Source: Synergistaceae bacterium | GTDB taxonomy: Bacteria; Synergistota; Synergistia; Synergistales; Aminobacteriaceae | NCBI GenBank assembly: GCA_017448795.1 | Contig: JAFSKV010000043.1 | Coordinates: 1 to 40,586 of the forward strand | Direction: 5' to 3' | Length of the DNA stretch: 40,586 nt | Shown: in pieces, positions 1-40,586 of the stretch | Layout of the letters: each line of letters opens with the position of its first letter | Numbering within the stretch: the first letter of the stretch is position 1 | Notes under the pieces: generated by a model | Database searches by the model: none | What the model was told of the DNA's origin: nothing | What the model saw: only the letters and a program-made list of their open reading frames with translations | Position numbers and translations under genes: made by a program

Positions 1-3000
1 AGTCGGAGTCGGAGTCGGAGTCGGCGAGTCGCTTACCACGAGCGTGAAGGTTCTGCTGTCTGACCCCCCTGCTGTTTCTCGCAGTAGCCGTAACGCTGTA
101 ACTTCCTGCCGCTGTAGGAGTCCCTGAGATTGTGCCGTTGCTGTGAGTCAGGCCGCCGGGGAGTCCTGTTACTGCCCACGTTATAGGAGTCGTACCGCTT
201 GCTGTGAGGGTCTGTGAGTACTGGCTGCCGACTGTGCCGCTGGTGAGGCTAGTTGTGGTGATTGTGGGGGCTGTTGCGGACTGGATGGGATTGGCCTCGA
301 CGGAGAATATCTTTATGGGGGCGTTGGCTGACTTATGCCATTGAAACACAGGGTTGTCTTTGTAGTCATAGCCAAGAAGTGCCCAAAATTCAAGGCTGCC
401 TCCGTCTGTCCAGTCTGAAGCCCTCGACAACGTATCACCTTCAGCAAACCAGCTCATACTAGCCAGAGTTGCAGGAACATTATCCATGAGCGAATTGTTC
501 TTTGCCACCGCGGTATTGTAGTAGCCGTATTCCATTCCAGCTTTAGGTGAAAGTTTAACCATGACCGCGAAGTAATCACCCGGCTCAACATCTACCGGGC
601 TGTTCAGCTCTATGGTATGGTATCCGGCGTATTCCAGCGTTCCAGATGCGACAGGGGTACTCTGTGGAAGTCCAGGATTTGCGGGCTTCTCTGAGCCGAA
701 CTTGTTCACGTACACCTCATAATCCGTGCTGGCGGCTCTGGTGTGGAACGAAACCGCGTTGAGCGACTCCCTGCGCTCTGCCCTGAAGATGTTTGCCGAC
801 CACTTGTGCGGTATAGCATCTATCGCCGTCGTGGTGTCGTGCGCGTAAGGCGGGCTTGACTTGCGATTGTCAGCTACGAATACTGCGCATTCGTATGTTT
901 CCTGGGCGTATGAAATCCAGAAAAATCCGTCTTTCCCGTAGGTTGTGCCGTATGAGTTTTTTGCGAGCCATGCACCGTCGACGTTAGCTCCCTTGTCGTT
1001 AGAACTGCTCACAAATTTTGAACCCGAGTAACTGTCATCCCAGCCTACTAGAACAATGGCGTGATATCCGCCCTTATCTTCGGATACGCTGTTCCCCATA
1101 TCAGGCATATAGTAGCTTTCTCCATCGGAGTTCAGATACTCATTAAAGATACGGAATGATATAGATACAGCTCCGTATTCCATTATGAGATGCTTGACGA
1201 GTTCACGGTTGTCCCCTATGTTGTCTCCGAGCTTGTACACTGCCTTGAGGCCGATGGGGTTGCTGTACTGATCAGGGTATTCATAGCGGAAATTCGATGC
1301 TACAAAAGACTCCAGATTACGGTTGACCATTTGATAGTCATATTCCATCACATCGTAACCGTTGACTCTTAGGCGCTTAAGGCTGTAAGGCGGATAAGGT
1401 GCTTCATCTTCCAAAGCAGTCCCCATCCTGGACAGAAAAGCTATAGACGTGTCAATGCCCCCGCCTTGTGTCAGGAAATCTTTATCATCGTAGTTCAGCG
1501 GTTTTGAGTAACCGGGCCTGGGATCCATATAGGTGAACCACGCCATATGAGCCTCTGAAAGGTTGGGCGGGTTGTCTCCGTAACCCTGAGCTATATAGCT
1601 GGCTTCAAGCGCACCCATCGCGGCAAAAGCCCAGCAAGTCCCGTACGGATTCTGATCGCCCACACGCAAGGTTATCCCCTTATCCTCACTTGGTACATAA
1701 CGTATTGGCATGTACGCGTAGCTCGCCTTGGGAAGATCTTTGCCGGAATATGCCACAGGGCTGGGAATATACCCGTAAAACGTCTCTCCCGAATGGTCAG
1801 CCGACAGCCACCGCAAATACTCCTCAGAATACGGCGCAACGTCAACCGACACAGGCTTCCACTCACAGATGAACCCGCCCGGATGACGATCCTGCCACCC
1901 CACTATGTCGCCGCTCTCTGTCATCTGGAGGTAAAGGCCTTCAGGGAAATCACGCCTCACATTCCGCACGACTCTATCGCCGATCTTGATGTCTATGCTC
2001 CTCGCGACAGTGTAGACCGTAAGCTCTTCCGTGAAGTCCCCGCCGTCAATCCATTTCCAGGCGTTACTTTCGTCCCTCATGCCTCCGAGCCAGTATCCTC
2101 CCAGCGCGTTGCCACCAGAAAACCGCACCTTCCTGATGAGTTCCCGGGCTACCTCCTTCTGCTCATCCGTGCTGATCACCGCGAGATCCCCGCCGAGCTC
2201 CAGGCAGTATTTCCTCGCGTTCTCCCAGCTCACAGCGTCATTGAACGCACGGTATACATGGCCGTTCAGCGAAAGCGACATGAACTCTGACATCTCTATG
2301 CTCACATCCATAGTTACGCCGCCCAGCCCCGTGTTGTAGGAGTAACGCACTATAACGGGCATTTCCCTGAACTGCGCTATGCCGCCGCTGTACACAGCCT
2401 CAACCGCCGAGCCGTCTTCCCCGAATGCCTTGATGCTTGAGGCTTCGATATTCCCCACGTTCCCGGATGACACATACCCGCTGAAATCGAGCTTGTAGGG
2501 ATACTCGCTCCCGGACTGCCGTTCGATTTTCGCCACCCTCGTAACCTGGTCCGCTGAAACATGGCCTGAGAGAAGGTAGAAGTTGCCGCTGAGGTCAAGC
2601 TCAGTGATGTTGTTGCCTTGAAGCTCCAAGTACTGGAGGCCGCTGTTGTTCCTGAGATTTATACCCTTGATGTAATTGCTCGCACACCTGAGAGACACAA
2701 GAGAATAATTCCTGCTGACGTCAAGCCCCGAAAGCCTGTTGCCCGCACAGTCAAGCTCCGCAAGATTCATGAGCTGGCTCACATCGATTTCCTCAAGCTG
2801 GTTGTTGGCGCACCTGACAGACTTAAGCCCGGCGCATCCCTCAAGGTTTAGACTCTGAATCTTGTTGTCCGAGCATTCGAGGGTGGTCATTTTCCCGCAC
2901 CTGCTCACGTCAAGCGAGACAAGAAGATTCACGCCGCAGTCAAGACTCAGAAGCTCAGAATTTCCGCTGAGGTCAAGCTCGCTGAACCTGTTTCCGTTGA

Positions 3001-3715
3001 GGTTTACTGTGCGTAGATTTGTGCAGCCAATAACATTAATACTCGTCAGCAAATTGTTGGGGCTGTGAATATGGTTGAGGGACGTACACCCGGAGGCGTT
3101 CAGCGATTCAAGGTAATTCATGTTGCTGTCAATGTTGGTCAGATAGGCATGATTGCTCACGTCAAGAGTCCTGAGATTATTTGCCCAGCATTCCAGCTTC
3201 TTGAGCTTCATGTTGCCGCTGAGGTCAAGCCTGTCCAGTGAGTTGACACTGCAATACAGCTCCTCCAGATTGGCGCAGCCAGTCAGGTCAAGCCCGGTGA
3301 GGGAATTTGTAGCGCAGTGCAGGTATACGAGTTCGCTTAATCCGCTGACCTTGAGGGAAGCCATCACGTCATTGTCCTTGCACATTACGTAACGCAACTT
3401 GGTGTTCCTGCTGAGGTCGAGCTCTATAATCTGGTTGCTGTGAACATCGAGCGACACAAGCTCTGTGAGGTACTCAATGCCTTTCGCAGAAGCAATCTTC
3501 AACATGCCTTCCGCGACATCTCCGGGACATATAAGCTCCCTTGCCCCTGCGATTTCCTCATCGCTTAGGAAACCGTCATTATCCTTGTCAAAACGATTGC
3601 CCACATAGAACCTGAACGCATAGTCCGGGAAGTTCGCCTCGCTGATTTGCACACCAGCCGAAGCCCACGTAACCATAACGCACACGAGCATTAATGCGCA
3701 TAATATTTTCCGCAT
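1..3715 (-). CDS. Secreted LRR / C-type lectin-like / papain-family (C1A) protease, 3' end missing
   Basis: The frame is open from an ATG at 3715, preceded by AAGGAGGAACT, to the window edge (about 1238 codons). A signal peptide covers residues 1-20 (cut after ASA). An EF-hand-like loop lies at about 43-54 (DKDNDGFLSDEE). About 85-370 are leucine-rich repeats of the LxxLDLSxN / LxxLxCxxN type. About 474-620 is a C-type lectin-like domain (W..A...C, WLGG, FICEW). A papain-type peptidase follows with Cys694 in YGTCWAFA, His885 in GGYHAIVLVGW and Asn920 in WLAKNSYG, all in one frame, so the triad is complete. A beta-rich lectin-like stretch and a putative Ig-like (PIG) repeat at about 1148-1217 come next. 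The frame then slips at a C6 run (64-69); in the other frame the protein continues TFTLVVSD and a Pro-Thr repeat. Inference: the missing end holds a Synerg-CTERM anchor. It is probably a cell-surface protease that binds glycans or proteins. Confidence 0.88.
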   Translation of the reverse strand, partial: MRKILCALMLVCVMVTWASAGVQISEANFPDYAFRFYVGNRFDKDNDGFLSDEEIAGARELICPGDVAEGMLKIASAKGIEYLTELVSLDVHSNQIIELDLSRNTKLRYVMCKDNDVMASLKVSGLSELVYLHCATNSLTGLDLTGCANLEELYCSVNSLDRLDLSGNMKLKKLECWANNLRTLDVSNHAYLTNIDSNMNYLESLNASGCTSLNHIHSPNNLLTSINVIGCTNLRTVNLNGNRFSELDLSGNSELLSLDCGVNLLVSLDVSRCGKMTTLECSDNKIQSLNLEGCAGLKSVRCANNQLEEIDVSQLMNLAELDCAGNRLSGLDVSRNYSLVSLRCASNYIKGINLRNNSGLQYLELQGNNITELDLSGNFYLLSGHVSADQVTRVAKIERQSGSEYPYKLDFSGYVSSGNVGNIEASSIKAFGEDGSAVEAVYSGGIAQFREMPVIVRYSYNTGLGGVTMDVSIEMSEFMSLSLNGHVYRAFNDAVSWENARKYCLELGGDLAVISTDEQKEVARELIRKVRFSGGNALGGYWLGGMRDESNAWKWIDGGDFTEELTVYTVARSIDIKIGDRVVRNVRRDFPEGLYLQMTESGDIVGWQDRHPGGFICEWKPVSVDVAPYSEEYLRWLSADHSGETFYGYIPSPVAYSGKDLPKASYAYMPIRYVPSEDKGITLRVGDQNPYGTCWAFAAMGALEASYIAQGYGDNPPNLSEAHMAWFTYMDPRPGYSKPLNYDDKDFLTQGGGIDTSIAFLSRMGTALEDEAPYPPYSLKRLRVNGYDVMEYDYQMVNRNLESFVASNFRYEYPDQYSNPIGLKAVYKLGDNIGDNRELVKHLIMEYGAVSISFRIFNEYLNSDGESYYMPDMGNSVSEDKGGYHAIVLVGWDDSYSGSKFVSSSNDKGANVDGAWLAKNSYGTTYGKDGFFWISYAQETYECAVFVADNRKSSPPYAHDTTTAIDAIPHKWSANIFRAERRESLNAVSFHTRAASTDYEVYVNKFGSEKPANPGLPQSTPVASGTLEYAGYHTIELNSPVDVEPGDYFAVMVKLSPKAGMEYGYYNTAVAKNNSLMDNVPATLASMSWFAEGDTLSRASDWTDGGSLEFWALLGYDYKDNPVFQWHKSANAPIKIFSVEANPIQSATAPTITTTSLTSGTVGSQYSQTLTASGTTPITWAVTGLPGGLTHSNGTISGTPTAAGSYSVTATARNSRGVRQQNLHARGKRLADSDSDSD

Positions 3716-3892
3716 GATAGTTCCTCCTTGTTCATGCGCAGAAAAACTTCTGCCGTGCCTGCGAACGAATCACAGGCTGTACATTGCGCTTGCCTTCATG
3801 AACGTCATGGAGGGTGCTGGTTTTTGTTCTGGCTGGCTGGGCTGTGAGTATAAAGGGGGGAAGTTAGCCTATGATTTTGGAGACAATAAGAT

Positions 3893-3913
3893 GCTTCTCG
3901 CTTCTCGCTTCTC
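3893..3913. repeat. Heptanucleotide tandem repeat, three copies
   Basis: Three perfect head-to-tail copies of GCTTCTC (GAGAAGC on the other strand) lie between divergent genes. Two other heptamer arrays with different units occur at 39366-39394 and 40563-40586. Confidence 0.85.
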
Positions 3914-4034
3914 CATTATCATTATTGAGGCCATATTGATTTTGTCAACCCCTCTTATACGGAATTATTGTGTGTGGAAGATATGGGGACATGATAGCAA
4001 AAAACGCTGATAATTTCCATAATCGCCCCGGTAA

Positions 4035-4062
4035 TTTCATCCCGCAGTTTTTCCATTATAAT
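4035..4062 (+). promoter_or_regulatory. Candidate promoter of the toxin-antitoxin/galK operon
   Basis: A perfect TATAAT lies at 4057-4062, 47 bases before the antitoxin start. The -35 (TTTCAT at 4035-4040, 16-base spacer) is poor. An alternative is TTGTCA at 3942-3947 with TATTGT 18 bases downstream. Confidence 0.35.
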
Positions 4063-4109
4063 AACGATATCCAACAGCATAACTTTTTCAGGAAAGGAGA
4101 ATCGCAACC

Positions 4110-4340
4110 ATGATGCACACATACACGTTTGAGCTTGACGACGCAGACATGAAGTTTGCTGAGGCCTACGCGGAAGAAACAGGCGAGTCCGTCGGTGAGA
4201 TGGCCAAGAGCGCACTGCTCGAACACATCGAGGACATAATGGACCTGAGGGCGGCAAAAATCGCAAAGGCTGAGTATGAAGCAAACCCTGTGAGCTACTC
4301 AATGGATGAGGCGGCTGTTCTTCTGGAGATAGACAGATGA
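4110..4340 (+). CDS. relB: RelB-like (DUF6290-type) antitoxin
   Basis: A 76-residue protein that should neutralise the RelE-like toxin encoded next to it and, as is usual for this family, bind the operon promoter. The N-terminal part (a beta strand YTFELDD followed by two helices to about residue 42) fits a ribbon-helix-helix DNA-binding domain. The C-terminal half (AKAEYEANPVSYSMDEAA) resembles the toxin-binding tail of RelB/DUF6290 proteins. AAAGGAG lies about 10 bases before the first of two adjacent ATGs. The stop overlaps the toxin start by ATGA, the tight coupling typical of type II toxin-antitoxin pairs. The family assignment is from residue pattern and context only. Confidence 0.8.
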   Translation: MMHTYTFELDDADMKFAEAYAEETGESVGEMAKSALLEHIEDIMDLRAAKIAKAEYEANPVSYSMDEAAVLLEIDR

Positions 4341-4606
4341 GATACTCCGCAGATTACTCACAGAAGGCTTTGAAGCAGCTCCGCAGACTGGACAAGCCTG
4401 TAAGGACACGCATACACAACTGGGTCATTGAGCACCTAGAAGGCTGTGAAAATCCCCGCTTGTTCGGCAAGGCACTTACGGGGAACTGGTCGGGCTATTG
4501 GCGTTACCGTGTCGGCGATTACAGGCTCATAGCGGAGATTCATGATGACAAGATTTTGATCCTCATTACGGAAGTCGGACACCGCAAGGACGTTTACGAG
4601 GATTAA
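4337..4606 (+). CDS. relE: RelE/ParE-family toxin (probable mRNA interferase)
   Basis: An 89-residue basic protein. The pattern is characteristic of RelE toxins: an N-terminal YSADYSQKALKQLRRLDKP helix pair, then GKALTGNWSGYWRYRVGDYRLI, and a C-terminal HRKDVY. The RelE group cleaves mRNA in the ribosomal A site, using basic residues in the central strand and a C-terminal Arg and Tyr. Equivalent Arg, Lys and Tyr residues are present, so the toxin looks intact. It overlaps the antitoxin by 4 bases. galK begins only 12 bases after its stop, so the three genes probably share one transcript. ParE-type gyrase poisoning is less likely given the GYWRYRVGDYR signature. Confidence 0.85.
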   Translation: MRYSADYSQKALKQLRRLDKPVRTRIHNWVIEHLEGCENPRLFGKALTGNWSGYWRYRVGDYRLIAEIHDDKILILITEVGHRKDVYED

Positions 4607-4618
4607 GGAGGCTCAACC

Positions 4619-5800
4619 ATGACTAACGAAATGTACGAAGCATACGGAAAAATTTTCGGCTCTGACACAGACACAGAGTCATTCTTCTCGCCGGGAAGGG
4701 TAAACCTGATCGGCGAACACACAGACCATGAAGGCGGCTACGTATTCCCCTGCGCAATAGGATTCGGGATTCACGCCCTCGCCCGGAAAAACTCATCCGG
4801 CAAACTCAGGCTCTACTCACTCAACTTTGACCGCGAATATGACTCACCCTTTGAGATCGAGTACAACGCCATCACAGACAAGCTCACCGCCCCGCGCTCA
4901 TGGGTGAATTACCCTCTCGGTGTCGCAAAGATTCTCATGAAGCACGGCCGCAATCTCACATCAGGCCTCGATATTCTCTACAGCGGCAACCTACCGGACG
5001 GCGCAGGACTCTCATCGTCAGCAGCCCTTGAAGTCCTCACAGTCAGAATCTTCAGCGACCTATTAGGCCTCAATATCGACGGGGTGAAAGCGGCTCTGTA
5101 TTCACAGGAAGCGGAGAATGATTTTGTCGGGATGCACTGCGGAATAATGGACCAGTTCGCCGTAAGCATGGGCAGAAAGAATCACGCAATCCTCCTCAAC
5201 TGCTCAACCCTCGAATACTCATACGCCCCCGTTAAACTGGACAGCCACAAAATCATCATCACAAACTCACACGTGCCTCATTCCCTCGTAGGGAGCGAGT
5301 ACAACCTACGCCGACAGCAATGTGAACAGGCATTAGCCGACATCAGGAAGGTGCGCGAAGTCTCCTGCCTCTGCGGCTTGTCCCCGAATGAGCTCGATGA
5401 AGTGTCTTACGCCGTCAAAGACCCCGTGAACCTGCGCCGGGCTCTTCATGCTGTCAGCGAGAACGCGAGGGCTAAACGTGCCGCCGAGTCCCTAAAGGCC
5501 GGGGATCTTGGTACGTTCGGGCGGCTCATGAATGCGTCTCACGTGTCATTGCGCGACAATTACGAGGTTACCGTCCAGGAGCTTGATGTTCTTGCGTCTC
5601 TTGCGTGGGAATTTCCCGGTGTCGTCGGCTCAAGGATGACGGGAGGAGGATTCGGGGGCTGTACTGTGAGCATCGTGGAGAATGACAGGGTGAAGACGTT
5701 TGTTGACCATGTCGGCGCGGAATATGAGCGTCTCACAGGAAGGAAGGCCAGCTTCTACGAGACCGAAATATCGGACGGTGCCGGGAAAATCGCGGGATGA
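4619..5800 (+). CDS. galK: Galactokinase
   Basis: Phosphorylates alpha-D-galactose at C1 with ATP, the first committed step of the Leloir pathway in the cytoplasm. The 393-residue length is normal for GalK. Visible GHMP-kinase features are the galactokinase signature GRVNLIGEHTDHEGGY (about 26-41), the ATP-binding GAGLSSSAALE (about 127-137), the catalytic Asp in GIMDQFA and the C-terminal GGGFGGCTV (about 341-349). The start has GGAGG seven bases upstream. No other Leloir gene is nearby. Instead galK lies directly behind a toxin-antitoxin pair, so its expression may be subject to that operon's autoregulation (inference). Confidence 0.96.
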   Translation: MTNEMYEAYGKIFGSDTDTESFFSPGRVNLIGEHTDHEGGYVFPCAIGFGIHALARKNSSGKLRLYSLNFDREYDSPFEIEYNAITDKLTAPRSWVNYPLGVAKILMKHGRNLTSGLDILYSGNLPDGAGLSSSAALEVLTVRIFSDLLGLNIDGVKAALYSQEAENDFVGMHCGIMDQFAVSMGRKNHAILLNCSTLEYSYAPVKLDSHKIIITNSHVPHSLVGSEYNLRRQQCEQALADIRKVREVSCLCGLSPNELDEVSYAVKDPVNLRRALHAVSENARAKRAAESLKAGDLGTFGRLMNASHVSLRDNYEVTVQELDVLASLAWEFPGVVGSRMTGGGFGGCTVSIVENDRVKTFVDHVGAEYERLTGRKASFYETEISDGAGKIAG

Positions 5801-5813
5801 TTCAGGGTTTGTG

Positions 5814-5842
5814 TTGACAAGATAGCGGGGCGGGCATAAAAT
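5814..5842 (+). promoter_or_regulatory. Consensus promoter of the tRNA-Ala gene
   Basis: TTGACA (5814-5819), a 17-base spacer and TAAAAT (5837-5842). The mature tRNA begins 22 bases after the -10 box, leaving a short 5' leader for RNase P. Confidence 0.85.
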
Positions 5843-5863
5843 ATCACACGTTTTCCGAAAAAT

Positions 5864-5936
5864 GGGGCTGTAGCGCAGTTGGGAGCGCGCGACATTCGCA
5901 TTGTCGAGGCCGGGAGTTCGAATCTCCTCAGCTCCA
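5864..5936 (+). tRNA. tRNA-Ala (anticodon CGC)
   Basis: A 73-base cloverleaf can be drawn by hand. The acceptor stem GGGGCTG/CAGCTCC contains the G3:U70 wobble pair that defines alanine tRNAs. The D stem is GCGC/GCGC, the anticodon stem CGACA/TGTCG with loop TTCGCAT (anticodon CGC, reads GCG), and the T arm GGGAG-TTCGAAT-CTCCT. The discriminator is A, and CCA is not encoded, so it must be added enzymatically. The gene has its own promoter. Its last 9 bases overlap the 3' end of the converging DUF501 gene. Confidence 0.96.
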
Positions 5937-6443
5937 TTCCCCGCAAAAACCACACCCGCAATCCCCCGCAAGACCTTTATCCCTGAGCCAAGTTTCCGCC
6001 GGATGATGTCCCGTCCCTATGAGTGATGCCGCCTGAAGGTGCAGACATTTCACGTTCACGCCCTCACAGGCTCTGATTCCCCCCACTCCACCGCGCATAA
6101 CGTCACGGAATATACGCCCCCTGTAACGCCTCATAAACCAGTTCACCCTCATGCCCCCAAGCCGTAAACGTATCACCTGATGCATTAGGTTGTAGCGTCG
6201 CCATTCGTGAACCAGGCCATGACCAGCGATATATTCCTCCAGCTCATGAACTCCGCCCAAGCTCTCAATTTTCCCCGCAAGCCTCACCAAATACGGACAC
6301 ACAAGCCAAAAACTTGTAGGGAATGGCTTTCTTCCCCACGGCCCGCAAACTTGGACTCTCACATTGCCGAACCTGCATTTTATTTCCCGCGCAACAAAAA
6401 CGGGAGACACCTTCCGGCATCCCCCGCAATATTTCCCATTCAT
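5928..6443 (-). CDS. DUF501 domain protein
   Basis: A 171-residue protein with the conserved pattern of DUF501: an N-terminal pair of cysteines, then PFPTSFWLVCPYL, a helix VRLAGKIESLGGVHELEEYI, and a C-terminal CLHLQAASLIGTGHHPAETWL followed by Cys residues. The biochemical role of this family is not known to me. It starts 2 bases after the stop of the S1-domain gene and is the last gene of that unit. Its final 9 bases lie antisense to the 3' end of the tRNA-Ala gene, so the two transcripts converge. The family call rests on the central motif. Confidence 0.78.
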   Translation of the reverse strand: MNGKYCGGCRKVSPVFVAREIKCRFGNVRVQVCGPWGRKPFPTSFWLVCPYLVRLAGKIESLGGVHELEEYIAGHGLVHEWRRYNLMHQVIRLRLGGMRVNWFMRRYRGRIFRDVMRGGVGGIRACEGVNVKCLHLQAASLIGTGHHPAETWLRDKGLAGDCGCGFCGEWS

Positions 6444-6445
6444 CG

Positions 6446-7006
6446 CTAGTAATCCCTGCCGCTGTTCCTGCGCCTGACTCCCCCGCGCCCGGAACGTGCC
6501 GAGTTCCTCGTGTTAAGGTCAGTGATTTTTGCCTCGCTGGCCTTCAGGAATGAGGCCATCTTCTTCTCGAAACTGTCAGCCTCTTCCGGGTTAGCCTCGC
6601 GATATTCCGCCTGCATCTCGTGGAAATCCCTCATTCCCCGTGTCTCACGCGTTACGCTCCTGTAATCCTTCGGAGGACGGCCGTTCGTGTCTTGGGGAGG
6701 AGCAGGCCTTCTCGGCATTCTCTGCGGACGCTCCGGCGGACTCTGTGTCTGCTTGAGCGACAAATCTATTCTGCCCTTCTCGTCTATCTTGATGACTTTG
6801 GCCTGCACTTTGTCCTGAATCTTAAGCACAGTGTTTATGTCCTTCACGAATGAATACGACAGCTCCGATATGTGGATCATTCCCTTGCGGCCTGTCTTCG
6901 TGATTCTTACGAACGCTCCGTAAGGCATTATCTGCTCAACGGTGCAGTCTACGATTTCCCCTACTTCTACTCCGGCTGTTGTCTCCATGCTGTTAGCCCC
7001 GGCCAT
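6446..7006 (-). CDS. S1-domain RNA-binding protein (YugI / general stress protein 13-like)
   Basis: A single S1 OB-fold lies at about residues 15-80 (GEIVDCTVEQIMPYGAFVRI, KGMIHISELS, KVIKIDEKGRIDLSLKQ), the RNA-binding module of ribosomal protein S1 and of small ribosome-associated regulators. The rest of the 186 residues is a low-complexity, Pro- and Arg-rich tail followed by a charged helix (about 125-165) and a basic end (RSGRGGVRRRNSGRDY), probably also RNA-binding. GGGGAG lies about 13 bases before the chosen ATG; the second Met at residue 7 is an alternative start. It sits between an unknown gene and the DUF501 gene on one strand. A cytoplasmic role in translation or RNA turnover is likely, but the target is unknown. 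Confidence 0.85.
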   Translation of the reverse strand: MAGANSMETTAGVEVGEIVDCTVEQIMPYGAFVRITKTGRKGMIHISELSYSFVKDINTVLKIQDKVQAKVIKIDEKGRIDLSLKQTQSPPERPQRMPRRPAPPQDTNGRPPKDYRSVTRETRGMRDFHEMQAEYREANPEEADSFEKKMASFLKASEAKITDLNTRNSARSGRGGVRRRNSGRDY

Positions 7007-7039
7007 GTGAAACTCTTGCTCCCCTAAGTATAGATTTTG

Positions 7040-7627
7040 TTACTCCCAACGCCATTCAGGTTTTCCGCCAAGTCCCAGCCGCCTCACAAGGTACACATAC
7101 TTTGCTTTGAGCTGACGGCTTCCGGCCTTGTACCAGACCAGCAATGTCCCGCGCTGTTTGTTCAACGCTAATTTTAACACGCCGCCTTCAACTATTGGCC
7201 CGTAACATGCGAGCAGCATTTCCCCCCGCAATGTCTCAGGCTTTTTCTTCATGAACTTGAGGACGTTCACGCGTTCCTGCGGGAGTGCCTGCACCTGCTT
7301 GAGGAGCGTCCATGTCTTGGGCTTCCCCGCGAGAACATGGCGGTGTGTCTTCACGTCTTCCTTCACGTAACGCTTGATGCGTATGTTGTGTGCTTTTGCT
7401 GACTTCCCGGAAAGTTTCACGCTCACTGCTGACGGCCTAAGTGTCTCGCTCATTGCCTCAAAGTCCGCAGGCCTCGACACAGTACACGAAATCTCAGGCT
7501 TTACCCTCACAGTCTCAACACGCTTCATCATGCTGACAGTTCCGGGCGGCTCAATGCTGAAGTCATCAATCCTGTAAACGTCAATCTTCCGTGAGACATG
7601 ACGCGCAAGGAAATCACGCAGTCCCAT
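7040..7627 (-). CDS. Hypothetical protein, basic, 195 residues
   Basis: I do not recognise this protein. It has no signal peptide or membrane segment. It is strongly basic: the middle (about 75-130) is rich in Lys/Arg (SGKSAKAHNIRIKRYVKEDV), and the C-terminus is basic too (AGSRQLKAKYVYLVRRLGLG). It could be a nucleic-acid-associated or ribosome-associated protein, but that is a guess from composition. The start lies 2 bases after the stop of the preceding unknown gene, and an S1-domain gene follows, so it is probably co-transcribed with RNA-related functions. Confidence 0.7.
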   Translation of the reverse strand: MGLRDFLARHVSRKIDVYRIDDFSIEPPGTVSMMKRVETVRVKPEISCTVSRPADFEAMSETLRPSAVSVKLSGKSAKAHNIRIKRYVKEDVKTHRHVLAGKPKTWTLLKQVQALPQERVNVLKFMKKKPETLRGEMLLACYGPIVEGGVLKLALNKQRGTLLVWYKAGSRQLKAKYVYLVRRLGLGGKPEWRWE

Positions 7628-7629
7628 TC

Positions 7630-8175
7630 TTACCCCCGCGACGCAAGGAAGCTGAGTGCCTTCTCCAGCCTCGCAAAAGGTTCAAGGATGTCCATAGTTG
7701 CCGCCGCCTCTGTCAGGATTGCCCCCGTCTGCTGGACTTCCTCCGGCCTTATCCCGCCGGGAAATTCCGCCCTGAACGGCGCGCCGTTGGTGTTGGCCTG
7801 AATCAGGAACACCCCAGGGTCTGCTGTCGTCTCAATATGCCCTGCCGCCTCAAGGGGGACATGCGGGGACTCCTCAAGCAGGACTGACTTCACCCGGCTC
7901 TTCTCACGCAGGGGGGCGAGAATGTCAGGGTCATTGCAGATCCAAAGCTGCGGGTCAGTCTCCACCGCGTCAAGAAGGCTCTCAAGTATGAGCTTCTCCT
8001 TCGCGTACTTCCCGAAAGACTCGCCGTAAAGTATCCGTGAAAGCTGGTCAGGCCTCAGCGGGTCAGTCCTCACAAAGTCGACAGGAAACCCCTTCGCGTC
8101 AGTAACAAGAGCCCCCCCGCGAATCTGCGTCTCCGTCCCGTCTATCATGATGTAGCCAAGCGCGTTGTTCGCCAT
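7630..8175 (-). CDS. Hypothetical cytoplasmic protein, 181 residues
   Basis: I do not recognise this protein. It is acidic, soluble and lacks membrane segments. The N-terminal 50 residues (GYIMIDGTETQIRGGALVTD, then a segment ending LRPDQLSRILYGESFG) look like alternating strands, and the C-terminal third is helical. The start is well supported by GGAGGGG nine bases upstream. It lies 18 bases after the divergent aspartokinase paralogue and 2 bases before the next unknown gene, so the three are almost certainly one transcript. A functional link to the aspartokinase paralogue is possible but not shown by the sequence. Confidence 0.75.
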   Translation of the reverse strand: MANNALGYIMIDGTETQIRGGALVTDAKGFPVDFVRTDPLRPDQLSRILYGESFGKYAKEKLILESLLDAVETDPQLWICNDPDILAPLREKSRVKSVLLEESPHVPLEAAGHIETTADPGVFLIQANTNGAPFRAEFPGGIRPEEVQQTGAILTEAAATMDILEPFARLEKALSFLASRG

Positions 8176-8193
8176 GTTTATATCCCCTCCAGG

Positions 8194-9516
8194 TCAGTGC
8201 AGCATCATAGCCCCGTACAATGCCCGCACGGTGGCTTCATAGTCTTCATCGTACACTCCGATTATTATGTTGAGGTCGTCGCTTCCCTGCTCAATCATCC
8301 TCACCTTTATTCCCGCGTCGGCGATTGCGTCAAACATCTTCGCGAATATCCCCTTGACCGTCCCCATCCCCTTGCCTACTACCGTGATGAGGGACAAGTT
8401 CTTCTCGACGGTGATGTTCTCAGGTTTTATCGCGTCATTGAGGGCGGCCAGAATCTCAGCCCGCTTCAGGTCAAAGAGCGGGTTCTTCACGACGATGGAG
8501 AAGCGGTATATCCCCGACATGTAATGCTCGCAGGAGATGTTGCGCTCCGTGAATATGCCGAACACCTTCATTCCGATTCCAGTAAGGCGGTTGAGGCCGA
8601 ATTTCTCTATGTGGATTATCCTGTAGTTGCGCTTCCCGGCGATGCAGGCGGCGACTCCGCGCTTTGAGTCCGCAGGGAGCTCCGATGTTACGATTGTGCC
8701 AGGGTCGCTCGTGTCGTTGATGTTGCGGACGCTTACGGGGATGCCTATATCCTGCATGAGCAGTATAACGTCCTCGTGGAATATGTTGATGCCCATGTAC
8801 GTCAGCTGCTTGAGTTCCTCGTAGGTTATCTGCCTTATGACTTCCGGGTTCCCGACAATGCCGGGGTCCGCGCTGTAGATTTTGGTGGTCTCGCTCCATT
8901 TCTCGCACAGTGATGCTTTCACGGCACGGGCGACTATGGCGGCGGTGATGTCGGCCCCTCCCCTGGGGAACAGCTTTATCGTGCTTCCTCCTGATGACCC
9001 GTAGAAGCCCGGTATGACGGCGTGGTCTGTCTCGGCGAAAATCTTTTCTGCGGCGGCAAATGTCTTCTCACGGTCAAGAGTCCCGTCCTTCGCGAAAAAT
9101 ATGAAGTCTGCCGCGTCGATGAACTCCCAGCCGATATATTCCGCGAAAATCTTTGCCATGATATGCTCGCCCCTGCTGACGACATAATCATTACCGCGCC
9201 CGAAAAACAGGTTCTTCTTCAGGTTCATGATTTCAGCGTCAAGGTAGAAATTCACGCCTATACCCCGTATGAGGGTGCTGAATTTATCGCGGACATTGCT
9301 CATCATCTCGTCGAAATTCTCGCGGTTGGTGTAGCGGGCATTCATGATGAACAGCATATCGGTAACCTTCACGTCCTCGCGTGAGATTCCGCCCGGTGCT
9401 GAGACTATGACATACCGCCGGTTAGGGTCTGACATCAGGATGTCGGCTGTCTTCTGTATCATCTCAGGAGTCGAGAAAGCCGCGCTCCCGAACTTCGATA
9501 CAATTACATCGCTCAT
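8194..9516 (-). CDS. Aspartokinase paralogue with altered N-terminal nucleotide-binding motif
   Basis: A 440-residue homologue of aspartate kinase, the enzyme that phosphorylates L-aspartate at the head of lysine, threonine and methionine synthesis. It has the amino-acid kinase fold and two C-terminal ACT domains (LITVVGKGMGTVKGIFAK ... RMIEQGSDDLNIIIGV). It is clearly related to the second aspartokinase at 9619..10944 but diverged at key places. The hallmark KFGGTS is KFGSAAF (residues 8-14), and SRGGSD is PRGGAD. The Lys, the SRGE glutamate and the RGG...D residues remain. It may be a regulatory subunit, an enzyme with altered kinetics or specificity, or inactive; the sequence cannot decide. 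An intrinsic terminator separates it from the dap operon, and it heads its own unit with two unknown genes. Confidence 0.85.
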   Translation of the reverse strand: MSDVIVSKFGSAAFSTPEMIQKTADILMSDPNRRYVIVSAPGGISREDVKVTDMLFIMNARYTNRENFDEMMSNVRDKFSTLIRGIGVNFYLDAEIMNLKKNLFFGRGNDYVVSRGEHIMAKIFAEYIGWEFIDAADFIFFAKDGTLDREKTFAAAEKIFAETDHAVIPGFYGSSGGSTIKLFPRGGADITAAIVARAVKASLCEKWSETTKIYSADPGIVGNPEVIRQITYEELKQLTYMGINIFHEDVILLMQDIGIPVSVRNINDTSDPGTIVTSELPADSKRGVAACIAGKRNYRIIHIEKFGLNRLTGIGMKVFGIFTERNISCEHYMSGIYRFSIVVKNPLFDLKRAEILAALNDAIKPENITVEKNLSLITVVGKGMGTVKGIFAKMFDAIADAGIKVRMIEQGSDDLNIIIGVYDEDYEATVRALYGAMMLH

Positions 9517-9583
9517 AACAACTCACTTCCTACTATGTACGTGAATGGGAAATATGACAGCTGTAAATTATAACCGTCAGGCC

Positions 9584-9610
9584 AAAAAAATACCCCCATA
9601 TTTCAGGGGG
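9584..9610 (-). terminator. Intrinsic terminator of the dap/aspartokinase operon
   Basis: On the minus strand CCCCC (9610-9606), an 8-base loop and GGGGG (9597-9593) are followed by a U-tract (9590-9584). It lies 9 bases past the stop of the canonical aspartokinase. A TATAAT at 9572-9567 just beyond it could be the -10 of the next gene, but no good -35 is visible. Confidence 0.8.
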
Positions 9611-9618
9611 ATTTGCCG

Positions 9619-10944
9619 TTATTGCTGCTGAATCATCGCGCTGTATAGAGCCTTTATTGAGGTCTCATAGTCTGAGTCGTCAACACCGATTATGATATTC
9701 AGCTCGTCCGACCCCTGGTCAATCATCCTTATGTTTACCCCGGCACCCGCAAGCGCACCGAAAACTTTTGCCGCCGTTCCTCTTGCGCTCACCATTCCCT
9801 CGCCGACCACAGCAATAGCCGCAAGGTTCTTCTCTATCGTGATGAAGTCGGGGGATAACTCGTTCTTGATTTCGCGGAGTATCTCCTCACGTTTTGAGTC
9901 GAAAGCCGAGCTGTTCACCACAACGCTTATCGTGTCGATTCCTGTCGGGCAATGCTCAAAGGGGACTCCGTTTCGTGCGAAAATGTAGAGCAGTCTTGCG
10001 CCGAACCCTGTCTCACCGTTCATCTGGGACTTCTCCACGCGGATTGACGTGAAGCCCTTGCGCCCGGCGATTCCTGTTACGGGGCTGCGCTTGATGTCAG
10101 CGGGAATTGAGGCGGCTATGAGCGTTCCGGGGTCGTCAGGGGAATTTGTGTTGCGTATGTTGATGGGGATTCCGGCCTTCCTCACGGGGAACACAGCATC
10201 CTCATGAAGCACGCTCGCCCCCATGTATGACAGCTCACGGAGCTCGGTGTAGGTGATGTGCGCTATCGTGCGGGGGCGGTCGACGATTCGCGGGTCAGCA
10301 CTGAGCATCCCTGATACGTCGGTCCAGTTCTCGTAGATGTCGGACTGTGTGGCTCTTGCGACGATTGAGCCTGTTACGTCAGATCCTCCGCGTGAGAATG
10401 TCTTTATCACCCCGCGGGGCATTGAGCCGTAGAAGCCGGGTATAACCGCGTTGGGGATGTCCCGGAGCCTCGCGCTCATGGTCATGAATGTCTGCTCGCC
10501 GTCAAAGTTCCCGTTCTCGTCAAAGAAGATGACTTCAGCCGCGTCGACGAACTCCCAGCCCAGGAACTCAGCTATGATTTTGCTGTTGAGGTATTCTCCC
10601 CTGCTTGCGAGGTAATCTGCCGGGGGGTAGTAGCGTAACTCGTTCTCTATGGCCTCGATTTCCGCCCCAACGTCAAACTTGATTCCCAGCTCCGAGACTA
10701 TTTCCGCGTAACGAGCCTTGATTTTCGCCAGCGTCCCGGAATACTCGTCGCCCTTCGCAAATTCGCTGTAGCAGCTGTAGAGCAAATCTGTAACCTTGAT
10801 GTCCGCGCTGAATCTCTTACCCGGTGCTGAGGCTACGACATATCTTCTTTCAGGGTTGGACTTGATGATTTCCGCGACCTTCCGAATCTGTGATGCGTCA
10901 GCTAGTGATGTTCCGCCGAATTTTGCCGTGATTGTCCTGCTCAT
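9619..10944 (-). CDS. lysC: Aspartate kinase (canonical copy)
   Basis: Phosphorylates L-aspartate to 4-phospho-L-aspartate with ATP. All diagnostic motifs are present in 441 residues: AKFGGTSLADA (residues 7-17), APGKRFSADIKVTDLLY, SRGEYLNSKI, FSRGGSDVTGSIVARA, SADPRIV, and two C-terminal ACT domains (AIAVVGEGMVSARGTAAKVF ... NIRMIDQGSDELNIIIGV) that normally bind lysine or threonine for feedback control. It is the last gene of the dap operon, 70 bases after the deacetylase gene, and is closed by an intrinsic terminator. AGGAGA precedes the ATG. The first seven codons are duplicated 74 bases upstream (10995-11017). The presence of ACT domains in a dap operon suggests lysine feedback (inference). 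Confidence 0.96.
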   Translation of the reverse strand: MSRTITAKFGGTSLADASQIRKVAEIIKSNPERRYVVASAPGKRFSADIKVTDLLYSCYSEFAKGDEYSGTLAKIKARYAEIVSELGIKFDVGAEIEAIENELRYYPPADYLASRGEYLNSKIIAEFLGWEFVDAAEVIFFDENGNFDGEQTFMTMSARLRDIPNAVIPGFYGSMPRGVIKTFSRGGSDVTGSIVARATQSDIYENWTDVSGMLSADPRIVDRPRTIAHITYTELRELSYMGASVLHEDAVFPVRKAGIPINIRNTNSPDDPGTLIAASIPADIKRSPVTGIAGRKGFTSIRVEKSQMNGETGFGARLLYIFARNGVPFEHCPTGIDTISVVVNSSAFDSKREEILREIKNELSPDFITIEKNLAAIAVVGEGMVSARGTAAKVFGALAGAGVNIRMIDQGSDELNIIIGVDDSDYETSIKALYSAMIQQQ

Positions 10945-11017
10945 GCCGATTCTCCTGTAGTGTTGTGATGATGTTCCGCCGTCTCTTTTGCGCTTTTTGC
11001 CGTGATTGTCCTGCTCA
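10921..11017 (-). repeat. 23-bp direct repeat duplicating the aspartokinase start
   Basis: The 23 bases at 10921-10943 (codons 1-8 of the canonical aspartokinase, minus the first A) recur exactly at 10995-11017, an offset of 74 bases. The upstream copy also has an AGGAGA-type ribosome-binding site and a TTG in place of ATG, and reads in frame for about 25 codons to a stop. It overlaps the last codon and stop of the deacetylase gene. It looks like a remnant of a duplicated or moved gene start. Confidence 0.85.
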
Positions 11018-12163
11018 ATTTATATCTCCTGTCTTGTTGTAGTTGTATGCTGATGATGAGTGCATGGCCGCCGCCGTGATGATTGCTTCCGGGACGGGAA
11101 GGAACTTGTCCGAGTGCAACGGGTATCCGCAGCCCGCGCCGATGTGGTAGAAGCAGCCTGTCTTTGCGATGATGTAGCTTCCGAAATCCTCGCTGATGAA
11201 CAAGGGACGCTCTATTATGTCGACCCTAGAGTCCCCGAAAGTCTCACGGGCTGAACGCTCGCACATGGCCGTGATAGTGTCGTTGTCGTTGACGATTCCC
11301 ACGCAAGAGTCGGTAATCTCACACTCAGACTTTGCCCCGAATCTCCCCGCAACGTCAGCACAAACCGCTTCAAGCTGTCTGCACATGGCCGAACGTTTTT
11401 CGAGTCCGTAAGTCCTGATTATCCCGGCCAGTTCCGCCCGCCCGGCAAGTATGTTGTTGGCTGTCCCTGCGTGGAACATTCCGACGCTGACGACTCCGCC
11501 CGGTATCCTGAGAATCTCCGGGACAATATGGGAGGCTGCTTCTATGCTGTCGATTCCCTTGTCCCTCTGCGCGCCGTGTGCTGACTTGCCGATTACGTTC
11601 ACCTTCCACGTAGCTGAAGCCGCGTAGAAGTCCCCGTACTTTATCCCGACATGCCCGGCCGGAAGTGCAGGGTCAACATGACACCCGAATACCGCCCCGA
11701 CTCCCTCAAGGCAGCCTGCCGCAATCATCCTGTCAGCCCCGCCGTCGCCTTCCTCGTTGGGCTGGAAGATGAATGTTACAGAGCCGGGAAGCTCGTCTTT
11801 GTGGGACTGTAGGATCATCGCCGCCCCCAATGCCCCCGTTATGTGAACGTCATGGCCGCAGGCGTGCATCATTCCGGGATTCTTGCTGGCGAAGTCGCAC
11901 CCTGTAGCCTCATTCACCGGGAGCGCGTCAATATCTGACCTTACAGCGCAGTGATTACCCGGCAGTTTCCCGTCAACCCTCGCAATAATCCCTGTGCCTA
12001 TCACCCGCCTGTGAGGAATCCCGGTCATGTCAAGATACTTCTCGATGAGCTCGGCTGTGTGAAATTCGTGGTCGCCTATTTCCGGGTTACGGTGGAACTC
12101 CCTGCGCATCCCGGTGAGTTTGTCCCGGAGCTTTTCGGCCTCGTCAAGAAAGTTTATCGTCAT
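11015..12163 (-). CDS. M20-family N-acetyldiaminopimelate deacetylase
   Basis: Removes the acetyl group from N-acetyl-LL-2,6-diaminopimelate in the acetylase branch of lysine and cell-wall diaminopimelate synthesis. M20D amidohydrolase features are visible: RREFHRNPEIGDHEFHT near the start, the metal ligands in MMHACGHDVH, the catalytic and ligand Glu pair in PNEEGDGGADRMI, a further His in FGCHVDP, the dimerisation motif KSAHGAQ, and a late ligand near GYPLHSDKF. The ATG at 12163 is chosen because AAGGAAG precedes it and because the longer frame runs back through the end of dapH. The substrate is inferred from its position after dapH; the family also includes hippurate and auxin-conjugate hydrolases. 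Names in use are dapL and dapEL. Confidence 0.9.
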   Translation of the reverse strand: MTINFLDEAEKLRDKLTGMRREFHRNPEIGDHEFHTAELIEKYLDMTGIPHRRVIGTGIIARVDGKLPGNHCAVRSDIDALPVNEATGCDFASKNPGMMHACGHDVHITGALGAAMILQSHKDELPGSVTFIFQPNEEGDGGADRMIAAGCLEGVGAVFGCHVDPALPAGHVGIKYGDFYAASATWKVNVIGKSAHGAQRDKGIDSIEAASHIVPEILRIPGGVVSVGMFHAGTANNILAGRAELAGIIRTYGLEKRSAMCRQLEAVCADVAGRFGAKSECEITDSCVGIVNDNDTITAMCERSARETFGDSRVDIIERPLFISEDFGSYIIAKTGCFYHIGAGCGYPLHSDKFLPVPEAIITAAAMHSSSAYNYNKTGDIN

Positions 12164-12165
12164 CC

Positions 12166-12864
12166 CTATATCTTCCTTAGTGATTCCTGCAAGGCTGTTT
12201 TGAGGGTAGTATTGCTGTCCTTGTCCTTGATGACTCTGGCAGGGCATCCGGCAACAACCTTACCCGGCGCAACGTCCTCAATCACAACAGCTCCCGCCGC
12301 GACCACAGCCCCAGCACCGATTCTGACTCCCTCAATGACGACAGCATTCGCCCCGACAAGCACACCATCTTCCACTACAACGGGTTTTGCCGACGCTGGC
12401 TCAATGACTCCCGCAAGAACCGCCCCCGCTCCGATGTGGCAGTTTTTGCCGACAGTGGCACGGCCTCCGAGAACAGCCCCCATGTCTATCATTGTCCCCT
12501 CGCCGACTATTGCCCCGATGTTGAGGACTGCCCCCATCATTATGACTGCGTTGCGGCCGATTGATACGTTGTCGCGGATTATCGCGCCCGGCTCTATTCT
12601 CGCCGGAATGTCCTTCATGTCGAGAAGGGGAATAGCGCTGTTCCTTGCCGAGTTCTCAATCACTATGTCGGCTATCTTGTCCCGGTTAGCGTCAATCACC
12701 GGCTGAAGCTCCGTCCAGTCGCCGAATATGACCTTGTCGCCAGCCCCGAAAATTTTCGCGTTAGTCCCGGTGAAGTCGACGGGGGATTTCTCCTTGAGGT
12801 AAATCTTGACGGGGGTAACCTTCTTCGCGTCTGCTATGAACCTGATGATTTCCTGCGCGTCCAT
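12166..12864 (-). CDS. dapH: Tetrahydrodipicolinate N-acetyltransferase
   Basis: Acetylates 2,3,4,5-tetrahydrodipicolinate with acetyl-CoA, committing carbon to the acetyl route of diaminopimelate. The N-terminal 90 residues are the DapH-specific domain ([20 protein letters not shown]). From about 100 onward there are hexapeptide repeats of a left-handed beta helix ([53 protein letters not shown]) ending in [22 protein letters not shown] lies 5 bases before the ATG at 12864. A GTG at 12873, three codons earlier and overlapping the dapB stop, is an alternative start. The next gene begins 2 bases after its stop. A succinyltransferase (DapD) is unlikely given the DapH-type N-terminus. Confidence 0.94.
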
Positions 12865-12865
12865 G

Positions 12866-13606
12866 TCATTCACCCGCTATGTAGTCAGCCATGCCGTAGA
12901 GTCCCGGCTTCTGACCGATGAGCCATTTCGCCGCCGACAATGCACCCTTCGCGAACAATGCCCGGTTCTTAGCGTCATGCCGGATTGTGATGGTCTCCAG
13001 CCCGTTGGAGAATATGACCTCATGAGTCCCGACTTCAGTACCGTAACGCAAAGAATGAATGCCGATCTCTGAGGGTGAACGCCTGCCGTTTTCGTGCCTG
13101 CCGATGTTGAGACTTGAGCCTTCTCTTGCTGACTGTATGCGCTTGGCGAGCATTAGGGCTGTACCGCTGGGAACGTCTAACTTCTGGTTGTGGTGAGCCT
13201 CTATCATCTCCACGTCACAATCACCGAAGAGCCGGGCTACCCTTTCCGCCACGTCAGCAACAAGTGCCACGCCTACCGACATATTAGGCGATATGAACAC
13301 GGGGATTTTCCCGGAGGCTTCACGGATTATCGCTGTCTCATCATCTGTCTGTCCTGTTGACGCTATGAGGATCGGGAGATTCCGCCTGACACAGTAAGAC
13401 GTTACGGCCTGAGCCGCTGTGTGGTGGCTGAAGTCGATTACTATATCCGCGTCCCCTGTGAAGTCATCCAGCGCGTGATACTTCCCTTCCACGGTCGTAA
13501 AAGCAACGTCAACCAATGCCGCAACACTCACACCGTCCGTATTCCCGGCCATGTCCGCGAGCATATGCCCCATTTTCCCGCCCGCACCGTTGATGATTAT
13601 CTTCAT
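12866..13606 (-). CDS. dapB: 4-hydroxy-tetrahydrodipicolinate reductase
   Basis: NAD(P)H-dependent reductase that acts directly after DapA. The N-terminal Rossmann motif is INGAGGKMG (residues 5-13). The catalytic and substrate-binding block [15 protein letters not shown] holds the conserved His pair, Lys and Ser-Gly-Thr. IDFSHHTA and ISPNMSVGV are further family signatures. At 246 residues it has the normal length. It starts 2 bases after the dapA stop and ends 1 base before the preferred dapH start, so it is translationally coupled on both sides. Confidence 0.96.
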
Positions 13607-13608
13607 GT

Positions 13609-14496
13609 CTACAGTAGCCCCTGCTCCTTCATGAGTGAGAACAGTTTTTCGCGGTGAGCGGCCTCCATAGGCACAAGAGGAAGCCTCAAGCAGTCCTCAC
13701 AGAATCCCATTGCTGACATTGCGGCCTTGACGGGGATGGGGTTTGTCTCACAGAAAAGCGCGTTGATGAGCGGGAGATACCTGCACTGCAATTCCGCCGC
13801 ACCCTTCACGTCCCCGGCAAAGAATCGTTCGCAGATTTCCATTGTCTGCTTGGGCGCGGGGTTCGACAGCACTGAGATCACTCCGAGTCCTCCCATCGAG
13901 AGAATCGGGACTATCTGGTCATCGTTGCCCGAATACATGTCCATTCTGTCGCCGATGAGCTGGGCTGTGTGAACTATCTTGCTGATGTTGGAATTTGCTT
14001 CCTTGATGCCCTGAATCATTGGGTGATATGAGAGTTTCTCGTAGGTTTCCGGCTCAATGTTTATGCCCGTGCGTGAGGGGACGTTGTAGAGGATGATGGG
14101 CTTTGTTGACGCGTCGGCGATTGTCTCATACATTTTGACGAGTCCGCCCTGAGTTGTCTTGTTGTAGTAGGGGGTAACACACAGCATTGCATCAGCCCCG
14201 GCATCACAGCAGTACTTAGTGAGCTGGACGGCATAAGCTGTATCGTTGGACCCGGTCGCGGCGATAACTACGCACCTTCCTGCGATTCTGTCGACTGCGT
14301 ACTTCACTACCGCTTTGTGTTCGGTGTCATCGAGGGTTGAGCCTTCACCGGTTGTGCCTGCGATTACGAGGGCGTTTATTCCCTGCTCACACTGCCAATC
14401 TATGAGCCGTCCGAATGCGTCATAGTCGACACCGCTGGCGTTCATTGGGGTGATGAGGGCTGTTGCGACTCCGCGGAAAATGGGCTTGTCTGTCAT
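13609..14496 (-). CDS. dapA: 4-hydroxy-tetrahydrodipicolinate synthase
   Basis: Condenses pyruvate with aspartate semialdehyde, the first step of the diaminopimelate/lysine branch. It is a class I aldolase TIM barrel of 295 residues. Visible residues are Thr48-Thr49 in AGTTGEGS, Tyr137 in LYNVPSRTG with Arg142, and the Schiff-base Lys165 in IQGIKEAN. The start at 14496 has AAGGAGAG eight bases upstream; a start ten codons earlier would bury this site and is rejected. It is the first gene of a five-gene operon (dapA, dapB, dapH, deacetylase, aspartokinase). A consensus promoter and a leader with an intrinsic terminator lie in front of it, so premature termination probably controls the whole operon. 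Confidence 0.97.
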   Translation of the reverse strand: MTDKPIFRGVATALITPMNASGVDYDAFGRLIDWQCEQGINALVIAGTTGEGSTLDDTEHKAVVKYAVDRIAGRCVVIAATGSNDTAYAVQLTKYCCDAGADAMLCVTPYYNKTTQGGLVKMYETIADASTKPIILYNVPSRTGINIEPETYEKLSYHPMIQGIKEANSNISKIVHTAQLIGDRMDMYSGNDDQIVPILSMGGLGVISVLSNPAPKQTMEICERFFAGDVKGAAELQCRYLPLINALFCETNPIPVKAAMSAMGFCEDCLRLPLVPMEAAHREKLFSLMKEQGLL

Positions 14497-14526
14497 AAGA
14501 ATATCTCTCCTTGTCATGATGCGCAC

Positions 14527-14560
14527 AAAAAAGACCGCCCACCTTGTGAATGAGCGGCCC
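14527..14560 (-). terminator. Leader terminator (attenuator) in front of dapA
   Basis: Reading the minus strand, GGCCGCTCA (14559-14551) pairs with TGGGCGGTC (14541-14533) in a 9-bp stem with a 9-base loop, followed by six U (14532-14527). It lies about 30 bases upstream of the dapA start and downstream of the operon promoter, so it must be bypassed for dap expression. Confidence 0.82.
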
Positions 14561-14603
14561 TGTTATATGCGTGATGGTTGCGATTATCCGTCATTCACTA
14601 AGG
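14542..14603 (-). promoter_or_regulatory. Antiterminator hairpin of the dapA leader
   Basis: Minus-strand bases 14603-14591 (CCTTAGTGAATGA) pair with 14553-14542 (TCATTCACAAGG). This gives 12 bp with one bulged A. The downstream arm contains three bases of the terminator 5' arm and the whole terminator loop, so the two structures exclude each other. The upstream arm overlaps the last codon and stop of the leader ORF. A second possible pairing, GCGTGAT with ATCACGC, encloses the upstream arm. Confidence 0.65.
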
Positions 14604-14687
14604 CAAAACGACACAATCACGCTTTATCTTGAGTGATGACGCACAGGAAAACACAGCCACGTACAGCGGTGAAAATTTTGCTGGCAT
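14598..14687 (-). CDS. Putative 29-residue leader peptide of the dap operon
   Basis: A short ORF in the dapA leader with GGGAG eight bases before its ATG. The peptide begins MPAKFSPLYVAVF and ends SSLKIKRDCVVLP. Its stop codon lies inside the upstream arm of the antiterminator, the arrangement of classical amino-acid attenuators. A ribosome reaching the stop would block the antiterminator and let the terminator form. A ribosome stalled at the lysine codons 20 and 22 would leave the arm free. Lysine codons are few (4, 20 and 22), so lysine sensing is an inference and other cues are possible. Function as a regulatory peptide is not proven. Confidence 0.55.
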   Translation of the reverse strand: MPAKFSPLYVAVFSCASSLKIKRDCVVLP

Positions 14688-14729
14688 GAATTATGCTCCC
14701 TTCTGTGTTGTCTGGAATAATCGTGTGAG

Positions 14730-14758
14730 ATTGTAGCCGTGAAAATATATTCTGTCAA
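14730..14758 (-). promoter_or_regulatory. Consensus promoter of the dap operon
   Basis: On the minus strand TTGACA (14758-14753), a 17-base spacer and TACAAT (14735-14730). Transcription should start near 14722, giving a leader of about 225 bases before dapA. Its -35 box lies 26 bases from the -35 of the divergent promoter at 14785-14813. Confidence 0.85.
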
Positions 14759-14784
14759 CTTTGCGGCCATGTCTGCGGGATAAT

Positions 14785-14813
14785 TTGACACCGCAAACTT
14801 TACATGTTTTAAT
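14785..14813 (+). promoter_or_regulatory. Promoter of the Tp47-like surface protein gene
   Basis: TTGACA (14785-14790), a 17-base spacer and TTTAAT (14808-14813). The gene starts 40 bases after the -10 box. It is back to back with the dap promoter. Confidence 0.75.
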
Positions 14814-14853
14814 TACCCAACAAACCAATCTATCAATAAGGAGATGCAGTGCC

Positions 14854-17800
14854 ATGAAACGGGCAGGCAGATTATTGTTTGTGCTGACTCTTGCGCTGGC
14901 TTTAGGCGTTGGGGCGGCTAATGCGTCCGATTACGTGTATGTTACTACAAACATGACGTGGACGGAATTTTACGCGGGGGAACTGGGAGCTTCGGCCTCA
15001 GACCTGGCGGTGAGCTATGACGCGGTGTCAACGGCGACACAGAGATTCATCACACGCTTCAACGGCTTCACGTCGGAACTCTCAGGGGACGGGACAGTGT
15101 TTGACGGTGTGAAGAATGTGCAGGTCCGAATGACGGATGAAGTGTACGCGGGCCTCACGGACACCTCGCGCTTCTCTGCTCCAATCACCGGGACATTCAG
15201 CGAGTACAAGGAGATGGACGCGGCCGGGAATTTCGGGGAAATGGTTACGGAGATTGTTGACGCGAACGCAAAAATTCCGGCTCTCACCGTGTCAGTATCA
15301 GGCGGGAAATCAACAGGACACGGCAATTACCGCCTCACGATTTCGGGACTGAGCTATGACGTTCTCGGCGCGAATCTCGGCACAAGCAACGATAACTTTC
15401 TCGGCGCAAAACTTGAGGCTTCTGACGGGACTGTTTACGGGCTGAAGCCCCTGCATAACTTGTGGATACGCGGGAACATGGCCGAACAGATCGGCTTCAG
15501 CGTCAAGGACTTCACCGAACGCAACGGGACTCACCTCTCTTACGCTCACACAGCCAACCTGCCGGGAAAAACTATCACAAGCATCACATACATGCTCAAG
15601 AATCAGCCCGACATTGTCATAACGTGTAACCTTCCTGTGAAGCTCTGGACGGAAGCAGCCGTAACAGCCGCAAGCATCAAGTCCGGCGCAAACGCTGTAG
15701 CCTCGTTCACGTTCAGCGGCATTCCTGACGGGGCATCGTACGCGCTCTCATCAGTCGCAAAAGTCGAAGGCAGAACATCAACACCCCTCACAGCCGGGAC
15801 AGATTACACTTACGCTGACGGAAAACTCACCTTCACGAACGCACAGGCCGGGACTTACACCGCAACATTCACGGATGACTCGTATGTCGACATTGCGGCA
15901 ACCATCACAGTAACAGACTACTACGCGACCACAAATATGACATGGGCGGAGTTCTACGCGGGCGAAACAGGGCAGTCATCCTCCGAGCTCCTAGCGGCCG
16001 GGCTTGACGCAATAAGCACCCCGACTGTGAACGGGATAAGCCGCTTCCCCCTCGTCAACAGCGTATCAGGAGACAGCGGAAGTACCCTCTACGGTCCGAA
16101 AGCCGTCAAAGTCAGAATGACCGGGGATGTTTACGGGGCATTGTCCGACAAATCACGCTACACTTTCACGGATGAGGCATTCACTGAGTACAAGGCAGTA
16201 AGCGCGGATGGCTCATTCGGGAAGCTCGTTACTGAGACTGAGGAAGCATCAGGTGCAGCCGTGAAGATGGCTACAGGCTCTAGCGCAAGGTGGGGACATT
16301 ACGTCATCAGCGTATCAGGAGGCAGCGTAGACATTGGCACAAGCGGCGACAAAATAGCCCGGAATTACCGCGGGGTGCTGCTTGAGACTTCGGACGGGAA
16401 AATCTACGGGATGCGCCACGACAATAACATTTGGAGCAACACAGATATTGCCTTCACGGTCAGCGGGAATTACACCGAGCCTCACGGTACAGGGGTCAAG
16501 AGATTCCACGAGTACACAAGCGACATGGCCGGGAAAACCATCACCAGGATAACCTACATGCTGGAAGGCCTGCCGGATGTCGTGATAGGAAGCCTCGACC
16601 TTTACGTCAAGCCCATAACAAGCGCGAGCGTCAAGCCTGAGACTGTTTACCCCGCCGGAAGCAATGTGCCGGTGAAGTTCGTGTTCTCCGATGTGCCGGA
16701 TGATGCGGGATATGTCTTGTCGTCAGTCTCCCAGGGCTCAGGGAGGAACAGCAAGACCATAACCGATTACACTTATGCTGACGGAGTCCTGACAATCGCC
16801 GGGAATCTCGAAATCGGCACTTACTCGGCAGCCTTCACGAGTGCGAAATACGCGGACATTTCGGCAACAATAACCGTGATGAAGTTCGCCGCAACCGATA
16901 TGACCTGGGCAGAATTTTACGCGGGTGAGGTCGGCATTTCTTCCGCTGACCTGCTAACGGCCGGGCTTGATGCCATCTCATCACCGACAGCAAGAGTCGC
17001 CAGCCGCTTCACACAGCTCACGAGTGAGTCCAATGACATTGGCGGGCGCGACATCACAGGGGTCAAGGCTGTGCAGGTTGCGTTCACTACACAGTCGGCG
17101 TATCTGGCTCTCAGCAATGACTCACGCTTCACGTTCACGGATGAGACATTCATGCAGTACAAGCCCGTGAACTCTGACGGCTCATTCGGCGCAATGGTCG
17201 GTGAGACTCAGGCAATGGATGACGCTGAAGTAACACTCTCAAGCGGTGCAAGCTCAACATGGGGCAATTACACGCTGAATATTACCGGGCTTGAAGGACT
17301 CGTGATTTCCAGCGGGGACGAGAATTATTACTTGGGAGCAGTGCTTGAGACTTCTGACGGGGCAAAATACGGACTCCGCCACAATAATAATCTCTGGTTC
17401 AGCGCGGGAACAGTAGCGGCAACAGTGAATGACAAGTACGCAGAGCCCCACGGGGTAACACGCGGCTACAAGTACACGGCAGGCCTCGAAGGAAAGACCG
17501 TAACACGGATAACCTTCCTCCTCAAGAACCAGCCGAGCGCGGTAGTGAACTGCTCAGTCCTCCTAAAGAAAATGGCCGGCTCGACCGTCGCACTGTCAGC
17601 TGATGTGAAAGCGGGCGTGAATGTCCCTGTTCCGTTCACGTTCGGGAATCTCCCTGACGGCGTCACGTACACGTTGAAGGCCCTGTATTCCGGGACAGGA
17701 AGAGGACGCACCCCCATCACGGATTACACGTACACGGGCGGGACTCTCACGGTGAACGGGACGCTTCCGGCCGGGACGTACCAAGCCATTTTCGGGACGG

Positions 17801-20121
17801 ATGATTACGCGGATATAGGCGTGGTGTTCGAGGTTGAGGACACGTACCACTACGCTACAACCGACATGACCTGGGCGGAGTTTTACGCCGGGGAACTGGG
17901 GGAGTCCTCCGCTGACCTTTACGCTGCCGGGCTGGACGCAATATCTTCACCGACGGCACGAGTCGCGACGAGATTCACACAGCTCACCAGCGAGTCCAAC
18001 GACATCGGCGGAAGAAGCATCACAGGAGTCGCGGCGGTTCATGTGAGGATGAATGAGGCTGTCTACCAGGCCATGAGCGGGGACTCACGGTTCACGTTCA
18101 CGGATGAGGCCTTCAGCGAGTACAAGGACGCTGACGCAGGCGGCTCATTCGGCAGGATGGTTACTGACACGCACGTTCAGGAGGGCGCGACTGTATCACT
18201 CACTTCACCGGGGACTTGGGGCGACTACCAGCTCTCAGTCTCAAGCATTGACGTAACAGTCTCAAGCGGCGATGAATATTACTATCTTGGCGCAGTCGTT
18301 GAGACCTCTGACGGCAAACTTTACGCCATGAGGCACAACAATAACCTGTGGTTCAGCGCGAAGGACTTGGCCTTGTCGACCGCCGAATTTGTCGAGCCTC
18401 ACGGTGTATCACGCTCTTACGCCTACACTTCAGACATGGAGGGCAAGACGGTAACCCGCATCACCTACATGCTGAAAGATTTACCAGACGAGATTGTGAG
18501 CTGTGATGTGTTCCTGAAGCTCAAGACAAGCGCGAGTGTCGCCCCCAAATACGAGGACGGGTATCACGCATTCCCGGAGGGCGTAAACCTTCAAGTCCCC
18601 CTCGTGTTCAGCAACGTCCCGGCAAGCGCGGATTACTCACTCTCAGGTGTAACATCCGGCACAGGGCGCAGCCGCCAGGCAGTCCCGGGATGCACGATGT
18701 CGGGCGATGTCCTCACGATTTCCGGCGATGTGGGCGAGGGCACGTACACCGCGACATTCACGGATGACACCTACGCGAACATAGCGGCAACGATAAACGT
18801 CTACACGACCAGCGCGAACAGCAAGATCATTTCCGCCGACAAGAACGCCGCGGGACTCTCCTTCCTCCTCACGCCCAGGGGAGTCAGCGACGCAACGAAC
18901 GCGGTTCTTGAGGCTCAGAATTTCGTCAACGCCACAGAGTACACCGTTATAGCCAGCAACGACACAGCGACATACACGGCAGGCCAGAACCAGATTTCCG
19001 GGTCAGGCTTCACGCTCAATGTCGCGCTCAAGGACGTTCCTTCGGGGAAGCGGGGCATTCTCGGCTTCAGCCACATGTTCACGATTACCCCTGCGGCAAT
19101 CGGCCAGAATGATTTTGCGGCCATGATGAGCAAAGTTACCGCGCTCCCAGATGTCGCTTACGGCTGGAGAGTCCCGGACGGCGACCAGCTCAGGGACATG
19201 GGGCTGATAGTTGTGGGAGTTTACCCGGACGGTGTATCACGCGACATTACGGACTGGATTTCGAGCGGGCTTCTTCCTTCTGACGGGGCAATCATGATGT
19301 CGTTCGGGACTGTTCTTGTTGACCGTGAGTTCACCCCCTCCGAAGAAGGCAAGACCTACGCTCTCTCGGACGAAGGCGAAGGCACAATGAGCGACGGTGC
19401 ATCTGACGGGAAAATCACAGCGACATGGTACGTGAGGACACCGGGCGGCAACTCCAGCAGTGATGACCCGACACCCACGCCGACGCCGACACCGACACCG
19501 ACGCCCACGCCCACGCCCACGCCGGCTCCGACTCCAGACTCTGGCGACAACAGCGGCGGCAGCACCAGCACGACAACACCGGGCAGGCCTTCGTTCACGC
19601 TGACTGACATAAGGAAAGCAGGCATCAGAGAGTCACTCGGAAAACTCAGCGGCAAGGTTACAGGCACAACAGAAGTCGAAACGCTCCCGGCAACGGCCCT
19701 CATCGGAACCCGGTCAGCAGCAAGCGCAGACTCGGCGGTGTACCTTCCTGTAATCGAGGTCAGCGAGTCAAAAGTGTATGTATTCGGCGTGTCTCTGGAC
19801 AAGTTCGCGGCGGGCCTTCCGCTTCACTGGCACTCAAACGCCACTGACACGGCAACGGGGGAATTTGTTGACGCGGCGGACGATGACGAGGCCGTGATCT
19901 TCATGAACGACAGCGGAGAGGAAGTTGCAGCAGTCCCGGTGAACAAGCACGTGAATGTTGCGGCTTACCTTGAGACAGGCAGGACATATTCGCCGACAAT
20001 AACGACGACTTCGGATCAGCCCGGCGGAGTCGGAAGCTCAAGCGGGGGATGCTCGTCATTGGGCGGGATTTTCACGGCGGCGCTTCTGGGGCTGGCCCTG
20101 GTTTTCACGCGCAGGAAGTAG
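14854..20121 (+). CDS. Giant exported protein with four Tp47-like units and Synerg-CTERM anchor
   Basis: A 1755-residue protein. The ATG at 14854 has AAGGAG ten bases upstream and begins a signal peptide (MKRAGRLLFVLTLALALGVG, cut near ANA-SD). Four units of about 320 residues start near residues 29, 356, 677 and 998. Each opens with a YATTDMTWAEFYAGELG-type motif followed by DAIS.PTAR...RF. This strongly recalls the start of Treponema pallidum Tp47 (YATLSYADYWAGELGQS), a penicillin-binding lipoprotein; each unit closes with a small Ig-like subdomain. A unique domain (about 1320-1535), a Pro-Thr linker, a membrane-proximal domain and a C-terminal SSGGCSSLGG, hydrophobic segment and RRK follow. 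That end is the Synerg-CTERM sorting signal. It is probably cell-surface anchored. The ligand is unknown; penicillin binding must not be assumed. An intrinsic terminator follows. Confidence 0.9.
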   Translation: MKRAGRLLFVLTLALALGVGAANASDYVYVTTNMTWTEFYAGELGASASDLAVSYDAVSTATQRFITRFNGFTSELSGDGTVFDGVKNVQVRMTDEVYAGLTDTSRFSAPITGTFSEYKEMDAAGNFGEMVTEIVDANAKIPALTVSVSGGKSTGHGNYRLTISGLSYDVLGANLGTSNDNFLGAKLEASDGTVYGLKPLHNLWIRGNMAEQIGFSVKDFTERNGTHLSYAHTANLPGKTITSITYMLKNQPDIVITCNLPVKLWTEAAVTAASIKSGANAVASFTFSGIPDGASYALSSVAKVEGRTSTPLTAGTDYTYADGKLTFTNAQAGTYTATFTDDSYVDIAATITVTDYYATTNMTWAEFYAGETGQSSSELLAAGLDAISTPTVNGISRFPLVNSVSGDSGSTLYGPKAVKVRMTGDVYGALSDKSRYTFTDEAFTEYKAVSADGSFGKLVTETEEASGAAVKMATGSSARWGHYVISVSGGSVDIGTSGDKIARNYRGVLLETSDGKIYGMRHDNNIWSNTDIAFTVSGNYTEPHGTGVKRFHEYTSDMAGKTITRITYMLEGLPDVVIGSLDLYVKPITSASVKPETVYPAGSNVPVKFVFSDVPDDAGYVLSSVSQGSGRNSKTITDYTYADGVLTIAGNLEIGTYSAAFTSAKYADISATITVMKFAATDMTWAEFYAGEVGISSADLLTAGLDAISSPTARVASRFTQLTSESNDIGGRDITGVKAVQVAFTTQSAYLALSNDSRFTFTDETFMQYKPVNSDGSFGAMVGETQAMDDAEVTLSSGASSTWGNYTLNITGLEGLVISSGDENYYLGAVLETSDGAKYGLRHNNNLWFSAGTVAATVNDKYAEPHGVTRGYKYTAGLEGKTVTRITFLLKNQPSAVVNCSVLLKKMAGSTVALSADVKAGVNVPVPFTFGNLPDGVTYTLKALYSGTGRGRTPITDYTYTGGTLTVNGTLPAGTYQAIFGTDDYADIGVVFEVEDTYHYATTDMTWAEFYAGELGESSADLYAAGLDAISSPTARVATRFTQLTSESNDIGGRSITGVAAVHVRMNEAVYQAMSGDSRFTFTDEAFSEYKDADAGGSFGRMVTDTHVQEGATVSLTSPGTWGDYQLSVSSIDVTVSSGDEYYYLGAVVETSDGKLYAMRHNNNLWFSAKDLALSTAEFVEPHGVSRSYAYTSDMEGKTVTRITYMLKDLPDEIVSCDVFLKLKTSASVAPKYEDGYHAFPEGVNLQVPLVFSNVPASADYSLSGVTSGTGRSRQAVPGCTMSGDVLTISGDVGEGTYTATFTDDTYANIAATINVYTTSANSKIISADKNAAGLSFLLTPRGVSDATNAVLEAQNFVNATEYTVIASNDTATYTAGQNQISGSGFTLNVALKDVPSGKRGILGFSHMFTITPAAIGQNDFAAMMSKVTALPDVAYGWRVPDGDQLRDMGLIVVGVYPDGVSRDITDWISSGLLPSDGAIMMSFGTVLVDREFTPSEEGKTYALSDEGEGTMSDGASDGKITATWYVRTPGGNSSSDDPTPTPTPTPTPTPTPTPTPAPTPDSGDNSGGSTSTTTPGRPSFTLTDIRKAGIRESLGKLSGKVTGTTEVETLPATALIGTRSAASADSAVYLPVIEVSESKVYVFGVSLDKFAAGLPLHWHSNATDTATGEFVDAADDDEAVIFMNDSGEEVAAVPVNKHVNVAAYLETGRTYSPTITTTSDQPGGVGSSSGGCSSLGGIFTAALLGLALVFTRRK
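14932..18810 (+). repeat. Four tandem ~965-bp coding repeats (Tp47-like units)
   Basis: Units begin near 14935, 15918, 16882 and 17846, as seen from the recurring encoded motif MTWxEFYAGE. Units 3 and 4 are the most alike, but all have diverged at the nucleotide level, so the duplications are old or under selection at protein level. Confidence 0.85.
19468..19532 (+). repeat. Pro-Thr linker microsatellite
   Basis: Hexanucleotide-like repeats of ACGCC(C/G) and ACACCG encode about ten Pro-Thr pairs between the surface domains and the anchor domain. A closely similar repeat encodes Pro-Thr at the left edge of the window (1-24). Confidence 0.85.
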
Positions 20122-20163
20122 CTGACATCACACGCAGATTACGCGCAGTTGTTTCGTGAGAGG

Positions 20164-20197
20164 AGCTTCCCGGAAATCCGGGGGGCTTCTTTTTTTG
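20164..20197 (+). terminator. Intrinsic terminator after the Tp47-like gene
   Basis: AGCTTCCCGG, loop AAAT and CCGGGGGGCT form a 10-bp stem followed by TCTTTTTTT. Confidence 0.88.
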
Positions 20198-20242
20198 CGG
20201 GGGGACAAGGACGGAAAAAGGCACAAAAATAAACAAGGCTTG

Positions 20243-20251
20243 TGCTATAAT
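20243..20251 (+). promoter_or_regulatory. Extended -10 promoter of the pilin-like gene
   Basis: TGCTATAAT is an extended -10 element with a perfect TATAAT; no good -35 is visible. It implies a 5' untranslated region of about 140 bases (to 20399), which holds a small GGGA/TCCC hairpin near 20290-20305 but no riboswitch I recognise. Confidence 0.6.
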
Positions 20252-20399
20252 AACCTCGTTCAAAGACTTACTATCTGCACATGACTGTGGGGGATATTCT
20301 CCCTTCTAGTCTACCTTGTCAGTTTAATTATAACACATGGCAAGGGGGCATGAAATGGTTGTGTGCAAAAATTTTTCCATCACAAGGAGGAAGATTCTC

Positions 20400-20977
20400 A
20401 TGAAGAGAACGCGCAAAGGTTTCACCCTCATCGAGCTGCTCATCGTGATAGCGGTCATCGGGGCTCTGGCGGCGACAATGGGAACGTCAACCGACAAAGC
20501 AACAGCACAGGCAAAAGCGGCGGCAATTGTGGCGAATGTTGACGCGTGCAGGACAGCGGCGGCCATGTATTACGCGGACAACAGCAACACGGATTTTTAT
20601 CGACGAAAACAGCGGCTGAGTTCCTGAAAGCAGACAGCGAGTATATCCCAAGCTGGGGGGATTTCGCGACTGGCGGAACAACGTACACAGCAGGCGAGGA
20701 GACAGGATACGCAAACTGGTCTGTAACTGTTGATTTCTCGAAGGACGGAGACGCGACAGGAATCGCGAAAGCCCTCCACAAAATCAGGGGCTACACGGCA
20801 GTGGCAAATGACGCAACGAGCTTCAAGGTAACGCTGGCTTCCGGCAAGGTTGAGGCGGCTTCGGGTTCTGGCTCTGGCAGTGGTTCAGGCTCTGGCGGTT
20901 CTGGCGAGGGGTCAGGTTCAGGTAGCGGTTCTGGTTCTGGTGGCTCTGGCGAGGGCAGCGAAGGCTCTGGCACCTGA
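20400..20977 (+). pseudogene. Type IV pilin-like gene interrupted by a -1 frameshift
   Basis: The N-terminus after an AAGGAGG site reads MKRTRKGFTLIELLIVIAVI. This is a class III signal peptide cut after Gly with the conserved GFTLIELL and Glu5 of type IV pilins and pseudopilins, so the product would be assembled by a pilus or type II secretion machine. The frame ends at 20627, but the pilin continues in another frame (STKTAAEFLKADSEYIPSWG ... TAVANDATSFKVTLASGKVE) to 20977. The switch lies at a T5 run (20594-20598); one extra T restores a single protein of about 192 residues. The C-terminal 40 residues are an unusual Gly/Ser-rich tail with a few Glu. The lesion could be an assembly error, decay or phase variation. 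A terminator follows; no other pilus gene is in the window. Confidence 0.82.
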
Positions 20978-21020
20978 TACTCACAACGTCAGCACACTCA
21001 CACCCGGCAATACCCGGCAG

Positions 21021-21058
21021 GCTCCCTCTCACAAACGGAGGGGGCTTCGCTTTATCTT
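21021..21058 (+). terminator. Probable terminator after the pilin-like gene
   Basis: GCTCCCTC (21021-21028) and GAGGGGGC (21038-21045) form an 8-bp stem with a 9-base loop, followed by a weak U-rich tail (TTCGCTTTATCTT). Confidence 0.65.
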
Positions 21059-21131
21059 GGGACTCTTGCGCTGACAGCCAATCACAACTATACTCACACC
21101 AAATTCCACGAAAGGATTGATACTCTACTCT

Positions 21132-22613
21132 ATGCTTCAGACCATTAACCCCTTCCTCGTAACAGGCCTCCTCTTCTTCATGAGCCTCGTGGCCGGGTCG
21201 CTCTCCGAGAAAATCAAAGTCCCCGCCCTGATTCTCTTCCTGGGAATCGGGATGCTCGCTGGCGTTGACGGTCCCGGAGGGCTGGCCTTCTCTGACGCTA
21301 ACGCCGCCAACAACGTCGGAACATTCGCCCTGGCGTTCATCCTGTTCTCCGGCGGCTTCCAGACGAAATGGAGCGACGTGAAGCCCATAGTTACGCAGGG
21401 AGTCGTCCTGTCAACAATAGGAGTCCTGCTCACTGCGGTATTCATGGCCATTCCCATAGCTATGCTCCCTCAGTTCACCTACAAGGACGCGTTCCTTCTC
21501 GGCGCGATTGTGTCATCAACTGACGCGGCGGCGGTCTTCTCGATACTTAGGACGCAGAAGGTCGGGCTTCAGGGCTCGCTCAGGCCCCTGCTTGAGTTCG
21601 AGTCAGGAAGCAACGACCCGATGGCCGTCTTCCTCACTATCACCGCCATAACATGGCTCAGGACCCCCGATGTCCCGGTGGCGGAGCTTGCCGTGAACTT
21701 CGTCGTCCAGATGCTCGCGGGCGGTGTCATGGGCTACCTCATGGGGCGTTTCTCATGCTGGGCGATACAGAGAATGCGCGTGTCAAACGAGGCTCTCTAT
21801 CCCGTCTGGGGAATCTCAATCGTCATGGCAACGTTCGGGCTGACTGAGACCGTCTACGGCAACGGCTACCTCGCTGTCTACGTGTGCGGAATCGTCATGG
21901 GGGGCGGCGAGTTCCTCTACAAGTACAGCCTCCAGAGATTCCACGAGGGCTTCGCGTGGCTCATGCAGATAATCATGTTCCTTGTGCTGGGACTCCTCGT
22001 TACCCCGACCGAGGTCGCCAACATGTCCGTCATAGGAATCGGGATGCTCATATCCTGCTGCCTCATGTTCGTCGCTAGGCCTGTAGCCGTGTTCATAGGG
22101 TCGATGTTCAGCCGCTTCAACTGGCGCGAGAAGCTCTTCATCTCGTGGACGGGACTCCGCGGGGCAGTCCCCATCATCCTCGCTACTTACCCCCTCACCG
22201 AGGGACACCCGCAGGCAAAGTACATGTTCAACGTGATATTCTTCGTCGTGCTGTCGTCGGTCATGTTACAGGGGAAGACTCTCGCATGGTTCGCGCAGTT
22301 CCTCAAGATTGACGCGCCCGTGAGAGAGGCCAAAACATGGGCGTTGAATTTCGACATCACCCCCGCTTCCGGGACTGATGAGACACAGGAAGTTGACCTG
22401 CCTGATGATGCCGCTGTGATTGGGCGCAAGGTTATGGATCTGAGATTCCCCGACGGAGTAACAATCCTCCTCATCAACAGGGGCGACAAGTACCTAATCC
22501 CCAAGGGCGGGACTGTGCTTGAACGTGATGATACCCTCCTGCTTTTCGGGGACAGGGCGAAGCTCTATGATGTCGAGCGGAGGCTCACGATGCCTGCGGA
22601 AAACAACGCTTGA
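21132..22613 (+). CDS. CPA1-family cation/proton antiporter with C-terminal RCK_C (TrkA-C) domain
   Basis: An inner-membrane antiporter that exchanges K+ or Na+ for H+, most like the NhaP2/CvrA group. About 12 hydrophobic segments fill residues 1-390. Family motifs include LSEKIKVPALILFLGIGMLAG near the N-terminus, the ion-site region GAIVSSTDAAAVFSILR and FESGSNDPMAVFL (conserved Asp pair), and SWTGLRGAVPIILATYP. The soluble end (about 420-485: AVIGRKVMDLRFPDGVTILL ... DDTLLLFGDRAKL) is an RCK_C domain that senses ligands and gates transport. The start is uncertain: ATG at 21132 has AAAGGA 15 bases away, and TTG at 21117 lies directly next to AAAGGA. I prefer the ATG. Substrate choice between K+ and Na+ cannot be read from the sequence. 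Confidence 0.9.
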   Translation: MLQTINPFLVTGLLFFMSLVAGSLSEKIKVPALILFLGIGMLAGVDGPGGLAFSDANAANNVGTFALAFILFSGGFQTKWSDVKPIVTQGVVLSTIGVLLTAVFMAIPIAMLPQFTYKDAFLLGAIVSSTDAAAVFSILRTQKVGLQGSLRPLLEFESGSNDPMAVFLTITAITWLRTPDVPVAELAVNFVVQMLAGGVMGYLMGRFSCWAIQRMRVSNEALYPVWGISIVMATFGLTETVYGNGYLAVYVCGIVMGGGEFLYKYSLQRFHEGFAWLMQIIMFLVLGLLVTPTEVANMSVIGIGMLISCCLMFVARPVAVFIGSMFSRFNWREKLFISWTGLRGAVPIILATYPLTEGHPQAKYMFNVIFFVVLSSVMLQGKTLAWFAQFLKIDAPVREAKTWALNFDITPASGTDETQEVDLPDDAAVIGRKVMDLRFPDGVTILLINRGDKYLIPKGGTVLERDDTLLLFGDRAKLYDVERRLTMPAENNA

Positions 22614-22637
22614 TTTTGCGCGTCAGTGCTGTAATAT
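22610..22637 (+). promoter_or_regulatory. Candidate promoter of the L,D-transpeptidase gene
   Basis: TTGATT (22610-22615), a 16-base spacer and TAATAT (22632-22637). It overlaps the antiporter stop codon. Confidence 0.35.
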
Positions 22638-22680
22638 TGCGTGGACACAGAAAATCTTTCACATCAGGAGACTTTCACCC

Positions 22681-23532
22681 ATGACAGCAGACAAGATACG
22701 AGATTTCGCGAAGGACTTATTCACCCTCCGCACAGTATGGATAGACAAAGGCAGCGGAAAATGGGCGGTCAAGAAACGCTTTCACCCGTTATTGCGCTCG
22801 GCGTTCTGGGTACTGGCGGTTATAGTCGGCGCGGGCATATATTCCAGCGTCAACACCCCGGCTCACTCCGTAGCAGTAGCAGAACCCAAGCCCAAGACTG
22901 TAGCATCTCTCCCTGACCCGGAGGAAAGCCAGCCCCCCGTGAAGCGCGAGGAGCTCGTTATCCCCCTTAAAGGGTCAGCAAGACGCGGCGATATTGTCCT
23001 TCCGTCAGAAATGAATCCTGACACAGACAGGCTCATTGCCCCGTCAGCAAACCTAAAGCCCGCGGCTTCCCCCGATATTCCGCAAGGCACAAAAGCCCCG
23101 CTTAACGCCCGGATTCCGGGAGGAAGGTACAGCGTTGACGTGAACAAATCCACATACACACTGACGCTCTACAGGGACGGCGAAATAGTCAAGACATACC
23201 CAATAGCCATAGGCAGGAACCCCGGCGACAAACAGAGAATCGGCGACCACAGGACTCCAACGGGCAACTTCAAGATAGTGTCAATCGAGAACGCTTCTGC
23301 CTGGTCCCACGATTTCCGGGACGGCAAAGGCAAAATCAAAGGTGCTTACGGCCCGTGGTTCCTGAGGCTCGACGCTAAGGGCTGGAAGGGAATCGGCATT
23401 CACGGGACACATGACCCTGATTCCCGCGGGACTATGGCGACTGAGGGATGCATACGCCTGAGCAACGAGGACATTTCCGAGCTCAAGCAGTACGCGTACA
23501 AGAACATGCCGGTGACAATAAGGGAGAACTGA
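22681..23532 (+). CDS. Membrane-anchored L,D-transpeptidase (YkuD domain)
   Basis: Forms 3-3 peptide cross-links in peptidoglycan or attaches proteins to it, acting outside the inner membrane. The 283-residue protein has a basic cytoplasmic N-terminus, one membrane segment (about 38-58), a Pro-rich spacer, and a YkuD domain (about 149-283). The active-site block is visible: His241 in IGIHGTHDP and Cys257 in ATEGCIRLSNED. YSVDVNKSTYTLTLYRDGE and GDHRTPTGNFKI are typical flanking strands. The ATG at 22681 has AGGAGA nine bases upstream; the longer frame upstream overlaps the antiporter gene and is rejected. ychF starts 3 bases after its stop. It works on diaminopimelate-containing peptidoglycan, the product chain of the dap operon in this window. 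Confidence 0.93.
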   Translation: MTADKIRDFAKDLFTLRTVWIDKGSGKWAVKKRFHPLLRSAFWVLAVIVGAGIYSSVNTPAHSVAVAEPKPKTVASLPDPEESQPPVKREELVIPLKGSARRGDIVLPSEMNPDTDRLIAPSANLKPAASPDIPQGTKAPLNARIPGGRYSVDVNKSTYTLTLYRDGEIVKTYPIAIGRNPGDKQRIGDHRTPTGNFKIVSIENASAWSHDFRDGKGKIKGAYGPWFLRLDAKGWKGIGIHGTHDPDSRGTMATEGCIRLSNEDISELKQYAYKNMPVTIREN

Positions 23533-23535
23533 ATC

Positions 23536-24633
23536 ATGCTGAAGTGCGGAATAATAGGCCTGCCTTTGTCAGGAAAGTCAACAGTCTTCAACGTAATCAC
23601 ACGAGCAGGGGCTGAAGTGAAGCCTTACGCGTCAGGGAAAACTGAGCCAAACCGTGCGCTTGTGAACGTGCCGGATGAACGCTTTGACAGGCTGGTTGAG
23701 ATATTCAAGCCGAAGAGCGAGAAGCCCGCTGATGTTGAATTTGTTGACCTTGCCGGGCTGTCCAAAGATGCCGGGAAGGGCGCGGGGCTCGGCAACTCTT
23801 TCCTGTCGTTCGTGGCGGAAAGTGAAGCGTTGCTTCATGTCGTGCGTGTTTTCGGGAATGACTCAGTGCCGCACCCTGAGAACAGCATTGACCCTTTGCG
23901 TGATTTCAGGATTGTGGAGGCCGAATTGATCTACCGGGATTTAGGGGTAATCACGAACAGGCTGGCGCGTCTTGAGGAGAAGAAGGCGAAGAAGAAGCTG
24001 ACCCCCCAGGAGTCCGCCGAGCTGGAATTGATACGTGAGCTTGAGTCCCACATGATGGAGGAGAGGCCCCTGCGTGAGTTCCCGCTGACGGACGAGCAGA
24101 AGCGCGCGCTGTCGGGGTATGCGTTCCTGACGCTGAAGCCGGAGCTGGTCGTGCTGAACTTGGACGACTCGCAGACTGGCGATGTCCCGGAGATTGCCCC
24201 CCTCATGGCCGAGCTTGAGTCGCGCGGGATGAAGTCGGTTAGGGTTTACGGTGCTACTGAGATGGAGCTTGAGCAGCTTGACCCGGAGGACAGGGCGGAA
24301 TTCATGCGGGACTTGTCGATTGACGAGCCGGGACGCGAGAGGCTGATTCACGAGGCGTATAAGTTGCTGGGCTTGATTTCTTTCTTCACTTCCGGGAGCG
24401 ATGAGGTGAGGGCGTGGACGCTGAAGGCCGGGAGCAGTGCTGTTGATGCTGCCGGGACTATACACAGTGATTTGGCGCGTGGGTTCATCCGTGCGCAGGT
24501 TGTGGCGTATGATGATTTCATAGCGAACAATGCCAGCATAGCCCAGTGCCGGGAAAAGGGAGTCTTGAGGCTTGAGGGCAAGGAGTACACCGTGAAGGAC
24601 GGCGACATGATAGAGATTCGTTTCAACGTCTGA
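23536..24633 (+). CDS. ychF: Ribosome-associated GTPase/ATPase YchF (OLA1 family)
   Basis: A conserved P-loop NTPase of the Obg-related group that binds ribosomes and prefers ATP in studied members; it is linked to stress responses. At 365 residues it has the family length. The P-loop is GLPLSGKST (residues 8-16) where most family members have GLPNVGKST. G3 is DLAGLSKDAGKGAGLGN. A coiled-coil arm (about 135-175, RLARLEEKKAKKKLTPQE) and a C-terminal TGS domain (RAQVVAYDDFIANN ... EYTVKDGDMIEIRFNV) follow. It is probably co-transcribed with the L,D-transpeptidase and ends at a shared terminator. Confidence 0.95.
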   Translation: MLKCGIIGLPLSGKSTVFNVITRAGAEVKPYASGKTEPNRALVNVPDERFDRLVEIFKPKSEKPADVEFVDLAGLSKDAGKGAGLGNSFLSFVAESEALLHVVRVFGNDSVPHPENSIDPLRDFRIVEAELIYRDLGVITNRLARLEEKKAKKKLTPQESAELELIRELESHMMEERPLREFPLTDEQKRALSGYAFLTLKPELVVLNLDDSQTGDVPEIAPLMAELESRGMKSVRVYGATEMELEQLDPEDRAEFMRDLSIDEPGRERLIHEAYKLLGLISFFTSGSDEVRAWTLKAGSSAVDAAGTIHSDLARGFIRAQVVAYDDFIANNASIAQCREKGVLRLEGKEYTVKDGDMIEIRFNV

Positions 24634-24654
24634 GGCTCATGGGATAAAAGAAAG

Positions 24655-24684
24655 CCCCTCTTCTTGTGTGAAGGGGGGTTTTTG
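24655..24684. terminator. Probably bidirectional terminator between ychF and tsaD
   Basis: CCCCTCTTC (24655-24663) and GAAGGGGGG (24670-24678) form a 9-bp stem with a TTGTGT loop. The plus strand continues TTTTTG; the minus strand continues CTTTCTTTTA. The two flanking genes converge on it. Confidence 0.85.
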
Positions 24685-24704
24685 TGTCAGGCCTTATGCG
24701 TTCC

Positions 24705-25703
24705 TCAAGATTTCTGCAGCCATTCATTCAGCGACGGATCAGGCACAACCCCGCCCGTTCTTACTCCGCGAAGCCACGCGTTTCGCCCCGCCATCGCTAT
24801 CATAACAGCGTTGTCCGTACAGCGTCCCTTAGCAGGAAGCCGCGCCCTGAAATCCCCCGCATTGACCAGAGCCTCACGCAATGCCACGTTAGCAGACACT
24901 CCCCCAGAAGCCGCAACGTTCCGGATGCCCGTCATCCTCACAGCAAGTTTTACCTTAGACAAGAGAGCCTCAGTTACCGCCCGCTGGAATGAAGCGCAAA
25001 GGTCGTTTACCGGGATTTTGTCCGCCGGAAATTTCTTCACCTGCCACAATAACGCCGTCTTCAATCCGCTGAAGCTGAACTCTATTTTGCCGGTGTTCTT
25101 GAGGGGAACAGGGAAATCAAACGCGTAAGGATCTCCGGTTTTCGCGAGCCTCTCAATCTCAGGGCCTCCGGGATATTTCAGCCCCAAAATTCTCGCGGCC
25201 TTGTCGTACGCTTCACCTGCGGCATCGTCCCTAGTCTGTCCCAGAAGCTCATACTTTCCGAAATCGTCAGCCCTCACAATCTCCGTATGACCCCCGGAAA
25301 CTATCAGCGACAAGAAAGGCGGCTTCAAGTCCCCGGAGTCAACCAAAGGCGCGAAAAGATGTCCTTCCAGATGATTCACGCCGATCAACGGCACATCCCA
25401 CGCCTGAGACAATGCCCTTGCCGTCATCACACCCACAATCAGCGAACCCATCAGGCCGGGTCCGCGTGTTACCGCAATCAAGTCCAGGTCATGGCCGGAA
25501 ATGTGGCACTCACTCAAAGCAGCGTCAGCCAAAGGAAGAAGATTCTCAAGGTGCTTCCTTGCCGCAAACTCAGGGATTACCCCGCCGAATCTTGAATGGT
25601 CTGCTATCTGGCTCGACAGAAATTCGCACAAGACTTCACGTTCATCCCGGATTATTGCGGCTCCAGTATCATCACAGCTTGTTTCAATCCCAAGTGTAAG
25701 CAT
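24705..25703 (-). CDS. tsaD: tRNA N6-adenosine threonylcarbamoyltransferase
   Basis: Transfers the threonylcarbamoyl group to A37 of tRNAs that read ANN codons, together with TsaB and TsaE (not in this window). The 332-residue ASKHA-fold protein shows LGIETSCDDTGAAII (residues 4-18), the metal ligands in NHLEGHL, SLIVSGGHTEIV, GEAYDKAARILGLKYPGGP, FSFSGLKTA and the C-terminal ASGGVSANVALRE. It starts 2 bases after the small unknown gene, at the end of the ebfC-recR-ispDF run on the minus strand. Confidence 0.97.
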   Translation of the reverse strand: MLTLGIETSCDDTGAAIIRDEREVLCEFLSSQIADHSRFGGVIPEFAARKHLENLLPLADAALSECHISGHDLDLIAVTRGPGLMGSLIVGVMTARALSQAWDVPLIGVNHLEGHLFAPLVDSGDLKPPFLSLIVSGGHTEIVRADDFGKYELLGQTRDDAAGEAYDKAARILGLKYPGGPEIERLAKTGDPYAFDFPVPLKNTGKIEFSFSGLKTALLWQVKKFPADKIPVNDLCASFQRAVTEALLSKVKLAVRMTGIRNVAASGGVSANVALREALVNAGDFRARLPAKGRCTDNAVMIAMAGRNAWLRGVRTGGVVPDPSLNEWLQKS

Positions 25704-25705
25704 GT

Positions 25706-25888
25706 CTACATGTACGAATTATCCTGCACGAACTCCGGCCATGCATGGTCGACAAAATCATCATAAGAGTCGAAAAGCGGCGGCATCATTATGTCATCGT
25801 TGAAGACAAACTGCTCAAAGCCGTTAAGCGCAATCTCGCCGAACCACAGTTTAGAGTCGCATTCCCTGTTGTGCCTGAAAGCAAGCAT
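25706..25888 (-). CDS. Small acidic hypothetical protein, 60 residues
   Basis: I do not recognise this protein. The start at 25888 is chosen because GGGAGG lies about nine bases upstream and because the ATG shares its A with the ispDF stop (TGATG). A longer frame would run 16 codons back into ispDF. The product (MLAFRHNRECDSKLWFGEI...) is acidic in its second half (DDIMMPPLFDSYDDFVDHAW) and has no membrane segment. It is sandwiched between ispDF and tsaD with no gaps, so it is almost certainly translated with them. Confidence 0.65.
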   Translation of the reverse strand: MLAFRHNRECDSKLWFGEIALNGFEQFVFNDDIMMPPLFDSYDDFVDHAWPEFVQDNSYM

Positions 25889-26994
25889 CACACAATCACC
25901 CTCCCTAATGTCGCAACTGCCCGGCAAGTCATGCACATTCCGCGCCCGGAATCATCGAGGCCTTCTGCTGACTTGAATTTGATGTTGACCGGGAAAAATT
26001 CGCTGAGACTGTGCACGATTTCTTCACGGTACTTGCTGAGACGGGGGACTTGAGCCGTTATCACAGCGTCAGCAAAATCAACCGTCCAGCCCTCAGCGTT
26101 CACCAAGCTCATAACCTCGCGCATTAACCCCAGGCTGTCAGCGTCCCGGAATCTCTCATCACTTGCCGGGAAAAGAGTCCCTATGTCAGGAAGCCCCGCC
26201 CCTCCTAGTACAGCGTCCATCAGCGCGTGAGTCAGAACGTCAGCGTCAGAATGCCCCAGAAGTCCCAAGGGAGACTCTATCCTCACGCCCCCAAGTATCA
26301 GCCGCCTTCCTGGAATCAGCCTGTGAATGTCCCAGCCGAGTCCCGTACGAGTGATTCTTCTTTCCGCCAAAGCCCGCGCTATCGTCATGTCATCACCTAC
26401 TGTTACCTTGAAGTTCATCCGTTCGCCGTCGACATGCCTCAGTTCATGGCCTGATTTTTCCCACGCTTCAGCCTCGTCTTTTGCTGACGGAAAACACCGC
26501 ACCGCCTCAATCAGCTTCAGACGGGGGAAAACTTGAGGGGTCTGCGTGATGTAGAGCCCCTCGCGGTCAACACATGACACTTCCCCGCCCTCAATCCTCT
26601 TCAGCGCGTCGCTCACAGGCAGAACGGGAACGACTCCGGCATCCTCACTCACAGCATCCATAAGCCGCCGGAAGAGTCCACGCGTGGCGAATGGCCGGGC
26701 AGCGTCATGCACCATCACATAATCACACGTTGCCGCGTTCAGCCCGTTCAGCACAGACAATGCCCGTTCACTTCCTCCGTTCACGGCATGAAGGGGGACA
26801 TCGTGAGTCCATTCTGGGGAAAGAGACTCATTCTGTGGGATGACTAGGATTATTTCGCGGACTCTGTCAGTCATTGCCGCAGTTTCCGCGCTCCATCGCC
26901 AAAGCTCCCGGCCTGCGAGGGTCATGAACTGCTTTTTTCCGCCGAGCCGGGTTCCCTGCCCTCCTGCTGCTATGATGAATGAATACTCCCTCAT
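25888..26994 (-). CDS. ispDF: Bifunctional IspD-IspF (MEP cytidylyltransferase / MECDP synthase)
   Basis: Carries two non-consecutive steps of the methylerythritol phosphate route to isoprenoids. The N-terminal 220 residues are IspD: IIAAGGQGTRLGGKKQF (P-loop-like CTP site), VMVHDAARPF, ITQTPQVF. The C-terminal 150 residues are IspF: TGLGWDIHRLIPGRRLILGG with the metal ligands Asp and His, LLGHSDADVLTHALMDAVLG, DIGTLFP and a final GRGMCMTCRAVATL. Both active sites look complete. The fusion is known from several bacterial groups. The start overlaps the recR stop by 4 bases (ATGA). Confidence 0.97.
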   Translation of the reverse strand: MREYSFIIAAGGQGTRLGGKKQFMTLAGRELWRWSAETAAMTDRVREIILVIPQNESLSPEWTHDVPLHAVNGGSERALSVLNGLNAATCDYVMVHDAARPFATRGLFRRLMDAVSEDAGVVPVLPVSDALKRIEGGEVSCVDREGLYITQTPQVFPRLKLIEAVRCFPSAKDEAEAWEKSGHELRHVDGERMNFKVTVGDDMTIARALAERRITRTGLGWDIHRLIPGRRLILGGVRIESPLGLLGHSDADVLTHALMDAVLGGAGLPDIGTLFPASDERFRDADSLGLMREVMSLVNAEGWTVDFADAVITAQVPRLSKYREEIVHSLSEFFPVNIKFKSAEGLDDSGRGMCMTCRAVATLGRVIV

Positions 26995-27569
26995 ACTTTG
27001 CGCCTTCCTTCGAGTGCCGTGTGAAGAGTCATCCTGTCAGCAAACTCAATGCTTCCTCCAAGCGGCAGACCGTAAGCAAGCCTCGTAACATTCTCAACGC
27101 CGAGCCCGTGAAGAATGTCAGACAGAGTGTAATACGACATTTCGCCCTCAATGCTGGGTGATGAGGCTATGATGACTTCTGACGGCTTCAGCTCCCGTAC
27201 GTGCTTTGCGAGGAAGTCTGATGATGCGCCCGTGATTTCTCCGGCGGCCCTCACGCCTAAGACATGGTAGAGGCCGTTGTAGATTCCCGACTGTTCGAAC
27301 GCTGAGAGGGACTCTAGGCCGTCCACAACACAGAGAATGCTGCGGTCTCTGAGGGGGTCTGCGCAGATGCTGCAGGGGTCTTTTGCTGACACGTTGCCGC
27401 AATGTGAGCAGGTTACGAGGCCTTTCTTGAGATTGCTGACCAGTGAGCCTATGCGCCGGAGCTGTGAGTCGTCCTGCCTGAGAAGGTAGAAAGCTATGCG
27501 TCTTGCGCTTTTCGGGCCTAGTCCGGGAAATTTCTTGAGGATGTCAACGAGACTGTCAAGGGATTCCAT
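26991..27569 (-). CDS. recR: Recombination mediator RecR
   Basis: Acts with RecO (and RecF) to load RecA on single-stranded DNA at gaps. The 192-residue protein has the helix-hairpin-helix start (LKKFPGLGPKSARRIAFYLL), the four-Cys zinc site (CSHCGN ... CSIC) and a Toprim domain (LCVVDGLESLSAFEQSG ... VIIASSPSIEGEMSYYTL) ending in LAYGLPLGGSIEFAD. It is located 9 bases after ebfC, the classic ybaB-recR pairing; dnaX, often upstream, is absent here. Confidence 0.98.
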   Translation of the reverse strand: MESLDSLVDILKKFPGLGPKSARRIAFYLLRQDDSQLRRIGSLVSNLKKGLVTCSHCGNVSAKDPCSICADPLRDRSILCVVDGLESLSAFEQSGIYNGLYHVLGVRAAGEITGASSDFLAKHVRELKPSEVIIASSPSIEGEMSYYTLSDILHGLGVENVTRLAYGLPLGGSIEFADRMTLHTALEGRRKV

Positions 27570-27578
27570 TTGCCGGTG

Positions 27579-27890
27579 TTAGAATCCCATTCCCATTGCG
27601 CCGAGTGCCCCTGTTATGCCGCCCATTTTCTCGCTCATAAGCTCGCGGCTCTTCTTGAGGCCTTCATTGACGGCGGAAATTATGAGGTCTTCTAGCATTT
27701 CCTTGTCGTCGGGGCTGATGACTTCCGGGTCAATCCTGATGCCTTTGATGTCGCCCTGTCCTGTGAATGTCGCTGTTACCATTCCGCCCCCTACGCTGGC
27801 TTCTACTGTCTCATGCGCAAGGTTCTCCTGTATCTGCATCATCTGGGACTGCATCTGCCGGGCCTGCTTCATTATGTTGTTGAGCTTCAT
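27579..27890 (-). CDS. ebfC: YbaB/EbfC nucleoid-associated protein
   Basis: A small DNA-binding homodimer found next to recR in most bacteria. The 103 residues show the family pattern: MKQARQMQSQMMQIQENLAHETVEASVGGGMVTATFTGQG, IRIDPEVISPDDKEMLEDLIISAVNEGL, and a Met/Gly-rich tail. AAGGAGA precedes the ATG. It is the first gene of the ebfC-recR-ispDF-small ORF-tsaD run. The 61 bases upstream to the next gene are AT-rich and must hold the promoter, but the boxes I can find (for example TAAAAT) are weak. Confidence 0.95.
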   Translation of the reverse strand: MKLNNIMKQARQMQSQMMQIQENLAHETVEASVGGGMVTATFTGQGDIKGIRIDPEVISPDDKEMLEDLIISAVNEGLKKSRELMSEKMGGITGALGAMGMGF

Positions 27891-27951
27891 TGTGAGTCTC
27901 CTTGTCTGGTTTGGGATATTTTATGCGTTCATTCTATCATGCATAACTTTG

Positions 27952-29619
27952 TTACTTCACTTCGTGCGCGGGAGCGGGGCGGCCGAACAAGTAGCCTTGC
28001 GCCAAATCACAGCCCGCCTTCTTCAGGAACTCCAATTGTTCCCTAGTCTCGACTCCTTTTGACAGCGCGGGGATTCCCAGCTTCCTGGCCATGTCCACGA
28101 CAGCCGAGATTATTATGTTCGCCCTGTCATCATCGACTGACTTTATCATGTCCATATCAATTTTCAGACCGTCAAGCGCAAAATCCTTCAGCACCTTCAA
28201 GGACGAGTAGCCCGACCCGAAAGCGTCCATCCATACTTTGAAGCCGTGCCGCCTCAGCCTCTCAGACTCCCGCTTCATTGCGTCCATGTCGACAGCTATA
28301 AGGCTCTCCGTCAGCTCAAACCTCAGCATGTCGCCGGGAATGCCGTTGTGTGACACAGCGTCTTCTATCACCCTCACGACATCCGTAAGCTCAAAGTCCA
28401 GCCTCGACAAGTTCAATGACACTGGCACAATCTCTTCACCGTTATCCTTGCGACGCTTCAATTCCTCGCATACCTTGTTGATGACGAACGAGTCCAGCTT
28501 GTGAATCAGCCTCTGTTCCTCCAAGACATACAGGAAATTTGCGGGCGATAACCTTCCGTACTGCGGATCTTCCCAGCGCGTCAATGCCTCAACTGATGCC
28601 GTCTTCCCGGTCTTAACGTCAACAACCGGCTGGAAGTATATCTGCAATTGTCCTTCCCTCATGGCCGACTCGAATGATGAGATTATGTGTTCCTGAAGCT
28701 GTACTTTCTCATCCATCTTGCCGTCGTAAACCTGAGAGCTTGTGCCGTACTCGTGTTTTATAGAGTCGCAGGCGATTTTAGCGCAGTCGCATATCACGCT
28801 TACGTCCATATCAGGAGTCTTCACAGGGTAAATCCCCGCCTTCATCTCGACAACAACGCCCCGCCTGAGATTGTTCACACGCAAACTCATACGGTTGATT
28901 TTCTCGGTCAGATTCTCCTGCGCAGTGATGACCGCAAAATGATCCTCGCTGAAACGCGCAATGAGTCCCTGCGGAAATGTCTCCTGCAAAATTCTAGCCA
29001 CAGATTTAAGCATCCTGTCCCCGCCGGCGAAGCCGTATGTCTCATTGTACGTGTGGAAGTTGCGTATGTTGAAGTATACACATGAAGGCAGGCCGCCCTT
29101 CTTGAAGAAGTCCCGAATCATTCCCGGAGCGTTGAGACGGAATGCCCTCATGTTCGCAAGCCCGGTAAGCTCGTCGATTGTCGCCGCTTTAGGCTCAGGA
29201 AGGCTAGTCTGCCCGGATAAATCCGTTAGCTTTTCGCGTATGTCCATGTCGTGAAGGTAGACGTAGAACAAATCGCCCAGTTCCTCATCACGGACGAAAT
29301 GCCCCCAGTCCTCAATCTTCTTGATGTTGCCGTTCTTGGTGATAATTCGGTAGGTTACGTAGTCGAAGCCTCCTGTTGCGGCTATCTGCCTGCGTATTAT
29401 GCTCTCGACTTCCTCAATGTCCTCCGGGTAAACAATCGTGGCGAAGCTGCCCCCCGTGAACCTCATGAAGTCCGCGACCGAGTCGCACTCGAATATCTTG
29501 GCTATCTCATCGCTGGCGAATATGATTTCCTCAGCCTCGTTGTTCCTGTAGACAATGAACGCTCCGGGCATGTTTGCGGAAATTTTGCCGAGCGTCATGC
29601 AGTCTTTTTCGTTGTACAT
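27952..29619 (-). CDS. PAS-GGDEF-EAL protein with degenerate catalytic sites
   Basis: A 555-residue soluble protein. About 10-130 is PAS-like (AFIVYRNNEAEEIIFASDEI ... YRIITKNGNIKKIEDWG). About 145-295 is a GGDEF domain whose signature is replaced by RFSEDHFAVI, so cyclase activity is unlikely. About 310-555 is an EAL domain. It keeps VEALTRW, the Asn of SLNLSRLDF, the Glu of RFELTES and the Lys of LKIDMDMI. However, DDFGTG is DAFGSG and AEGVE is SKGVE, so a metal ligand and a conserved catalytic-loop Glu are changed. It is more likely a c-di-GMP sensor or scaffold than an enzyme (inference). GGAGGAG precedes the start. It lies 71 bases behind two hybrid histidine kinases on the same strand. 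Confidence 0.88.
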   Translation of the reverse strand: MYNEKDCMTLGKISANMPGAFIVYRNNEAEEIIFASDEIAKIFECDSVADFMRFTGGSFATIVYPEDIEEVESIIRRQIAATGGFDYVTYRIITKNGNIKKIEDWGHFVRDEELGDLFYVYLHDMDIREKLTDLSGQTSLPEPKAATIDELTGLANMRAFRLNAPGMIRDFFKKGGLPSCVYFNIRNFHTYNETYGFAGGDRMLKSVARILQETFPQGLIARFSEDHFAVITAQENLTEKINRMSLRVNNLRRGVVVEMKAGIYPVKTPDMDVSVICDCAKIACDSIKHEYGTSSQVYDGKMDEKVQLQEHIISSFESAMREGQLQIYFQPVVDVKTGKTASVEALTRWEDPQYGRLSPANFLYVLEEQRLIHKLDSFVINKVCEELKRRKDNGEEIVPVSLNLSRLDFELTDVVRVIEDAVSHNGIPGDMLRFELTESLIAVDMDAMKRESERLRRHGFKVWMDAFGSGYSSLKVLKDFALDGLKIDMDMIKSVDDDRANIIISAVVDMARKLGIPALSKGVETREQLEFLKKAGCDLAQGYLFGRPAPAHEVK

Positions 29620-29690
29620 ATAAACTCCTCCGTGCGCGGAAAATTTTTGCGGGATTACCTTGCAATTATCGGATTTTACGCTCCCTGTGA

Positions 29691-31634
29691 TTACTGCCTG
29701 ACTTTGAGTCTCTCAGGGAGGCATGAGGCCAGAATCTTGCGGAGGCTGTCGAGTTTCATCGGCTTGGGAAGGTAATCGTTGAAGCCAAGTGCGATGTATT
29801 CATCCCGGAGGCCTGTCCCTGAGTTTGCGGTGAGAGCCACATAACGCGCAAGCCTAGAAGGGCCGTCAATCTCACGCGCCTTGCGGAGAGTCTCTACTCC
29901 GTCCATGCCCGGCATCTTGTGATCCAGAAATATTATGTCGTAATGATTTTCCCTGATGAGAGCCAGCGCGTCCTCCCCTGACTCCGCCGTGTCAACATGA
30001 GCCTGGGAGTCCTTCAGCATTCCGCGGGCGACGACAAGATTCACAGGCGTATCATCAACAACAAGCAGGCGTGCTTCAGGACAGGTGAAGGGCTGTCTGT
30101 CATCATACTGATTCCCCTTGCCCCTCTCGTGTTCTTTGCCGAGCAAAGCCTCATATTCCGCTATCGTCCCCTGAAAGCCCTCCTGCGCAAGCTGCTGCGT
30201 GAACTCAAGGCTGAACGTGCTTCCCTTTCCGTATTCGCTTTCTGCCTTTGCCTTGCCGCCCATAAGCTCCATAAGGTAGCGCACAAGAGTAAGGCCTAGC
30301 CCCGCTCCCTGTATGGTCTGAGTCTCGTTCAGGTTGACACGCTCGAAAGAGTTAAACAGCTTGCCTATGTCCTCCTGACGGATTCCTATTCCTGTGTCTT
30401 TGACTGAGATTGTCAGCTTCACACGGCCGTGTTCACGGGGGCTTCCCTTTACGCTGAGGGTTATTGCGCCCTTGTCAGTGTACTTCACAGCGTTGTCGAT
30501 AAGGTTCACTATTGCCTGCCTTATCCTGTCCTCGTCTCCGTAAAGATGTTCAGGAAGATCCCTGTCAACGTCGAGAATTAGCTTCAGATTCTTTTCGCGG
30601 ACTGCCTCAAAATTCCCTTCCTCAATATCCTTCAGCATCTGCCACAAATGATAATTTGCCCGGTAAAGCTCCATTTTCCCGGACTCAATCTTGGAGATGT
30701 CAAGTATGTTGTTGATGATGGAAAGAAGGTGATTGCCTGCCCTGCGTATGTCAAGGGATGCTCTGTGTATTTCGGGGTCGCGGCTCTCCTTTAGGATCAT
30801 CTCGTTCATGCCTAGTATTGCGTTCATCGGGGTGCGGATTTCGTGCGAGGTGTTGGCGAGAAAATCACTCTTCGCACGGTTTGCGGCGTTGCTCAGGCGG
30901 GTTGAGTGTTCTGCTTCCTGACGCGAGGCCTCAAGGTCTTTCTCCGCCGTCAGCATCCTCCTGTAAGCCGGAGCCTCGTAGTAGAAGAACGTTATGAATA
31001 GCACGACGGTAGCCACAGCATACGTGAAAAGCACCGTCCTTATGAGCATGTACTGGACTATGTTAGCGGTTATGAGCAGGCCGACGATCGTATTCAGGAC
31101 GATGAACTGGGATTTTGCCGTGTAATATTCCCTGTGCGTAATCTGAAGCCACAACGCCATGGCCACGAAATACAGGACATAGACGCTCCGCCAGAGAGTG
31201 TTGTACGCGCCCCGGAAGAGTCCGCCGTCCTCCACAATCAGGAAGAAGAAGCCTGACACTCCGGGAATGAGATTCAGAGCGAGGACAACGAAACTTGACG
31301 CGAGAAGAAGCCTGTTGAAGAAAACGAAGCGCGGGTTGATGACGTTCACATAGGCCTCGACATAGCGCATGAGAAAATAGGCGTTCACGTTCACGGCGGC
31401 ATAATAGAGCGTCCTTATCACAATGTTCACACCGTGCTGATGACCCCAGCCGTCAATGAGGAGCGTGGACGAGACTTCAAGGAACGCGGCGGCGAACGTC
31501 GACAGTGCCAGAAGCCGGAAGCGTCTGTTTATGAGCACGTTTGTCCTGTAGCGCACGTAAAGGAAGGCCGACATAACCCCAAGAAACGGAAGAACAGTCG
31601 CCTCAATCCACACATTATATCCGTATGTCAGCAT
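29691..31634 (-). CDS. Hybrid sensor histidine kinase (7TM, HisKA, HATPase, REC)
   Basis: A 647-residue membrane kinase. About seven hydrophobic segments fill residues 10-217 without a large external loop. A short coiled coil follows (YEAPAYRRMLTAEKDLEASR), then HisKA with the phospho-His264 (FLANTSHEIRTPMNAILGM). HATPase_c has NLIDNAVKYT (N box), DTGIGI (G1) and GAGLGLTL (G2). A C-terminal receiver (LLVVDDTPVNL ... FLDHKMPGMDG, about 520-640) completes it. There is no Hpt domain, so phosphate must leave through another protein. The start at 31634 has GGAGGG six bases upstream; the longer frame is rejected because it overlaps the preceding gene. The preceding kinase gene ends 1 base before this start. 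The stimulus is unknown. Confidence 0.92.
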   Translation of the reverse strand: MLTYGYNVWIEATVLPFLGVMSAFLYVRYRTNVLINRRFRLLALSTFAAAFLEVSSTLLIDGWGHQHGVNIVIRTLYYAAVNVNAYFLMRYVEAYVNVINPRFVFFNRLLLASSFVVLALNLIPGVSGFFFLIVEDGGLFRGAYNTLWRSVYVLYFVAMALWLQITHREYYTAKSQFIVLNTIVGLLITANIVQYMLIRTVLFTYAVATVVLFITFFYYEAPAYRRMLTAEKDLEASRQEAEHSTRLSNAANRAKSDFLANTSHEIRTPMNAILGMNEMILKESRDPEIHRASLDIRRAGNHLLSIINNILDISKIESGKMELYRANYHLWQMLKDIEEGNFEAVREKNLKLILDVDRDLPEHLYGDEDRIRQAIVNLIDNAVKYTDKGAITLSVKGSPREHGRVKLTISVKDTGIGIRQEDIGKLFNSFERVNLNETQTIQGAGLGLTLVRYLMELMGGKAKAESEYGKGSTFSLEFTQQLAQEGFQGTIAEYEALLGKEHERGKGNQYDDRQPFTCPEARLLVVDDTPVNLVVARGMLKDSQAHVDTAESGEDALALIRENHYDIIFLDHKMPGMDGVETLRKAREIDGPSRLARYVALTANSGTGLRDEYIALGFNDYLPKPMKLDSLRKILASCLPERLKVRQ

Positions 31635-31635
31635 A

Positions 31636-33558
31636 TCATCCCTCCATGCTCTGGGTGATTTTCTCCGGCGGAATGTACTTCGCCAGCATCTCCTCAAGCT
31701 CCTTTCCGTTCACCGGCTTGCTGAGGAAATCGTCAAACCCGGCCGACAGCAATTCTGCCCTCACTCCGACAAGAGCGTTTGCCGTGCACACGATGACTTT
31801 TGCCTTTGACCCGGGAGCGTCTGTCATTGCCCGCAGATTGTGGAGAGTCTCTTTACCGTCCATTCTCGGCATCATGTAGTCCATCAGTATAACGTCATAG
31901 GCATTTTTCCCGCAGAGCCTGAGGCAGTCCTCGCCCGATTCCGCGTCGTCAACCTTCACTTCATTCTCCTTCATGAGCGAGCGGAGGACTATCCTGTTCA
32001 TGTCATTGTCATCAACAACAAGAACCCTCGCGCCCGGAGCTTTGAGGATTTTGCGGACTTCCTTCTTTTTGTGGCCTGACTCAAGCTCGTAGTCCCTGAG
32101 AGTCTTTTCGCCTACTATCTTCTGAGGTATCACTACATGGAACGTTGAGCCTACCCCGTACGTTGATGTTACTTCGACATTTCCCCCCATAAGCTCGATG
32201 AGCCTGCCCGTAATCGCGAGGCCTAAGCCCGTTCCTTCTATATTGTGCGTCTCTTTCGCGTCAATCCTGCTGAAGGACTTGAACAGCTTGGGTATGTCCT
32301 CGGCGTGTATTCCGATTCCTGTGTCAGTAACAGTAACATGAAGCACTATCAATGACGGGTCATCGCCTTTCACCCCGGTCAACGTGAACTTGACGCTTCC
32401 CTTCTTTGTGTATTTCACGGCGTTGTTGAGAATGTTGACCATAATCTGCTGGACTCGTATCCTGTCGCCGAAAAGTTCATCAGGAAGTGAGTCGTCAATC
32501 TGCGCGGTGTACTGGAGGCCTTTCTGCTCTGCGCGAATCTTCACCATGTTGTCCACGTCCCTCAAGACCTGACCCAAGTCGTAATTCCTGGAAGCAAGCT
32601 CAAGCTGTCCTGACTCTATCTTGCTGAAGTCAAGTATGTCATTGATGATGTGAAGTAGGGAGCTTCCCGCGCTCTGAATGTCCCTCGCGTACTCGTAGAC
32701 GGGGCCTGACTCGTATTTCCTCATGATAACCTCGTCCATTCCCATAATAGTTGTGAGGGGCGTGCGTATTTCGTGGGACATGTTGGCGAGGAACTCACCC
32801 TTTGCTTTGTCTGCGGCTATTGCTGCCTGGCTTGCTTCATCTGCGAGGGATTTCGCCTTGCGCAGACGCTCAAGAGTGCGCTCAAGATCCCTGTAAGCCG
32901 GAGTCTCAAGAAGGAAGAAGTAGTAATACACGTTCACGGAAATGATGACGAAGTTCACGGGTATGTGCGGGAAGAAGTGAGCCTGCGCCGCCATGATGCA
33001 CCAGCACACAGCGAAGTTGCCGACAAGTGCCCACATCTGCCCCCTTGTGAAAGCACGGCGGTAAAGATAAAGCTCAAGCCACGTCCACAACGTCCAGAGC
33101 CAGATGAACCCCGTAGACAGAAGCCAGTTAAGCGGCCCGGAAATTATCTCCCCTCCCGGTGAAATCCCAAGGTTAGCCCCGGTGAAATGACCGGCAAGCT
33201 GAAGGTAGAAGAAGACTCCCATCATCACATTCTGAACGTAAAGCATACGCTTGTTTCCTGACGATGACGCGCCGAAGCAGGCTATGTAGCGCATGAACAT
33301 GAAGTAAACCCCGCATTCCGCGCACTGCCACAGGACGGAGCAGAAATATTTTGCCCCGGCAGAATACGCAGACCCTTCCGCGAGAATGACAGACACAAGA
33401 ATATCAACGGCACTGCTTGCGGTTGTCATGTAGGCATAACGGAGGAGGCCTTTCTTCTCCGCTGATGTCCCGGAGTAAATAATCTGAAGGTAAACGCACA
33501 GCGTGATGCTCAGAAATATAACAGCTATCTCTGACTCGATAATGTAATGAGCTTCCAA
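31636..33558 (-). CDS. Hybrid sensor histidine kinase (7TM, HisKA, HATPase, REC), TTG start
   Basis: A 640-residue paralogue of the next gene with the same layout. About seven membrane segments lie in residues 10-217, then the junction LLETPAYRDLERTLERLRKA. HisKA has His262 (EFLANMSHEIRTPLTTIMGM), HATPase_c has NILNNAVKYT, DTGIGI and GTGLGLAI, and the C-terminal receiver is VLVVDDNDMNR ... LMDYMMPRMDG. The ATG that opens the longest frame lies inside the divergent kinase gene; I place the start at TTG 33558, which has AAGGAG eleven bases upstream. A TATAAT lies at 33606-33601. It is translationally coupled to the following kinase gene. Confidence 0.9.
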   Translation of the reverse strand: MEAHYIIESEIAVIFLSITLCVYLQIIYSGTSAEKKGLLRYAYMTTASSAVDILVSVILAEGSAYSAGAKYFCSVLWQCAECGVYFMFMRYIACFGASSSGNKRMLYVQNVMMGVFFYLQLAGHFTGANLGISPGGEIISGPLNWLLSTGFIWLWTLWTWLELYLYRRAFTRGQMWALVGNFAVCWCIMAAQAHFFPHIPVNFVIISVNVYYYFFLLETPAYRDLERTLERLRKAKSLADEASQAAIAADKAKGEFLANMSHEIRTPLTTIMGMDEVIMRKYESGPVYEYARDIQSAGSSLLHIINDILDFSKIESGQLELASRNYDLGQVLRDVDNMVKIRAEQKGLQYTAQIDDSLPDELFGDRIRVQQIMVNILNNAVKYTKKGSVKFTLTGVKGDDPSLIVLHVTVTDTGIGIHAEDIPKLFKSFSRIDAKETHNIEGTGLGLAITGRLIELMGGNVEVTSTYGVGSTFHVVIPQKIVGEKTLRDYELESGHKKKEVRKILKAPGARVLVVDDNDMNRIVLRSLMKENEVKVDDAESGEDCLRLCGKNAYDVILMDYMMPRMDGKETLHNLRAMTDAPGSKAKVIVCTANALVGVRAELLSAGFDDFLSKPVNGKELEEMLAKYIPPEKITQSMEG

Positions 33559-33600
33559 GTTAGCAATAACTCCTTCAGCTGGATTGTTTGTGATGAGTGT

Positions 33601-33662
33601 ATTATATAACCTTAACCGCAAATTTTTGGGCTGTAGCACCTCCACACTAATTGTGATATTAT
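33601..33662. promoter_or_regulatory. Divergent promoter elements between histidine kinase genes
   Basis: On the minus strand TATAAT (33606-33601) serves the left kinase pair; its -35 is weak. On the plus strand TGATATTAT (33654-33662) is an extended -10 placed so that transcription would begin at or within a base or two of the ATG at 33670. Confidence 0.5.
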
Positions 33663-33669
33663 TCACCGC

Positions 33670-36111
33670 ATGAATACTCACACAATCAGAGAATTTATCC
33701 TTGAGCCTGACAGTTCGGGCAGTAATGTTGCGGCTTTGTGCTTCTGCATGCTGGGCACTGTCTCGGCTCTTGCTATGGGGGCGACAGGGGTGCTGCGGAT
33801 TGCTGGGGGGCACTGCGTTTCAGCGGGGGCTTACTTCGTTTTGTCTGCGCTGTCTCTGTTGCTTCTGCTGTATGCGTTGCGCTGTGTCAACAAAAATTCT
33901 GCGGAGAAACTTTCCGGGCTGTCTTACCCTGTGGCTGTCTTGGGCTTCATATTCGGCCTGACGGTGCTTTTCTTTGTTGACGGCGGGACAAGCGGGGGCG
34001 TTCCGGTTTTCTTCATCCTCGCTGTTGTGGCCACGCCCTGCTTCCTTCCGACTAAGGACGCTTTTGTGATGGTGTGCCTTGAGATTGCCGCCTGCACGTC
34101 AAACGCATTATTTGAGCATTATTATCCGGGTTCTGTTGACCCTTCCCTTGCGAATCCGGGGAGCGCGTTTGTTCCTGTCCTGATTGTCGCGGCTGTGCTT
34201 GGATTACTCTTCCTGCTGTACACGTACGCTTACAGGAGCCAGCAGGCCAGGCTTGACAACGCCATAGCTGAGGCAAATTCCGCGAACGAAGCCAAAAGCT
34301 CCTTCCTCAACAACATGAGCCATGAGATTCGCACGCCAATGAACTCAATCTTAGGCATGAACGAAATGATTCTACGCGAGGAAGAGAGGCCGGAAATCCG
34401 GGAATATGCCCTTGTCATCCAGAGAAGCGGCCGTGCACTGCTTGCCATCATCAATGATGTGTTAGATTTCTCCAAGCTCCAAGATAAGAAGATGGAAATC
34501 ATGGCCGTGCGCTATGACCTCAGCTCGCTGATAAATGACCTAGTCAACATGGCCGCAGAGCAGGCGAAGAAGAAATCCCTCACCTTCACAGTGAACGTGG
34601 ATAAAGAGATTCCCCGCATCCTTGACGGCGACGAGTACCACATAAGGCAGGTCATGATGAACATCCTGAACAACGCCATAAAGTACACAGAGCGCGGAGG
34701 CGTAACCGTAACAATCGGCTATGAGACGGTCGACAGCTACAGCATCCTCCTGAAATGCTCGGTAACAGACACAGGCATCGGCATAAAGTCCGAGGACATG
34801 GAGAATATATTTACCCCGTTCGAACACGTGGAAGCCTCGCGTAAATTCAGCGCGGACGGCTCAGGCCTGGGACTGCCGATAGTACAGCAGCTCCTTCAGC
34901 TCATGGACTCGGAACTCAAGGTAGAGAGCGTTTTCCACAAGGGGTCTACGTTCTCGTTTGACGTGAAGCAGGCGGTCATAAAGTGGGAGCCTATAGGGGA
35001 CTATGAGCGGGCATTCTCGCAGGCGGCGGCGCATCAGGGAAAAGCGTTCACGCAGTCATTCCAGGCACCTGACGCGAGAGTCCTTGTCGTTGATGACGCT
35101 GATGTGAACCTGCTGGTTTTCGCCAACCTCCTCAAGAAGACAAAGATAAAGATTGACTCTGCTTCAAGCGGGCTGGAAATGCTCCAGATGGTGCGTATGA
35201 ACCACTACAACATGATATTCCTTGACCACAGGATGCCCGGAATGGACGGAATAGAAGCGTTCCACAACATGAAGAAGATGACTGACGGCCTCAATTACAA
35301 CACGCCTGTAGTAGCACTGACGGCAAACGCGGTTTTAGGGGCGAGACAGCTATACATTGACGAGGGTTTCAGCGACTACATATCGAAGCCTGTCGACACT
35401 GTGAGGCTTGAGCAGGTTTTGCTTGAGTACCTTCCGCCTGACTTGGTGATACGGGGCGGTGACATGACGGACGACGATACACCCGCGCCGAAAGCTGAAC
35501 CCACAGAGTCCCCTGCCGCTGAGACAGAAGACCCGTCAGCAAAATTCAAGGCCATACCGGGGATCGACTACAACGCGGCTGTAACGAACTGCGGAAGCGA
35601 GGACACATTCATTCAGGCACTGGAAATATTCTATGACTCTCTGGACAAGAAGTCTGACGAAATCGAGGGCTTTGAGCGCGAAAAGGACATCAAGAACTAC
35701 ACCATCAAGGTACATGCTTTGAAGAGCGCGGCGCGTCTTGTGGGTGCATTGAAACTGTCTGATGACGCAAAATATCTTGAGGCCTGCGGAGACAAGAACG
35801 ACATAGCCGAGATAGAGGCAAAGACTCCCGCCCTGCTGTCGCTCTACAGGAGCTACAAGCCTGAGCTGGCAAAAGTTTTCGGGGCAAAAGATGAACCTGA
35901 CATGTCGCTTCCTGAGATTTCTGTTGATGACCTTCACGAGATGTATTCACTGATTAAGGGCTTTGCGGCTGATTTCGATCTGGACAACATAGACAAGATG
36001 ATGGAGGAGGCAAAGAATTTCAGGATACCAGAGTCGGAGCGCGAAAAGTTCGAACGTATCAAAGAGTGCGTGACCAGCGCGGACTGGGGAACGCTTGAGG
36101 AGTTGCTATAA
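33670..36111 (+). CDS. Hybrid sensor histidine kinase with REC and Hpt domains
   Basis: An 813-residue kinase. About six membrane segments lie in residues 18-186, a different sensor from the two minus-strand kinases. HisKA has His218 (FLNNMSHEIRTPMNSILGM). HATPase_c has NILNNAIKYT, DTGIGI and GSGLGLPI. The receiver (about 470-590) shows VLVVDDADVNL and FLDHRMPGMDG. An acidic Pro-rich linker leads to an Hpt domain with His682 (TIKVHALKSAARLVGA), then an acidic helical tail. This is the only Hpt domain in the cluster, so it may serve as the relay hub for the neighbouring kinases and the stand-alone receiver (inference). No ribosome-binding site precedes the ATG and an extended -10 lies 7 bases upstream, so the mRNA may be leaderless; the start remains uncertain. 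Confidence 0.9.
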   Translation: MNTHTIREFILEPDSSGSNVAALCFCMLGTVSALAMGATGVLRIAGGHCVSAGAYFVLSALSLLLLLYALRCVNKNSAEKLSGLSYPVAVLGFIFGLTVLFFVDGGTSGGVPVFFILAVVATPCFLPTKDAFVMVCLEIAACTSNALFEHYYPGSVDPSLANPGSAFVPVLIVAAVLGLLFLLYTYAYRSQQARLDNAIAEANSANEAKSSFLNNMSHEIRTPMNSILGMNEMILREEERPEIREYALVIQRSGRALLAIINDVLDFSKLQDKKMEIMAVRYDLSSLINDLVNMAAEQAKKKSLTFTVNVDKEIPRILDGDEYHIRQVMMNILNNAIKYTERGGVTVTIGYETVDSYSILLKCSVTDTGIGIKSEDMENIFTPFEHVEASRKFSADGSGLGLPIVQQLLQLMDSELKVESVFHKGSTFSFDVKQAVIKWEPIGDYERAFSQAAAHQGKAFTQSFQAPDARVLVVDDADVNLLVFANLLKKTKIKIDSASSGLEMLQMVRMNHYNMIFLDHRMPGMDGIEAFHNMKKMTDGLNYNTPVVALTANAVLGARQLYIDEGFSDYISKPVDTVRLEQVLLEYLPPDLVIRGGDMTDDDTPAPKAEPTESPAAETEDPSAKFKAIPGIDYNAAVTNCGSEDTFIQALEIFYDSLDKKSDEIEGFEREKDIKNYTIKVHALKSAARLVGALKLSDDAKYLEACGDKNDIAEIEAKTPALLSLYRSYKPELAKVFGAKDEPDMSLPEISVDDLHEMYSLIKGFAADFDLDNIDKMMEEAKNFRIPESEREKFERIKECVTSADWGTLEELL

Positions 36112-36167
36112 TTGCAAGAGTCAAACGGGTTGGCCGAAAATATATGTGAAAGAAGGAATGCTGAAGA

Positions 36168-37031
36168 ATGAGCAAAGTATTATTCATCACGGAAAAGGTG
36201 AGCTTTATCTCCGAGGGGATAATCAACCACCTGAAGGCGCAGAATTTCGAGGTACTGACGGTTAAGCCTGATGTAACGGCAATCTCGAACTTCCTGAAAG
36301 AGGACAACGGCAATGACGAAGACGCAATAGACCCGGAAGTTGCCGCGCTTTTGAGCCAGCAGAGTGAGGAAGGCGGAGAGGCTTCTGCGGCGGAGGATGA
36401 CAAGAAGGACGACATTCCGCGAATCTTCATCCTTTACTTGCAGGGCGAGGATAATTTGATGATTGACGTTCTTGGCTATATACGGGACTTAGTCGAGGAC
36501 AGGGGAATACGTTTCTTCGTCATCGGAACGCAGGAAGAGCTTGATACTGTGGTCGGCAAGAAAGCTGATTACGTAGCTCAGACATACACACGCCCTGTTG
36601 ACCTTGCTGACTTAATCAAGCGTCTGCAAAAAGAAGGCGAGGCAGTCGACAAGCTCAAAGAGTTCAAGAGCATCCTAATTGTTGACGACGACGCGACAGC
36701 ACTCCGCTCAATGAAGAGCCTGCTTTCCACGCGCTACAAGATTCTCGTTGCAAGCTCAGGGATGAACGCTATAACGATTCTGGCGAAGAACAAAGTCGAT
36801 CTCATCCTGCTTGATTTCGAGATGCCTATCGTGAACGGCCCGAAAGTCCTCGAAATGATACGCTCAGACCCCAACACAGCAAACATCCCGGTAATGTTCC
36901 TGACAGCGAAGGGCGACAAACGCAGCATCATGGAAGTGTTGCGCTTCAAGCCTGAAAAGTATCTGCTGAAGACAATGCTGCCCAAGGACATCCTCGACAG
37001 CATAGACGATTTCTTCAGGACAAGGAAATAG
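36168..37031 (+). CDS. Stand-alone response regulator: pseudo-receiver plus intact receiver
   Basis: A 287-residue soluble protein with no output domain. The C-terminal half (about 167-287) is a full receiver: the acidic pocket IVDDD (171-175), phospho-acceptor Asp216 in LLDFEMP, FLTAK and the conserved Lys in YLLKTM. The N-terminal half (1-155) looks like a second receiver fold (KVLFITE, IFILYLQGED, RFFVIGTQEE) that lacks the Asp pocket and is split by an acidic linker (about 45-82). It begins 56 bases after the Hpt-bearing kinase on the same strand with AAGGA upstream, so it is probably that kinase's partner. Without an output domain it may act by protein-protein contact or as a phosphate sink. 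Confidence 0.88.
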   Translation: MSKVLFITEKVSFISEGIINHLKAQNFEVLTVKPDVTAISNFLKEDNGNDEDAIDPEVAALLSQQSEEGGEASAAEDDKKDDIPRIFILYLQGEDNLMIDVLGYIRDLVEDRGIRFFVIGTQEELDTVVGKKADYVAQTYTRPVDLADLIKRLQKEGEAVDKLKEFKSILIVDDDATALRSMKSLLSTRYKILVASSGMNAITILAKNKVDLILLDFEMPIVNGPKVLEMIRSDPNTANIPVMFLTAKGDKRSIMEVLRFKPEKYLLKTMLPKDILDSIDDFFRTRK

Positions 37032-37075
37032 CCACACAACATACTCCATATAACACTCCTTTCTTCAAGCACAAG

Positions 37076-37109
37076 CCCTTTCCGCCAAAAACGGGGAGGG
37101 TTTTGCTTT
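37076..37109 (+). terminator. Intrinsic terminator after the response regulator
   Basis: CCCTTTCCG (37076-37084) and CGGGGAGGG (37092-37100) form a 9-bp stem with an A-rich loop, followed by TTTTGCTTT. It lies between converging genes. Confidence 0.8.
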
Positions 37110-37995
37110 ACGCATAGCCCAGCCGCCTCAACGCCGCCGGGTTTCTTCTCCAGCCCGGAACAGCCTTAACCCACAAATCCAGGTAAACAGGAATCCCCGT
37201 AACATCCTCGATGGCTTTCCTTGCCTCGCCGCCGATTCTCTTCACCATCTCGCCGCCCGTGCCTATCACAATTTTCTTCTGCCCCTCAGTCTCAGTAACA
37301 AGAGTAGCGCGGATATACAGCTTCTTGCGGTCAGGATATTCCTCCGGGCTCTTGTACTCGTCAACCACAACAGCCACACAGTGAGGCACTTCATCGCGTA
37401 ACATCATCAAAACTTTTTCGCGGATAATCTCGGAGGCCATGAATTTTTCTGTCGTGTCCATGAGAATATCAGGGTCATAAATCGCTTCACCCTCCGGGAT
37501 ATGAGGCATCACAGCGGCCATGAGGGCATCGAGTCCGCGCCGGGTCTTTGCGGAAACCGCGACTTTTTCTGCTGACGGGAGGAGTTCCCCGTAGAGCTCA
37601 AGGGCGGGTGATGGGTCTGATTTGTCGGACTTATTGGCGGCGAGAATGACCGGGATTTTCGCGGGCAGTATCCGGGCTGCCTCGTAATCGTCAGGCCTGA
37701 GCTTGCGTGTCCCGGCGTCAGCAAGCCAAAGCACACAGTCAGCATTATCTAGGGCATCAAGTATCGAGTCTGTGAGGAACAAGCCTAACTTGTCGTGTGA
37801 GTCTGGCGTGAAGAGTCCGGGTGTGTCGGTGAAAATGATTTGAGCGTCGGGGGCGTTGTAGATACAGCGGACGGAATTGCGTGTAGTCTGAGGCTTGGGC
37901 GATATGATGAGGGCATGTGTCTTAAGCAGGGCGTTGACGAGGGACGACTTGCCCGCATTGGGACGGCCGATTATGGTAACGACTCCGCACTTCAT
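37108..37995 (-). CDS. era: Ribosome biogenesis GTPase Era
   Basis: Essential GTPase that binds 16S rRNA near its 3' end during 30S maturation. The 295-residue protein shows G1 GRPNAGKSS, switch region KPQTTRNSVR, G3 DTPGL, G4 NKSD and G5 VSAK, then a C-terminal KH domain (KKLYIRATLVTETEGQKKIVIGTGGEMVKRIG). The start at 37995 lies in the ATGA overlap with the cdd stop; the longer frame would run 45 codons back through cdd. The cdd-era pair is common in Gram-positive-type gene orders. Confidence 0.97.
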   Translation of the reverse strand: MKCGVVTIIGRPNAGKSSLVNALLKTHALIISPKPQTTRNSVRCIYNAPDAQIIFTDTPGLFTPDSHDKLGLFLTDSILDALDNADCVLWLADAGTRKLRPDDYEAARILPAKIPVILAANKSDKSDPSPALELYGELLPSAEKVAVSAKTRRGLDALMAAVMPHIPEGEAIYDPDILMDTTEKFMASEIIREKVLMMLRDEVPHCVAVVVDEYKSPEEYPDRKKLYIRATLVTETEGQKKIVIGTGGEMVKRIGGEARKAIEDVTGIPVYLDLWVKAVPGWRRNPAALRRLGYA

Positions 37996-38429
37996 GGCCT
38001 GAGAGTGAATGTGTGTGGCAGAAGCTCGGTGAGTGTGAAAATTTCCGGGCCTGAAGGCGAGGCCATCACTACGAGAATATCCGGGCTGAACTCGGCGAGG
38101 GTCTGCCGGCAGGCTCCGCAGGGAGGGCAAGGGACAGTCATGTAGTCGTCCGAGTCTTCGTGCGAACCTACAACGGCGATTGCGACCGGGCTACGTTTGC
38201 CCAGTGAGACCATAGCGGCAACCCCGGAACGTTCCGCGCAAATCGTGAGGCTGTAGGAGGCGTTCTCTACGTTGCAGGACTGGAGGACTTCACCGTCAGC
38301 AAAAAGAATCGCCGCACCGACATGAAACCGTGAGTAGGGCGCGTAGGATTTCGATGCGGCATCGCGCGCAAGATCTAGGAGCGTCTCAGGTGTTACGGAT
38401 GATGACGGCCATGTGTAATTTGAGGACAT
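37992..38429 (-). CDS. cdd: Cytidine deaminase
   Basis: Deaminates cytidine and deoxycytidine to uridine and deoxyuridine in pyrimidine salvage. The 145-residue tetramer-type enzyme has the zinc site CAERSG with the catalytic Glu, PCPPCGACRQTLAEF with the two Cys ligands, and the substrate motif FHVGAAIL and NVENASYSL. It overlaps era by 4 bases. A broken radical SAM gene lies immediately upstream, so its original promoter region may have been rearranged. Confidence 0.96.
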   Translation of the reverse strand: MSSNYTWPSSSVTPETLLDLARDAASKSYAPYSRFHVGAAILFADGEVLQSCNVENASYSLTICAERSGVAAMVSLGKRSPVAIAVVGSHEDSDDYMTVPCPPCGACRQTLAEFSPDILVVMASPSGPEIFTLTELLPHTFTLRP

Positions 38430-38474
38430 AATACCCCGCCTTTTGTGTGGAATTATGCGGGATATTGTACACTA

Positions 38475-39291
38475 TCAGATGAACTTGTACGTCATGCTGT
38501 CGTTGAGGATAACTTCCTCGTAAGCAGTCATGAAGACAGCCCAGCGTTGTCCCGGCCGGGCGGAAATGTATTGACTTGCAGCCGATTGACTTTGCGATTT
38601 TCGCGGCCTCGTAGATTTCGCCGATGTTCTCCTTGTAGAGAAGGTACTTGTAGCTCACTCCGTATGACGGATGACTTGCGCCGAGCCTCGTTGCGTAGAA
38701 GCGTGAGTAGTCCGCAAGCGTGGCCATGTTGTCGATTATGCGGCTGAAGATGTCAGAATCCTCGGGGAGTCCCTTGAGCTTGTTGAAGGTCTTTGCGCTC
38801 CCTGCGTCAACAGACACACCTACCCATGTGCATTGGCTCAAAGCGTCGATGCAGGTGTTGATTCGCGTGCCGTTGGTTACGACCCCGATTTCGATTCCGT
38901 TGCGGGTTAGACGGTCAATGAAGACTGGAGTCGCAGGGTTGAGCAGGGACTCTCCGCCGCCAGCAACGCAGACTGCCTTCACGCCGGGATGGTATGAACC
39001 TGAGCTGCCCCAATTCGGGAGGAAGTCAGCAATTCTGCACAAGATTTTCTCACTGAGCATCCTTTTTCTGTGGTCGCGGATGTATCTTGCGTTGCACCAC
39101 TCACAATTTAGGTCGCAGACGTTAGCGGGGTCTACGGTGATGAGGACGGGTGCGGGGACTGGACGGCCTCACCTGATGTTCTGCCAGCGGTCAATATGAG
39201 CCAAGAGCTTGAAGCTGTTGTAGGGATTCCAGCGTTTGAGGGCTTTCCATTCGCTTACGTGGAAGAGGGGGTTGCGTTCTGTCGGGGTCAT
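38475..39291 (-). pseudogene. Radical SAM protein gene with an in-frame TGA and a 3' frameshift
   Basis: An ATG at 39291 with GGAGG eleven bases upstream opens a frame reading TERNPLFHVSEWKALKRWNP. A TGA interrupts it at 39171-39169, in the same frame as the rest. Directly after it the frame holds VDPANVCDLNCEWCNARY, the CxxxCxxC iron-sulfur motif of radical SAM enzymes, and then AVCVAGGGESLLNP (the GGE motif) and GVVTNGTRI. Near 38541-38548 the frame seems to slip: in the current frame the end is implausible and overlaps cdd, while the other frame gives WAVFMTAYEEVILNDSMTY and a stop at 38475. Two lesions suggest a dead gene, or assembly errors. Family members of this type often lie in glycan or peptide-modification loci; the FrhB-type neighbour fits. 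Substrate unknown. Confidence 0.75.
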
Positions 39292-39365
39292 CAGCGTCCG
39301 TGCCTCCCAACAGAGAAAGTAAGACTACTTGTCAGGGAATGAGTGTGAGGGCATAAGGGTCGCCA

Positions 39366-39394
39366 AGAGCTGAGAGCTGAGAGCTGAGAGCTGA
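39366..39394. repeat. Heptanucleotide tandem repeat, four copies
   Basis: Four perfect copies of AGAGCTG plus one base, in the gap between the broken radical SAM gene and the FrhB-type gene. In another phase the unit is CTGAGAG, which shares CTGAG with the array at the right window edge. Confidence 0.88.
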
Positions 39395-39518
39395 TTTTAC
39401 CGGGAAATTCAAGCCGTGTCAATCTCCTTTCGTGTTGTGATTCTGGATGCCACGAATTATAGCATACATCAGCACGAATCCCCCTGCCCGCAAAAGACAA
39501 GGGGCATGATTTTCCGTG

Positions 39519-40586
39519 CTACCTTCCGAGAATGGCCTTGATGATTCTTTTGACGGGACGCGGAATGAGCTTCTTCACGCGGTTCTTCACCCGCCGGGCA
39601 TAATATCTCAGTCTCCCGGTTCTGCTCACTACAGCACGGTGAAGCCCAAGTGCCTTGAGGTCAGCAAAGAATTTCCCGTAATCTCCCGGCTTGTCCCGGC
39701 ACATGTAGTACATCTTGTTATGCTCAACCACAAACTTCACGTCAGCAGGAGACAGCGCGAAGTCCTCCGTATCAATCATCCGTAGTAGCTCTTCTCCTCG
39801 TTCCGTCCTCACGATGAAGACAGACACGCCGTCAGGATTCCACACACCCGAATCCCGGCGAGTCAGCCCCCAATAGTCCCCAAGAGTAATATCCGCCTGA
39901 TGCCCCGCGTCCTTGAAGCGGCAGCCGTAGCAGGCCTCACGCGCATAGCCCCCGAAAGCAACACCGTAATCCGTCTCATAGAGAGGCTCACAGAATTTCC
40001 GGCCGTCTTCGAACTCGGCGAGAACATACGGGGGTGTCCAGCCCTTGGGCTTGTGCCTAGCGGTGAAAGACTTTATGCGGGAATTGTAGCGGCGTTCCAG
40101 CGAGTCTATGAACTGTTTGTGTACAGCGAGGGGAACAGGACCGTAACATATCAGGTCGGCGGTGTAGAGATTGCGTATACCGATGCTATTTGCGGCCATG
40201 TAGGATTTCAGCCCGGCAACATCACAGCCGAGTCCCGTGAAGAGAACCGGCCTTCCTTCCGTGAGTTTCCCGGCGACTGCCTGCCATAATGACACGTATT
40301 CGCCGTTGATGAGTACGCGCTTGTTCGTGGGGATGTACTTTGAGCCTTTGAGTTTGGGTAAGTCTGCGAGAGTCTCAGCACACGCAAATTCCGCTGACCT
40401 GAAGTCTGGTGAGTAACACGCTCCGAATACCGCGCCCCCTTTGCGGATTATTGCCTCAGAGAGTGCCGAAGCCCCCCCGCCGGATGATGACTGCAACAGT
40501 TTCGCCCGGTCAACGTAGTATCCTGAGTATGCCGTCAGCCGTGAAGAGTCAAAAAGCGAGTCGAGTCCTGAGTCCTGAGTCCTGAG
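39519..40586 (-). CDS. FrhB-type (coenzyme F420 hydrogenase/dehydrogenase beta subunit-like) protein, 5' end missing
   Basis: The frame is open from the right window edge to a stop at 39519-39521 (355 codons). A TTG at 40496 could be called as a start, but conserved sequence (RLTAYSGYYVDRAKLLQ) continues upstream, so the true start lies outside. Visible family features are SSSGGGASALSEAIIRKGGAVFGACY, PVLFTGLGCDVAGLKSYM, DLICYGPVP, and a Cys-containing flavin/iron-sulfur region ACYGCRFKDAGHQADITLGDYWG. A strongly basic tail (RRVKNRVKKLIPRPVKRI) closes it. Many bacterial members are not F420 enzymes but lie in surface polysaccharide loci, sometimes with pyruvyl or glycosyl transferases. The missing N-terminus would normally carry a ferredoxin-type 4Fe-4S domain. 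The actual reaction is unknown. Confidence 0.85.
   Translation of the reverse strand, partial: LRTQDSGLDSLFDSSRLTAYSGYYVDRAKLLQSSSGGGASALSEAIIRKGGAVFGACYSPDFRSAEFACAETLADLPKLKGSKYIPTNKRVLINGEYVSLWQAVAGKLTEGRPVLFTGLGCDVAGLKSYMAANSIGIRNLYTADLICYGPVPLAVHKQFIDSLERRYNSRIKSFTARHKPKGWTPPYVLAEFEDGRKFCEPLYETDYGVAFGGYAREACYGCRFKDAGHQADITLGDYWGLTRRDSGVWNPDGVSVFIVRTERGEELLRMIDTEDFALSPADVKFVVEHNKMYYMCRDKPGDYGKFFADLKALGLHRAVVSRTGRLRYYARRVKNRVKKLIPRPVKRIIKAILGR
40563..40586. repeat. Heptanucleotide tandem repeat running off the contig
   Basis: Three copies of GAGTCCT and the start of a fourth reach the last base of the window. In the FrhB-type reading frame it would encode the variable linker before the conserved domain. 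It may mark the assembly break. Confidence 0.85.

Follow-up and report, generated by a model that had tools for sequence, protein, structure and literature searches.

An aspartokinase-like putative pseudokinase beside the dap operon of a Synergistaceae bacterium, and its genus-wide clade

Introduction

Catalytically dead paralogues that act as regulators are known for biosynthetic enzymes other than aspartokinase. One such case is HisZ, which works with the short form of HisG: a dead paralogue here regulates a biosynthetic enzyme through mixed assembly. Aspartokinases, the enzymes at the head of lysine synthesis, have non-catalytic partners of another kind, the ACT-only beta subunits, which act together with a catalytic aspartokinase and arise from internal translation starts. 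Those of Thermus (PDB 2dt9 and 2zho) and Pseudomonas (5yei) are short regulatory chains of 147-153 residues. A second aspartokinase-like gene has likewise been named as a subunit in the family TIGR02078 (AspKin_pair), a putative aspartate kinase subunit of Pyrococcus. In the literature searched, which covered few subscription papers, we found no dead paralogue described for aspartokinase.

Here we describe AK2, a full-length aspartokinase-like gene from a Synergistaceae bacterium. It was found in the window, by which we mean the whole stretch of DNA analysed (40,586 nucleotides of contig JAFSKV010000043.1).

The aspartokinase locus

The dap operon and the genes behind it comprise the following features.

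13609..14526, minus strand: dapA (TIGR00674 above cut-off)
12866..13606, minus strand: dapB (TIGR00036 above cut-off)
12166..12873, minus strand: dapD, acetyl type (TIGR03532 above cut-off)
11015..12247, minus strand: M20 amidohydrolase of the dap operon, probable N-acetyl-diaminopimelate deacetylase
9619..10944, minus strand: AK1, canonical aspartokinase that closes the dap operon; proposed partner of AK2
9593..9609, minus strand: terminator-like hairpin and T-run in the AK1-AK2 spacer, recurrent in the window's subgroup
8194..9516, minus strand: AK2, putative aspartokinase-like pseudokinase, 440 aa, amino-acid-kinase domain and ACT region
7630..8175, minus strand: gene without a family match, 181 aa, 3' of AK2; a genus-wide neighbour that was left out of the system

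A first-pass annotation of the sequence had described tandem aspartokinases, the canonical one closing the dap operon, and its coordinates and strand were right. The operon forms one minus-strand run, dapA-dapB-dapD (acetyl type)-M20 deacetylase-AK1. It is followed on the same strand by AK2, two genes without family matches, an S1-domain gene and a DUF501 gene. AK1 and AK2 align across 440 residues with no gap and share 42% identity. AK1 carries the motifs KFGGTS, SRGGSD and WTDVSG and scores 528.5 with the NCBIfam aspartate kinase model NF006540, above the cut-off of 434; AK2 scores 372.4, below it.

The claim that the second copy keeps both ACT domains stands in so far as ACT_9 was matched in AK1 and AK2 alike and the AF2 model of AK2 includes the C-terminal ACT part (pLDDT 87.8, pTM 0.82; built with 16 sequences taken from the window and named loci). 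The best matches to this model among solved structures are aspartokinases, the nearest being 3tvi (Z 44.2 (VIA), rmsd 2.8, 437 residues aligned). In the model, which speaks to fold only, the aspartokinase fold with its C-terminal ACT region is predicted to be intact.

Residue changes in AK2

The substitutions of AK2 fall at the following places.

9478..9495, minus strand: KFGSAA, codons 8-13, replacing KFGG[ST]S (from the sequence)
8950..8967, minus strand: PRGGAD, codons 184-189, replacing SRGGSD; retains R and D, loses the serine (LysC Ser201)
8881..8898, minus strand: WSETTK, codons 207-212, replacing WTDVSG; substitutions at the positions of LysC Thr221 and Asp222
8860..8862, minus strand: Gly219, where the LysC Arg232 position has a basic residue
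8506..8508, minus strand: Tyr337 (ACT1), in place of an Asp invariant in canonical rows; adjoins LysC effector residues

The published contacts of E. coli LysC provide a reference for these changes. PMC3195717 assigns aspartate binding to Arg198 and Ser201, ATP binding to Thr221 and Arg232, and a key place in the catalytic site to Asp222; PMC5481828 has Glu119 and Arg198 salt-bridging aspartate, and Ala40, Thr45, Glu119, Phe184 and Ser201 touching it. The aspartate positions 40, 45, 119, 184, 198 and 201 of LysC map to AK1 40, 52, 117, 171, 185 and 188, and the ATP positions 221, 222 and 232 to AK1 208, 209 and 219.

The altered motifs KFGSAA and PRGGAD, already reported in the first-pass annotation, are confirmed by the sequence. 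The same annotation held that the other active-site residues are kept, which is not so at the LysC T221, D222 and R232 positions; here AK2 has S, E and G, and the ADPR arginine is absent. Five features uniform in canonical rows (S13, S188, T208, D209 and a basic residue at 219) are altered in AK2, and K8, G10, R185 and D189 are retained. At the aspartate contacts AK2 retains five of the six residues, with Thr45 paired to T52 by motif and not by HMMER, and Ser201 is replaced by Ala. Judged from this alignment, the published ATP contacts are lost in AK2 and most of the published aspartate contacts remain. The replacement of T-D by S-E is conservative, with residual or altered nucleotide binding possible.

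A clade of diverged copies within one genus

The window genome has five aspartokinase-type genes: AK1, AK2, a canonical third copy adjoining a homoserine dehydrogenase gene (the Hom-linked copy, Hom-AK), and two further diverged copies. Of these last two, the copy on contig C5 neighbours kdsA and kpsF/kdsD, and that on C23 neighbours a LytTR regulator. A search of 185 phylum genomes gave matches in 51 at E <= 1e-60, and 150 non-redundant reading frames were gathered from the places matched. Together with one outgroup row (PDB 3tvi) these made up the 151 rows of a maximum-likelihood tree, computed by a quick method. Searching the 43 genus genomes with AK1 at E <= 1e-20 returned the same set and a few end fragments.

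The conserved second clade that a phylogeny had been proposed to look for is present: the tree unites 69 diverged rows, none from outside this genus, in one clade (SH-aLRT 100), and diverged copies occur in 35 of the 43 genus genomes. Thirty-five rows, comprising the AK2 orthologues and the rows closest to them, were called alpha and the other 34 beta, a boundary that, like the deeper forks, is partly open in this tree; alpha is found in 34 genomes and beta in 26. Conservation of alpha in this many genomes argues against chance or sequencing error. The diverged genes are dispensable in the genus, since eight genomes are without them (G056, G062, G067, G072, G074, G076, G077 and G081). Derived states run through the whole clade (N206K in 66/67 rows, G291C in 68/69, A391F in 64/66), and the rows from other genera found by the phylum search (E <= 1e-60) have canonical motifs. 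AK1 itself is without a match in seven genus genomes. Three of these (G047, G057 and G073), which are 64-89% complete, carry diverged copies; the remaining four are also without any diverged copy.

A pattern-based contig scan with AK2 returned ten loci, all from Synergistaceae, Synergistales or Fretibacterium MAGs. The hosts named in that scan were those of ruminant and other gut MAGs.

One basal alpha row, G044_C65_2459, retains KFGGSS, RGGSD and WTD, has no basic residue at 219 and scores above the NF006540 cut-off. It has the appearance of an intermediate, and its enzymatic activity may persist. This row, together with the fold, K8, R185, D189 and most of the aspartate contacts kept in AK2, is what would favour regarding AK2 as an ordinary isozyme, an active aspartokinase that tolerates its motif changes and has feedback control of its own. 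That reading is distinctly improbable: residues uniform among canonical enzymes are altered in AK2 at S13, S188, T208, D209 and 219, and six of the seven diverged copies scored, AK2 included, lie below the 434 cut-off, at 298.9-405.8 bits.

Loss of ATP-contact residues across the clade

Within the clade, loss is heaviest at the ATP positions. With R, K or H at 219 counted as kept, canonical rows keep these positions in 240 of 240 cells, compared with 13/99 in alpha and 4/102 in beta (17/201 for all diverged rows). The aspartate positions, with T52 matched to Thr45 by motif, are kept in 475/475 canonical cells, 147/196 in alpha and 169/204 in beta (316/400 for all diverged rows). Leaving out Ser201, they are kept in 78 of 80 cells in tandem alpha rows and in 90 of 90 in beta1, the branch from the Kdo operon described below. 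Because almost every row lacks Ser201, which touches aspartate directly, retained aspartate binding in the diverged copies is uncertain. In the N-terminal loop, S13 is kept in 9 of 67 diverged rows and G11 has become S in 17 of 33 alpha rows. Among the 29 genomes with both genes, the ratio of alpha to AK1 divergence is 2.96 in the C-lobe and 1.25-1.68 elsewhere.

The regulatory region has changed as well. Every canonical row has D at ACT1 position 337, where 65 of 68 diverged rows have Y or H, and this position adjoins LysC Ser345 and Glu346, to which PMC3195717 assigns effector roles. The first-pass annotation suggested that AK2 may let the pathway respond to a second amino acid; the rewritten effector region would fit a changed ligand, and names none.

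Some of the new residues are conserved in their turn and not random, which could point to a neofunctionalised kinase, transferring or binding phosphate with another donor or acceptor, in which K206, E209 and K212 rebuild the donor site. N206K is nearly universal, D209E is found in 51 of 67 diverged rows, K or R stands at 212 in 29 of 34 beta rows, and all 33 alpha rows keep K8 and all 33 keep D189. We nevertheless regard this possibility as unlikely, as K8 has become R in 20 of 34 beta rows and G187 has become D in 28 of 34, 65 of 67 diverged rows have lost the basic residue at 219, and seven alpha rows with both sites eroded are still under purifying selection.

Selection on the diverged copies

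These seven alpha rows lie beside galT. Their aspartate site is eroded too, with 18 of 40 positions kept, and their dN/dS is 0.068, 0.079 and 0.091 in three pairs; with both sites eroded and dN/dS low, something other than catalysis appears to be selected. Across 16 genome pairs, with values taken only where computable, dN/dS is 0.037-0.141 for alpha (13 pairs), 0.046-0.122 for AK1 (12 pairs) and 0.030-0.109 for the Hom-linked copy. Beta ranges over 0.059-0.238 in 12 values, some of them between non-orthologous copies. Catalytic-site residues have thus been lost from a protein under purifying selection, which at the sequence level is the mark of a pseudoenzyme.

The absence of diverged copies from 8 of 43 genomes and the faster evolution of alpha relative to AK1 (mean distance 0.57 vs 0.30) might suggest decaying duplicates heading for loss. 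This is barely credible: frames are intact save for contig-edge pieces and one split copy, the new residues are conserved, the insertion of a diverged copy into an operon has been kept in 16 genomes, and dN/dS is far below 1. The low values within the AK2 clade therefore mean that these are not decaying genes; the motif changes belong to an old family maintained by selection. A pseudogene or sequencing error was likewise ruled out by the intact frames and dN/dS.

Genomic context of AK2 and its likely partner

AK2 orthologues lie directly 3' of AK1 in 16 genomes, with a spacer of 15-310 bp, and in one more genome alpha is 2.9 kb from AK1. Of the 34 genomes with alpha, 17 have it assembled apart from AK1, in some cases at a contig edge. 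The first-pass annotation placed AK2 behind a terminator in a unit shared with two genes without family matches. The terminator is borne out to the extent that a strong GC hairpin with a T-run stands behind AK1, at the same AK1-AK2 position, in nine subgroup loci, the window included; terminator-like matches in the region scan numbered 7 against a shuffle mean of 7.7, and were thus not commoner. With such a site between AK1 and AK2, the ratio of the two subunits would not be fixed by co-transcription in the window's subgroup. Four genomes (G046, G061, G063 and G071) have a spacer of 15-21 bp that carries no T-run, and in them AK1 and the AK2 orthologue are therefore probably co-transcribed. 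A riboswitch or attenuator in the spacer was considered and rejected, the only Rfam match in the window being one tRNA.

A shared unit is improbable. The 181-aa gene is present in 40 of 43 genus genomes regardless of diverged copies, including all eight that are without one, and in genomes beyond the window's subgroup its contig is mostly not that of alpha; in the subgroup's alpha loci it is accompanied by the 195-aa, S1 and DUF501 genes. On the genus-wide search for the 181-aa gene, the two genes downstream of AK2 were rejected as part of the system, and they look like its unrelated neighbours.

Alpha protein distances also track those of AK1, over and above what Hom-AK accounts for. The partial correlation of alpha with AK1, given Hom-AK, is 0.52 in 21 genomes and 0.84 in the 13 tandem genomes (none of 2000 label permutations as high in either case), and 0.66 in the 8 non-tandem genomes (11 of 2000 as high); Hom-AK was the one control gene, a narrow basis, and common ancestry may account for part of the signal. 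The corresponding values of alpha with Hom-AK given AK1 are 0.20, 0.11 and 0.10. AK1 is thus the likely partner of AK2, as judged from gene order and distances.

A sister clade in the Kdo operon

Beta1 is a sister clade found mainly in the operon for Kdo, a sugar of the outer membrane. Of its 18 rows, 16 are inserted between kdsA and kdsD in the same orientation; the other two (G059 and G064) are located elsewhere. The locus order is fba-kdsA-X-kdsD-kdsB, where X is the diverged copy and the outer genes are absent or edge-cut in some loci. The adjoining frames lie within 61 nt of beta1, and in G053 the full frame of the kdsD cluster comes after another of 99 aa. In the window genome fba, kdsA, the kpsF-family gene and kdsB all score above their NCBIfam cut-offs. 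Among the places from the phylum searches, kdsA and kdsD share one contig and strand in 57 genomes. The gap between them exceeds 1 kb (1357-1686 bp) in 16, exactly those with beta1 between, and in the other 41 it is 1-240 bp with no insert.

Co-evolution of beta1 with AK1 was considered and rejected. Its partial correlation is 0.36 with AK1 and 0.29 with Hom-AK; as this shows no preference, AK1 is not claimed as the partner of beta1.

Elsewhere in the clade, class II galT stands beside seven alpha rows and a LytTR regulator beside four beta rows. Such clade-specific neighbourhoods, together with the kdsA-X-kdsD arrangement of 16 genomes, might indicate stand-alone amino-acid sensors acting through encoded neighbours (Kdo enzymes in beta1, LytTR/GHKL regulators in certain beta copies, GalT in certain alpha ones) and not through AK1. 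We consider this very improbable for the clade, because alpha distances follow AK1, outside the tandem too, and the largest group of genomes has alpha in tandem with AK1.

Proposed function and implications

The apparent loss of ATP binding, the strong selection and the placement beside AK1 or in the Kdo operon suggest that the diverged copies became regulators. For AK2 a regulatory partner, as the first-pass annotation had proposed, is the best-supported reading, and a partly supported one: the lost ATP contacts, purifying selection, position behind AK1 in 16 genomes and distances that follow AK1 all agree with it, but the picture was too narrow, as the beta1 sister clade reaches beyond AK1 into the Kdo operon.

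We favour, with moderate confidence, a pseudokinase family, perhaps still binding aspartate and probably regulated through ACT, in which the dap-operon aspartokinase duplicated within this genus and the copies then multiplied. AK2, likely inactive, would no longer phosphorylate aspartate; it would join AK1 in mixed dimers through the ACT domains and alter the response of AK1 to effectors, its pocket possibly still sensing aspartate. Beta1 would have an analogous role as an adaptor for the Kdo enzymes encoded with it.

A bolder generalisation is that in this genus aspartokinase pseudokinases are general aspartate-gated adaptors, AK2 setting diaminopimelate flux for peptidoglycan and beta1 Kdo synthesis for lipopolysaccharide in response to one signal. 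We think it quite unlikely; were it true, both envelope precursors would be matched to aspartate supply. More narrowly, if the Kdo-operon copy regulates the Kdo enzymes, amino-acid supply would be tied to lipopolysaccharide synthesis. The order of loss, from a near-intact basal row to loss of the ATP contacts and, in one branch, of the aspartate contacts too, makes the clade a good system for the conversion of an allosteric enzyme into a regulator.

Comparison with known systems

The closest enzyme is the aspartate kinase of the PRK09034 (NF006540) type from Clostridium acetobutylicum (3tvi), which shares with AK2 the full-length fold, the ACT region and 36-37% identity. Unlike that type, AK2 has lost the ATP-contact residues and scores below the curated cut-off. 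It also differs from the ACT-only beta subunits in being a separate, full-length gene of 440 aa that keeps the kinase domain. The AspKin_pair family belongs to a different lineage, and AK2 reaches 68.4 bits with TIGR02078, below the cut-off of 242.4; the layout of that family differs from that of AK2. The parallel with HisZ would be one of principle. HisZ has another fold and serves another pathway, whereas AK2 is a paralogue of the very enzyme that it is proposed to regulate, with relatives in another operon.

Neighbours of the diverged aspartokinase copies

Elsewhere in the genome that carries the window lie two further genes related to the diverged aspartokinase AK2:

L147:3800-5170 (contig G000:C5), minus strand: aspartokinase-like gene of the Kdo operon, between kdsA and kdsD
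L148:3604-4929 (contig G000:C23), minus strand: third diverged aspartokinase copy

The kdsA/aspartokinase-like gene/kdsD arrangement is kept in 16 genomes of the genus. The third copy is located immediately 5′ of two regulatory genes, which encode a response regulator of the LytTR type and a GHKL sensor kinase. Four rows of beta (the other diverged sequences of the clade) adjoin a LytTR regulator that belongs to the same cluster as this one. Among alpha copies (AK2 orthologues and nearest kin) that do not adjoin the canonical AK1, class II galT is the neighbour in seven genomes (L032:2827-4305 and six related loci). A galactokinase gene also lies near AK2 in the window, possibly by coincidence, and a toxin gene precedes it:

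4619-5800, plus strand: galactokinase gene
4337-4606, plus strand: ParE-type toxin gene (PF05016 match), immediately 5′ of the galactokinase gene

In the MAG G079, AK1 (contig G079:C130, L144:1333-2632) is split into two overlapping frames, which may reflect a frameshift or an assembly error.

A probable exported protein

The window also encodes a large repetitive protein, which is probably exported:

14761-20121, plus strand: 1786-aa repetitive protein

Its C-terminal end comprises a Gly/Cys-rich stretch followed by a hydrophobic helix and a basic tail. A similar tail is present in a protein adjoining the canonical aspartokinase copy next to homoserine dehydrogenase (L005). The C-terminal end of the 1786-aa protein resembles the Synergist-CTERM sorting signal.

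Follow-up and report, generated by a model that had tools for sequence, protein, structure and literature searches.

To our knowledge, the control of lysine synthesis at the RNA level has been ascribed to the L-box riboswitch or to T-boxes, and never to leader peptides. Ribosome-mediated attenuation by a leader peptide is a known trick for tryptophan and histidine. A comparative study of the Actinobacteria described attenuators for trp, trpS and leuS, listed candidate leader peptides for ilv and cys, and reported no conserved RNA structure for the lysine operons, which are under L-box control elsewhere (PMC1262725). Candidate his leader peptides have also been described in three Firmicutes lineages (PMC9413887). 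In the open-access literature, the nearest case to a lysine leader is SEP5 of Sinorhizobium, a small translated ORF in the 5'-UTR before an aspartate dehydrogenase gene. It contains six Thr codons besides three for Lys and was proposed to be a leader peptide, in a passage that describes no attenuator anatomy (PMC10117765). Within the open-access literature, we found no earlier report of a lysine-dedicated ribosome-mediated attenuator and none of any such attenuator in the Synergistota, in line with the first-pass annotation, to which a peptide attenuator of a dap operon in this phylum was new.

In the window, i.e., the whole stretch of 40,586 nucleotides analysed here, which belongs to a genome of 86 contigs, a promoter, a small ORF, an antiterminator/terminator pair and a dap-aspartokinase operon follow each other on the minus strand, the leader lying 5' of dapA (Table 1). 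We propose that this dapA leader is a trp-type ribosome-mediated transcription attenuator that senses how much charged tRNA-Lys is available, an interpretation to which we assign a probability of about 0.86, and consider it a well-supported candidate for a lysine-dedicated attenuator of this class. Like the trp attenuator (trpL), it has two control codons with region 1 before them and region 2 near the stop codon, and its 1:2, 2:3 and 3:4 pairings are mutually exclusive and end in a U tract. Unlike the trp attenuator, it carries Lys-Ile-Lys instead of Trp-Trp and precedes a dap operon. The promoter, the 29-codon ORF with its own GGGAG, the 12-bp antiterminator with its upstream arm on the stop codon and the overlapping intrinsic terminator had all been noticed in the first-pass annotation and were recovered here. 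The trp/his-type order of parts that it had suggested holds for the ORF, 2:3 and 3:4; region 1 (14641-14631) and the helix over the Shine-Dalgarno site had been missed, and with region 1 added to the other parts the design is a complete trp-type one. By its NCBIfam gene names, the operon downstream encodes diaminopimelate and lysine synthesis by the acetylase route, in which the M20-type amidohydrolase is likely, from its gene context, the N-acetyl-diaminopimelate deacetylase. The control codons thus correspond to the end product of the operon.

Table 1. Features of the dapA leader and of the downstream operon in the window. The z-scores refer to the exchange of helix arms between species; fractions over 33 refer to same-genus leaders.
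Feature	Position	Strand	Support
Promoter, sigma-70-type, TTGACA-N17-TACAAT	14730..14758	-	score 11/12 (about one such match per 900 bases expected by chance); TTGACA...TTTCRCGTTTATNATT-like block kept in relatives
Helix A, 5' arm	14686..14708	-	duplex predicted in 33 leaders, weak in a few; z -6.45, 0/20000
Shine-Dalgarno GGGAG of leader ORF, within helix A 5' arm	14700-14696	-	
Leader peptide ORF, MPAKFSPLYVAVFSCASSLKIKRDCVVLP*, 29 aa, ATG to TAG	14598..14687	-	in-frame and open in 33/33 relatives
Helix A, 3' arm, mid leader ORF	14641..14661	-	duplex prediction and arm exchange
Region 1 (protector arm) CGTCATCACTC, partner region 2	14631..14641	-	1:2 z -3.90, 2/20000
Control codons AAG ATA AAG CGT, codons 20-23	14619..14630	-	Lys 32/33, Ile 31/33, Lys 33/33, Arg 31/33
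Tentative helix B, 5' arm, codons after second Lys, partner 14580-14569	14614..14622	-	z -5.26 and -4.76
Region 2 AGTGAATGACGG, overlaps leader stop codon (14600-14598)	14588..14599	-	duplex prediction and column counts
Tentative helix B, 3' arm, in linker; overlaps start of conserved GCATA (14570-14566)	14569..14580	-	arm exchange
Region 3 CCGCTCATTCAC, antiterminator 3' arm (one bulge with region 2) and terminator 5' arm	14546..14557	-	2:3 z -4.64, 0/20000; 3:4 z -3.15
Intrinsic terminator: region 4 GGTGGGCGGTC with U tract	14527..14543	-	94.9% of 3:4 cells paired, 31 leaders
Terminator stem, U tract next	14561-14531	-	
dapA, 4-hydroxy-tetrahydrodipicolinate synthase, start 14496	13609..14496	-	TIGR00674 above cut-off
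dapB, 4-hydroxy-tetrahydrodipicolinate reductase	12866..13606	-	TIGR00036 above cut-off
Tetrahydrodipicolinate N-acetyltransferase (DapD_Ac)	12166..12873	-	TIGR03532 above cut-off
M20-type amidohydrolase, start site approximate	11015..12247	-	TIGR01891 above cut-off
Aspartokinase	9619..10944	-	NF006540 above cut-off
Second aspartokinase-like protein	8194..9516	-	NF006540 E 2.6e-111, 372 of 434 bits, under curated cut-off

Conservation among the same-genus leaders argues that the small ORF between the promoter and the first gene codes for a peptide. While the frame is open from ATG to stop in every one of the 33 leaders, the remaining two frames are interrupted by 76 and 68 stops, and its length varies from 23 to 39 codons, so that insertions and deletions preserve the frame. 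A Shine-Dalgarno site precedes it in 32 of the 33. Synonymous swaps occur at both Lys codons (AAG/AAA 27/5 at the first and 21/12 at the second), and the first Lys is lost in one leader (L009). Besides the Lys-Ile-Lys-Arg stretch, a Leu and a Ser (26/33 each) are conserved, with codons that fall inside the region 1 arm. The stop codon occupies three registers against the conserved TGAATGACGG, i.e., TAG-TGAATGACGG, GAG-TGA-ATGACGG and GGT-GAA-TGA-CGG. Since it shifts in register and still remains at region 2, the reading frame of the peptide is constrained separately from the RNA arm.

Duplex prediction pairs region 1 with 2, 2 with 3 and 3 with 4, and column counts find 78% (1:2), 93% (2:3) and 95% (3:4) of the cells paired, against 25-57% in slid registers. 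The mean duplex energies were further compared with those obtained after exchanging arms between species (20000 randomizations), an approach which is the main support for 1:2 and 2:3 and corrects for species relatedness incompletely. Own arms performed better than swapped ones in helix A (-14.6 vs -11.6 kcal/mol) as well as in 1:2, 2:3 and 3:4 (Table 1), and eight further window pairs gave z-scores between -1.8 and +1.6. Considering that the three pairings beat arm-swapping and that the ORF is always open, the leader features are beyond chance, although two-sided compensations are few in helices 1:2 and 2:3 column by column. The small ORF and both stems noticed in the first-pass annotation are thus conserved in relatives. 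A ninth window pair, the codons after the second Lys with the linker, had been intended as a control and gave a z-score of -5.26 (-4.76 with windows set afterwards). This covariation points to a tentative helix B, whose register differs among species and which crosses both 1:2 and 2:3. It would enclose region 2, and may form an H-type pseudoknot with 2:3 or act as an RNA-polymerase pause hairpin; in either case, helix B falls outside what a simple attenuator model explains. Two other candidates were set aside, namely a helix between GCATA and bases beyond the U tract, which is 88.6% paired by column yet has an arm-swap z-score of -0.03, and a stem between the 5' end of the transcript and 14588-14580, which belongs to the minimum-energy fold of the window's own leader and on inspection seems unconserved in relatives.

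Rfam at its curated cut-offs has no match over the leader. The best sub-threshold match is Trp_leader (RF00513), with 19.6 bits and an E-value of 0.2 against a cut-off of 41 bits, which places the leader outside that family; its likeness to the trp attenuator is one of working principle, and no homology to Trp_leader is claimed. The absence of both L-box and T-box, already suspected from the sequence, was borne out by the Rfam models, as neither the lysine riboswitch (RF00168) nor the T-box (RF00230) has a match at the leader or in the genome, and the leader sequence does not contain the GGGTGGTACCGCG antiterminator motif of T-boxes. The T-box also reads tRNA charging, but it works without leader translation.

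The effect of ribosome position was modelled by folding the 33 leader RNAs, extended as far as region 3, after blocking a segment the size of a ribosome. The mean number of 2:3 pairs was 1.4 without a ribosome, rose to 3.4, 4.9 and 5.9 with the first Lys, the second Lys and the Arg codon in the A site, respectively, and was 0.2 with the ribosome at the stop codon. At the stall sites region 1 was blocked and 1:2 pairs were near zero, while at the stop codon region 2 was blocked. A stall at the second Lys gave more antiterminator pairs than the stop position in 32 of the 33 leaders, which holds with a larger footprint and is weaker with a smaller one (26/33). The modelled scan agrees with the proposal made beforehand that a ribosome at the stop codon masks the antiterminator arm and one stalled at Lys-Ile-Lys frees it. 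With the standard footprint, the first-Lys stall yielded a weaker antiterminator (median 0.6 pairs) than the second Lys or Arg, and the Arg codon could contribute to stalling in this model. Lys control codons number just two, and his and thr leaders have more; the trp leader likewise has two.

We therefore hypothesize the following scheme, in which we infer both lysine, as charged tRNA-Lys, as the signal and the occurrence of termination and antitermination in the cell. A ribosome would start on the 29-codon ORF during transcription of the leader. When lysine is scarce, it would stall with one of the two Lys codons (20 or 22) in the A site, covering region 1 and leaving region 2, which lies at the stop codon, available to pair with region 3 as the latter emerges, so that the terminator would be blocked and dapA-dapB-acetyltransferase-deacetylase-aspartokinase transcribed. 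When lysine is plentiful, the ribosome would reach the stop codon and mask region 2, and the 3:4 terminator would form. In case no ribosome is present, 1:2 would form and the terminator would win too. Helix A covers the Shine-Dalgarno site of the leader itself and probably limits initiation on it.

A conserved peptide motif and a structured leader may also point to other kinds of sensing. The Ser-x-Leu-Lys-Ile-Lys-Arg motif is almost invariant and located 9-13 codons (once 16) ahead of the stop, and the modelled stall position fits the antiterminator, as would be expected if the nascent peptide arrested the ribosome when lysine or another metabolite is in the exit tunnel and the arrest set the RNA fold. 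TnaC and SpeFL are examples of such sensors. This is improbable for the dapA leader, because the conserved Ser and Leu codons sit in region 1, where Leu is replaced in some leaders by Arg, Pro, Ser or Gln, the remaining peptide is unconstrained over lengths of 23-39 codons, and a stall brought about by plentiful lysine would increase the expression of a lysine operon, which is the wrong sign. Even less credible is a metabolite riboswitch in which the ORF is incidental and helices A, 1:2 and B would build an aptamer for lysine or diaminopimelate. The leader is unusually stable (z -4.4; 0/200 shuffles equally stable), its minimum-energy fold is multibranched, and helices A and B covary. On the other hand, the frame is kept in all leaders despite many indels, the best conserved stretch is mostly unpaired in the model and codes for Lys-Ile-Lys, and the leader fits no Rfam family; the closing stem of the window's own fold is, by inspection, apparently not common to relatives.

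The identity of the amino acid that is read has also to be considered. Control codons that read arginine, or general translation speed, instead of lysine would agree with the Arg codon present in 31/33 leaders and with the modelled Arg stall giving most antiterminator. We consider this the least probable of the alternatives, as there are two Lys codons, the second of which is never replaced (33/33), the operon makes diaminopimelate and lysine, and the conservation of CGT is partly explicable by helix B pairing in some species. The Ile codon between the Lys codons lies in an unpaired hinge between helices and is AUA in all 31 leaders that have Ile there, against a background of 18-34% AUA among Ile codons. 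AUA is read by tRNA-Ile2, the anticodon lysidine of which is made by TilS from lysine. That the leader senses lysine twice, by Lys-tRNA and by lysidine-dependent reading of AUA, nevertheless seems doubtful, and the AUA bias is only a hint, since a change from AUA to AUU or AUC needs a transversion and two leaders have AUG. Charged tRNA-Lys read by translation of the leader remains our preferred explanation.

Among the Synergistota genomes scanned, the leader is restricted to one genus. The nearest named relatives are MAGs of Synergistaceae, Synergistales and Fretibacterium, mostly from the gut of ruminants, and the phylum given in the first-pass annotation was correct. A clear dapA orthologue (at least 69% identity) is present in 38 of the 43 same-genus genomes, and the promoter with its place 5' of the leader, the ORF, the stop and the terminator are alike in nearly all upstream regions of these orthologues. 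A covariance model built from 31 leaders and run on 188 Synergistota genomes found strong copies (E 4e-7 or better) in 34 of the 43 genus genomes, one per genome and before dapA. In the other 145 Synergistota genomes it gave no convincing match; weak matches outside the genus (E 0.002-0.09) were treated as noise. Four genus members have dapA without the leader (L010, L037, L041 and L042), of which L010 falls within the attenuator clade of the dapA tree and retains a TGTGAATGACGG remnant as well as the promoter, so that its leader has seemingly been lost secondarily. In one genome (G028) the leader copy is divided into two by an insertion. At this locus (L031, G028:C73, about 10536-10776), roughly 100 bases are inserted directly after region 2 and end in CCCCCGACTTCAGTCGTGGGGAG..., which we take to resemble an IS200/IS605-type end; the insertion is absent from the close relative L032.

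The sensors found in related lineages are different. Outside the genus, 133 of the 145 Synergistota genomes carry T-boxes, vs 2 of the 43 inside it, with the window's genome among the 41 that have none. In other Synergistaceae (L046, L050 and G004) a T-box precedes dapA, with what looks by eye like AAA at the apparent specifier position. No lysine riboswitch is found above the cut-off in the 83 genomes of the family. The dapA of the genus forms a group with that of Clostridia (support 97/94), apart from the dapA of other Synergistaceae, and a lysine riboswitch lies upstream in all ten of the Clostridia loci with the most similar dapA that were scanned with Rfam. This grouping, together with the differing sensors, makes the gene look horizontally exchanged, with the leader as a third kind of lysine sensor where the other two would stand; the tree leaves the direction and order of these events unspecified. 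A regulatory exchange would thus be involved: Clostridia use lysine riboswitches, other Synergistaceae have T-boxes before a different dapA, and this genus, in which T-boxes are nearly lost, relies on leader peptides in the case of lysine and apparently also of leucine. This offers a way to study how one amino-acid sensor is replaced by another.

Leader peptides seem to be used more generally in the genus. The leuA leader of the window's genome has an ORF coding for MIYAFTSTLALLGHSGNLRDAKF*, with a hairpin resembling a terminator and a U run behind it, and an in-frame CTCGCACTA or CTAGCACTA (Leu-Ala-Leu) is present in 25 of 30 leuA loci of the genus. Like the dapA leader, it consists of a promoter, a Shine-Dalgarno site, a short ORF with Leu-Ala-Leu(-Leu), a terminator and the gene, but it differs from it in codons and sequence. 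At L116 (G000:C39), the region 5' of leuA (29102-30604, minus strand) is a candidate Leu-codon (LALL) attenuator with promoter and terminator, and a GATCTCCGG block there seems complementary to the GGAGA Shine-Dalgarno region of the leader itself. A histidine leader, sought as a run of five His codons, matched just parts of larger genes, and no leader is visible beside hisG because hisG sits inside an operon. No trpE was found by TIGR00564 in this assembly.

Divergently from the dapA leader, the window contains an ORF of 1786 codons (14761-20121, plus strand) that begins like a signal peptide, includes several repeated units (TTNMTWAEFYAGE...) and has a hydrophobic segment at its C-terminal end, with Arg-Arg-Lys after it; from these sequence features, its product looks like a surface protein. 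Further along, at 20337-20627 on the plus strand, lies an ORF whose N-terminus resembles that of type IV pilins (KGFTLIELLIVIAVIGALAA); the ORF after it is in a shifted frame and contains a Ser-Gly repeat. Upstream of leuA in L116, in divergent orientation, there is likewise a pilin-like start (KGFTLVEMLV).
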